A DNA stretch of 34,582 nucleotides from Egibacteraceae bacterium (GTDB lineage: Bacteria > Actinomycetota > Nitriliruptoria > Euzebyales > Egibacteraceae). Positions within the stretch are counted from its first letter, which is position 1. The number at the start of each line of letters is the position of its first letter. Positions 1 to 34,582 of the stretch are shown one piece after another. A program made the translations under genes and the position numbers. The stretch spans positions 1 through 34,582 of the forward strand of contig JBBDQS010000072.1 in assembly GCA_040905805.1 (NCBI GenBank), read 5' to 3'. The notes beneath the pieces are model-generated. The model was not told the origin of the DNA and made no database searches. It was given only the letters and a program-made list of their open reading frames with translations.

Positions 1-65
1 GTAGGATTCGAACCTACGGCCTTCTGCTCCGGAGGCAGACGCTCTATCCCCTGAGCTACGCGGGC
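1..65 (-). tRNA. tRNA-Arg (anticodon CCG), 3' end cut by window edge
   Basis: Read on the minus strand, the segment folds as a tRNA: 5' acceptor strand GCCCGCG (65 to 59), D arm GCTC...GAGC, anticodon stem TCTGC/GCAGA enclosing the loop CTCCGGA, and T arm GTAGG-TTCGAAT-CCTAC ending at position 1. The anticodon is CCG, which reads the arginine codon CGG. The 3' acceptor strand, discriminator base and CCA lie outside the window. A TACCAT hexamer on the minus strand (90 to 85) is a plausible -10 about 19 bases upstream of the mature 5' end. Confidence 0.93.
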
Positions 66-208
66 GGGGTCTCAGTCCCCATCGATGGTAGCAGAGGTCC
101 CGCGCTACCTGCCGACGACGCTCGAGCACTCGGGCGCTCCCGCCGTCTGGCGAAGCGCCCGAGGTGACGATCCGCCCTGACCTTCTGCGGAGGGTGGTCC
201 GACCGGTC

Positions 209-214
209 TAGCAT
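209..214 (+). promoter_or_regulatory. Candidate -10 element for the response regulator / argS operon
   Basis: TAGCAT fits TANNNT and would place transcription start near 220, giving a leader of about 25 bases that contains the GAGGAG ribosome site at 235-240. No convincing -35 box is seen. It supports starting the response regulator at 246 rather than at the upstream in-frame GTG at 219. Confidence 0.4.
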
Positions 215-245
215 CCCGGTGCGGACCGACGAACGAGGAGCAGCG

Positions 246-623
246 GTGGCACGCGTGATGGCGGTCGACGACGACCACGTGATCCGTGGCCTCCTCGAGG
301 TGAATCTCGAGATGGAGGGCCACGAGGTCGTCATGGCCGTCGACGGGCAGGACGCGCTCGACAAGGTGCGCGCCGAGCCCCCGGACCTGATCCTGCTCGA
401 CGTGATGATGCCGAACGTGAACGGCTGGCAGGTCGCCGAGGCGCTGAAGAGCGACGAGGCCACCCGCGACATCCCGATCATCTTCCTGTCCGCGCGAGCC
501 ATGGACGCGGACGTGCGCAAGGGCCAGGCCCTCGGCGGTGACGCGTACGTGACCAAGCCGTTCGATCCGATCGACCTCATGGAGCTGATCAGCCGTCTGC
601 TCGAGGCCAGGAGCGGTTCGTGA
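246..623 (+). CDS. Single-domain response regulator (CheY-like receiver)
   Basis: A 125-residue protein that is only a phosphoacceptor receiver domain with no output domain. Acidic pair D8-D9 after the first strand, phosphoacceptor D52 in LILLDVMMP, switch serine S82, and K104 in the TKPFDP motif are all in place, so it should be phosphorylatable. The GTG at 246 is chosen because GAGGAG lies 5 bases upstream; a GTG at 219 in the same frame lacks this. The stop overlaps argS by four bases (GTGA), so the two are probably translated together. No histidine kinase is present in the window, so its partner and output are unknown. It may act by protein-protein contact. Confidence 0.9.
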   Translation: MARVMAVDDDHVIRGLLEVNLEMEGHEVVMAVDGQDALDKVRAEPPDLILLDVMMPNVNGWQVAEALKSDEATRDIPIIFLSARAMDADVRKGQALGGDAYVTKPFDPIDLMELISRLLEARSGS

Positions 624-2221
624 CCGGACCGGAGGCGCTGGCGGGCCTGGTCCGCGAGGCGCTGGTCGCCGCGGGCCTGCCGGCGGCGGACCCCCAGTTC
701 GAGCGACCGCGCCAGCGCGCCCACGGTGACTGGTCGACCAACGTGGCGCTCACGCTGGCCAAACCGGTCGGGCGGCCACCCCGTGAGATCGCCCAGGCGG
801 TCGTCGATCATCTGACCCTGCCCGCGGGCGTCGCGGCCGCCGAGGTCGCTGGTCCCGGCTTCGTCAACTTCCGCTTCTCCCACGGCGCCCTGGAGGCGAT
901 CCTGCGCGAGGCCGTCGCCCAGGGGGAGGGCTGGGGGCGGGCGCCGGACGCGGGCCCCGGTGGCCAGGTCAACGTGGAGTTCGTCAGCGCGAACCCCACC
1001 GGTCCCCTGCACGTTGGCCACGGCCGCCAGGCGGCGCTGGGGGATGCCATCGCGGCGCTCCTGGAAGCCAGCGGCTGGACGGTGACGCGGGAGTTCTACT
1101 TCAACGACGCCGGCGGCCAGATGCGCAGGTTCGGTGCGAGCGTCGCCGCGGTCATGCGCGGCGAGGAGCCGCCGGAGGACGGCTACCACGGCGCCTACAT
1201 CGTCGATCTGGCCCAGGAGCTGATCGCAGCGGGAGAGACCGACGACGTCACGGACGCCGCCTACACCCGCATGCTCACGCGGATCAAGGCGACGCTCGCC
1301 AGGTTCGGGGTGCAGTTCGACGTGTACTTCGGGGAGCGTTCCCTGCACCAGTCCGGCCGTATCGAGGCGGCCATCGCCAAGCTGCGCGCGGGCGGGCACG
1401 TGTACGACGCCGACGGGGCGGTCTGGCTGCGCACCACGTCTTTCGGCGACGACAAGGACCGGGTGCTGGTCAAGGCGGACGGGGCCGCCACCTACTTCGC
1501 CGCCGACTGCGGGTACCTGGTGGACAAGCTCGAGCGTGGCTTCGACCAGCTCGTCTATGTGATGGGCTCCGACCATCACGGCTACGTCGCCCGGCTGGAG
1601 GCGATCGCCGCCGCTGCCGGCCTGCCCGCGGGCCACCTGGAGGTCGTGCTCCACCAGTTCGTCAACCTCTACCGCGACGGCGAGGTCGTGCGCATGAGCA
1701 AGCGCAGCGGTGACATCGTCACGTTCGACGAGCTGATCGAGGAGGTGGGCGCCGACGCGGCGCGCTACACCCTCCTGCGCTTCTCGCCCGACGTCACCAT
1801 CGACTTCGACATCGCCGCGGTCGTGCGCCAGCACCGCGAGAACCCGGTCTACTACGTGCAGTACTCCCACGCCCGGATCGCCGGGATCATGGGCACGGCC
1901 ACCGAACGGGGGGTCGTCCCGGGGACCGTGGACGACGCTGAGCTCGGCCGGCTCACCCACCAGGCGGAGGAGGAGCTGATCCGGCGCATCGGCGCCTACC
2001 CCGAGACGGTGGCGCGGGCAGCCGAGCTGCGCGCCCCGCATCGCGTCGCCCACTACGCCGAGGACCTGGCCGAGGGCTTCCACAAGTTCTACACCGAGTG
2101 CCAGGTCGTCGGTGGCGACGCCGAGCTGACGAAGGCCCGGTTCTGGCTGTGCGTCGCCACCCGCCAGACGCTGGTCAACGCCCTGAGCCTGCTCGGCGTG
2201 AGCGCGCCGGACCGGATGTGA
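620..2221 (+). CDS. argS: Arginyl-tRNA synthetase
   Basis: Class I synthetase that attaches arginine to tRNA-Arg in the cytoplasm. The 533 residues show an N-terminal Add1-type domain (about 1-100), the HIGH-type signature HVGHG at 131-135 preceded by NPTGPLH, the KMSKS-equivalent MSKRS at about 359-363, and a C-terminal DALR anticodon-binding region with YVQYSHARI at its start. The length is typical of the family. GTG at 620 overlaps the previous stop as GTGA, and its own stop overlaps lysA the same way. The argS-lysA-hom order is common in actinobacteria. A tRNA-Arg gene lies only 550 bases away on the other strand, which may be coincidence. Confidence 0.97.
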   Translation: MTGPEALAGLVREALVAAGLPAADPQFERPRQRAHGDWSTNVALTLAKPVGRPPREIAQAVVDHLTLPAGVAAAEVAGPGFVNFRFSHGALEAILREAVAQGEGWGRAPDAGPGGQVNVEFVSANPTGPLHVGHGRQAALGDAIAALLEASGWTVTREFYFNDAGGQMRRFGASVAAVMRGEEPPEDGYHGAYIVDLAQELIAAGETDDVTDAAYTRMLTRIKATLARFGVQFDVYFGERSLHQSGRIEAAIAKLRAGGHVYDADGAVWLRTTSFGDDKDRVLVKADGAATYFAADCGYLVDKLERGFDQLVYVMGSDHHGYVARLEAIAAAAGLPAGHLEVVLHQFVNLYRDGEVVRMSKRSGDIVTFDELIEEVGADAARYTLLRFSPDVTIDFDIAAVVRQHRENPVYYVQYSHARIAGIMGTATERGVVPGTVDDAELGRLTHQAEEELIRRIGAYPETVARAAELRAPHRVAHYAEDLAEGFHKFYTECQVVGGDAELTKARFWLCVATRQTLVNALSLLGVSAPDRM

Positions 2222-3528
2222 GCGTCGTCTGGCCGCGCACGGCCGACTTCGCGGCCGGCCGCCTGGTGCGCCTGGGTGGCGTCGCCGTCGACGACCTGGT
2301 CCGCGAGCACGGCACACCGCTGTACGTGCTGGATCGCGCCGATGTCGTGGGCCGGATGCGCGCGTACCGCGAGGCGTTCGGCGACGGCGTGGCGATCACC
2401 TATGCCGCGAAGGCCCTGTGCGTGGTCGGCGTCCTGCAGCTCGCCGATGCCGAGGGCCTGCACCTGGACGTGGCAAGCGGGGGGGAGCTGCACACGGCGG
2501 AGCGCGCCGGGTTCCCGATGGACCGCGTCGTCCTGCACGGCAACAACAAGTCAGAGGTCGAGCTGGAGCAGGCTGCCCGCCTCGGCGTGGGGCGCATCAT
2601 CGTCGACAGCTTCACCGAGCTCGAACGGCTGTCACGCATCGGCGCTCGCTGCGATCGCGACTTCGGGGTGCTGTTGCGCGTGACGCCCGGGGTGACCGCG
2701 CTCACGCATGACTTCATCCGCACCGGCGACGACGATTCGAAGTTCGGCTTCACCCTCTCCGCGGGGCTCGCGCACCAAGCCGTGGAGCGGGTGATCGCCC
2801 TGCCCCACGTGGACCTGCGGGGCGTGCACTGCCACGTGGGCAGCCAGGTCACCGCGACCGAGGCGTTCCGCGCCGCGGTCGTGGCGCTGGTCGGGCTGCT
2901 CGACGACGTGCGCGAGCGCCACGCGGTGCTTCTGGACGAGCTGAACCTCGGTGGCGGGCTCGGCATCGCCTACGTCGACAGCGACGCCCCCCTCGACGTC
3001 GCCGAGTACGCCGAGGCGCTGCACACCGCGGTCCGCACGGAGTGCGACCGCCGGAGCCTGCCGCTCCCGCGACTGGCGGTCGAGCCGGGACGGTCGATCG
3101 TGGGCCCCGCCGGTGTGACCCTGTACCGGGTGGGGACCCGCAAGCACATCCCCGGGGTGCGGACCTATGTCAGCGTCGACGGCGGGATGAGCGACAACCC
3201 CCGCCCCGCCCTCTACGGTGCCCGGTACACGTTCGCCCCAGCCGGCCAGCGTGATCAGGGGCGTGCCGCCGAGCAGGTCACGGTGGTCGGCAAGCACTGC
3301 GAGTCCGGTGACGTCCTCGGGCGTGACGTCTGGTTGGACCCCGGGGTCGCGGAGGGGGGACTGCTCGCGGTCGCGGCCACCGGGGGGTACGCCTACTCCA
3401 TGGCGAGCAACTACAACCGCCTCCCGCGCCCTGCCCTGGTGCTCGTGGGGGACGGGACCGCCCAGCTGCTCGTGCGCCGGGAGACCCTGGAGGACGTCGT
3501 CGCGCTCGACATCCCCCTGGGCTCGTGA
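2218..3528 (+). CDS. lysA: Diaminopimelate decarboxylase
   Basis: Pyridoxal-phosphate enzyme that decarboxylates meso-diaminopimelate to L-lysine, the last step of lysine synthesis. The 436-residue protein is a fold-type III decarboxylase: TYAAKA carries the PLP lysine K65, followed by HGNNKS, HCHVGSQ, the glycine-rich LNLGGGLGI, EPGRSIVGPAG and the CESGD motif that completes the dimeric active site. GTG at 2218 overlaps the argS stop (GTGA), and conserved-looking sequence begins soon after. An in-frame extension reaching back into argS is arginine-rich shadow and is not used. Sixteen bases separate its stop from hom, so transcription may continue into hom. Confidence 0.96.
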   Translation: MSVVWPRTADFAAGRLVRLGGVAVDDLVREHGTPLYVLDRADVVGRMRAYREAFGDGVAITYAAKALCVVGVLQLADAEGLHLDVASGGELHTAERAGFPMDRVVLHGNNKSEVELEQAARLGVGRIIVDSFTELERLSRIGARCDRDFGVLLRVTPGVTALTHDFIRTGDDDSKFGFTLSAGLAHQAVERVIALPHVDLRGVHCHVGSQVTATEAFRAAVVALVGLLDDVRERHAVLLDELNLGGGLGIAYVDSDAPLDVAEYAEALHTAVRTECDRRSLPLPRLAVEPGRSIVGPAGVTLYRVGTRKHIPGVRTYVSVDGGMSDNPRPALYGARYTFAPAGQRDQGRAAEQVTVVGKHCESGDVLGRDVWLDPGVAEGGLLAVAATGGYAYSMASNYNRLPRPALVLVGDGTAQLLVRRETLEDVVALDIPLGS

Positions 3529-3538
3529 GCACGGGTCC

Positions 3539-3553
3539 TACACTATGGACGTG
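3539..3553 (+). promoter_or_regulatory. Candidate leaderless promoter for hom
   Basis: TACACT at 3539-3544 is a TANNNT -10-like hexamer. It is followed by exactly six bases (ATGGAC) and then GTG at 3551, in frame with hom. No Shine-Dalgarno sequence precedes either ATG 3545 or GTG 3551. The spacing fits transcription starting on the GTG itself, giving a leaderless mRNA. No good -35 box is visible. Confidence 0.4.
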
Positions 3554-4864
3554 CCAGCCACAGACGGAGTTGACGACAGCACGCCCAAGACCCTGACGGT
3601 CGGCCTGCTCGGATGCGGGATCGTGGGTTCGGGGGTCGTCCGCCTGCTGCGGGAGCACGCCGACGAGATCGCGGGCCGCATCGGCGCCCGCCTCGAGGTG
3701 GGGCCGGTCGCGGTGCGCACCCTGTCCCGCGACCGTGCGGTCGAGGGTCTGGCGCTCACGGCTGACCCGCACGCGGTGACCACGGACCCCTCCGTGGACA
3801 TCGTCGTCGAGGTCATGGGCGGCATCGAGCCCACCAGGGGGCTGATCGCCGAGGCACTCGAGGCCGGCAAGAGCGTCGTCACCGCGAACAAGGAGCTGAT
3901 CGCCACCCTCGGCGCGGACCTCTTCGCGCTGGCCGGTACGAGGGGCGTCCGGCTGGAGTACGAGGCGGCGGTGGCCGGTGGCATCCCCATCATCAGGCCC
4001 CTGCGGGAGTCCCTGGCAGGCGACCGGGTTCGCAAGGTGCTCGGCATCCTGAATGGCACCACCAACTACATCCTCACCAAGATGACCGAGGAGGGCTCAT
4101 CCTTCGCCGACGCGCTCGGCGAGGCCCAACGGCTCGGGTACGCCGAACGCGACCCGACCGCGGACATCGAGGGCTTCGACGCCGCAGCCAAGACCGCGAT
4201 CCTGGCGTCGCTGGCCTTCGACGCCAAGGTGGTGGCCGGGGACGTCTACCGCGAGGGCATCACCGCGGTCACCGCCACCGACATCGCGCACGCCCGGCGC
4301 ATGGGGTACGTGATCAAGCTGCTCGGCATCGCCGAGCAGGTCGACGGGACGATCGGGGCGCGCGTGTACCCGGCCCTCATCCCCGCGACCCACCCGCTCG
4401 CGAGCGTGCGGGAGTCCTTCAACGCCGTGTTCGTGGAGGCCGAGGCCGTCGGCGACCTCATGTTCTACGGTCGCGGCGCCGGTTCGCTGCCCACCGCCAG
4501 CGCGGTCGTCGGCGACATCGTCACCGTCGCCCGGGCGCTGCTGTCGGGCGAACGGCCCGGCGCCGGCGGGGTGATGGCCGACAAGCCGCTGCGGCCGTTC
4601 GACGAGAACACGGTGCAGTTCTCCATCCTGCTCGACGTGCTCGACCAGTCGGGCGTGCTCGCGGCCGTCGCGGCGACGTTCGGCGAGCACGACGTGTCGA
4701 TCAAGAGCGTGTGGCAGGAGGGCGCAGGCGACACCGCGCAGCTGCTGCTGATCACCCATGCGGCCACGGAGCGCGACGTACAGGCCACCCTCCACGGGCT
4801 CCGCGAGCTGCCCATGGTGCGCGCGGTCGCCAGCGTCATCCGGGTCGAGGGCGGCGAGGTTTGA
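3545..4864 (+). CDS. hom: Homoserine dehydrogenase with C-terminal ACT domain
   Basis: Reduces aspartate semialdehyde to homoserine, the branch point toward threonine and methionine. From ATG 3545 the protein has 439 residues: a Rossmann NAD(P)-binding motif GCGIVG at 23-28, ANKELIA, the family signature NGTTNYIL near 169, a catalytic domain with [12 protein letters not shown], and a C-terminal ACT domain (last ~80 residues, starting near [14 protein letters not shown]), which in this family usually senses threonine. No ribosome site precedes ATG 3545; GTG 3551 is an equally good start if the message is leaderless. The stop overlaps the next start (TTGA). Neighbours lysA, thrC and thrB fit the aspartate pathway. 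Confidence 0.96.
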
Positions 4865-5943
4865 GCGCGACGGTGAACCCGCACGGCCGCGACCGGCAGT
4901 GGCGCGGCGTGATCGAGGAGTACCGCGACCGGCTGCCGTTCGGTGACGGCGACGTCGTGACCCTCCGCGAGGGTGGGACGCCGCTGATCGCGTCCGCGGA
5001 CCTGTCCGAGGCCACCGGCTGCGCGGTGTGGTTGAAGTTCGAGGGCACCAACCCGACCGGGTCGTTCAAGGACCGTGGGATGACGGTGGCGATCTCGGCG
5101 GCCCGTGCGGCCGGGGCGCAGGCCGTCATCTGCGCGTCCACGGGCAACACCTCGGCCTCCGCGGCCGCCTACGCCGCCAAGGCCGGGCTGGTGTGCGGGG
5201 TGCTCGTGCCGAAGGGCAAGATCGCTCTCGGCAAGCTCGCCCAGGCCCTCGTCCACGGCGCGCAGGTCATCCAGCTCGATGGCAACTTCGACGCCGCGCT
5301 CAACATCTGCCGCGCGCTGCACGAGAAGTACCCCGTCGAGCTCGTCAACTCCGTCAACCCCCTGCGCATCGAGGGGCAGAAGACCGGCGCGTTCGAAGTC
5401 TGCGACTTTCTGGGACGCGCGCCCGACGTCCACGTCATGCCGGTCGGCAACGCCGGCAACATCACGGCCTACTGGCGCGGTTACCGGGAGTATCAGGCGG
5501 ACGGGCTGATCGAGGCGCTGCCGGTCATGCGCGGCTACCAGGCCGCCGGCTCTGCCCCCATCGTGCGAGGCGCGGTCGTCGAGCAGCCGTCGACGATCGC
5601 GACCGCGATCCGCATCGGCAACCCGGCCTCGTGGTCGCAGGCGCTCGCGGCCGCCGACGAGTCCGGCGGGTCCATCCAGGCGGTCACCGACCGGGAGATC
5701 CTGCGGGCCTACCGACGGGTCGCCCGGGAGGGGGTCTTCTGCGAGATGGCGTCGGCCGCCAGCATCGCCGGCCTGCTGCAGCTGCACGAGGCGGGCGGCC
5801 TCGTCGCCGGCCAGACGGTCGTCTGCGTGCTCACCGGCCACGGCCTGAAGGAGCCCGACTGGGCGATCTCCGGTGCAGCGGTGCCACCGGTGATCGCGCC
5901 CGACGTCGAGGCCGCGGCCGAGCTGCTGGGGCTCGACACGTGA
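4861..5943 (+). CDS. thrC: Threonine synthase
   Basis: PLP enzyme that converts O-phosphohomoserine to threonine. About 360 residues, close to the actinobacterial form: [16 protein letters not shown], then the PLP-lysine motif [11 protein letters not shown] with K70, [29 protein letters not shown], and the phosphate-binding [12 protein letters not shown]. The start is uncertain: TTG 4861 overlaps the hom stop (TTGA) as elsewhere in this operon, while GTG 4873 is four codons in. Neither has a strong ribosome site, so translational coupling to hom is likely. The stop overlaps thrB as GTGA, and the substrate of this enzyme is the product of thrB. Confidence 0.96.
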
Positions 5944-6875
5944 CCGCGGGCCACGGACCCGCCGCGACGCCTGCCCCGGTCGGGGTCTCCGTTCCGGCCA
6001 CCAGCGCCAACCTCGGGCCGGGGTTCGACGCGCTGGCTGTCGCCTTCGACGTGCACCTGTCGGTCTGGACGACCACGCTGGGGGACGAGCGGGTCCTGCT
6101 GGAGGGCTGCGGTGCCGACGAGCTGCCCACCGGCGACGACAACCTGGTGTGGCGGTCCTTCGCGGCGTACTGCGACTGGGTGGGATCAGCGGCCCCCGAC
6201 GTGAGCTTGCGGGCGTCCAGCGCCATCCCGCTGGAGCGCGGCATGGGATCCTCCGCCGCCGCCGCCGTCGCCGGTGTGGCCCTCGCGCGCGAGTGTCTCC
6301 GCGGGGGTGGCAGCGACGCGGACCTCATCCACCTGGTGACCACCTTCGAGGGTCATCCCGACAACGCGGCGGCGGCGCTGCTCGGCGGCCTCGTGGTGTG
6401 CGCAGGCGACCGCTTCGTCCGCCTGCAGCCGGCCGAGTCCCTCCGGCCGGTCCTCTGCATCCCCGAGGCGCGCCTTGCTACCACGGCCGCCCGCACGCTC
6501 CTGCCCGACACGGTGCCCCACGCCGACGCGGCGGCGAATGGCGCCCGCACCGCGGTCGTGCTCGCCGGGTTGACCGGCGCCGCCGCCTGGGAGCCGGCAG
6601 CCATGACCGACGTCCTGCACGAGCCGGCGCGGTTCACCGCCATGCCGGAAAGCGGCCGGCTGGTGGGGGCCCTGCGGACCGCGGGCCTCGGTGCGTGTCT
6701 GTCCGGTGCCGGCCCGAGCGTCCTGGCCGTCGTGGCCGCCGGTGACGAGGCCGCGGTCGCGCTCATCCGGTCGACAGCCGGGGACGGCTGGGCCGTGACG
6801 CCCGCCCGGTGGGACCGCGCGGGCGCGGTTGTCCGTGGGCCCGTGGTGGTCGGTGAGGTCGGCCGCGTCGGATAG
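5940..6875 (+). CDS. thrB: Homoserine kinase
   Basis: GHMP-family kinase that phosphorylates homoserine for threonine synthase. The 311-residue protein has the N-terminal substrate motif [22 protein letters not shown] (first ~45 residues), the ATP-binding glycine/serine loop [30 protein letters not shown], and a C-terminal [13 protein letters not shown] loop. The length is normal. GTG 5940 overlaps the thrC stop by four bases, and this closes the hom-thrC-thrB cluster. A TAGGGT hexamer at 6873-6878 overlaps the stop region and may promote the next gene. Confidence 0.96.
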
Positions 6876-6878
6876 GGT
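6873..6878 (+). promoter_or_regulatory. Candidate -10 element before the phosphoesterase/cDPG operon
   Basis: TAGGGT fits TANNNT and overlaps the thrB stop. It would start transcription near 6885, leaving a leader of about 56 bases before ATG 6941. No -35 match is obvious, so this is weak, but the 65-base gap is the largest between genes in the first 11.9 kb after 246 and is where an operon boundary would be expected. Confidence 0.3.
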
Positions 6879-6940
6879 TGAGTGCAGTCGGAGCGCACCG
6901 CAGCGAGCAGCAGCCAGCGACGACGGGATGCCCCCCAACC

Positions 6941-7762
6941 ATGGTCACCATCGCCCACTTCTCGGACCCGCACGTGGGGTCCCCGCACTTCGTGCCCAAC
7001 CTCCTCAACCGGGTGCTCGTCGAGATCGACGAGCTCGACCCGGATGCCGTCCTGTGCACCGGGGACATCACCGACAACGGGCTGGCGGGCGAGTACAAGG
7101 CGGCCGACGGCTACCTCAGCCAGATCCGCCAACCGCTGATGATGCTCCCGGGCAACCACGACAGCCGCAACGTGGGCTACGTGCATTTCGAGCGCATCTG
7201 GGGACGCCGCTACTGGATCCGCGACGTCGGACCGGTGCGGATCGTCGGCGTGGACTCCTCGGAGCCGGACCTGAACGAGGGCAAGCTCGGCCGCGAGCAC
7301 TACGACTGGCTGCGCCAGGCCTTCGACTGCAAGGCCGAGCTGAAGATCTTCGCGGTGCACCACCACCTCATCCCCCTGCCCGGCACCGGCCGGGAGCGCA
7401 GCACCGTGCAGGACGCCGGTGACGTGCTGGAGCTGCTGCTCGGTGCGGGGGTGCACCTGGTGCTGAACGGCCACAAGCACGTGCCGCACGTGTGGCGCCT
7501 GGAGCACCTCTACCTCGCCAACGCCGGCACCTGCTCGAGCCTGAAGCTGCGCGGGAACGGCCGGCCCTCCTACGCCGTCGTCGAGTACGAGCAGGGGCAG
7601 GTGCGCATCCACCGCCGTCTCCCGTACGGCGAGCGCAGGCTGATCGCCCACTGGAACGCGCGCACCGGCGAGCAGTACCACCGCGAGTTCGAGCCGCTTT
7701 TCGCGGCACCGCTGATCCCGGACGACGACGAGGTTGCGCCGGTCGCCGCAGAGCCGAGCTGA
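6941..7762 (+). CDS. Calcineurin-like metallophosphoesterase (class III cyclic phosphodiesterase-like)
   Basis: A 273-residue dinuclear-metal phosphoesterase of the CpdA/Icc-like type. Metal-site motifs are complete: D9-x-H11 in FSDPHVG, GDITDNG with D42, GNHDS with N72-H73, a HHHL histidine motif near 147, and NGHKH at 176-180. No signal peptide, so it is cytoplasmic. Start ATG 6941 is chosen because homology-like sequence begins at once (MVTIAHFSDPH); a TTG at 6878 in frame adds an unlikely leader. It lies 17 bases before the cyclic 2,3-diphosphoglycerate synthetase and the 2-phosphoglycerate kinase. From that context it might hydrolyse the cyclic product or a related cyclic phosphate, but the sequence alone does not show the substrate. 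Confidence 0.88.
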   Translation: MVTIAHFSDPHVGSPHFVPNLLNRVLVEIDELDPDAVLCTGDITDNGLAGEYKAADGYLSQIRQPLMMLPGNHDSRNVGYVHFERIWGRRYWIRDVGPVRIVGVDSSEPDLNEGKLGREHYDWLRQAFDCKAELKIFAVHHHLIPLPGTGRERSTVQDAGDVLELLLGAGVHLVLNGHKHVPHVWRLEHLYLANAGTCSSLKLRGNGRPSYAVVEYEQGQVRIHRRLPYGERRLIAHWNARTGEQYHREFEPLFAAPLIPDDDEVAPVAAEPS

Positions 7763-7779
7763 GCGTCGTGGCGTCGTGA

Positions 7780-9147
7780 GTGGCTAGTCCCGACCGCAGG
7801 GCTGTCGTGCTGGTCGACGGCGAGCACTACCCGCCCGTGGTCCGCGCCGCCGTCGCCGACCTGGCGACCAGAGGCATCCGGGCCGTCGCCGCGCTGCTGC
7901 TCGGCGGCACGGAGAAGGTGGCCGGTCACGGTGCGGTGGTCGACGTCGGCGTGCCCGCCGAGTGGGTCGAACGCCCGGGCGACCGGCTTGCGGCGGCGAT
8001 CGCCCTTCGGCGCGTGCTCGACCGTGAGCGCCCGGACCTGGTCGTCGACCTCTCCGACGAGCCCGTGCTCGACGCCCGCAGTCGCATGCATCTGGTCAGC
8101 CACGCCCTGGCCGCCGGGGTGCCGGTCGAGGGGCCGGATTTCCGGTTCACCCCCCCGCCGCGCCCGCGTGTCGCCGTGCGGCCGACCGTGGCGGTCATCG
8201 GGACGGGCAAACGGACCGGCAAGACGGCGGTGTGCGGCGAGATCGTGCGGACGTTCGTCACCGAGGGGCGCACGCCGGTGGTGGTCGCGATGGGACGCGG
8301 CGGCCCGCCCGACCCCCTGGTGATCCCCGCGGGCGGTGACGTCAGTCCGGCGCACCTGCTGTCCATCGCCGACCAGGGTGCCCACGCCGCCAGTGACTTC
8401 TACGAGGATGCCGCCACCACAGGGGCTGCGACCGTCGGGGCGCGGCGCTGTGGCGGGGGACTCGCCGGAGCGGTCGGCTACTCCAACGTCGCCGAGGCCA
8501 TCCGGGCGGCCGAGCAGATGCCCGGCGACATGACGGTGCTCGAGGGCAGCGGCGCTGCCGTGCCGCCGGCGCACGCCGACGCGACCGTCCTGGTCGTCCC
8601 CGCCGACGCCGATCCCGAGCTGCTCGGGGGCTATCTGGGCACGTACCGCCTGTTGCTGGCCGACCTGGTAGTGGTTACAATGTCCGAACCGCCGAGGGCC
8701 TCTCCGGACCGTATGGAGGCCGTTCTCGCGGTCCTCCGCAGCACTTCGCGACAGACGCCAATCGTGCGCACAGTCCTCCGTCCTGTACCGCTTGGTCCGG
8801 TGACCGGCGCCCGCGTGTTCTTCGCGACGACTGCACCTGATGACGTGAGCACGTCGCTGGCACTTGACCTGCAGGACCGTTTCGGCTGCGAGGTGGTCGC
8901 AACCAGCAGCCATCTCGCCGACCGGCAAGCCCTGCGCGCTGATCTGCAGGCGCACGCGTTCGATGTCCTGCTGGTCGAGTTGAAGGCCGCTGCGGTGGAC
9001 GTCGCGGTTCGTGTCGCTACTGCCAGGGGAGCGCGCGTGGTGTTCTGCGACAACCGGCCGGTCGCCGTCGGCGAGGAGGGTGAGGGCAGGCTCGAAGACG
9101 CAATCCGCAAGCTTGGCCGACTGGCCGACGAGCGTTTCGCCGGCTGA
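7780..9147 (+). CDS. cpgS: Cyclic 2,3-diphosphoglycerate synthetase
   Basis: Recognised as the ATP-dependent enzyme that closes 2,3-diphosphoglycerate into its cyclic anhydride (cDPG), a solute and phosphate store of thermophilic methanogens. The 455 residues begin with VVLVDGEHYPPVV (about 10-22), then LLLGGTEK, a P-loop GTGKRTGKT with K148, VVAMGRGGPP, EGSGAAVPP, and a C-terminal domain ending near FCDNRPV. Length matches the roughly 460-residue archaeal enzyme. GTG 7780 has no strong ribosome site. The next gene encodes the kinase that makes its substrate, which strongly supports the call. Activity in a bacterium is an inference. Confidence 0.83.
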   Translation: MASPDRRAVVLVDGEHYPPVVRAAVADLATRGIRAVAALLLGGTEKVAGHGAVVDVGVPAEWVERPGDRLAAAIALRRVLDRERPDLVVDLSDEPVLDARSRMHLVSHALAAGVPVEGPDFRFTPPPRPRVAVRPTVAVIGTGKRTGKTAVCGEIVRTFVTEGRTPVVVAMGRGGPPDPLVIPAGGDVSPAHLLSIADQGAHAASDFYEDAATTGAATVGARRCGGGLAGAVGYSNVAEAIRAAEQMPGDMTVLEGSGAAVPPAHADATVLVVPADADPELLGGYLGTYRLLLADLVVVTMSEPPRASPDRMEAVLAVLRSTSRQTPIVRTVLRPVPLGPVTGARVFFATTAPDDVSTSLALDLQDRFGCEVVATSSHLADRQALRADLQAHAFDVLLVELKAAAVDVAVRVATARGARVVFCDNRPVAVGEEGEGRLEDAIRKLGRLADERFAG

Positions 9148-9179
9148 CGACAGTCTCGAACGGGGCACGCCGAGTAGTG

Positions 9180-10247
9180 ATGGACATCCAGGAGCGGGCA
9201 GGGCGAAGGCCACCGGGCCCCAGCCGTCACGTGACCATCCGTGACGGGAAGGCCGGCCTGCCGTACTCCAAGGGGCTCATGGCCACCTCGGTGATGGCGG
9301 CAGGACTGCCGCCGCACCGCGCCTTCGCTGTCGCCGAGACCATCGAGCAGCGCCTGCACGCCGAGTCCCGCACCGACATCTCCACCGCCGAGCTGCGGGA
9401 CCTGGCCGCCGGCGTCCTTGAAGAGGAGGTCGGTCCCCGGTACGCCGAGAACTACCGGCTGTGGCAGCGCGCCCAGGACCGGCCGGTCCCGCTGATCGTG
9501 CTGATCGGGGGTACGACCGGTGTGGGCAAGTCCACGGTCGCGACCACCGTCGCCGGCCGCCTCGGCATCGTGCGCATCGTCTCCACCGACGCGATCCGGG
9601 AGGTCATGCGCGGCATCTTCACCCGGCAGATGATGCCGAGCCTGCACTCGTCGTCGTTCGACGTGAGCAGCACGCTGCCCGACCTGCCCGGCGGGGTCGA
9701 TCCGGTCATCGCCGGGTTCCGCCAGCAGGTACAGGCCGTGTCGGTGGGCGTCAGCCAGGTGATCCGCCGGGCCGTGCTCGAAGGCACCGACCTCGTCGTC
9801 GAGGGCGCGCACCTGGTGCCCGGGGCCCTGCAGCTGCCGGGAACCGACGAGGCGGTCATCGCCCCCATGGTGATCACCGTCGACGACGAGCAGATCCACC
9901 GCAGCCACTTCGTCGCCCGGGCGCAGGACGCGCGGGGCAGGGGGCGTGCCGGGCCGAGGGCTGACCCACCCCAGGGCGCTACCGAGAACCGGTACCTGCA
10001 GCGCCTCGACTCGATCCGGACCGTCCAGGACTACGTGCGCGCGCTCGCGCTCGAGCACGGCGTGCCCGTCGTGCCGAGCTACAGCCTGGACGCCACGGTG
10101 TCCCGGGTGATGGAGCTCGTCGTCTCCGCGACGACGGACTTCCCGAGCCGCCGGACGTCCGATGAGCCGGGCGACAGTGACGGGCCGGCGGCGCAGCGAC
10201 CGACTGTGAACGCACCATCCCCAGGCACGAACCCCCAGGCACGATAG
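9180..10247 (+). CDS. 2-phosphoglycerate kinase
   Basis: Phosphorylates 2-phosphoglycerate to 2,3-diphosphoglycerate, the first committed step to cDPG. The 355 residues comprise an ATP-cone-like N-terminal domain (about 18-100, with VTIRDGKAGLPYSKGLM) and a kinase domain with P-loop GGTTGVGKST (K117), IVRIVSTDAIREVMR, and the helix region MMPSLHSSSF typical of this family. It is longer than the roughly 300-residue archaeal enzyme because of an Arg/Gly/Pro-rich insert after HFVARAQDA and an extended C-terminal tail. ATG 9180 is used; GTG 9177 is immediately adjacent and a later GTG at 9231 would trim a poorly conserved leader. Ten bases separate it from rho. Confidence 0.87.
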   Translation: MDIQERAGRRPPGPSRHVTIRDGKAGLPYSKGLMATSVMAAGLPPHRAFAVAETIEQRLHAESRTDISTAELRDLAAGVLEEEVGPRYAENYRLWQRAQDRPVPLIVLIGGTTGVGKSTVATTVAGRLGIVRIVSTDAIREVMRGIFTRQMMPSLHSSSFDVSSTLPDLPGGVDPVIAGFRQQVQAVSVGVSQVIRRAVLEGTDLVVEGAHLVPGALQLPGTDEAVIAPMVITVDDEQIHRSHFVARAQDARGRGRAGPRADPPQGATENRYLQRLDSIRTVQDYVRALALEHGVPVVPSYSLDATVSRVMELVVSATTDFPSRRTSDEPGDSDGPAAQRPTVNAPSPGTNPQAR

Positions 10248-10257
10248 GAGCACGCCG

Positions 10258-11925
10258 ATGGACCCGAGCGTCCTCGCCACGAAGCCGCTCACCGAGCTGA
10301 AGAGCATCGCCGCGCAACTCGACATGCGTGGCTACCAGCGGCTCAAGAAGGCCGATCTTGTCGACGCCATCATCCGCGCGGCCAACGGTCAGCAGGCCCC
10401 CGGAGGCGAGGGCGGCAACGGCGCCCGCCCCGCCCCGGCTGCCGACGGCCGCGAGGCCGGCGGGGCCGACAACGGTGATGAGGTCCGGACCCGGGTGCGC
10501 ACCCGCACCCGGGAGCGTGACGGTGCCGACGAGCCGGGGCCCGACGGGGATGGCAGCGGTGACCGCGGTGGCCGTGGCGACGACCCACCTGACGCCGAGC
10601 AGCGGGACCGGGAGGCGCGGCAGGACCGCACCGAGCAGCGAGACGACGACGACCAGGGGGACGGCGACGGCCAGAGCCGTCGGCGGCGCAGTCGTCGTGA
10701 ACGACGTCGTGGCAAGAGCGGTCCGACCGGCGGCCAGGCGCCCGCCCAGCAGCCGCAGCAGAAGGGCCGGTCGGACCCTGAGCAGGCCGGGGGCGAGGTC
10801 GGCGAGGTGCGCACCGGCGTGCTCGACATCCTGCCGGAGGGCTACGGGTTCCTGCGCACCACCGGCTACCTGGCCGGCGACAGCGACGTCTACGTCTCCC
10901 AGAGCCAGGTGCGCCGTCACGGCCTGCGCCGTGGTGACGTCGTCGAGGGGCCGATCCGCCAGCAGAAGGCCAGCGACAAGGTGCCGGGCCTGCACCATGT
11001 GCAGTCGGTCAACGGCACGACGCCCGACGACCACGGCAACTTCCCGTCCCGTCCCGAGTTCAAGGACATGACGCCGCTGTTCCCCGACGAGCGGCTGCGC
11101 CTGGAGACCCCCGACGGGCCGATCTCCATGCGGATCGTCGACCTCATGAGCCCCATCGGCAAGGGCCAGCGCGGCCTCGTGGTCTCCCCGCCCAAGGCCG
11201 GTAAGACCACCATCCTGAAGGAGCTCGGGCAGGCGATTGCCCAGAACGACCCGGACTGCCACGTCATGGTGGTGCTGGTCGACGAGCGCCCGGAGGAGGT
11301 CACCGACATGCAGCGGTCGGTGCCGGGGGAGATCATCGCCTCCACGTTCGACCGTCCTGCCGACGACCACACCGCGATCGCCGAGCTGGCCATCGAGCGG
11401 GCCAAGCGGCTCGTCGAGGTGGGCGGCGACGTGGTGATCCTCCTCGACTCGATCACCCGTCTGTCTCGCGCGTACAACCTGGCGGCACCGGCGTCGGGGC
11501 GCATCATGTCCGGCGGCGTGGACTCCACGGCGCTGTACCCGCCGAAGCGCTTCTTCGGCGCTGCCCGCAACATCGAGGGTGGTGGGTCCCTCACGATCAT
11601 CGCGACGGCGCTGATCGAGACCGGCTCCAAGATGGACGAGGTGATCTTCGAGGAGTTCAAGGGCACCGGCAACATGGAGCTGCGCCTCGACCGGCGTCTC
11701 GAGCAGAAGCGCATCTTCCCGGCGATCGACATCGAGGCGAGCGGCACCCGCAAGGAGGAGCTGCTGATCGACAAGGAGGAGCTGATGATCACCTGGAAGC
11801 TCCGCCGCGTCCTGCACGCCCTCGACGGCCCCGCGGCGCTGGAGCTGCTCATCGACAAGATCAAGTCGACGCGCAGCAACAACCAGTTCCTGGTCCAGAT
11901 CCAGAAGTCCAACCTCCACCAGTGA
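10258..11925 (+). CDS. rho: Transcription termination factor Rho
   Basis: Hexameric RNA-dependent ATPase that ends transcription. The 555 residues hold a Rho N-terminal SAP-like helix region (8-40, [24 protein letters not shown]), a long disordered Arg/Asp/Gly-rich insert (about 45-185) of the kind common in actinobacteria, the cold-shock-like RNA-binding domain ([14 protein letters not shown] onward), and the ATPase domain with P-loop SPPKAGKTT (K316), [14 protein letters not shown] and [17 protein letters not shown] 10258 has TAGGAG 10 bases upstream. It follows the 2-phosphoglycerate kinase by 10 bases, so some rho mRNA may come from the cDPG operon. Confidence 0.98.
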
Positions 11926-11935
11926 TCCGCGGCCG

Positions 11936-11950
11936 GGGCCTGCCAGGCCC
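11936..11950 (+). terminator. Small hairpin after rho
   Basis: GGGCC (11936-11940), a five-base loop, and GGCCC (11946-11950), about 10 bases after the rho stop. There is no T-tract, so it is at most a weak or Rho-assisted terminator. A -10 candidate for rpmE follows 24 bases later. Confidence 0.3.
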
Positions 11951-11973
11951 ACGGCATCGCCACCACCCGCTGG

Positions 11974-11979
11974 TACCAT
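11974..11979 (+). promoter_or_regulatory. Candidate -10 element of rpmE
   Basis: TACCAT fits TANNNT and would give a start near 11986 and a leader of about 34 bases. That leader carries AGGAG at 12006-12010, nine bases before ATG 12020. The same TACCAT hexamer appears upstream of the tRNA-Arg on the minus strand. Confidence 0.4.
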
Positions 11980-12019
11980 CGCGCTTCAGCCTCGTTCTCT
12001 TTTCCAGGAGCACCTCCCC

Positions 12020-12274
12020 ATGAAGTCCGACATCCACCCCGAGTACGTCGAGAGCACCGTGCGGTGCTCCTGCGGCGTCCAGTTCGTGACGCGGGCGACG
12101 GCGCCCGAGATCCGTGTCGAGCTGTGCAGCGAATGCCATCCCTTCTACACCGGCAAGCAGAAGCTGGTGGACACCGGCGGGCGGGTGGAGCGCTACCGCA
12201 AGCGCTTCGAGAAGTCCCAGGCCAAGCAGGCCGAGGCCGCCGACAAGGCCGAGGCCGCCGGCAAGAAGGCCTGA
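12020..12274 (+). CDS. rpmE: 50S ribosomal protein L31 (zinc-binding type)
   Basis: An 84-residue large-subunit protein. It has the zinc-ligand pattern of the C+ form: CSCG early in the protein and [13 protein letters not shown] in the middle, then the [13 protein letters not shown] signature. The C-terminal tail is a lysine/alanine/glutamate-rich extension of about 20 residues. ATG 12020 follows a clear AGGAG. The gene sits in the usual actinobacterial order rho-rpmE-yqhQ-prfA-prmC. Zinc-dependent L31 is often paired with a zinc-free paralogue used in zinc starvation; none is visible here. Confidence 0.97.
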
Positions 12275-12281
12275 CGTCGGC

Positions 12282-13343
12282 GTGGGGAAGCAGGCGCCCG
12301 AGAAGGCCGACGAGCACAGCCCGCACTTCTACGGTGGCCAGGCGGTCATCGAGGGTGTGATGATGCGCGGTCAGCACACCTGGGCCGTCGCGGTGCGCCG
12401 CCCGGACGGGGCGATCTACGTGGAGCGCCACCCGGTCAGCGACTTCCCCCAGCGCCACCCCCTGTTCCGCAAGCCGATGTTCCGCGGGATGTACGGGCTG
12501 GTCGATGCCCTCTCGATCGGGACGCGTGCGCTGACCATCTCCGCCAACGAGTCGGTCGACGAGGACGAGCAGCTGTCGGGCAAGGAGATGGGCGGCAGCC
12601 TCATCATGGCCCTGCTGCTGTTCATCGGCGTGTTCATCGTCCTGCCCAACGCCGGGCTGTCCGCGCTGCGGGACGTGTTCGGCAGCGAGTGGGTGTACCA
12701 CGTCGTCGAGAGCGTGGTGCGGGTCATGCTCTTCCTCGGCTACCTCTGGGCCATCTCGCTCGTGTCGGACATCAAGCGGGTGTTCGCCTACCACGGCGCC
12801 GAGCACAAGACCATCGCCGCCTGGGAGCACGACGAGGTGCTCGAACCCCGCGCCGTCGACCGGTACTCCACGCTGCACGTGCGCTGCGGCACCAACTTCC
12901 TGCTCATGCTCATGCTGCTCGCCACCGTCGTGTACAGCCTCGCCGGGGTCCTCGTGCCGCCCGCTGACGACATCGGATGGCTCGGCTACGCCGGATACCA
13001 GATCGCCCTGCGCGTGGTGCTGCTGCCCGTGGTGGCCGGTCTCGCCTACGAGGGACTGCGGCTCGGGGCGGGCAAGGACAACCTCGTGGTTCGCGCCATG
13101 ATGAAGCCCGGGTTGTGGCTCCAGAAGATCACCACCAAGCCACCCGAGGACGACATGATCGAGGTGGCCATCCGCGCCTTCGAGGCCGTCGTCCCCAGCG
13201 CGGACCTCGGCGGTCGGATCTCCCCCGCCTTGACCGCCCCCCTGGTCTGGGGCCCCGACGAGGTCGACGCGGACGCGGCCGGGTGGTCCCCGAGGGCCAC
13301 CGGTGCGCCGGTCGCCCCCGAGGAGCCGACCTCCGGCGGGTAG
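12282..13343 (+). CDS. DUF1385 / YqhQ-like membrane protein
   Basis: A 353-residue protein of the YqhQ family, whose biochemical role is not established. It opens with the family signature GGQAVIEGVMMRG (18-30) and has four likely membrane segments: LIMALLLFIGVFIVL, VVRVMLFLGYLWAISLV, FLLMLMLLATVVYSLAGVL and IALRVVLLPVVAGLA. A loop carries the conserved YHGAEHKTI, whose histidines could bind metal. GTG 12282 is 7 bases after the rpmE stop; the ribosome site is weak, so coupling to rpmE is likely. Position between rpmE and prfA is conserved across Gram-positive bacteria. Confidence 0.9.
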   Translation: MGKQAPEKADEHSPHFYGGQAVIEGVMMRGQHTWAVAVRRPDGAIYVERHPVSDFPQRHPLFRKPMFRGMYGLVDALSIGTRALTISANESVDEDEQLSGKEMGGSLIMALLLFIGVFIVLPNAGLSALRDVFGSEWVYHVVESVVRVMLFLGYLWAISLVSDIKRVFAYHGAEHKTIAAWEHDEVLEPRAVDRYSTLHVRCGTNFLLMLMLLATVVYSLAGVLVPPADDIGWLGYAGYQIALRVVLLPVVAGLAYEGLRLGAGKDNLVVRAMMKPGLWLQKITTKPPEDDMIEVAIRAFEAVVPSADLGGRISPALTAPLVWGPDEVDADAAGWSPRATGAPVAPEEPTSGG

Positions 13344-13394
13344 CTGGTCGCGTGTGAGCTGCCCCGCCGCCCCGCGAACCGCTGGAGGTGCCAC

Positions 13395-14486
13395 GTGACC
13401 GCGACGACCGACCTGGACCACCGCCTCGACGAGATCGAGCGTACCTACCATGAGCTCACCGAGGCCCTCGGCGACCCCGAGGTGCTGGCCGACTCCTCCC
13501 GCTACACCCGCACGGCCAAGCGCCACGCCGAGCTGGCCGAGGTCGTCGAGGTGTACAACGGCTACCGCAGGGCACGCGACGACGCCGCCGCCGCCCGGGA
13601 GCTCGCCCGTGACTCGGGCGCCGAAGACCGTGAGCTGTTTCGCGCCGAGGCCGAGGAGAGCGAGGCCCGGGCGGAGGAGTTCGCCGATCGCCTGCGCTTG
13701 CTGCTCGTGCCCCGCGACCCCCTGGACGACAAGAACGTCATCGTCGAGATCCGCGCGGGTGCCGGCGGCGACGAGGCCGGGCTCTTCGCCGGCGAGCTCT
13801 ACCGCATGTACTCCCGCTACGCCGACCGCCGTGGCTGGAAGGTCGAGGAGCTGTCGACCTCCCCCCAGGGTGTGGGCGGGTTGAAGGAGGCGACCTTCGA
13901 GGTCCGCGGCGACAGCGTCTACTCCCGCCTCAAGCACGAGTCGGGCGTGCACCGGGTGCAGCGGATCCCGGTGACGGAGTCGGGCGGGCGCATCCACACC
14001 TCGACGGCGTCGGTGGCCGTGATGCCCGAGGCCGAGGAGGTCGACGTGACCGTGGACCCGAACGACCTGACCGTGGACGTGTTCCGCTCCTCGGGCCCCG
14101 GGGGGCAGTCCGTCAACACGACCGACTCGGCGGTGCGCATCACGCACCGCCCCACCGGCCTGGTCGTGTCGATGCAGGACCAGAAGTCTCAGCTCCAGAA
14201 CAAGGAGAAGGCCCTGCGGGTCCTGCGGTCCCGTCTGCTGCAGGCGGAGCAGGAGCGGGCCGCCCGGGAGCGTGCCGATGTGCGGTCGGCGCAGATCGGG
14301 ACGGGCGACCGCTCGGAGAAGATCCGCACCTACAACTTCGCGCGCAGCCAGGTGACCGACCACCGGATCGGCCTGACGGTGAACAACCTCGACGACGTGC
14401 TCGAGGGCGACATCAGCGTCATCGTCGAGGCGCTTGCCGAGGAGGAGCAGCGTCGCCGTCTCGCCACGCTCTCCGACGGGTCGTGA
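13395..14486 (+). CDS. prfA: Peptide chain release factor 1
   Basis: Reads UAA and UAG stop codons and triggers peptide release. The 363-residue protein has the N-terminal helical domain, the central REIRAGAGGDEA-type motif (seen as VEIRAGAGGDEAGLFA), the GGQ catalytic loop at 236-238 within SSGPGGQSVNTTDSAVRITH, and the C-terminal RSEKIRTYNFARSQVTDHRIG motif. GTG 13395 follows TGGAGGTG with suitable spacing. prmC, which methylates the glutamine of the GGQ loop (Q238), is the next gene. Confidence 0.97.
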   Translation: MTATTDLDHRLDEIERTYHELTEALGDPEVLADSSRYTRTAKRHAELAEVVEVYNGYRRARDDAAAARELARDSGAEDRELFRAEAEESEARAEEFADRLRLLLVPRDPLDDKNVIVEIRAGAGGDEAGLFAGELYRMYSRYADRRGWKVEELSTSPQGVGGLKEATFEVRGDSVYSRLKHESGVHRVQRIPVTESGGRIHTSTASVAVMPEAEEVDVTVDPNDLTVDVFRSSGPGGQSVNTTDSAVRITHRPTGLVVSMQDQKSQLQNKEKALRVLRSRLLQAEQERAARERADVRSAQIGTGDRSEKIRTYNFARSQVTDHRIGLTVNNLDDVLEGDISVIVEALAEEEQRRRLATLSDGS

Positions 14487-14500
14487 TCGTCGCTGCTGAA

Positions 14501-14573
14501 GGCGGGGGCCGCATCACCTTCCGGCTTGCAGGTCGCTTCGCTCCAGGTCGCCTCCAGGTGATGCGGCCCCGCC
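14501..14573 (+). terminator. Long inverted repeat between prfA and prmC
   Basis: The 19-base arm at 14501-14519 (GGCGGGGGCCGCATCACCT) is matched by its inverse complement at 14556-14573, with one extra G in the left arm, around a 36-base loop. It begins 14 bases after the prfA stop. There is no T-tract, so it could be a Rho-independent-like hairpin, an attenuator or an mRNA-stabilising structure. Confidence 0.5.
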
Positions 14574-14656
14574 TAGGCCACACTGTGGCACCGTCGTGAG
14601 CGTGGCGCTGCGGCCCCGCCTTGATCTGTGCATGTCCCGGTCGTGAGCGTGGCGCT
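14563..14656 (+). repeat. Imperfect 47-bp tandem duplication overlapping the prmC start
   Basis: Two adjacent 47-base units, 14563-14609 and 14610-14656. Both begin GCGGCCCCGCC and end with the same 17-mer GTCGTGAGCGTGGCGCT, while the central 19 bases differ. The second unit contains the prmC start; the first carries a copy of the same GTGAGCGTGGCGCTGCGG coding start that runs into a stop in its own frame. Confidence 0.75.
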
Positions 14657-15512
14657 GCGGGTCGTGCTCGGGGAGTTGGAGACCCTGCTGGCCTCGGCGG
14701 GGGTGGTGACACCCGAGGTCGATGCGCAGCTGCTCGTGCGCAGCGTCACCGGACTCAGCCGGGCGGAGCTCCTCACGGCCGCCAACCTCGAGCTGGGGGC
14801 TGAGCAGGTGGGGGTTTTGCGGGGGATGGGGGAGAGGCGGGCCGAGCGGGAGCCCTTGCAGCTGATCCTCGGGTCGGTGGGGTTCCGGTACCTGGAGGTG
14901 GTGGTGCGTCCCGGGGTGTTCGTGCCCCGGCCGGAGACCGAGGTGCTGGCCGGGGAGGCGGTCGCGCGGGTGCCCGTGGGCGGGGTCGTGGTCGAGCCGT
15001 GCACCGGGACCGGTGCCATCGCCTGCGCGGTCGCGTCCGAGGCGCACCCGGGTACGGTCGTGGCCACGGATCTGTCGCGGGCTGCCGCGGACCTGGCCCG
15101 GTACAACGCCACCCGGTGTGGGGTGGGCGTCACGGTGCTGCGGGGGGACCTGCTGGCGCCGGTCGACCCGGGGCTGCGCGGGCGGGTCGACGTGCTCGTC
15201 TCGAACCCGCCCTACGTGGCCGAGTCCGAGCTCGCAGGCCTGGAGCCGGAGGTCGTCGAGTGGGACCCGCGGTCGGCGCTGGTCGCCGGTCCCAGCGGTC
15301 ACGAGGTGAGCGACCGGTTGATCGCCGCCGCGGGGGAGTGGCTCACGCCGGGGGGCTGGTTGCTGCTGGAGGTCGACGAGCGCCGGGCAGCGGCCACTGC
15401 GGCCCGCGCGGCCGCAGCTGGGTTGACGGAGTCGGGCACCGTGGCGGACCTGGCCGGACGCGACCGCGTGGTCGTCGCCCGCCGCCCGCGCCCTCACGTG
15501 GGGAAGCGGTAG
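14643..15512 (+). CDS. prmC: Peptide chain release factor N5-glutamine methyltransferase
   Basis: SAM-dependent methyltransferase that modifies the GGQ glutamine of release factors. From GTG 14643 it has 289 residues: an N-terminal helical recognition domain, PLQLILGSVGFRYLEV, VFVPRPETEVL, the SAM loop EPCTGTGAIACAVA, and the catalytic NPPY motif at 188-191. An in-frame GTG at 14628 is possible; I prefer 14643 because the coding sequence resembles the duplicated copy from that codon onward, but neither has a good ribosome site. It follows prfA, its substrate gene, across a 156-base gap holding a long hairpin and a tandem duplication. Confidence 0.93.
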   Translation: MSVALRVVLGELETLLASAGVVTPEVDAQLLVRSVTGLSRAELLTAANLELGAEQVGVLRGMGERRAEREPLQLILGSVGFRYLEVVVRPGVFVPRPETEVLAGEAVARVPVGGVVVEPCTGTGAIACAVASEAHPGTVVATDLSRAAADLARYNATRCGVGVTVLRGDLLAPVDPGLRGRVDVLVSNPPYVAESELAGLEPEVVEWDPRSALVAGPSGHEVSDRLIAAAGEWLTPGGWLLLEVDERRAAATAARAAAAGLTESGTVADLAGRDRVVVARRPRPHVGKR

Positions 15513-15588
15513 CGCCCCCATCACGCTCGAGCTGACGGCCGGCGACACGCTGGCGGGCGGGGTGGACGCAGCCGCAACCACAAGGACC

Positions 15589-15617
15589 TTGCCCAGTGGA
15601 TGTTGGTCCCCTATAGT
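15589..15617 (+). promoter_or_regulatory. Sigma-70-type promoter of the SLH/FN3 surface protein
   Basis: TTGCCC at 15589-15594 and TATAGT at 15612-15617 are separated by 17 bases (4/6 and 5/6 matches to consensus). This is the best housekeeping-type promoter in the window. Transcription would start near 15624, leaving a leader of about 128 bases. Confidence 0.7.
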
Positions 15618-15622
15618 GGCAA

Positions 15623-15738
15623 GCGCCTTGAGCGGTGGGACGCAATCAGGGCGCGATACATCTGCAGCCGGGTGGTCGCCGCCACCCGGATCGCGGGCGG
15701 AGCGGGGCCACTTCCTGCTTCGTGACACGTCACCGAAG
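15623..15738 (+). ncRNA. Highly structured 5' leader of the surface-protein mRNA
   Basis: Three hairpins lie in the leader. H1: GCGCCTTGA (15623-15631) pairs with TCAGGGCGC (15646-15654), with a possible inner GCG/CGC helix. H2: CCGGGTGG (15668-15675) with CCACCCGG (15682-15689). H3: CTTC-GTGAC (15718-15726) with GTCAC-C-GAAG (15729-15738), just before the GGGAGG ribosome site. It is not a riboswitch I recognise. It may be a cis-regulatory or stabilising leader. Confidence 0.45.
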
Positions 15739-15751
15739 CGGGAGGCTCACC

Positions 15752-18319
15752 ATGCCAGTGCATGCTCCACATCGTGCTCCAACGATCACCGTCCACCAGG
15801 CTGTCGTCATGCTGGTGACCCTCGGGCTCGCCCTCGGCCTCGTCGGGGTGGCGCCGGCCAGGGCCCAGGAACCGACCCCCGGCGCCTGCAGCAACCTCGG
15901 GGAGCCCCTCGAGGCGCAGAACACCGGCCTGACCAACATGGGTTTCGAGACCGGCGACTTCACCGGCTGGACCGTCGGCGACGTCACCGACTCGGTGGCC
16001 GTCACCGGCGCAGATGCGTACACCAGCCCGTGGGAGGGGGAGCAGATGGCCGTGCTCGGCACCCCGACGGACAGCGCGGAGGTCAACCAGCCACTCGGCC
16101 CGAACGAGATCTGCCAGGACTTCGTGGTCACCCAGGAGAGCGAGCAGTTCGTCTTCAACGTCTTCACCTACGACTACACGGGCTTCGACGAGCTCCGCTT
16201 CGATGTGGCGGTCACCGACCCGGCCACCGGTGAGGTGCTCGCCGCGTACGAACAGGGCGCCTGGGGGTCGGGGACCGCGCTGAAGAGCACGGGTTGGCGG
16301 GGCGTCGTGGTCGATCTGGCCGGGCGGGTCGGGGAGACGGTCCGGCTGACCCTCAGCGCCGGCGGCACGAGCGACAGCCTGTACGCCTTCTGGGCCTACC
16401 TCGACTCGGCCGACGAGTTGCCCCTGGCGCCTCCGTCGGATGCCAAGAGCGCCTCGGGCAGCGTGATGATCGACCCGGTGACCGGCCAGTTCACCGTGGC
16501 CATGCCGGCTGGCGACGTCTCCGACGTGACGATCTTCACGGACCTGACCGACCTGGACTGCACGGCGACCGACGTGAAGCTACTCTACGACGGCGTCGAG
16601 TTCCCGATCGCGCCCGTCAGCGAGGGGAGCTCGGTCTACACCGGGGTGATCCCGGCCGCGACCATCATCGGCAACCCGAACGGCCAGGTGGTCGTCGAGG
16701 TCACCTGCGAGGACGGGACGACGCAGGTCCTCGTCGTCGGCACGATCGTGCTGTACGACCCGAGCGGCATCGTCAGCGACGCCGAGACCGGCGAGCCGGT
16801 CGTCGGCGCCGACGTGTTCTTGTACCGGGTGCCCGGCGCGGCGCCTGACCAGGTGGAGGCGGGCGACGGCGATTGCCGCACCGTGGATACTCGCGACGGC
16901 GAGGACTGGACGGGCGAGCCCGACGCCGAGATCGATCTCGGCGCGCTCGTCAACCCTGCATCGCCGCAGATCTCGCCGAACGTCAACCCGTTCATCACCA
17001 ACGAGATCGGCTACTACGGTTGGGACGTCGCGGAGGGCTGCTGGTACGTGGTCGTGGAAGCCGAGGGCTACGAGACCCGGGTCAGCCCGGTCGTGGGCGT
17101 GCCCCCGGAGGTCCTCGATCTCGACCTGGCCCTGACCCCGGACACGACCCCGCCGACCTGGCCGGCCGAGGCGGACCTGACCGCCTCCGACGTCACCCAG
17201 ACCGGCGTGGAGCTGTCGTGGACGGCCGCCACCGACGGCGTGACGGGGTACCGCGTGTACCAGGATGGCACGGAGATCGCGGACCAGGAGGGACAGACCC
17301 TGTCGGTCGCCGGTCTGACCCCCGGCACCGACTACACCTTCTCCGTGGAGGCCTATGACGCGTCGGACAACGAGTCCACCGACGGGCCGACGACGACGGT
17401 GACGACGGTGGCGCCACCCGACACGACGGCACCGGCTTGGCCCGGCAACGCGGAGCTGACCGCGTCGGACATCACCGGGAGCAGCGTGGCGTTGTCGTGG
17501 GTCGCGGCCAGCGACGACGAGGGCGTGACCGGCTACCGGGTGTTCCAGGACGGCGTGGAGATCGCCGACCAGGCAGGCACCACCCTGCAGGTGACCGGGT
17601 TGGACCCCGACACCGAGTACGAGTTCACGGTGGAGGCCTACGACGCGGCGGGCAACGAGTCCGACGACGGCCCGTCGGTCTCGGTGACCACGCTGGACGG
17701 GGTCGGCCCCGGCGACGAGGCGTGTGACCCCGACGCCGTGCCCGAGTCGCCGTTCACCGACATCGCGGGCAACACCCACCTGGACAACATCGGCTGCATC
17801 GTGTGGTTCGGGTTGACCCAGGGCACCACGCCCACGACCTACAGCCCGGCCAACCCGGTGCGGCGTGACCAGATGGCGTCGTTCATCGCCCGGCTGCTGG
17901 AGGCGTCGGGGGTGACCCTGCCGGCAGCGTCGGACCAGGGCTTTGGCGACATCGCCGGCAACGTCCACGCCGACCGCATCAACCAGCTCGCCGCGCTGGA
18001 CATCGTGCTGGGCACCAGCCCCACGACCTACGCGCCCAGCCAGGAGGTGCGCCGCGACCAGATGGCGTCGTTCCTGATCCGCGCCTACGAGCACATCGAC
18101 AACAGCACGCTTGCCCGCACCCCCTCGCCGTTCACCGACGTGGCGGGCAACACCCACCTGGCCAACATCGAGAAGGCGGCGACCGCCGGCTTCACGCAGG
18201 GCACCACGCCCACCACCTACACCCCCGCGGCGTCGGTGCGCCGCGACCAGATGGGCTCGTTCCTGGCCCGGGTGCTCAACCGTGGCATGGCCGACGGCCA
18301 CGTCACCCACCCGAGCTAA
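15752..18319 (+). CDS. Exported FN3 / SLH-like repeat surface protein
   Basis: An 855-residue secreted protein. Residues 1-40 form a signal peptide (basic start, VVMLVTLGLALGLVGV core, cleavage near APARAQ). Then follow a beta-sandwich domain resembling carbohydrate-binding or anchor modules (about 45-225), an unassigned beta-rich segment (230-335), a carboxypeptidase-regulatory-like domain (about 338-460, GEPVVGADVFLYRV), two fibronectin type III domains (463-553 and 556-648), and three divergent SLH-type repeats (667-850) each with GTxPTTYxP...VRRDQM. The SLH-type end suggests cell-envelope attachment. No catalytic motif is seen, so a structural or adhesive role is inferred. ATG 15752 has GGGAGG upstream. 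Confidence 0.85.
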   Translation: MPVHAPHRAPTITVHQAVVMLVTLGLALGLVGVAPARAQEPTPGACSNLGEPLEAQNTGLTNMGFETGDFTGWTVGDVTDSVAVTGADAYTSPWEGEQMAVLGTPTDSAEVNQPLGPNEICQDFVVTQESEQFVFNVFTYDYTGFDELRFDVAVTDPATGEVLAAYEQGAWGSGTALKSTGWRGVVVDLAGRVGETVRLTLSAGGTSDSLYAFWAYLDSADELPLAPPSDAKSASGSVMIDPVTGQFTVAMPAGDVSDVTIFTDLTDLDCTATDVKLLYDGVEFPIAPVSEGSSVYTGVIPAATIIGNPNGQVVVEVTCEDGTTQVLVVGTIVLYDPSGIVSDAETGEPVVGADVFLYRVPGAAPDQVEAGDGDCRTVDTRDGEDWTGEPDAEIDLGALVNPASPQISPNVNPFITNEIGYYGWDVAEGCWYVVVEAEGYETRVSPVVGVPPEVLDLDLALTPDTTPPTWPAEADLTASDVTQTGVELSWTAATDGVTGYRVYQDGTEIADQEGQTLSVAGLTPGTDYTFSVEAYDASDNESTDGPTTTVTTVAPPDTTAPAWPGNAELTASDITGSSVALSWVAASDDEGVTGYRVFQDGVEIADQAGTTLQVTGLDPDTEYEFTVEAYDAAGNESDDGPSVSVTTLDGVGPGDEACDPDAVPESPFTDIAGNTHLDNIGCIVWFGLTQGTTPTTYSPANPVRRDQMASFIARLLEASGVTLPAASDQGFGDIAGNVHADRINQLAALDIVLGTSPTTYAPSQEVRRDQMASFLIRAYEHIDNSTLARTPSPFTDVAGNTHLANIEKAATAGFTQGTTPTTYTPAASVRRDQMGSFLARVLNRGMADGHVTHPS

Positions 18320-18337
18320 CCACCGACCCGTAGTACA

Positions 18338-18373
18338 CCGGCGGGCCAGGCGCACGACGGCCTGGCCCGCCGG
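18338..18373 (+). terminator. Strong GC hairpin after the surface protein gene
   Basis: A perfect 14-bp stem, CCGGCGGGCCAGGC (18338-18351) with its complement at 18360-18373, around an 8-base loop, 18 bases after the stop. It lies between convergent genes and could serve both. There is no clear T-tract. Confidence 0.7.
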
Positions 18374-18393
18374 CTCGTGTGCGACCTCCTCGT

Positions 18394-18418
18394 GAGCCCG
18401 GCCCGATGGGTCGGGCTC
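18394..18418 (-). terminator. Second hairpin, likely terminator of the minus-strand egt operon
   Basis: GAGCCCG-GCCC (18394-18404) pairs with GGGT-CGGGCTC (18408-18418), an 11-bp stem including one G-T pair and a 3-base loop. It lies about 50 bases beyond the stop of the last minus-strand gene. No T-tract is seen. Confidence 0.5.
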
Positions 18419-18467
18419 GCGGCGTGTCGGGATCGCCTCGGCAAGCTCCGGCGACTCACGAGCAGAG

Positions 18468-20003
18468 CTAGCGCCGGCCGGCTCGCCTTCGCCGGACCAC
18501 GAGAACCAGGGCGAGCAGCGCCACCGCCGCCGCGGCGATGAGGACGAGCGACCATGGGGCAGCGGTGATGTCGGCCTCGGCGGGAGGGTCGGGGAGGCGC
18601 ACCCTGGTCGCCGCGATGTCCTGGCGCACCAGCTCGGGTCGGTCCTCCCCGATGCGCGTGTCGGTCCAGACCGCGATCAGGCTGCCGTCCCAGGCGGCGA
18701 GCCCCAGCCGCGCACCCACGCCGGGCTCGACGTGCGCCGCCTGCGGTCGCGGGCCGATCGTCGCGTCGAAGGCCCGCGACGACAGCTGGCGGGTCTCGAA
18801 CGGAGCTGCGCCGTCGGCGGAGACCGCGACCCTGGTCGTGGCCATGGCGCCGTCGGTGTCGTCCTGGTCCACGTACAGCACTGCGACGCGCCCGTCGTCG
18901 GTGGCCGCCACCCTGGGCAGGTACTGCGCCGTCTCGTCGTCGGCCGGGTGGTCGTGGACCCGGACCGGAGCCGACCAGGAGTCCCCGCCATCGACCGATC
19001 GACGCAGGAGCACGTCCCGGCTGCCCGCGCGGGCGTCAGCCCACGCGACGTAGAGCGTCCCGTCGGGTGCGGCGGTGATGGACGGGAACTCGGGCAGGAA
19101 CACGATGAAGCGCTGGCCGACGACCACCTCGTCGTCGATCTCCACACCGGGGGAGAAGGTGCGGCCGCCGTCCGTGGAGCGGGTCAGCACCAGCGCACTG
19201 GTGCCCTCCCAGGCGGGGCCTTCGAGGTTCTGGAAGTCGCGGACGTTGTCCTTGAAGTCCTGGTAGAGCACCACCAGGTCCCCGTCGGCGTCGATCACCG
19301 GGGTGGCCGCCGCTACCCGCGGCCGTGCTGGGTCACTGAACGGCACCGGGTCGCTGAAGGTCTCGCCCCCGTCCTCGGAGCGCGTCGCGACCAGCGTCGG
19401 CGGGCTGGCCAGCGCCCACACGCCGATGTCGTCGGCCTGCATGTACGTGAGGTGCACGACGCCGTCGGGGTCGACCACCACCCGGGTCTGGAACACCCGC
19501 TCCCCGGCGACCCGGACGGGCTCGGACAGCGTCGCACCGCCGTCCTCGGACCGCGCCAGCCACAGGTTGTCCGGCACGTTGCCGCGACCCATGAGGTTGA
19601 CGTAGGCCACGTACAGGGTCCCGTCTGGACCGAAGGCGACGTCGGGTGCGTACGGGCGCTGTGTCTCGACGAAGCGCACCTCACCCTCCTCGGTGAGCTC
19701 CAGTGGCGGGCCCTCCGGGTTGCCGGTGCCCTCCGGCAGGGGCAGGTCCGTGGACGACCAGGTCCGCCCGCCGTCGCGGCTGTAGTGCAGGCGGGCGCTG
19801 AAACCGGGGGCATCCATCAGGTGGACGACCACCACGTTGTCACGGTCCTGCGGGTTGATCACGGCGGTCGGTGAGTTGTTGGCGATGAGCTCGGCCTCGG
19901 GGCCGGCACCGACGTCAGTGATGAAGACCTCGTCGGAGACCTGGGTGCCGGATCCGCCGGCGAGCCCCAGCAGCGCGACCAGGACGACGCTCAGCATCGT
20001 CAC
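18468..20003 (-). CDS. Membrane-anchored Asp-box (BNR/sialidase-like) repeat protein
   Basis: A 511-residue exported beta-propeller candidate. It starts with a short hydrophobic signal or anchor (residues 3-17), has five Asp-boxes of the S-x-D-G-G-x-[TS]-[WFL] type (near 75, 152, 209, 276 and 336), and ends in a membrane helix (about 483-503) followed by RRRRAGRR, so the body faces outside. Asp-boxes are structural and do not prove sialidase activity; I see no convincing catalytic triad. GTG 20003 overlaps the egtD stop (GTGA); ATG 19997 is the alternative. It is the last gene of the ergothioneine operon, in the slot where egtE often lies, but it is unrelated to that PLP enzyme. Confidence 0.82.
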   Translation of the reverse strand: MTMLSVVLVALLGLAGGSGTQVSDEVFITDVGAGPEAELIANNSPTAVINPQDRDNVVVVHLMDAPGFSARLHYSRDGGRTWSSTDLPLPEGTGNPEGPPLELTEEGEVRFVETQRPYAPDVAFGPDGTLYVAYVNLMGRGNVPDNLWLARSEDGGATLSEPVRVAGERVFQTRVVVDPDGVVHLTYMQADDIGVWALASPPTLVATRSEDGGETFSDPVPFSDPARPRVAAATPVIDADGDLVVLYQDFKDNVRDFQNLEGPAWEGTSALVLTRSTDGGRTFSPGVEIDDEVVVGQRFIVFLPEFPSITAAPDGTLYVAWADARAGSRDVLLRRSVDGGDSWSAPVRVHDHPADDETAQYLPRVAATDDGRVAVLYVDQDDTDGAMATTRVAVSADGAAPFETRQLSSRAFDATIGPRPQAAHVEPGVGARLGLAAWDGSLIAVWTDTRIGEDRPELVRQDIAATRVRLPDPPAEADITAAPWSLVLIAAAAVALLALVLVVRRRRAGRR

Positions 20004-20995
20004 GATGGTGCCCACCCGTGCCCGTCGCGGGTGGCCAGGGCGACAGCGAACAGCTCGTCGGGGTCGGTGTACCAGGTTCGCAGGGCAAGGCCGGCTGCGG
20101 CCAGACGCTCGGTCAGGGTGCCGCGGGTGAACTTGGAGCTGACCTCGGTGCGGACCACCTCGCCCGCCCGCAGCGCCACCTCGAGGTCGAGGTCGGGAAA
20201 GCGCCACACGGTCGGTTCGACGGCCTCCAGGCCGATCTCGATGCGCGCCTCCGTGGGGTTCCAGCGGGCCGTGTGCCGGAGGGCGTCGGCGTCGATCGTG
20301 GCTCCCAGCTCCCGTTGCAGGACCGTCACCAGGTTCATCGTGAACGCCGCGGTGACCCCCGCGGCGTCGTCGTAGGCGGCCTCCAGCACCTCGGGACCCT
20401 TCACCAGGTCGGCACCGAGCAGGAGGACGTCGCCGTCGGCCAGCGTGCCCGCGATGTCGGTGAGCAGCTCGACCTGCTGGGCGGGCGGGAAGTTGCCGAT
20501 GGTCGAGCCCAGGCACGCCACCAGGCGCCGACCGGTGCGGGGGACCGCCGCGAGATGCTCGTGGAAGTCACCCACGACCCCCCGGACCTGCAGCCAGGGG
20601 TAGTCCGCGACCAGCGCCGCTGCGGCCTCCTCCACGGCGTCCGTGCTGACGTCGAACGGCACGTAGGCGTCACCCGTGCCGTGGCGGTGCATGGCCTCCA
20701 GCAGCAGGCGGGTCTTGCGCGACGAACCGGATCCGATCTCCAGGAGCTCCGCCGGGGCGACGGCGCGGACGATCTCGTCGGCGTGGCGCTCGAGGATCGC
20801 GGCCTCCGTGCGGGTCAGGTAGTACTCCGGGGTCGCGGTGATCTCCTCGAAGAGCACGGACCCGCGAGCGTCGTACAGCCACTTGGACGGCAGGGACCGG
20901 GGCGAGGCGGCGAGGCCGGCCCGGACATCCCGTGCCAGAGCAGCGCCCTGGTCGTCGTCCTCGACGAGTCGCAGCAGGTCGGTGTCGGTGCTCAC
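20000..20995 (-). CDS. egtD: L-histidine N-alpha-methyltransferase
   Basis: Trimethylates histidine to hercynine with SAM, the first ergothioneine step. The 331-residue protein matches the EgtD fold: LPSKWLYDARGSVLFEEIT with TPEYYLTRTE near the N-terminus, the SAM loop LLEIGSGSSRKTRLLL, YVPFDVS, and LGSTIGNFPP; SSKFTRGTL and FAVALAT lie near the C-terminus. GTG 20995 overlaps the egtC stop (GTGA) and its own stop overlaps the next start, so the operon is tightly coupled. Confidence 0.95.
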   Translation of the reverse strand: MSTDTDLLRLVEDDDQGAALARDVRAGLAASPRSLPSKWLYDARGSVLFEEITATPEYYLTRTEAAILERHADEIVRAVAPAELLEIGSGSSRKTRLLLEAMHRHGTGDAYVPFDVSTDAVEEAAAALVADYPWLQVRGVVGDFHEHLAAVPRTGRRLVACLGSTIGNFPPAQQVELLTDIAGTLADGDVLLLGADLVKGPEVLEAAYDDAAGVTAAFTMNLVTVLQRELGATIDADALRHTARWNPTEARIEIGLEAVEPTVWRFPDLDLEVALRAGEVVRTEVSSKFTRGTLTERLAAAGLALRTWYTDPDELFAVALATRDGHGWAPS

Positions 20996-21792
20996 GCAGG
21001 GCTCCTCGTCACGCGCGTCGTGCGGACCTCGGTGGCGCTGACCTGCACCACCGAGCCGTCGGGTACTGGCCTCCAGCCGAGGTCGTCGTCGAGGGGCTCG
21101 GACGCGAGCAGTGTCGCGCCTGGCCATCGGGCTCCATCCTCCAGCGTATAGAGCGTGTTCGCGGCGGTGCCGGACGCGGTTCGGGTCCCGACCACCGTCG
21201 TCCCGTCCGCGAGCAGCAGCGTCAGGGTTGCGGGGGTGCCCAGGTCGGCGCAGACCGCCGCGGCCTCGGTCACGGCTGCGGCTGCTGCGCCTGCCAGCGC
21301 GGCGTGCGGGTCGGCCTCCAGGTGCGCCATCGCCAGGAGGAACAAGGCGTGCGAGTCGCTGGCCGCCTCGACCCGGGCGTGCAGGTGGTCGGGCAACCGC
21401 TGCAGGAGCCGGCGTGCGACCCGGGTGCGGTACTCGGCGATGAAGCCGTTGTGCGCACCGGCCACGTGCTCGTGCACGAACGGTGCGGTGAGCCCCGCGC
21501 CGTGCCCGAGGCCCGGGGTCGCGCCCCGCACCGCGGCGAGCTGCGCCCCCGAGCGCAGCCGGGCGGCCAGCGTCGGCAGGTTCACGTCCGACCACGGTGG
21601 GCGCTCGGTGACGTAGCGCAACGGCTCGGCGTCACCGGCCGGCCACCAGGCGATTCCGGTGCCATCGACGTTGACGGCTCCGGACAGCTGTTCGCGGGGG
21701 TCGTACGCCTGCACCTGCAGGGAGCGGGGCGCGTCGTACAGCAGGGTCGACAGGGGCACCGCCGGCCCGACGTACGCCGCCAGACGGCACAT
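20992..21792 (-). CDS. egtC: Gamma-glutamyl-hercynylcysteine sulfoxide hydrolase
   Basis: Class II (Ntn) glutamine amidotransferase-type hydrolase that removes glutamate from gamma-glutamyl-hercynylcysteine sulfoxide. The 266-residue protein begins MCRLAAYVG, so removal of Met exposes the catalytic Cys2. Further motifs are NVDGTGIAWW, AHNGFI and SDSHALF. ATG 21792 shares its A with the egtB stop (TGATG). Its presence with egtA indicates the pathway that uses gamma-glutamylcysteine as sulfur donor. Confidence 0.94.
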   Translation of the reverse strand: MCRLAAYVGPAVPLSTLLYDAPRSLQVQAYDPREQLSGAVNVDGTGIAWWPAGDAEPLRYVTERPPWSDVNLPTLAARLRSGAQLAAVRGATPGLGHGAGLTAPFVHEHVAGAHNGFIAEYRTRVARRLLQRLPDHLHARVEAASDSHALFLLAMAHLEADPHAALAGAAAAAVTEAAAVCADLGTPATLTLLLADGTTVVGTRTASGTAANTLYTLEDGARWPGATLLASEPLDDDLGWRPVPDGSVVQVSATEVRTTRVTRSPA

Positions 21793-23114
21793 CAGGGGGT
21801 GGACGCTGCGTCGTAGGCCAGGCGGAGCCCGGCGAAGATCTGGCGGCGGTACGGGTGGTCCCAGTTGCGAAACGATGCCCGTGCCAGCGTCGGCCGGGTC
21901 GCCCAGCTCGCACCCCGCAGCACCCGGTAGTCGCCGCCGAAGAACACCTCGCTGTACTCGGGGTAGGGAAACGTCGTGTACCCGGGGTACGGATCGAAGC
22001 CCGAGGTGGTCCACTCGAAGCCGTCGCCCACCATCTGCTCGATCCCGTACGCGCTGGCCCCGGTGGGGTAGGAGCCGACCGGGGCCGGACCCCACGCCCG
22101 GCGGTCGAGGTTGGCCCGAGCGGGGGTGGGCGGTGCGTCCCCCCACGGGTAGGTGCGGGCACGTCCTGCGCACGGGTCCCAGGCGGCGGCCTTCTCCCAC
22201 TCCTCCTCGGTCGGCAGCCGCCCGCCGGCCCAGGTGGCGAAGGCCTCGGCCTCGTAGCAGCTCACGTGCTGGACGGGTTCGCGGGGGTCGAGGGGCTCGA
22301 CGTGGCCGAACCGGCGTCGCATCCAGCCCTGCTCGGCCGAGGGCAGCCACCCCTGCGGCCAGCGGTGGCCTCGCTCGCTGCGCCAGGCCCAGCCGCGCGC
22401 CGTCCACAGCTCCGGACGGTCGTAGCCGCCCGCGGCGACGAAGGCGGCGTACCGGCGGTTGGTGACGGGGAACCGGTCGAGGGCGAATGTGCCCACCTCC
22501 ACGGGGTGGGCCGGCCGTTCGTTGTCGTAGGCGCCGGTCAGGGTCGCGCCCATCACGAAGCGGCCACCCGGGACGGTGACGCGGTCCGCGTCGTCCACGG
22601 GACGCGGCGGCGGCAGATGCCGGGCGGCGGCGGGCGGGTACGCGGGGGCGTGTCGACGCAGGTTCAGGGCCTGCAACATGGTCTCCTGGTGCTGGGCCTC
22701 GTGCTGGGCGACCAGGTGGTAGACGAACCCGCCCGCCCGCAGCGGGTCGTCCGGGTCGAGGCCGTCGTGGCGCAGCACCCGCAGGGCGTCACCGCGAACC
22801 TCGTCGAGGTAGGCGACGGCCTCCGCGCGCGGCAGGATCGGCAGGCCGGCGCGGGTTGCTCGCGGGTGGTCGAACGGGTTGTACAGCGCGGCCAGCCGCG
22901 GGTCCCAGCCGGCGTCCTCGCCCAGGGCGCGCAGCAGCCACAGCTGCTCGAAGGTCCCGATGTGGCCGAGGTCCCACACCAGGGGGCTCATGATCGGGTC
23001 GACCTGCCGGTGCACCTCGTCGTCGTCGAGCGGCTCGAGGAGCGCGTGGGTCACCCGGCGACCCTCGTCGAGGGCACCGACGAGCGCGGGCACGGGGGCG
23101 TGAGGGGCGGTCAT
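21792..23114 (-). CDS. egtB: Hercynine oxygenase (ergothioneine sulfoxide synthase)
   Basis: Non-haem iron enzyme joining hercynine and gamma-glutamylcysteine with oxygen. The 440 residues show an N-terminal DinB-like domain with the iron-binding histidines (LVWDLGHIGTFEQ and the HxxxHxE motif in VAQHEAQHQET) and a C-terminal formylglycine-generating-enzyme/SUMF-type domain (VPGGRFVMGA, LPTEEEWEKAA, GDGFEWTTS, LRGASW, GLRLA). ATG 23114 is the first residue of the conserved region; upstream in-frame sequence overlaps egtA and is not used. Ten bases separate it from the egtA stop. Confidence 0.95.
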   Translation of the reverse strand: MTAPHAPVPALVGALDEGRRVTHALLEPLDDDEVHRQVDPIMSPLVWDLGHIGTFEQLWLLRALGEDAGWDPRLAALYNPFDHPRATRAGLPILPRAEAVAYLDEVRGDALRVLRHDGLDPDDPLRAGGFVYHLVAQHEAQHQETMLQALNLRRHAPAYPPAAARHLPPPRPVDDADRVTVPGGRFVMGATLTGAYDNERPAHPVEVGTFALDRFPVTNRRYAAFVAAGGYDRPELWTARGWAWRSERGHRWPQGWLPSAEQGWMRRRFGHVEPLDPREPVQHVSCYEAEAFATWAGGRLPTEEEWEKAAAWDPCAGRARTYPWGDAPPTPARANLDRRAWGPAPVGSYPTGASAYGIEQMVGDGFEWTTSGFDPYPGYTTFPYPEYSEVFFGGDYRVLRGASWATRPTLARASFRNWDHPYRRQIFAGLRLAYDAASTP

Positions 23115-23124
23115 CGGGGGCAAC

Positions 23125-24486
23125 CTACAGCGGGGTGAGGGTGTCGATGGGGTCGCCGGCCCATGCAAGCGCCGCAGCCGGCGAGTCCGCGAGGCGCTCC
23201 GCCAGCTCGTCGGCGGGGCACCGCCCGCGCATCGTGAAGTGGTCGAGGAACGTCTCGGTGGTCCGCAGGTCCTGGTCGCGCACGTAGCCCACCGGCAGAC
23301 GGCGGCCACCGGCCAGCGCCAGCGACCACGCCTCGACGGCCTGTGCGCACATGGCGGGGTCCGCCACCCCGGAGACGACTGCGCGATCGAGCAGCGTCGA
23401 GAGCGTCGCCCGGTGGCGCTCGAGCAGGCCACGGATCTGCTGGCGGGCCCGAGCGTCGTACAACGCGCCCACGAGCAGAACCACGGGCACGGCGCGCCAG
23501 CGCCGCGGCAGCGCGTCCACACCCCGCAGCTCCAGGAAGCCGCGCGCCCGGACCTCGGGGAAGAGCGTCGTCAGATGATAGCGCAGGTCCTCGGCGGTCG
23601 GCCAGCCCGCCGGGCCCCCGGCGCGGAGCCAGTCGCCGAACGTCCGTCCCGGCGTGCCCGGTCGGCAGCCGTGTCGGGTGTGGACCAGCAGCACGTCGGC
23701 GGACAGTGCGAGGCCGGCGAGCTGGTCGACGGGGTCCTCGCTGCCGGACAGGAATCGGGCGGGCAGGCCGGTGCGGGTGGGGTCGAGCTGTCGCCACAGC
23801 AGGCCCCGGCCGGAGACGGCTCCCGGGACGGGGCTGGCAGCGAACGTCGCGACCAGGAGCGGGGCGAGGAGGTTTGCGACCAGCCAGCGCTCCCCGGCGG
23901 TCGACGGCGGGCCGAGACACAGGTTGACCTGCAGGGAGGCGGTGTGGCACATCATGGTGCGCCCGGCCGGCCCGCGCCGGGCCAGGTATGCCGCCATCGC
24001 CGAGTAGCGCGGTGTCTCCAGCTGCCGGGTGACGCTGTCGGCGGGATGCCAGACGTCGACGCCGGCCGCGGCGAGCGTCGCACCGGCCATGGCGTAGGAA
24101 TGAGCGACGTCCATGCTCGTCCGGTCGAGCGCGGCGAGCGCGGCCGCGGCGGTGTCCCAGGGTGCGGTCGCCACCTCGACCTGCCCGCCGGGCTCGCAGG
24201 TCACCTGCGTGCCCGCGTCGAGGGCGAACAGCGGGACGCCCCCCGGAGTCTGCGTGTGGGGGGTCAGGCGCCCGAGGACGGACAACGTGCCCGGGGCGCC
24301 GGAATCGGTCAGCGGCACCCTGCCGGCCGGCGCGCCGCCGTCGGTGAGCCGGACGGGGAAGGCCTCGGCCTCGAGGCCGACCTTGCCGAGCTCCGGGGCG
24401 CCCGGCTCGGGCGCGTAGCATGCCGCCGCGACCACGTCACGGACCTCGTCGGCGGCCAGCGCGGCGCGCAGGTCGTGCGTGGGCAT
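23125..24486 (-). CDS. egtA: Glutamate-cysteine ligase (ergothioneine type)
   Basis: Makes gamma-glutamylcysteine from glutamate and cysteine, the sulfur donor for EgtB. The 453-residue protein has LGKVGLEAEAF near the start, the LTPHTQTPGG and TCEPGGQVEVAT substrate/ATP motifs, MMCHTASLQVNL, and a C-terminal FLELRGVDALP, all typical of the plant/actinobacterial GCS2-like ligases. ATG 24486 lies 26 bases after the greA stop, so greA may be transcribed together with the egt genes. Confidence 0.93.
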   Translation of the reverse strand: MPTHDLRAALAADEVRDVVAAACYAPEPGAPELGKVGLEAEAFPVRLTDGGAPAGRVPLTDSGAPGTLSVLGRLTPHTQTPGGVPLFALDAGTQVTCEPGGQVEVATAPWDTAAAALAALDRTSMDVAHSYAMAGATLAAAGVDVWHPADSVTRQLETPRYSAMAAYLARRGPAGRTMMCHTASLQVNLCLGPPSTAGERWLVANLLAPLLVATFAASPVPGAVSGRGLLWRQLDPTRTGLPARFLSGSEDPVDQLAGLALSADVLLVHTRHGCRPGTPGRTFGDWLRAGGPAGWPTAEDLRYHLTTLFPEVRARGFLELRGVDALPRRWRAVPVVLLVGALYDARARQQIRGLLERHRATLSTLLDRAVVSGVADPAMCAQAVEAWSLALAGGRRLPVGYVRDQDLRTTETFLDHFTMRGRCPADELAERLADSPAAALAWAGDPIDTLTPL

Positions 24487-24512
24487 GGCGTGCCTCGACG
24501 CCGCGCGGGTCG

Positions 24513-24989
24513 TCAGCCGTCCAGCGGACGGACGCCGGTCACGGTGATGGAGAACTCGCCGGCCGGTGCGGCGTAGGCCACCGTGTCCCCGACGCTGCTG
24601 CCGACGAGCGCACGGCCGAGTGGCGACTGGGCGCTCACCACGCTCAGCCCCTGTGCGCGGTCCTCCCGGCTCCCGAGGAGGAAGGTCTCCTCGTCGCCGT
24701 GCTCGTCGACGGTGCTCACGACCATGCCCGCCGCGACGGTGTCGCCTCCCGGTGCCTCGCCGACCTTGGCCTCGCGCAGCATCTGCTCCAGCTGGCGGAT
24801 GCGCGCCTCCATCTTGCCCTGCTCCTCCTTGGCGGAGTGGTACTCCGCGTTCTCGCGCAGATCACCGTGCGCCCGCGCAACCTCGATCGCGGCGGACGCC
24901 TGGGTGCGACCTTCACCCTTGAGGTGGGCCAGCTCCGCGCTGAGCCGCTCGTACGCGGACTGGGACAGCCATACCGCTTCGCTGTTCAC
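24513..24989 (-). CDS. greA: Transcription elongation factor GreA
   Basis: Rescues backtracked RNA polymerase by stimulating RNA cleavage. The 158 residues show the N-terminal antiparallel coiled coil (about 8-75) with DLRENAEYHSAKEEQ, whose acidic tip acts in the polymerase channel, and a C-terminal FKBP-like domain with SPLGRALVGSSVGD. GTG 24989 has AAGGA at 25001-24997, seven bases upstream. It is the first gene of the minus-strand run into egtABCD. Confidence 0.96.
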   Translation of the reverse strand: MNSEAVWLSQSAYERLSAELAHLKGEGRTQASAAIEVARAHGDLRENAEYHSAKEEQGKMEARIRQLEQMLREAKVGEAPGGDTVAAGMVVSTVDEHGDEETFLLGSREDRAQGLSVVSAQSPLGRALVGSSVGDTVAYAAPAGEFSITVTGVRPLDG

Positions 24990-25025
24990 GTGTATGTCCT
25001 TGTCGGATGCTGGGGGCCGCCGGAG

Positions 25026-25035
25026 AGTCTACGGT
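25026..25035. promoter_or_regulatory. Divergent overlapping -10 elements of greA and the Fpg/Nei gene
   Basis: On the minus strand TAGACT occupies 25031-25026, giving greA a start near 25020. On the plus strand TACGGT occupies 25030-25035, nine bases before the ATG at 25045, giving an almost leaderless message. The two hexamers share bases 25030-25031, so RNA polymerase could occupy only one at a time. -35 boxes are not clear on either strand. Confidence 0.4.
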
Positions 25036-25044
25036 TTGTGCACC

Positions 25045-25902
25045 ATGCCGGAGCTCCCCGAGGTGCAGGCCCACGCCGAGCGATTGACCGCGACGCTCGC
25101 CGGGCTGGAGCTCACCGGCTTCGACGCCCTGACGTTCTCCGTGCTGAAGACCTTCGCACCCCCGCCCGACGCACCCCTCGGGCGGGAGCTCCAGCAGGTG
25201 GGCCGGCGAGGCAAGCACCTGCTGCTGGCCCTCGGCGACCTCACCTACGTGGTGCATCTGATGCAGGGCGGGCGGCTGCGCGTGGGGGCGGCGGGGGACG
25301 GGCGGGCACGCCCCCGCGGGGGACGGCGGGGCGCGCAGCCGGTCGCCCGCTGGTCGTTCGCCGACGGGCGAGCGCTGCTGCTCACCGAGGCCGGCTCCGA
25401 GCGGCGCGCCGGCGTGTGGATGATCGCCGGCGACCCGCTGGCCGCCGAGCCGCTCGCGGGCCTCGGACCCGAGGCGGACGACGTCGATGTGCCTGAGATG
25501 GCCGCCATGCTGCAGGCCCACTCCATGCGCCTGCACACCTTCCTGCGCAAGCAGCAGGTCATCGCCGGCCTCGGCCGCCGTCTGGCCAACGAGGTGTGCC
25601 ACACAGCGGGGCTGTCACCCTTCGCGCCGACAGGCAGGCTCGCGGACGACGCCGGTCGTCTCGTGGAGGCCATCGGCGCGTGCGTGACGCAGAGCCTGGC
25701 CGTCGAGCGTGCGCTCGACGACATGAGCGCCTCGAGGGAGCGACCCGGTGGCGTCCACGGCCGCACCGGTCAGCCATGCCCGGCTTGCCAGGACAGCGTG
25801 CGGGCCGTGGAGTACCGCGGCTACACGGTGAACTACTGCGCCACCTGCCAGACCGGCGGCAAGGTGCTGGCCGACAACACGACCAGCAAGTTCCTCAAGT
25901 AG
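25045..25902 (+). CDS. Fpg/Nei-family DNA glycosylase
   Basis: Base-excision repair glycosylase/AP lyase for oxidised bases. The 285-residue protein starts MPELPEVQ, giving the N-terminal proline nucleophile P2 and E3. GRRGKHLLL holds the conserved lysine, a helix-two-turn-helix region follows, and a C-terminal zinc finger has C245, C248, C265 and C268 (CPAC...YCATC). Whether it prefers formamidopyrimidine (MutM) or oxidised pyrimidines (Nei) cannot be settled by eye. The 3' end overlaps the convergent tetR gene by 8 bases. Confidence 0.93.
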   Translation: MPELPEVQAHAERLTATLAGLELTGFDALTFSVLKTFAPPPDAPLGRELQQVGRRGKHLLLALGDLTYVVHLMQGGRLRVGAAGDGRARPRGGRRGAQPVARWSFADGRALLLTEAGSERRAGVWMIAGDPLAAEPLAGLGPEADDVDVPEMAAMLQAHSMRLHTFLRKQQVIAGLGRRLANEVCHTAGLSPFAPTGRLADDAGRLVEAIGACVTQSLAVERALDDMSASRERPGGVHGRTGQPCPACQDSVRAVEYRGYTVNYCATCQTGGKVLADNTTSKFLK

Positions 25903-26572
25903 CGTCGCCGGTGCCCCCCGCGGGGGACCGGGCCCCTCGTGCCGCATCCCCGGCGCCCGCCTCGAGGAGGGACAAGCCGTTCCAGGCGAGCGTCACGAGG
26001 TGGTCGACGAACTCCTCGCGCGGCATGTCGCTCGTCTGCAGCCACCAGTCGCCGGCCACCTGCACCATGCCGACCAAGCCCTGACCCCAGGCCTCGGCGG
26101 GTGCGTCGCAGCTGCCCGAGCGCGTGAGCTCTGTGGCGATGGCGGCGCCGACCTCGCGTCCCACGCGCACGATGAAGTCGGAGACGGTCGCGCGTGCCTG
26201 GGAATGGTCCGCGAGCCTGCGGTGCATCAGGAAGCGATAGGTCTGCGGTTCGGCCTCGATGAAGCCGAGGTACACGTCGATGGCGGCGGCGAGCCGGGTA
26301 CGCGCGTCGGCGTGCTGGGACAGGGCAGGCAGGAGCCCGCCCATCACCGGTTCGACGTAGCGCTCGGCCAGCAGGCGGAAGAGCTCGCCCTTGTCCCCGA
26401 AGTGGCGGTACAGGATCGGTTTGCTGATGCCCGCTTCGGCGGCGATGACGTCCATCGACGCCGAGGGGCCGTCCCGGCGGATCACCCGATCGGCCGCGTC
26501 GAGGAGCTGTCGGCGTCGGAACTCGGCGGTGCTGGCCGTGCGCTCCGTGCGGGGGGAGGTGGCCACGTCCAT
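25895..26572 (-). CDS. TetR-family transcriptional regulator
   Basis: A 225-residue repressor-type protein with a TetR N-terminal DNA-binding domain: RRQLLDAADRVIRRDG, then the helix-turn-helix AAEAGISKPILYRHFGDKGELF (about 44-65). The C-terminal ligand domain is divergent, with VYLGFIEAEPQTYRFL and a tryptophan-rich GDWWLQTSD. It is divergent from an MFS exporter across 91 bases, the usual arrangement of a drug-efflux pump and its repressor. ATG 26572 has no ribosome site but a TAGCCT hexamer lies exactly six bases before it, suggesting a leaderless mRNA. Confidence 0.92.
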   Translation of the reverse strand: MDVATSPRTERTASTAEFRRRQLLDAADRVIRRDGPSASMDVIAAEAGISKPILYRHFGDKGELFRLLAERYVEPVMGGLLPALSQHADARTRLAAAIDVYLGFIEAEPQTYRFLMHRRLADHSQARATVSDFIVRVGREVGAAIATELTRSGSCDAPAEAWGQGLVGMVQVAGDWWLQTSDMPREEFVDHLVTLAWNGLSLLEAGAGDAARGARSPAGGTGDAT

Positions 26573-26663
26573 CCGGGCAGGCTACACCGGAGCGCGCGCG
26601 TAGACTCGGCGGTTCGTCCGACGGATTCGTTCGACCTGGAAACATCGTCCGAAAGGATCGTGG
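26573..26663. promoter_or_regulatory. Divergent tetR/MFS control region
   Basis: Minus-strand TAGCCT (26584-26579) lies six bases before the tetR ATG. Plus-strand TAGACT (26601-26606) could serve the MFS gene. CGTCCGA occurs twice (in TTCGTCCGACGG and in ATCGTCCGAAAG), and TCCGACGGA is a short palindrome; these are candidate operator half-sites. AAGGA at 26653-26657 is the MFS ribosome site. Confidence 0.4.
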
Positions 26664-27920
26664 GTGCGCCCGTTGCGGTCCGGTCTGCTCGCCGACCCCA
26701 CCTTCGTGACGGCCATGGCGATCGCCGTGGTCGTCGCGCTGGGGTTCGGCGTGGTGGTGCCGGTCCTGCCGCTGTTCGCGCGCGACTTCGGCGTCGGGCT
26801 CTTCGAGGTGTCGCTCGTCGTGAGCGTCTTCGCCGCCACCCGGCTCGTGTCCAACGTCTACACCGGCGCGCTCACCGACCGCATCGGGATGCGCACCTCG
26901 ATCTGCTGGGGGGCGGGCATCGTCGCGCTCTCGAGCCTGCTCGTCGCCGGTGCTCCGAACTACGTCGCGCTGCTCGTCCTGCGGGGTCTGGGCGGCGTCG
27001 GCAGCGCGCTGTTCCTGAACGCGCTGCTGGCGTTCATCGTCCGCACGGTGCGCCGCGACCAGCGGGCGCGGGCGGTGGGCATGCTGCAGGGCGCGTTCCT
27101 CTTCGGCATCTCGTTGGGCCCGAGCGTCGGCGGGCTGCTGGCGGAGCCGCTCGGGTTGCGGTGGCCGTTCGTGATCTACGCGGCCTTCTGCGGGGCGGCG
27201 GCCGTCGTGGCCTACCTGTTCCTGCCCGTCACCGACGCGCGGGCAGCCGTCGACGACGTGACCATCCCCGAGGGCCCCGACGGCGGCCTGGCCGCCGACC
27301 CGCGCGGCTTCGGGCCCATATGGCGCGCGGCTCGGCAGCTGTGCACCGATCGGACGTTCGTGGCGGCGCTCATCATGATGGGCGCGTCGCGGTGGGCGGC
27401 CACGGGGCTGCGGTTCAGCCTGCTGCCGGTCTTCGGGGCGGAGGAGATCGGGGCGGGCCCCTTCCTGGTGGGGCTGGCGCTCACCGTGGCGGCCCTGGCA
27501 CAGCTGGCGGCCCTGTGGCCGGCGGGCCGGATCGCCGACACGATCGGTCGACGCCCCTTGGCCGTGCCCTCCTACCTCGCGTTCGGGGTCGTCGCCGCGA
27601 CCTTCGGTCTGGCCGGGACGCTGCCCGCCTTCTTCGTCATGGTGACGCTGTACGGGCTCGCCACAGGCTTCACGTCGGTCGTCCCGCCCGCTGTCGCCGG
27701 GGACGTCGTGCCCGCACAGCGCAGCGGGCTCGCCATGGGGGTCCTGAACACCGCGGGCGACCTCGGGGTCGTCCTGGGCCCGCTGGTGTCGGGGCTGCTC
27801 GCCGACCGCGTCGGGTACGGCTGGGGCTTCGGCGTGGCGGGGGTGCTGCTGGTGGTCGCCGCGCTGGCGGCCGCTCGCATGCGCGAGACGCTGGGGTCCG
27901 CCGCGACGACCGTCGCGTAG
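26664..27920 (+). CDS. Major facilitator superfamily transporter
   Basis: A 418-residue membrane protein with about 12 hydrophobic segments in two halves separated by a polar loop (around PVTDARAAVDDVTIPEGPDGG). It has motif A after the second helix (GALTDRIGMRT) and a shortened copy in the second half (GRIADTIGRRPL), both typical of proton-coupled drug exporters. The substrate is not evident. GTG 26664 follows AAGGATCG. The divergent tetR gene likely regulates it. Confidence 0.9.
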   Translation: MRPLRSGLLADPTFVTAMAIAVVVALGFGVVVPVLPLFARDFGVGLFEVSLVVSVFAATRLVSNVYTGALTDRIGMRTSICWGAGIVALSSLLVAGAPNYVALLVLRGLGGVGSALFLNALLAFIVRTVRRDQRARAVGMLQGAFLFGISLGPSVGGLLAEPLGLRWPFVIYAAFCGAAAVVAYLFLPVTDARAAVDDVTIPEGPDGGLAADPRGFGPIWRAARQLCTDRTFVAALIMMGASRWAATGLRFSLLPVFGAEEIGAGPFLVGLALTVAALAQLAALWPAGRIADTIGRRPLAVPSYLAFGVVAATFGLAGTLPAFFVMVTLYGLATGFTSVVPPAVAGDVVPAQRSGLAMGVLNTAGDLGVVLGPLVSGLLADRVGYGWGFGVAGVLLVVAALAAARMRETLGSAATTVA

Positions 27921-27933
27921 GATCGGGGCGATG
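27918..27933 (+). promoter_or_regulatory. Candidate near-leaderless promoter of the cis-prenyltransferase
   Basis: TAGGAT at 27918-27923, overlapping the MFS stop codon, lies seven bases before ATG 27931. This matches the spacing seen at hom, tetR and the DUF4032 gene. The same bases include AGGA, which could instead serve as a weak ribosome site. Confidence 0.3.
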
Positions 27934-28713
27934 GCACTGGCGACCGAGTGGCTCTACCGGCTGTACGAGCACCGCCTCGTGCGCGGGTTGCGGGGGGGTG
28001 CGCTGCCGCGCCACGTCGGGGTCGTGCTCGACGGCAACCGCCGGTTCGCGCGGGAGAAGGGGTTCGGGAAGGTGGCTGAGGGCCACCGCCTCGGTGCGGG
28101 CAAGATCCACGAGCTCGTCGACTGGTGCTACGAGCTCGGCATCCCCTACGTCACCTTGTGGCTGCTCTCGACGGACAACCTGCAGCGTGACGCCGAAGAG
28201 GTCAGCGACCTCCTCGGCATCATCGCCCAGACCATCGAGCAGCTGGCGACCGAGCCGCGCAACCGCACGCGCGGGCTGCGGGTCACGGCGGTGGGGGCGC
28301 TGGACCAGGTTCCCGACGAGCTGCGGGAGGTCTTGAAGGAGGCGCAGGAGCGCACCGCCACCGGTGACGGTCTCCACGTGCAGGTGGCGGTGGGGTATGG
28401 CGGCCGCCAGGAGATCACCGATGCCCTGCGGGGGCTCCTCGAGGAGCGCCACGCGGCGGGAGCGACCCTGGAGGAGGCGATCGCGGACCTGTCCCCCGAG
28501 GCGATCGCGGCCCACCTGTACACCAACGGGACACCCGATCCCGATCTCATCATCCGCACGTCCGGCGAGATCCGCCTCTCCGGGTTCCTGCTGTGGCAGT
28601 CGGCCAACAGCGAGTTCTACTTCTGCGATCCCTACTGGCCGGCCTTCCGCAAGACGGACTTCCTGCGTGCCCTCCGCGACTTCGCGTCACGCCAGCGCCG
28701 GTACGGTCGCTGA
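27931..28713 (+). CDS. uppS: Isoprenyl transferase (cis-prenyl diphosphate synthase)
   Basis: Condenses isopentenyl diphosphate onto an allylic primer with cis geometry, feeding cell-wall lipid carriers. The 260-residue protein has HVGVVLDGNRRFAREKG at the start (the general family has MDGNGRWA; the GNRR form resembles mycobacterial short-chain Z-prenyl synthases such as Rv1086), EGHRLG, VTLWLLSTDNLQRD, GYGGRQEI, and the IPP-binding end DLIIRTSGEIRLSGFLLWQ with YFCDPYWPAF. Whether the product is short-chain or decaprenyl/undecaprenyl cannot be read from the sequence. It lies 10 bases after the MFS gene. Confidence 0.93.
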   Translation: MALATEWLYRLYEHRLVRGLRGGALPRHVGVVLDGNRRFAREKGFGKVAEGHRLGAGKIHELVDWCYELGIPYVTLWLLSTDNLQRDAEEVSDLLGIIAQTIEQLATEPRNRTRGLRVTAVGALDQVPDELREVLKEAQERTATGDGLHVQVAVGYGGRQEITDALRGLLEERHAAGATLEEAIADLSPEAIAAHLYTNGTPDPDLIIRTSGEIRLSGFLLWQSANSEFYFCDPYWPAFRKTDFLRALRDFASRQRRYGR

Positions 28714-28768
28714 GGCGGCCGGCGCCCGGCGCCACAGGGGTCCATCGGCGCGGGACGAGAGAGAGACC

Positions 28769-29326
28769 ATGATCGAGGCGACCGACATCGAGGGTCTGCT
28801 GGTCGTGCGCTGGCCGACCCACGGCGACGACCGCGGGTTCTTCCGCCAGACCTATCAGGTGGCGGAGATCGCCGACGTGCTCGGCCGTGAACCGGTGCTG
28901 CTCCAGGGCAACCACTCCCGGTCCGCGCCGGGGGTGCTGCGGGGCTTCCACGCCGAGCCCTGGGACAAGCTCGTCTACGTGGTGCGGGGACAGGTCATGG
29001 CGGCGATCGCCGACATCCGTGCGTCCTCGCCGACGTTCGGTCAGGCACGGACGTTCCGCCTGGGCGAGCCGCCCGACGGCGAGCGCATCCGGCTGTTCAT
29101 CGCCCAGGGCCTGGCCAACTCGTTCCTGACCCTCGGCTCCGACCCGGTCGACTACCTGTACGACGTGAGCGACTACTGGCGACCGGACATCGACAAGCCG
29201 TCGGTCGCGTGGGACGACCCTGACCTCGGCGTGGACTGGCCGATGGCGGACCCGGTCCTCTCCGATGCCGACCGCGACAACCCGACCCTGCGCAAGCTGT
29301 TCCCCGACCACCCGCGGTGGCGGTAG
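28769..29326 (+). CDS. dTDP-4-dehydrorhamnose 3,5-epimerase-like cupin (RmlC family)
   Basis: A 185-residue RmlC-type cupin. It keeps the NHSRSAPGVLRGFHAEP motif with the catalytic base H61, the lysine K67, VVRGQVMAAIADIRASSPTFG, and the end motif VAWDDPDLGVDWP. The usual AHGF segment is ANSF, so a histidine is replaced by N117. No rmlA, rmlB or rmlD lies nearby, so the sugar nucleotide it acts on is uncertain and it may be a 3-epimerase or 5-epimerase only. ATG 28769 is preceded by a GA-rich ribosome site (GAGAGAGAG). Confidence 0.82.
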   Translation: MIEATDIEGLLVVRWPTHGDDRGFFRQTYQVAEIADVLGREPVLLQGNHSRSAPGVLRGFHAEPWDKLVYVVRGQVMAAIADIRASSPTFGQARTFRLGEPPDGERIRLFIAQGLANSFLTLGSDPVDYLYDVSDYWRPDIDKPSVAWDDPDLGVDWPMADPVLSDADRDNPTLRKLFPDHPRWR

Positions 29327-29350
29327 CAGACCCCGCGGATGGAGGAGGTC

Positions 29351-29872
29351 GTGACGCGGATCGAGCTCGTGCGCCATGCGCAGGCGCAGGCGCGGGAGGG
29401 GTGGGGGGACCGCCCCGACCGTGACCGCCCGCTCACCGCGGCCGGGCAGGCGCAGGCCGAGGCGCTGGCCCGGGCGATCCTCGACGAGGGCCCGGTCGAC
29501 GCGTGCTACGCCAGCCCGACCCTGCGCTGCGCGCAGACCCTCGAGCCGCTGCTGGCCGCGGCGGGCGGGTCGCTGCTCGAGGAGGAGGCGCTCGCCGAGG
29601 CGCCGACGGTGCCGAGCACCGACCGCGGCAACGCCTGGGTGGCGTCGGCGTGGCTGGGCGGACGCGCGCTGGGGTTCGTCGACCGGCTGACGGCAGAGCT
29701 GGCGGGCCGGCGCATCGTGGCGTGCTCGCACGGCGACGTGGTGCCCGCGCTCCTCGCCGCGCTCGCCGGCCGCGATGGCCTCGTCCTGCCCGATGTGGGC
29801 CTGCACAAGGGAGCGCGCATCTCGCTGCGGTTCCGCGATGGCCGGTGCGTGGAGGCGCGCAGGCACCCCTGA
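29351..29872 (+). CDS. Histidine phosphatase (phosphoglycerate mutase-like)
   Basis: A 173-residue member of the histidine-phosphatase superfamily, SixA/PGM-like in size. The phosphohistidine motif is LVRHAQA (R8, H9), a second arginine lies in YASPTLRCAQT, and the second catalytic histidine is H127 in CSHGD. The short insert region makes a true glycolytic mutase unlikely; the substrate is unknown. GTG 29351 follows GGAGG at 29341-29345; an ATG at 29339 in frame would absorb that site into coding sequence. Confidence 0.87.
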   Translation: MTRIELVRHAQAQAREGWGDRPDRDRPLTAAGQAQAEALARAILDEGPVDACYASPTLRCAQTLEPLLAAAGGSLLEEEALAEAPTVPSTDRGNAWVASAWLGGRALGFVDRLTAELAGRRIVACSHGDVVPALLAALAGRDGLVLPDVGLHKGARISLRFRDGRCVEARRHP

Positions 29873-29917
29873 GCGGGTACCCCCGAGGACCGGGTCGTGC
29901 GCGCGTCGCGGTGGTAC

Positions 29918-29932
29918 TAGCGTGTGCGGATG
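29918..29932 (+). promoter_or_regulatory. Candidate leaderless promoter of the DUF4032 gene
   Basis: TAGCGT at 29918-29923 is followed by six bases and then ATG 29930, with no Shine-Dalgarno sequence in between or upstream. The arrangement is the same as at hom and tetR. A GTG at 29924 is in frame two codons earlier but would lie directly against the hexamer. Confidence 0.4.
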
Positions 29933-31189
29933 GCCACGATCAGCGGTCTGCGCATCCTGTCGCGTCCGGGGCATCCGGACTTCCTGGACCTGCCCTGGAA
30001 CGAGCCCCTGGACGAGTGGGTGGACGAGCGCATCGTCGACGTCGCGCGCGGCGTGCACCGCCACGTCGTCCGCTTCATCGACTACGAGGGGCAGGTGTAC
30101 GCGCTGAAGGAGCTGCCGCCCCGTCTGGCCGATCGCGAGTACCGCCTGCTACGCAAGATGGCCGAGGAGTCCCTCCCCGCGGTGGATGTCGTCGGGGTCG
30201 TCAAGCGCGCGGGCACCGGACACGCGGGCCTGGAGGACGTGCTCGTCACGCGCTTCCTCGACTACTCGTTGCCGTACCGCACCGTCTTCATGCACCGCCG
30301 GGAGCCGTCGGCGGCGCCGGGGCTGGCCGACCGCCTGCTGGACGCGCTGGCGGTCCTCCTCGTGCGCCTGCACCTCGCGGGGTTCTTCTGGGGCGACTGC
30401 TCGCTGTCCAACACCCTCTTCCGTCGGGACGCGGGCGAGCTCGCGGCGTACCTGGTCGACATCGAGACCGGAGAATGGCATTCGACGCTCACCGCCGGCC
30501 AGCGCCGGCACGACCTGGAGCTCACCCAGGAGAACGTTGCCGGCGGCCTGCTGGACCTGCAGCTGGAGCTCGGCCTGGCGCCCGAGCCCGACCCGCTCGC
30601 GGTGGCGGAGGACCTCCGCGGGCGGTACGAGCGGCTCTGGGCCGAGCTCACCAACGACGAGCTCCTCCGGCCCGACGAGCGCTTCCGCATCGCCGCCCGC
30701 ATGCGGCGACTGAACGAGCTCGGGTTCGACATCGACGAGGTCGAGCTGGTCGCCACCGCCGACGGTGACCGGCTGCTGATGAGGACGCACGTGACCGAGC
30801 AGGGCCACCACCGTCGTCGGCTGCTGTCGCTGACCGGCCTGCAGGCACAGGAGAACCAGGCGCGCAGCCTGCTGAACGACCTCGCGAACTTCCGCGCGAG
30901 CCTGGAGCGACGGACGGGCCAGCCCATCAACGAGAACGTCGCCGCCTACCGCTGGCTGTCGACGGTGTTCGAGCCGACCGTGGCGGCGATCCCCGAGGCA
31001 CTGCGCGGCAAGCTCGAACCGGCCGAGGTCTTCCACGAGGTCATCCAGCACAAGTGGTTCCTGTCGGAGGCCGCGGGCCGCGACGTGGGCGTGGAGGAGG
31101 CGGTGGCGTCCTACATGAATCGCATCCTGCCCACCGTCCCCGACGAGCGGACCGTGCTCGGCAGTGACGGGTTCATGGGCTACGGATAG
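29930..31189 (+). CDS. DUF4032 protein with kinase-like N-terminal half
   Basis: A 419-residue protein recognised as an actinobacterial DUF4032 member of unknown function. The first ~200 residues resemble a lipopolysaccharide/protein-kinase-like fold: VYALKELPP could be the strand with the ATP lysine, FFWGDCSLSNTLF resembles a catalytic loop (GD...N), and LVDIETGEW could be the metal-binding aspartate segment. The C-terminal half (about 225-419) is the DUF4032 region proper, rich in charged helices, ending in NRILPTVPDE. No signal peptide or membrane segment, so it is cytoplasmic. Substrate unknown; kinase activity is my inference from pattern only. Confidence 0.8.
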   Translation: MATISGLRILSRPGHPDFLDLPWNEPLDEWVDERIVDVARGVHRHVVRFIDYEGQVYALKELPPRLADREYRLLRKMAEESLPAVDVVGVVKRAGTGHAGLEDVLVTRFLDYSLPYRTVFMHRREPSAAPGLADRLLDALAVLLVRLHLAGFFWGDCSLSNTLFRRDAGELAAYLVDIETGEWHSTLTAGQRRHDLELTQENVAGGLLDLQLELGLAPEPDPLAVAEDLRGRYERLWAELTNDELLRPDERFRIAARMRRLNELGFDIDEVELVATADGDRLLMRTHVTEQGHHRRRLLSLTGLQAQENQARSLLNDLANFRASLERRTGQPINENVAAYRWLSTVFEPTVAAIPEALRGKLEPAEVFHEVIQHKWFLSEAAGRDVGVEEAVASYMNRILPTVPDERTVLGSDGFMGYG

Positions 31190-31192
31190 GGT
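31187..31192 (+). promoter_or_regulatory. Candidate -10 element of the crotonase-family gene
   Basis: TAGGGT overlaps the DUF4032 stop codon and would give a leader of about 36 bases that contains the AGGAGG ribosome site before GTG 31235. The same hexamer precedes the metallophosphoesterase gene. No -35 match is seen. Confidence 0.3.
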
Positions 31193-31234
31193 CGGCGGCC
31201 ACGCTCGGGACAGCCGGGACAGGAGGGAACCGCC

Positions 31235-32002
31235 GTGAGCCTGGTCAGCCTCGAGGACCACGAGTCGGTGCGGGTGCTCACGCTGACGCGACCCGCTGTC
31301 CGCAACGCGATGGACACCGCCATGCTGGGCGCGCTGCTCGACGCCCTGGCCGACGCGGTGGCCGAGACGGCCGTGCGCGTGGTCGTGCTCACCGGTGCCG
31401 GCGGGGCCTTCTCCGCCGGCGCGGACCTGCGTGAGGAACTCGACCACGGGGGGCGCGTCCGCCGCATGGACCTGTTCTGCCAGGTCTACGAAGCCGTGGG
31501 CACCTGCCCCAAGCCGACCGTCGCCGCGGTCGCGGGTCACTGCGTGGGAGGCGGGGCGGAGGTGGCGGCGGCGTGCGACGTCCGGGTGGCCGACCCCACG
31601 GCGTCGTTCCGCTTCCCCGGAGCCGCACTCGGCATCCCGGTTGGGGCGGCGAAGCTCGTGGGACTCGTGGGGCTCGGCGCGGCCAAGGACCTCGTGCTCA
31701 CCTCGCGCACCATGGACGCCGAGGAGGCGCGGTCCATCGGTCTGGTGCAGCGGCTGGCGCGCGCCGGGGGCGCACTGGACGGCGCGCTCGACACCGCCGT
31801 CCGCATGGCCGCCAACCACCCGGACAGCGTCGCGCACCTCAAGCGGCTGTTCGGGCGGTTCTCCGGTCTGGGTGACCGCATCGCGGTGGAGAACGACGCG
31901 CTGCACGGGCTGGCGGAGGCCGACGGCGACTACGCCGCCCTGACCATGCCCGACCCGAAGCGGACCGCCGGATGGCCGGGTGTGCCGGGCCCCGGCCGCT
32001 GA
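31235..32002 (+). CDS. Enoyl-CoA hydratase/isomerase family protein
   Basis: A 255-residue crotonase-fold protein. It has the oxyanion-hole and CoA motifs GAGGAFSAGADL and AVAGHCVGGGAEVAAACD. The first catalytic glutamate of true hydratases is present as E109, but the second, 20 residues later, is G129 (FRFPGAALG). It may therefore be an isomerase, a lyase or another crotonase rather than a hydratase. No other fatty-acid genes are nearby. GTG 31235 follows a good AGGAGG ribosome site. Confidence 0.88.
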   Translation: MSLVSLEDHESVRVLTLTRPAVRNAMDTAMLGALLDALADAVAETAVRVVVLTGAGGAFSAGADLREELDHGGRVRRMDLFCQVYEAVGTCPKPTVAAVAGHCVGGGAEVAAACDVRVADPTASFRFPGAALGIPVGAAKLVGLVGLGAAKDLVLTSRTMDAEEARSIGLVQRLARAGGALDGALDTAVRMAANHPDSVAHLKRLFGRFSGLGDRIAVENDALHGLAEADGDYAALTMPDPKRTAGWPGVPGPGR

Positions 32003-32006
32003 CCGG

Positions 32007-32012
32007 TATGCT
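32007..32012 (+). promoter_or_regulatory. Candidate -10 element of glpX
   Basis: TATGCT, four bases beyond the previous stop, fits TANNNT. Transcription would start near 32019, leaving a leader of about 23 bases with the GAGGTGA ribosome site before GTG 32042. Confidence 0.4.
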
Positions 32013-32041
32013 CCTCGTCCCCGATCTCATGAGGTGACGCC

Positions 32042-33043
32042 GTGACCGACTCCCGTCAGCCGCAGCAACCGGACCGCAACCTGGCCCTCGAGCTGGTACG
32101 AGCGACGGAGGCCGCGGCGATGGCCGCCGGCCGCTGGATGGGCCGAGCGCAGAAGGAGGAGGGCGACGGCGCCGCAGTCGGGGCGATGCGCGCCGTGCTC
32201 AACACCGTGGAGATGGACGGTGTCGTCATCATCGGCGAGGGTGAGAAGGACGAGGCGCCGATGCTCGCCAACGGTGAGCGCGTCGGCACCGGCCACCCGC
32301 CCGAGGTCGACATCGCGGTGGACCCGGTGGAGGGCACCACGCTGCTCGCCGAGGGCCGCCACGGGGCGGTGGCCGTGATCTCGGCGGCGCCACGCGGCAC
32401 CTTGTACGACCCCGGCCCCATCATGTACATGGAGAAGTGGGTCGTGGGCCCCGACGCGACCGGCGTGGTCGACCTCGACGCACCCGTCGGCGACAACCTG
32501 CGGGCCATCGCCAAGGCCAAGGGCAAGGACGCCAACGACCTGCTCGTCATGACGCTCGACCGCCCCCGGCACGACGACCTCGTCCGCGACTGCCGTGCGG
32601 CCGGGGCCCGGCTGCGGCTCATCAGCCACGGTGACGTGGCCGCGGCGCTGCTGGCGTCCGTGCCCGAGAGCAACGTGGACGTCATGATCGGCATCGGTGG
32701 GACCCCCGAGGGCGTGCTGACCGCGTGCGGCCTCCAGGCCACCGGCGGGGAGCTGCTCGGGCGGCTGTGGCCCCGGGACGAGGACGAGCGCCGTCACGCC
32801 GAGGAGCTCGGCTTCGACACCACCGAGATCCTCGACACCAACCGCCTGTGCAACAGCTCGGACGCGTTCGTGGCCGTGACCGGCATCACCGACGGCGACC
32901 TGCTCGCCGGCGTGTCCTACACCCCCGGCGGCGCCATCACCGAATCGATGGTCATGCGCGGCAAGTCCGGGACGGTCCGTTGGATCAAGGCGCACCACAA
33001 CCTCGACAAGGTCATGGAGTACTCCGCCGTCGAGTACGGCTGA
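32042..33043 (+). CDS. glpX: Class II fructose-1,6-bisphosphatase
   Basis: Gluconeogenic phosphatase converting fructose-1,6-bisphosphate to fructose-6-phosphate. The 333 residues match GlpX: an N-terminal ATEAAAMAAGRWMGR helix, VIIGEGEKDEAPML, the metal-binding DIAVDPVEGTTL, GPIMYMEKWVVG, LISHGDVAAALL, GIGGTPEGVLTACGL, and LCNSSDAFVAVTGITDG with the closing SGTVRWIKAHHNL. GTG 32042 has GAGGTGAC upstream. In most actinobacteria this class II enzyme is the main FBPase. A strong hairpin follows the stop by 8 bases. Confidence 0.97.
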   Translation: MTDSRQPQQPDRNLALELVRATEAAAMAAGRWMGRAQKEEGDGAAVGAMRAVLNTVEMDGVVIIGEGEKDEAPMLANGERVGTGHPPEVDIAVDPVEGTTLLAEGRHGAVAVISAAPRGTLYDPGPIMYMEKWVVGPDATGVVDLDAPVGDNLRAIAKAKGKDANDLLVMTLDRPRHDDLVRDCRAAGARLRLISHGDVAAALLASVPESNVDVMIGIGGTPEGVLTACGLQATGGELLGRLWPRDEDERRHAEELGFDTTEILDTNRLCNSSDAFVAVTGITDGDLLAGVSYTPGGAITESMVMRGKSGTVRWIKAHHNLDKVMEYSAVEYG

Positions 33044-33050
33044 GCCGCCA

Positions 33051-33076
33051 GCCGTGCGCACCGAGGTGCGCACGGC
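33051..33076 (+). terminator. Terminator-like hairpin after glpX
   Basis: GCCGTGCGCACC (33051-33062) and GGTGCGCACGGC (33065-33076) form a perfect 12-bp inverted repeat with a 2-base centre, 8 bases after the glpX stop. There is no long T-tract, only CCGTTTGG a few bases later. Confidence 0.65.
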
Positions 33077-33271
33077 CGTGACCGTTTGGCCCGCCACTCG
33101 TTGGGGTAGGAGGAACGCACCGGCAACGGTTCCCGCCCCTACCGGGGCGCCGCACTCCAGTTCTCATCCCATCGCGCCGATGTTCGATGGTGTGGGCCGT
33201 CAGGCCCCGGGCTGGGGAAGCGCAGCGCTTGCGAGCGCTTGCCAGCGCCTGGTCGGAGAGAGGAAGTTGGG
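33077..33271 (+). other. Structured intergenic leader before the microprotein genes
   Basis: This 195-base stretch has no gene. It holds a second hairpin with arms GGTAGG/CCTACC and GGAAC/GTTCC (33105-33143), a small hairpin GGGCC-GTCA-GGCCC (33194-33207), three decamer repeats (33224-33253) and an AGAGGAAG ribosome site just before ATG 33272. It may be a long leader or contain a small RNA. I see no clear promoter. Confidence 0.4.
33224..33253 (+). repeat. Three tandem decamers
   Basis: AGCGCTTGCG (33224-33233), AGCGCTTGCC (33234-33243) and AGCGCCTGGT (33244-33253) are head-to-tail 10-base units that decay toward the third. AGCGCT is itself palindromic. The 10-base period places each copy on the same face of the helix, as in some operator arrays, 18 bases before the first microprotein gene. 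Confidence 0.6.
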
Positions 33272-33385
33272 ATGAGCACCCACCGTCGCGGCGTCTGCAC
33301 GGACTGCGCGCAGCGCGGCTGGTTGGAGCTCGTCCACCTGCGGTGGCTGTGCGTGTCGTGCCGGGGGCGGGGCGAGGACCGGTGA
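33272..33385 (+). CDS. 37-residue putative zinc-ribbon microprotein
   Basis: A short gene, ATG 33272 to TGA 33385, with AGAGGAAG nine bases upstream. The peptide has two CxxC pairs, CTDC at 9-12 and CVSC at 27-30, separated by 14 residues with two tryptophans, and a basic tail. This is the geometry of a small treble-clef or zinc-ribbon knuckle. I do not recognise a family. The GTGA overlap with the next small gene argues that both are translated. A role in nucleic-acid or protein binding is possible but not shown. Confidence 0.65.
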   Translation: MSTHRRGVCTDCAQRGWLELVHLRWLCVSCRGRGEDR

Positions 33386-33540
33386 GCACCACCGCCGCCA
33401 CCAGCCTGCCGTTCTTCAACTTCTTCAACCGGGAGCAGGCCGAGTACGTCGCCCGCGTCTACCTCGAGGATCCCGAGGTCCTGCAGGCGGACGTCCTGGA
33501 GGTCGCCGGGTGCTGGCAGGTCGTCGTCACCCCCCGCTAG
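33382..33540 (+). CDS. 52-residue hypothetical protein coupled to the zinc-ribbon gene
   Basis: GTG 33382 overlaps the preceding stop as GTGA, the coupling used throughout this window, which favours a real gene. The peptide has a hydrophobic aromatic start (LPFFNFFNREQAEYV), a helix-like middle with acidic residues (YLEDPEVLQADVLEV) and a beta-like end (CWQVVVTP). No signal peptide. I do not recognise it. It may form a complex with the 37-residue zinc protein encoded just upstream. Confidence 0.6.
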   Translation: MSTTAATSLPFFNFFNREQAEYVARVYLEDPEVLQADVLEVAGCWQVVVTPR

Positions 33541-33640
33541 CGTGTCCGCCCGCCGTGGCGGTGCCAGCCGTTGGAGCTCCGGGTCGGCGCGTCCGTGCGA
33601 GCCCGGTCGCGCCGTGAATGGCGAAGCCTGATCCGGACGG

Positions 33641-33646
33641 TAACCT
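33641..33646 (+). promoter_or_regulatory. Candidate -10 element of the cupredoxin surface protein
   Basis: TAACCT fits TANNNT and would start transcription near 33653, giving a leader of about 46 bases that ends in AGGGAG (33685-33690) before the start codon. No good -35 is seen. Confidence 0.35.
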
Positions 33647-33698
33647 CGGGGCGGGCCATCGAAGGCCGACCTTTTCTTTCGACCAGGGAGCGTACGTG

Positions 33699-34582
33699 AT
33701 GAGAAACCGGGCTCGATGGAGTGCTGTCCTGACGGCGATGCTCGTCGCCGCGCTCGTACCGGCGGCGGGCGCAGGCGCCCACGGCGACGGCGACGGGGTC
33801 GAGGCGTACCACTCCGAGGAGCACACGGTCACCGTGATCGAGGAGGAGTTCATCCCCGAGGTGATCACCGTCAGCGCGGGCGACACCGTCACCTGGCAGG
33901 CGCCCTCCGACAACCTGGAGGAGCACACCCTCCACGAGGACGACAGCCTCCTTTTCGAGGAGTCGCTCTTCCCCGGGACGTCCTTCAGCTACCGGTTCAC
34001 CCGCACGGGCACGTACACCTATCACTGCGACATCCACCCCGGCATGGACGGCGCGGTCGTCGTCGAGTCGCTCGAGGAGCCGGTGGCACCAGAGGCGCCT
34101 CGCGACGTGGAGGCCACGGCGGGGCCGGAGTCGGCCACCGTCGCCTGGTCGTCACCGGAGTTCGACGGGGGTAGCGCCGTCACCGACTACGTCGTCACCA
34201 CCCTGCCCGGGGGGCAACGGGACATCTTCGGCGACAGTCCCGCCACGATCACCGGATTGACCCCCGGCGAGTCCTACACCTTCGAGGTCCGGGCCATCAA
34301 CGAGGTCGGCGAGAGCGATCCCGCGACCTCGAACGCGGTGACCCCAACCGAGGACACCGACCCCGACCCGACCCCGACCCCGGGGGCGGGTCCGTGTCCC
34401 GAGGACGTGGCACCGGCGCCGTTCACCGACCGCGACGCGATCCCGTCGACGCATCGGGGCAACGTGGACTGCGCGTCGAGCCTTGCGGTGGTCACCGGGT
34501 TCAGCGACGACACCTACCGCCCGACCCTGTCGGTGCGCCGTGACCAGATGGCGTCGTTCATCGCGCGCAGCCTGGACGCGGC
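33699..34582 (+). CDS. Exported cupredoxin-FN3-SLH surface protein (3' end outside window)
   Basis: At least 294 residues, running off the right edge without a stop. Residues 1-27 form a signal peptide (WSAVLTAMLVAALVPAAGAGA). A plastocyanin/halocyanin-like cupredoxin domain (about 40-125) has the type 1 copper ligands H76, C110, H113 and M116 (CDIHPGM). A fibronectin type III domain follows (about 130-222), then a DPDPTPTPG linker and the first SLH-like repeat ending VRRDQMASFIARSLD. It should be an envelope-attached copper protein, perhaps an electron carrier outside the membrane. ATG 33699 is used; GTG 33696 is adjacent. AGGGAG is at 33685-33690. Confidence 0.85.
   Translation, partial: MRNRARWSAVLTAMLVAALVPAAGAGAHGDGDGVEAYHSEEHTVTVIEEEFIPEVITVSAGDTVTWQAPSDNLEEHTLHEDDSLLFEESLFPGTSFSYRFTRTGTYTYHCDIHPGMDGAVVVESLEEPVAPEAPRDVEATAGPESATVAWSSPEFDGGSAVTDYVVTTLPGGQRDIFGDSPATITGLTPGESYTFEVRAINEVGESDPATSNAVTPTEDTDPDPTPTPGAGPCPEDVAPAPFTDRDAIPSTHRGNVDCASSLAVVTGFSDDTYRPTLSVRRDQMASFIARSLDA

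Follow-up and report, generated by a model that had tools for sequence, protein, structure and literature searches.

Three adjacent genes probably constitute a bacterial module for cyclic 2,3-diphosphoglycerate (cDPG), a reading to which we assign a probability of about 0.75. They encode a homologue of 2-phosphoglycerate kinase (2PGK), a homologue of cDPG synthetase (cDPGS), and a metallophosphoesterase (MPE), and lie in a stretch of 34,582 nucleotides (hereafter, the window) that represents one entire contig of a 3.6-Mb, 95% complete source genome. A preliminary description of this DNA had interpreted the first two genes as an operon in an apparent actinobacterium. Both open reading frames are found on the plus strand at the positions given there, with all quoted motifs in place, and the closest named relatives of the window are Euzebyaceae/Egibacteraceae MAGs, in agreement with the actinobacterial assignment. 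Two features lie outside that description, namely the MPE gene directly upstream in the operon and the wide distribution of the genes across the phylum. The genes and their conserved neighbors are as follows:

5943..6875, plus strand: thrB (homoserine kinase), named from the initial ORF reading only; synteny followed by tblastn across loci
6941..7762, plus strand: MPE, a metallophosphoesterase of a cDPGS-linked subfamily (Pfam, motifs, model fold, co-occurrence)
7780..9147, plus strand: cDPGS, 455 aa, GTG start (phmmer to 8ork/8oru, 2e-95; ligand residues)
9177..10247, plus strand: 2PGK homologue, 356 aa, GTG start (ATP-cone plus P-loop kinase)
10258..11925, plus strand: transcription terminator rho, the downstream neighbor and a marker of the conserved locus

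The complete gene order in the window is thrC - thrB - MPE - cDPGS - 2PGK - rho. Because the intergenic gaps are only 17 bp (MPE to cDPGS), 29 bp (cDPGS to 2PGK), and 10 bp (2PGK to rho), an operon is likely. The longest ORF of MPE spans positions 6878-7762 and begins with TTG; the ATG at 6941 is the more likely start. The thrB gene is not thought to be a pathway member and represents an upstream neighbor kept in many lineages. The pairing of cDPGS and 2PGK is seen again in relatives, with identities of roughly 50-84%; chance association is therefore excluded.

By sequence comparison, the product of 7780-9147 is a full-length homologue of the cDPGS of Methanothermus fervidus (M. fervidus). Residues 6-453 align to residues 5-456 of the crystallized enzyme (phmmer against 8ork/8oru; E 2e-95 for 8ork), so that both domains are covered, with 38% identity over the whole length. 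Pfam and NCBIfam searches returned no significant cDPGS model for this ORF, and the assignment therefore rests on the PDB sequences. The predicted reaction is the ATP-dependent cyclization of 2,3-diphosphoglycerate (2,3-DPG) to cDPG.

The product of 9177-10247 combines an ATP-cone (Pfam, 1.2e-05) with an AAA_33 P-loop kinase domain. Its best-fitting NCBIfam models are PRK12337 (E 2.9e-85) and PRK04220 (E 4.9e-80), with scores of 287 and 269 bits that stay below the curated cut-offs of 603 and 343, respectively, for which reason it is called a 2PGK homologue here. The mevalonate-3-phosphate 5-kinase model, PRK12339, fits far less well (3e-19), which places the protein nearer to 2PGK than to that enzyme. 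Thus, both cDPGS and 2PGK match their own families and not an unrelated P-loop family, a possibility that the preliminary description had raised. The 2PGK structure model (pLDDT 79) finds generic P-loop kinases as its only fold matches and so leaves the substrate unsettled; our search found no solved structure of the 2PGK family. The likely substrate is 2-phosphoglycerate, which would be phosphorylated to 2,3-DPG. It should be noted that this substrate is assigned with less certainty than that of cDPGS, because the scores lie below the NCBIfam cut-offs and the family includes mevalonate-3-phosphate 5-kinase.

The distribution of the three genes was determined by a profile search of 296 Actinomycetota genomes, using one alignment query per protein. 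Strong matches (E below about 1e-20 for cDPGS, 1e-15 for 2PGK, and 1e-40 for MPE) were obtained in 160, 160, and 159 genomes, respectively, with all three genes present in 152. cDPGS and MPE occur together in 156 genomes and are jointly absent from 133, cDPGS being found alone in 4 and MPE alone in 3; for cDPGS and 2PGK, both are present in 156 genomes and neither in 132, with 4 genomes carrying only the former and 4 only the latter. Fisher p values are below 1e-70 for both pairings, although they overstate the evidence, as the genomes are related. The covariation of the three genes within families is a more independent sign: the sampled genomes of the window's own family divide into four that carry all three genes and six that carry none of them. 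The enzyme assignments of the preliminary description are thus backed by the sequence comparisons, the ligand residues, the conservation of the operon, and the phylogenetic profile. The setting it gave them proves too narrow, as the three-gene module is spread through Actinomycetota and is not peculiar to a single stress-adapted organism. As separate observations, the MPE profile matches the window's genome three times at E <= 1e-40, the two matches located elsewhere in the genome being paralogues, and one MAG of the same family has cDPGS in three pieces across frames, probably due to sequencing frameshifts.

Gene order was followed in GTDB contigs. A scan with the window's cDPGS alone as query gave no match, and a scan with a cDPGS alignment as query gave 310 relatives, of which the best 80 were kept; the linkage counts cover the 61 actinobacterial loci among these 80. 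2PGK directly follows cDPGS, with the same orientation, in 54 of the 55 scorable loci and overlaps the cDPGS end in the 55th. MPE precedes cDPGS in 49 of 58 loci and is not adjacent to it in the other nine, which belong to some lineages only, and rho is located no more than 4.5 kb downstream of cDPGS in each of the 42 Actinomycetota loci with enough flanking sequence. The block conserved in most loci is thrB - MPE - cDPGS - 2PGK - rho. In one class-level relative, cDPGS and 2PGK are still neighbors but convergent. Among the labels attached to the actinobacterial loci are Acidimicrobiia, Thermoleophilia, Ca. Aquicultor, Ca. Geothermocultor, and Ca. Solincola, and one MAG is filed under the name Slackia; no cDPGS was found on plasmids.

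In a tree of 83 cDPGS copies, a branch with 99/90 support separates all 67 actinobacterial copies from those of archaea, Bacillota, and Neomarinimicrobiota. Together with the shared gene order, this split is consistent with a long presence of the module in Actinomycetota and mainly vertical inheritance. The tree is unrooted and composed mostly of the 80 copies most like that of the window, and so gives no direction for an early exchange of cDPGS between domains. A recent archaeal transfer of cDPGS into the source organism was considered as well and rejected, the actinobacterial copies being placed together and the window's copy with its own family. Where a cDPGS homologue occurs in Bacillota and Neomarinimicrobiota, it is an orphan, in that these genomes contain neither 2PGK nor an MPE of the linked type; the 2,3-DPG ligands are intact in five such orphan copies, which come from MAGs.

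The methanogen phylum was represented by 132 genomes, of which 115 have cDPGS and 113 the MPE subfamily; both are present in 105 genomes, neither in 9, and one without the other in 18, with MPE absent from 10 of the 115 cDPGS-bearing genomes. Part of this discordance looks like the result of missing contigs; one group of neighboring entries has cDPGS and 2PGK without MPE. In most cDPGS-bearing methanogens, 2PGK and this MPE subfamily are present as well, without linkage in the loci examined. The M. fervidus genome, recognized by an exact 452-residue match, encodes all three proteins, with identities to those of the window of 38% (cDPGS), 36% (2PGK, over 286 aa), and 41% (MPE). In nine neighboring methanogen entries (G364-G372), cDPGS is found in none, MPE is missing in eight, and 2PGK in seven, which likely reflects a lineage-wide loss of the module. 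Five other methanogens (G329, G330, G332, G333, and G334) have, beside the full-length 2PGK, a second, shorter 2PGK-like kinase that matches the P-loop half only and has no ATP-cone region.

MPE belongs to the calcineurin-like metallophosphoesterases, as follows from a Pfam Metallophos match (7.8e-19) and from the complete set of five dimetal-binding motifs (DxH, GD, GNHD, HHH, and GHKH). The linked subfamily is further marked by TGRER..DAGD and LRG, a signature with many basic residues. The closest solved folds, as judged from an MPE model with pLDDT 85, are GpdQ and Rv0805, and these matches are consistent with an alternative in which MPE is a co-inherited cyclic nucleotide or glycerophosphodiester phosphodiesterase, so that the pathway would consist of cDPGS and 2PGK only. 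The lack of adjacency in some lineages and the further MPE matches in the genome point the same way. We regard this alternative as unlikely, although it deserves some weight: the profile of MPE is near-perfect with that of cDPGS (156 genomes with both, 7 discordant, 133 with neither), the subfamily recurs, unlinked, in methanogens, and its signature is found in bacterial as well as archaeal copies, with generic PDB relatives reaching no better than about 1e-14. Co-occurrence and gene order, in our opinion, make MPE a candidate cDPG hydrolase or 2,3-DPG phosphatase. A cDPG hydrolase activity was described in the 1990s, and no gene for it was found reported in the open-access literature. A role for MPE in defense, suggested by a weak NCBIfam match to an anti-phage phosphoesterase, was rejected, as PADLOC gave nothing.

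The residues of M. fervidus cDPGS that bind 2,3-DPG, Mg, and ADP are named in the crystallographic study of the enzyme (PMC10690619). E45, K46, K145, R146, K149, T150, D208, E305, T353, E404, and K406 are all identical in the window. Ten of them, i.e., all except E305, are identical in 15 of 15 methanogen copies and in essentially all of 82 actinobacterial copies, the exceptions in the whole alignment being a gap at E45/K46 in one partial copy and an alanine at position 353 in one Neomarinimicrobiota copy; E305 is conserved as E in 69 of the 82 and varies in 13. The alignment comprises these 82 and 15 copies together with 5 other bacterial copies; the 82 were set by exclusion as all remaining rows and include some archaeal loci, which leave the conclusion unaffected. 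The P listed in the paper at position 335 corresponds to F in the reference sequence as numbered here and to L in the window; the nearby P337 is conserved. Thus, every cDPGS ligand residue that can be placed is conserved, and the loss of substrate residues contemplated in the preliminary description is not observed. Identity of only about 38% to the characterized enzymes, 2PGK scores under the curated cut-offs, and the variability of E305 leave some room for the use of a different, related acidic substrate, in which case the product would be cDPG-like, such as a cyclic pyrophosphate derived from some other phosphorylated glycerate or sugar acid. Such a substrate is rather improbable, given that E45, K46, K145, R146, K149, and K406, which lie near 2,3-DPG, are invariant from methanogens to Actinomycetota, bar one partial copy, and that 2PGK is linked to cDPGS in nearly all loci scored.

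Cultured bacteria with cDPGS homologues include Rubrobacter radiotolerans, R. indicoceani, and R. tropicus, which were named by exact plasmid matches within a single family. In R. radiotolerans, cDPGS (44% identical to that of the window) adjoins MPE (56%), with rho nearby. The 2PGK of this species is divergent and unlinked, being 42% identical to the M. fervidus enzyme versus 33% to that of the window; because the divergent kinase lies elsewhere and is closer to M. fervidus, replacement of the kinase in Rubrobacteraceae is suggested. Analyses of Rubrobacter solutes list trehalose, mannosylglycerate, and DIP, cDPG being outside that assay (PMC3505630).

Finally, it is very improbable that 2PGK mainly makes the 2,3-bisphosphoglycerate (2,3-BPG) cofactor of cofactor-dependent phosphoglycerate mutase while cDPGS and MPE only tune a small pool by removing and restoring 2,3-BPG, respectively: the window's genome does have a match to such a mutase above the family cut-off, but a cofactor pool needs no dedicated cyclization, the six genomes of the window's family without cDPGS are also without a strong 2PGK match, Rubrobacteraceae keep the module though only a cofactor-independent mutase is reported for R. 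xylanophilus (PMC2964296), and use of the cofactor-independent type is also reported for cultured Anaerosomatales (PMC9686372).

The preferred reading, a cDPG module, implies the following sequence of reactions. 2PGK would convert 2-phosphoglycerate and ATP to 2,3-DPG. In the next step, the cDPGS dimer would activate the 2-phosphate at the expense of another ATP, and closure of an intramolecular phosphoanhydride would give cDPG at an overall cost of two ATP. The dimetal MPE would then most likely open cDPG or dephosphorylate 2,3-DPG, a step that would return carbon and phosphate to central metabolism. The preliminary description had suggested that the solute may be made under salt, heat, or desiccation stress. 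Heat protection alone is unlikely to be the general role of the module, because many apparently non-thermophilic lineages carry it; their labels point to soil, groundwater, and sediment, among other settings in which heat is not evident, and include a Microthrix-like bin, as far as habitat can be read from titles. At least as likely as thermoprotection, and a better fit, would be service as a general store of phosphate or phosphoglycerate, or as an osmolyte, so that cDPG may be a charged solute and a reserve of phosphate or energy; a role as phosphate and carbon reserve has been proposed for cDPG in Methanothermobacter (PMC1224877). More tentatively, and with somewhat less than even odds, we suggest that the complete 2PGK-cDPGS-MPE module operates in much of Actinomycetota as well as in methanogens, that MPE is the cDPG hydrolase, and that cDPG is a general phosphate/phosphoglycerate reserve and not a speciality of hyperthermophiles.

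The occurrence of cDPG has been stated to be exclusive to hyperthermophilic methanogens (PMC10690619; similarly PMC12136491), and cDPG synthetase genes have also been noted in Nitrosocaldales (PMC7819960, PMC7554672). We found no report in the open-access literature of cDPG or the three-gene module in bacteria, nor of a cDPG pathway in Actinomycetota. Database annotations elsewhere may already carry the enzyme names; the novelty therefore lies in the extent of the distribution, the conserved operon, and the third gene. With the genes in about half of the sampled genomes, a compound reported from archaea only may be made by many ordinary bacteria, and, if roughly half of the sampled actinobacterial genera can produce it, its textbook description as a thermoprotectant will have to be revised. 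cDPG would then be open to study in cultured bacteria such as R. radiotolerans, the linked MPE provides a concrete candidate gene for the degradation step, and enzymes of non-thermophilic actinobacteria would serve the manufacture of cDPG, for which efficient production is sought (PMC12136491).

Comparison with known systems places the window's proteins as follows. Its cDPGS differs from the M. fervidus enzyme (8ork, 8oru; PMC10690619) in being bacterial, only 38% identical, and part of an operon with 2PGK and MPE, an arrangement not seen in the methanogen loci examined. 2PGK resembles its M. fervidus counterpart in the combination of ATP-cone and P-loop kinase, and differs from it in scoring below the NCBIfam cut-offs, in a C-terminal extension, and in the linkage to cDPGS. 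MPE has the dimetal calcineurin-like fold and the metal ligands of the class III phosphodiesterases Rv0805 and GpdQ, whereas identity to these is about 20%, and MPE has its own basic motif (GRER, LRG) and tracks cDPGS. The reaction proposed for MPE is that of the cDPG hydrolase of Methanothermobacter, and the MPE subfamily is present in genomes of the methanogen sample that appear to be Methanothermobacter. That activity was described as membrane-bound (PMC1224877), for which the soluble MPE is no obvious match, and we propose only as a hypothesis that MPE is responsible for it.
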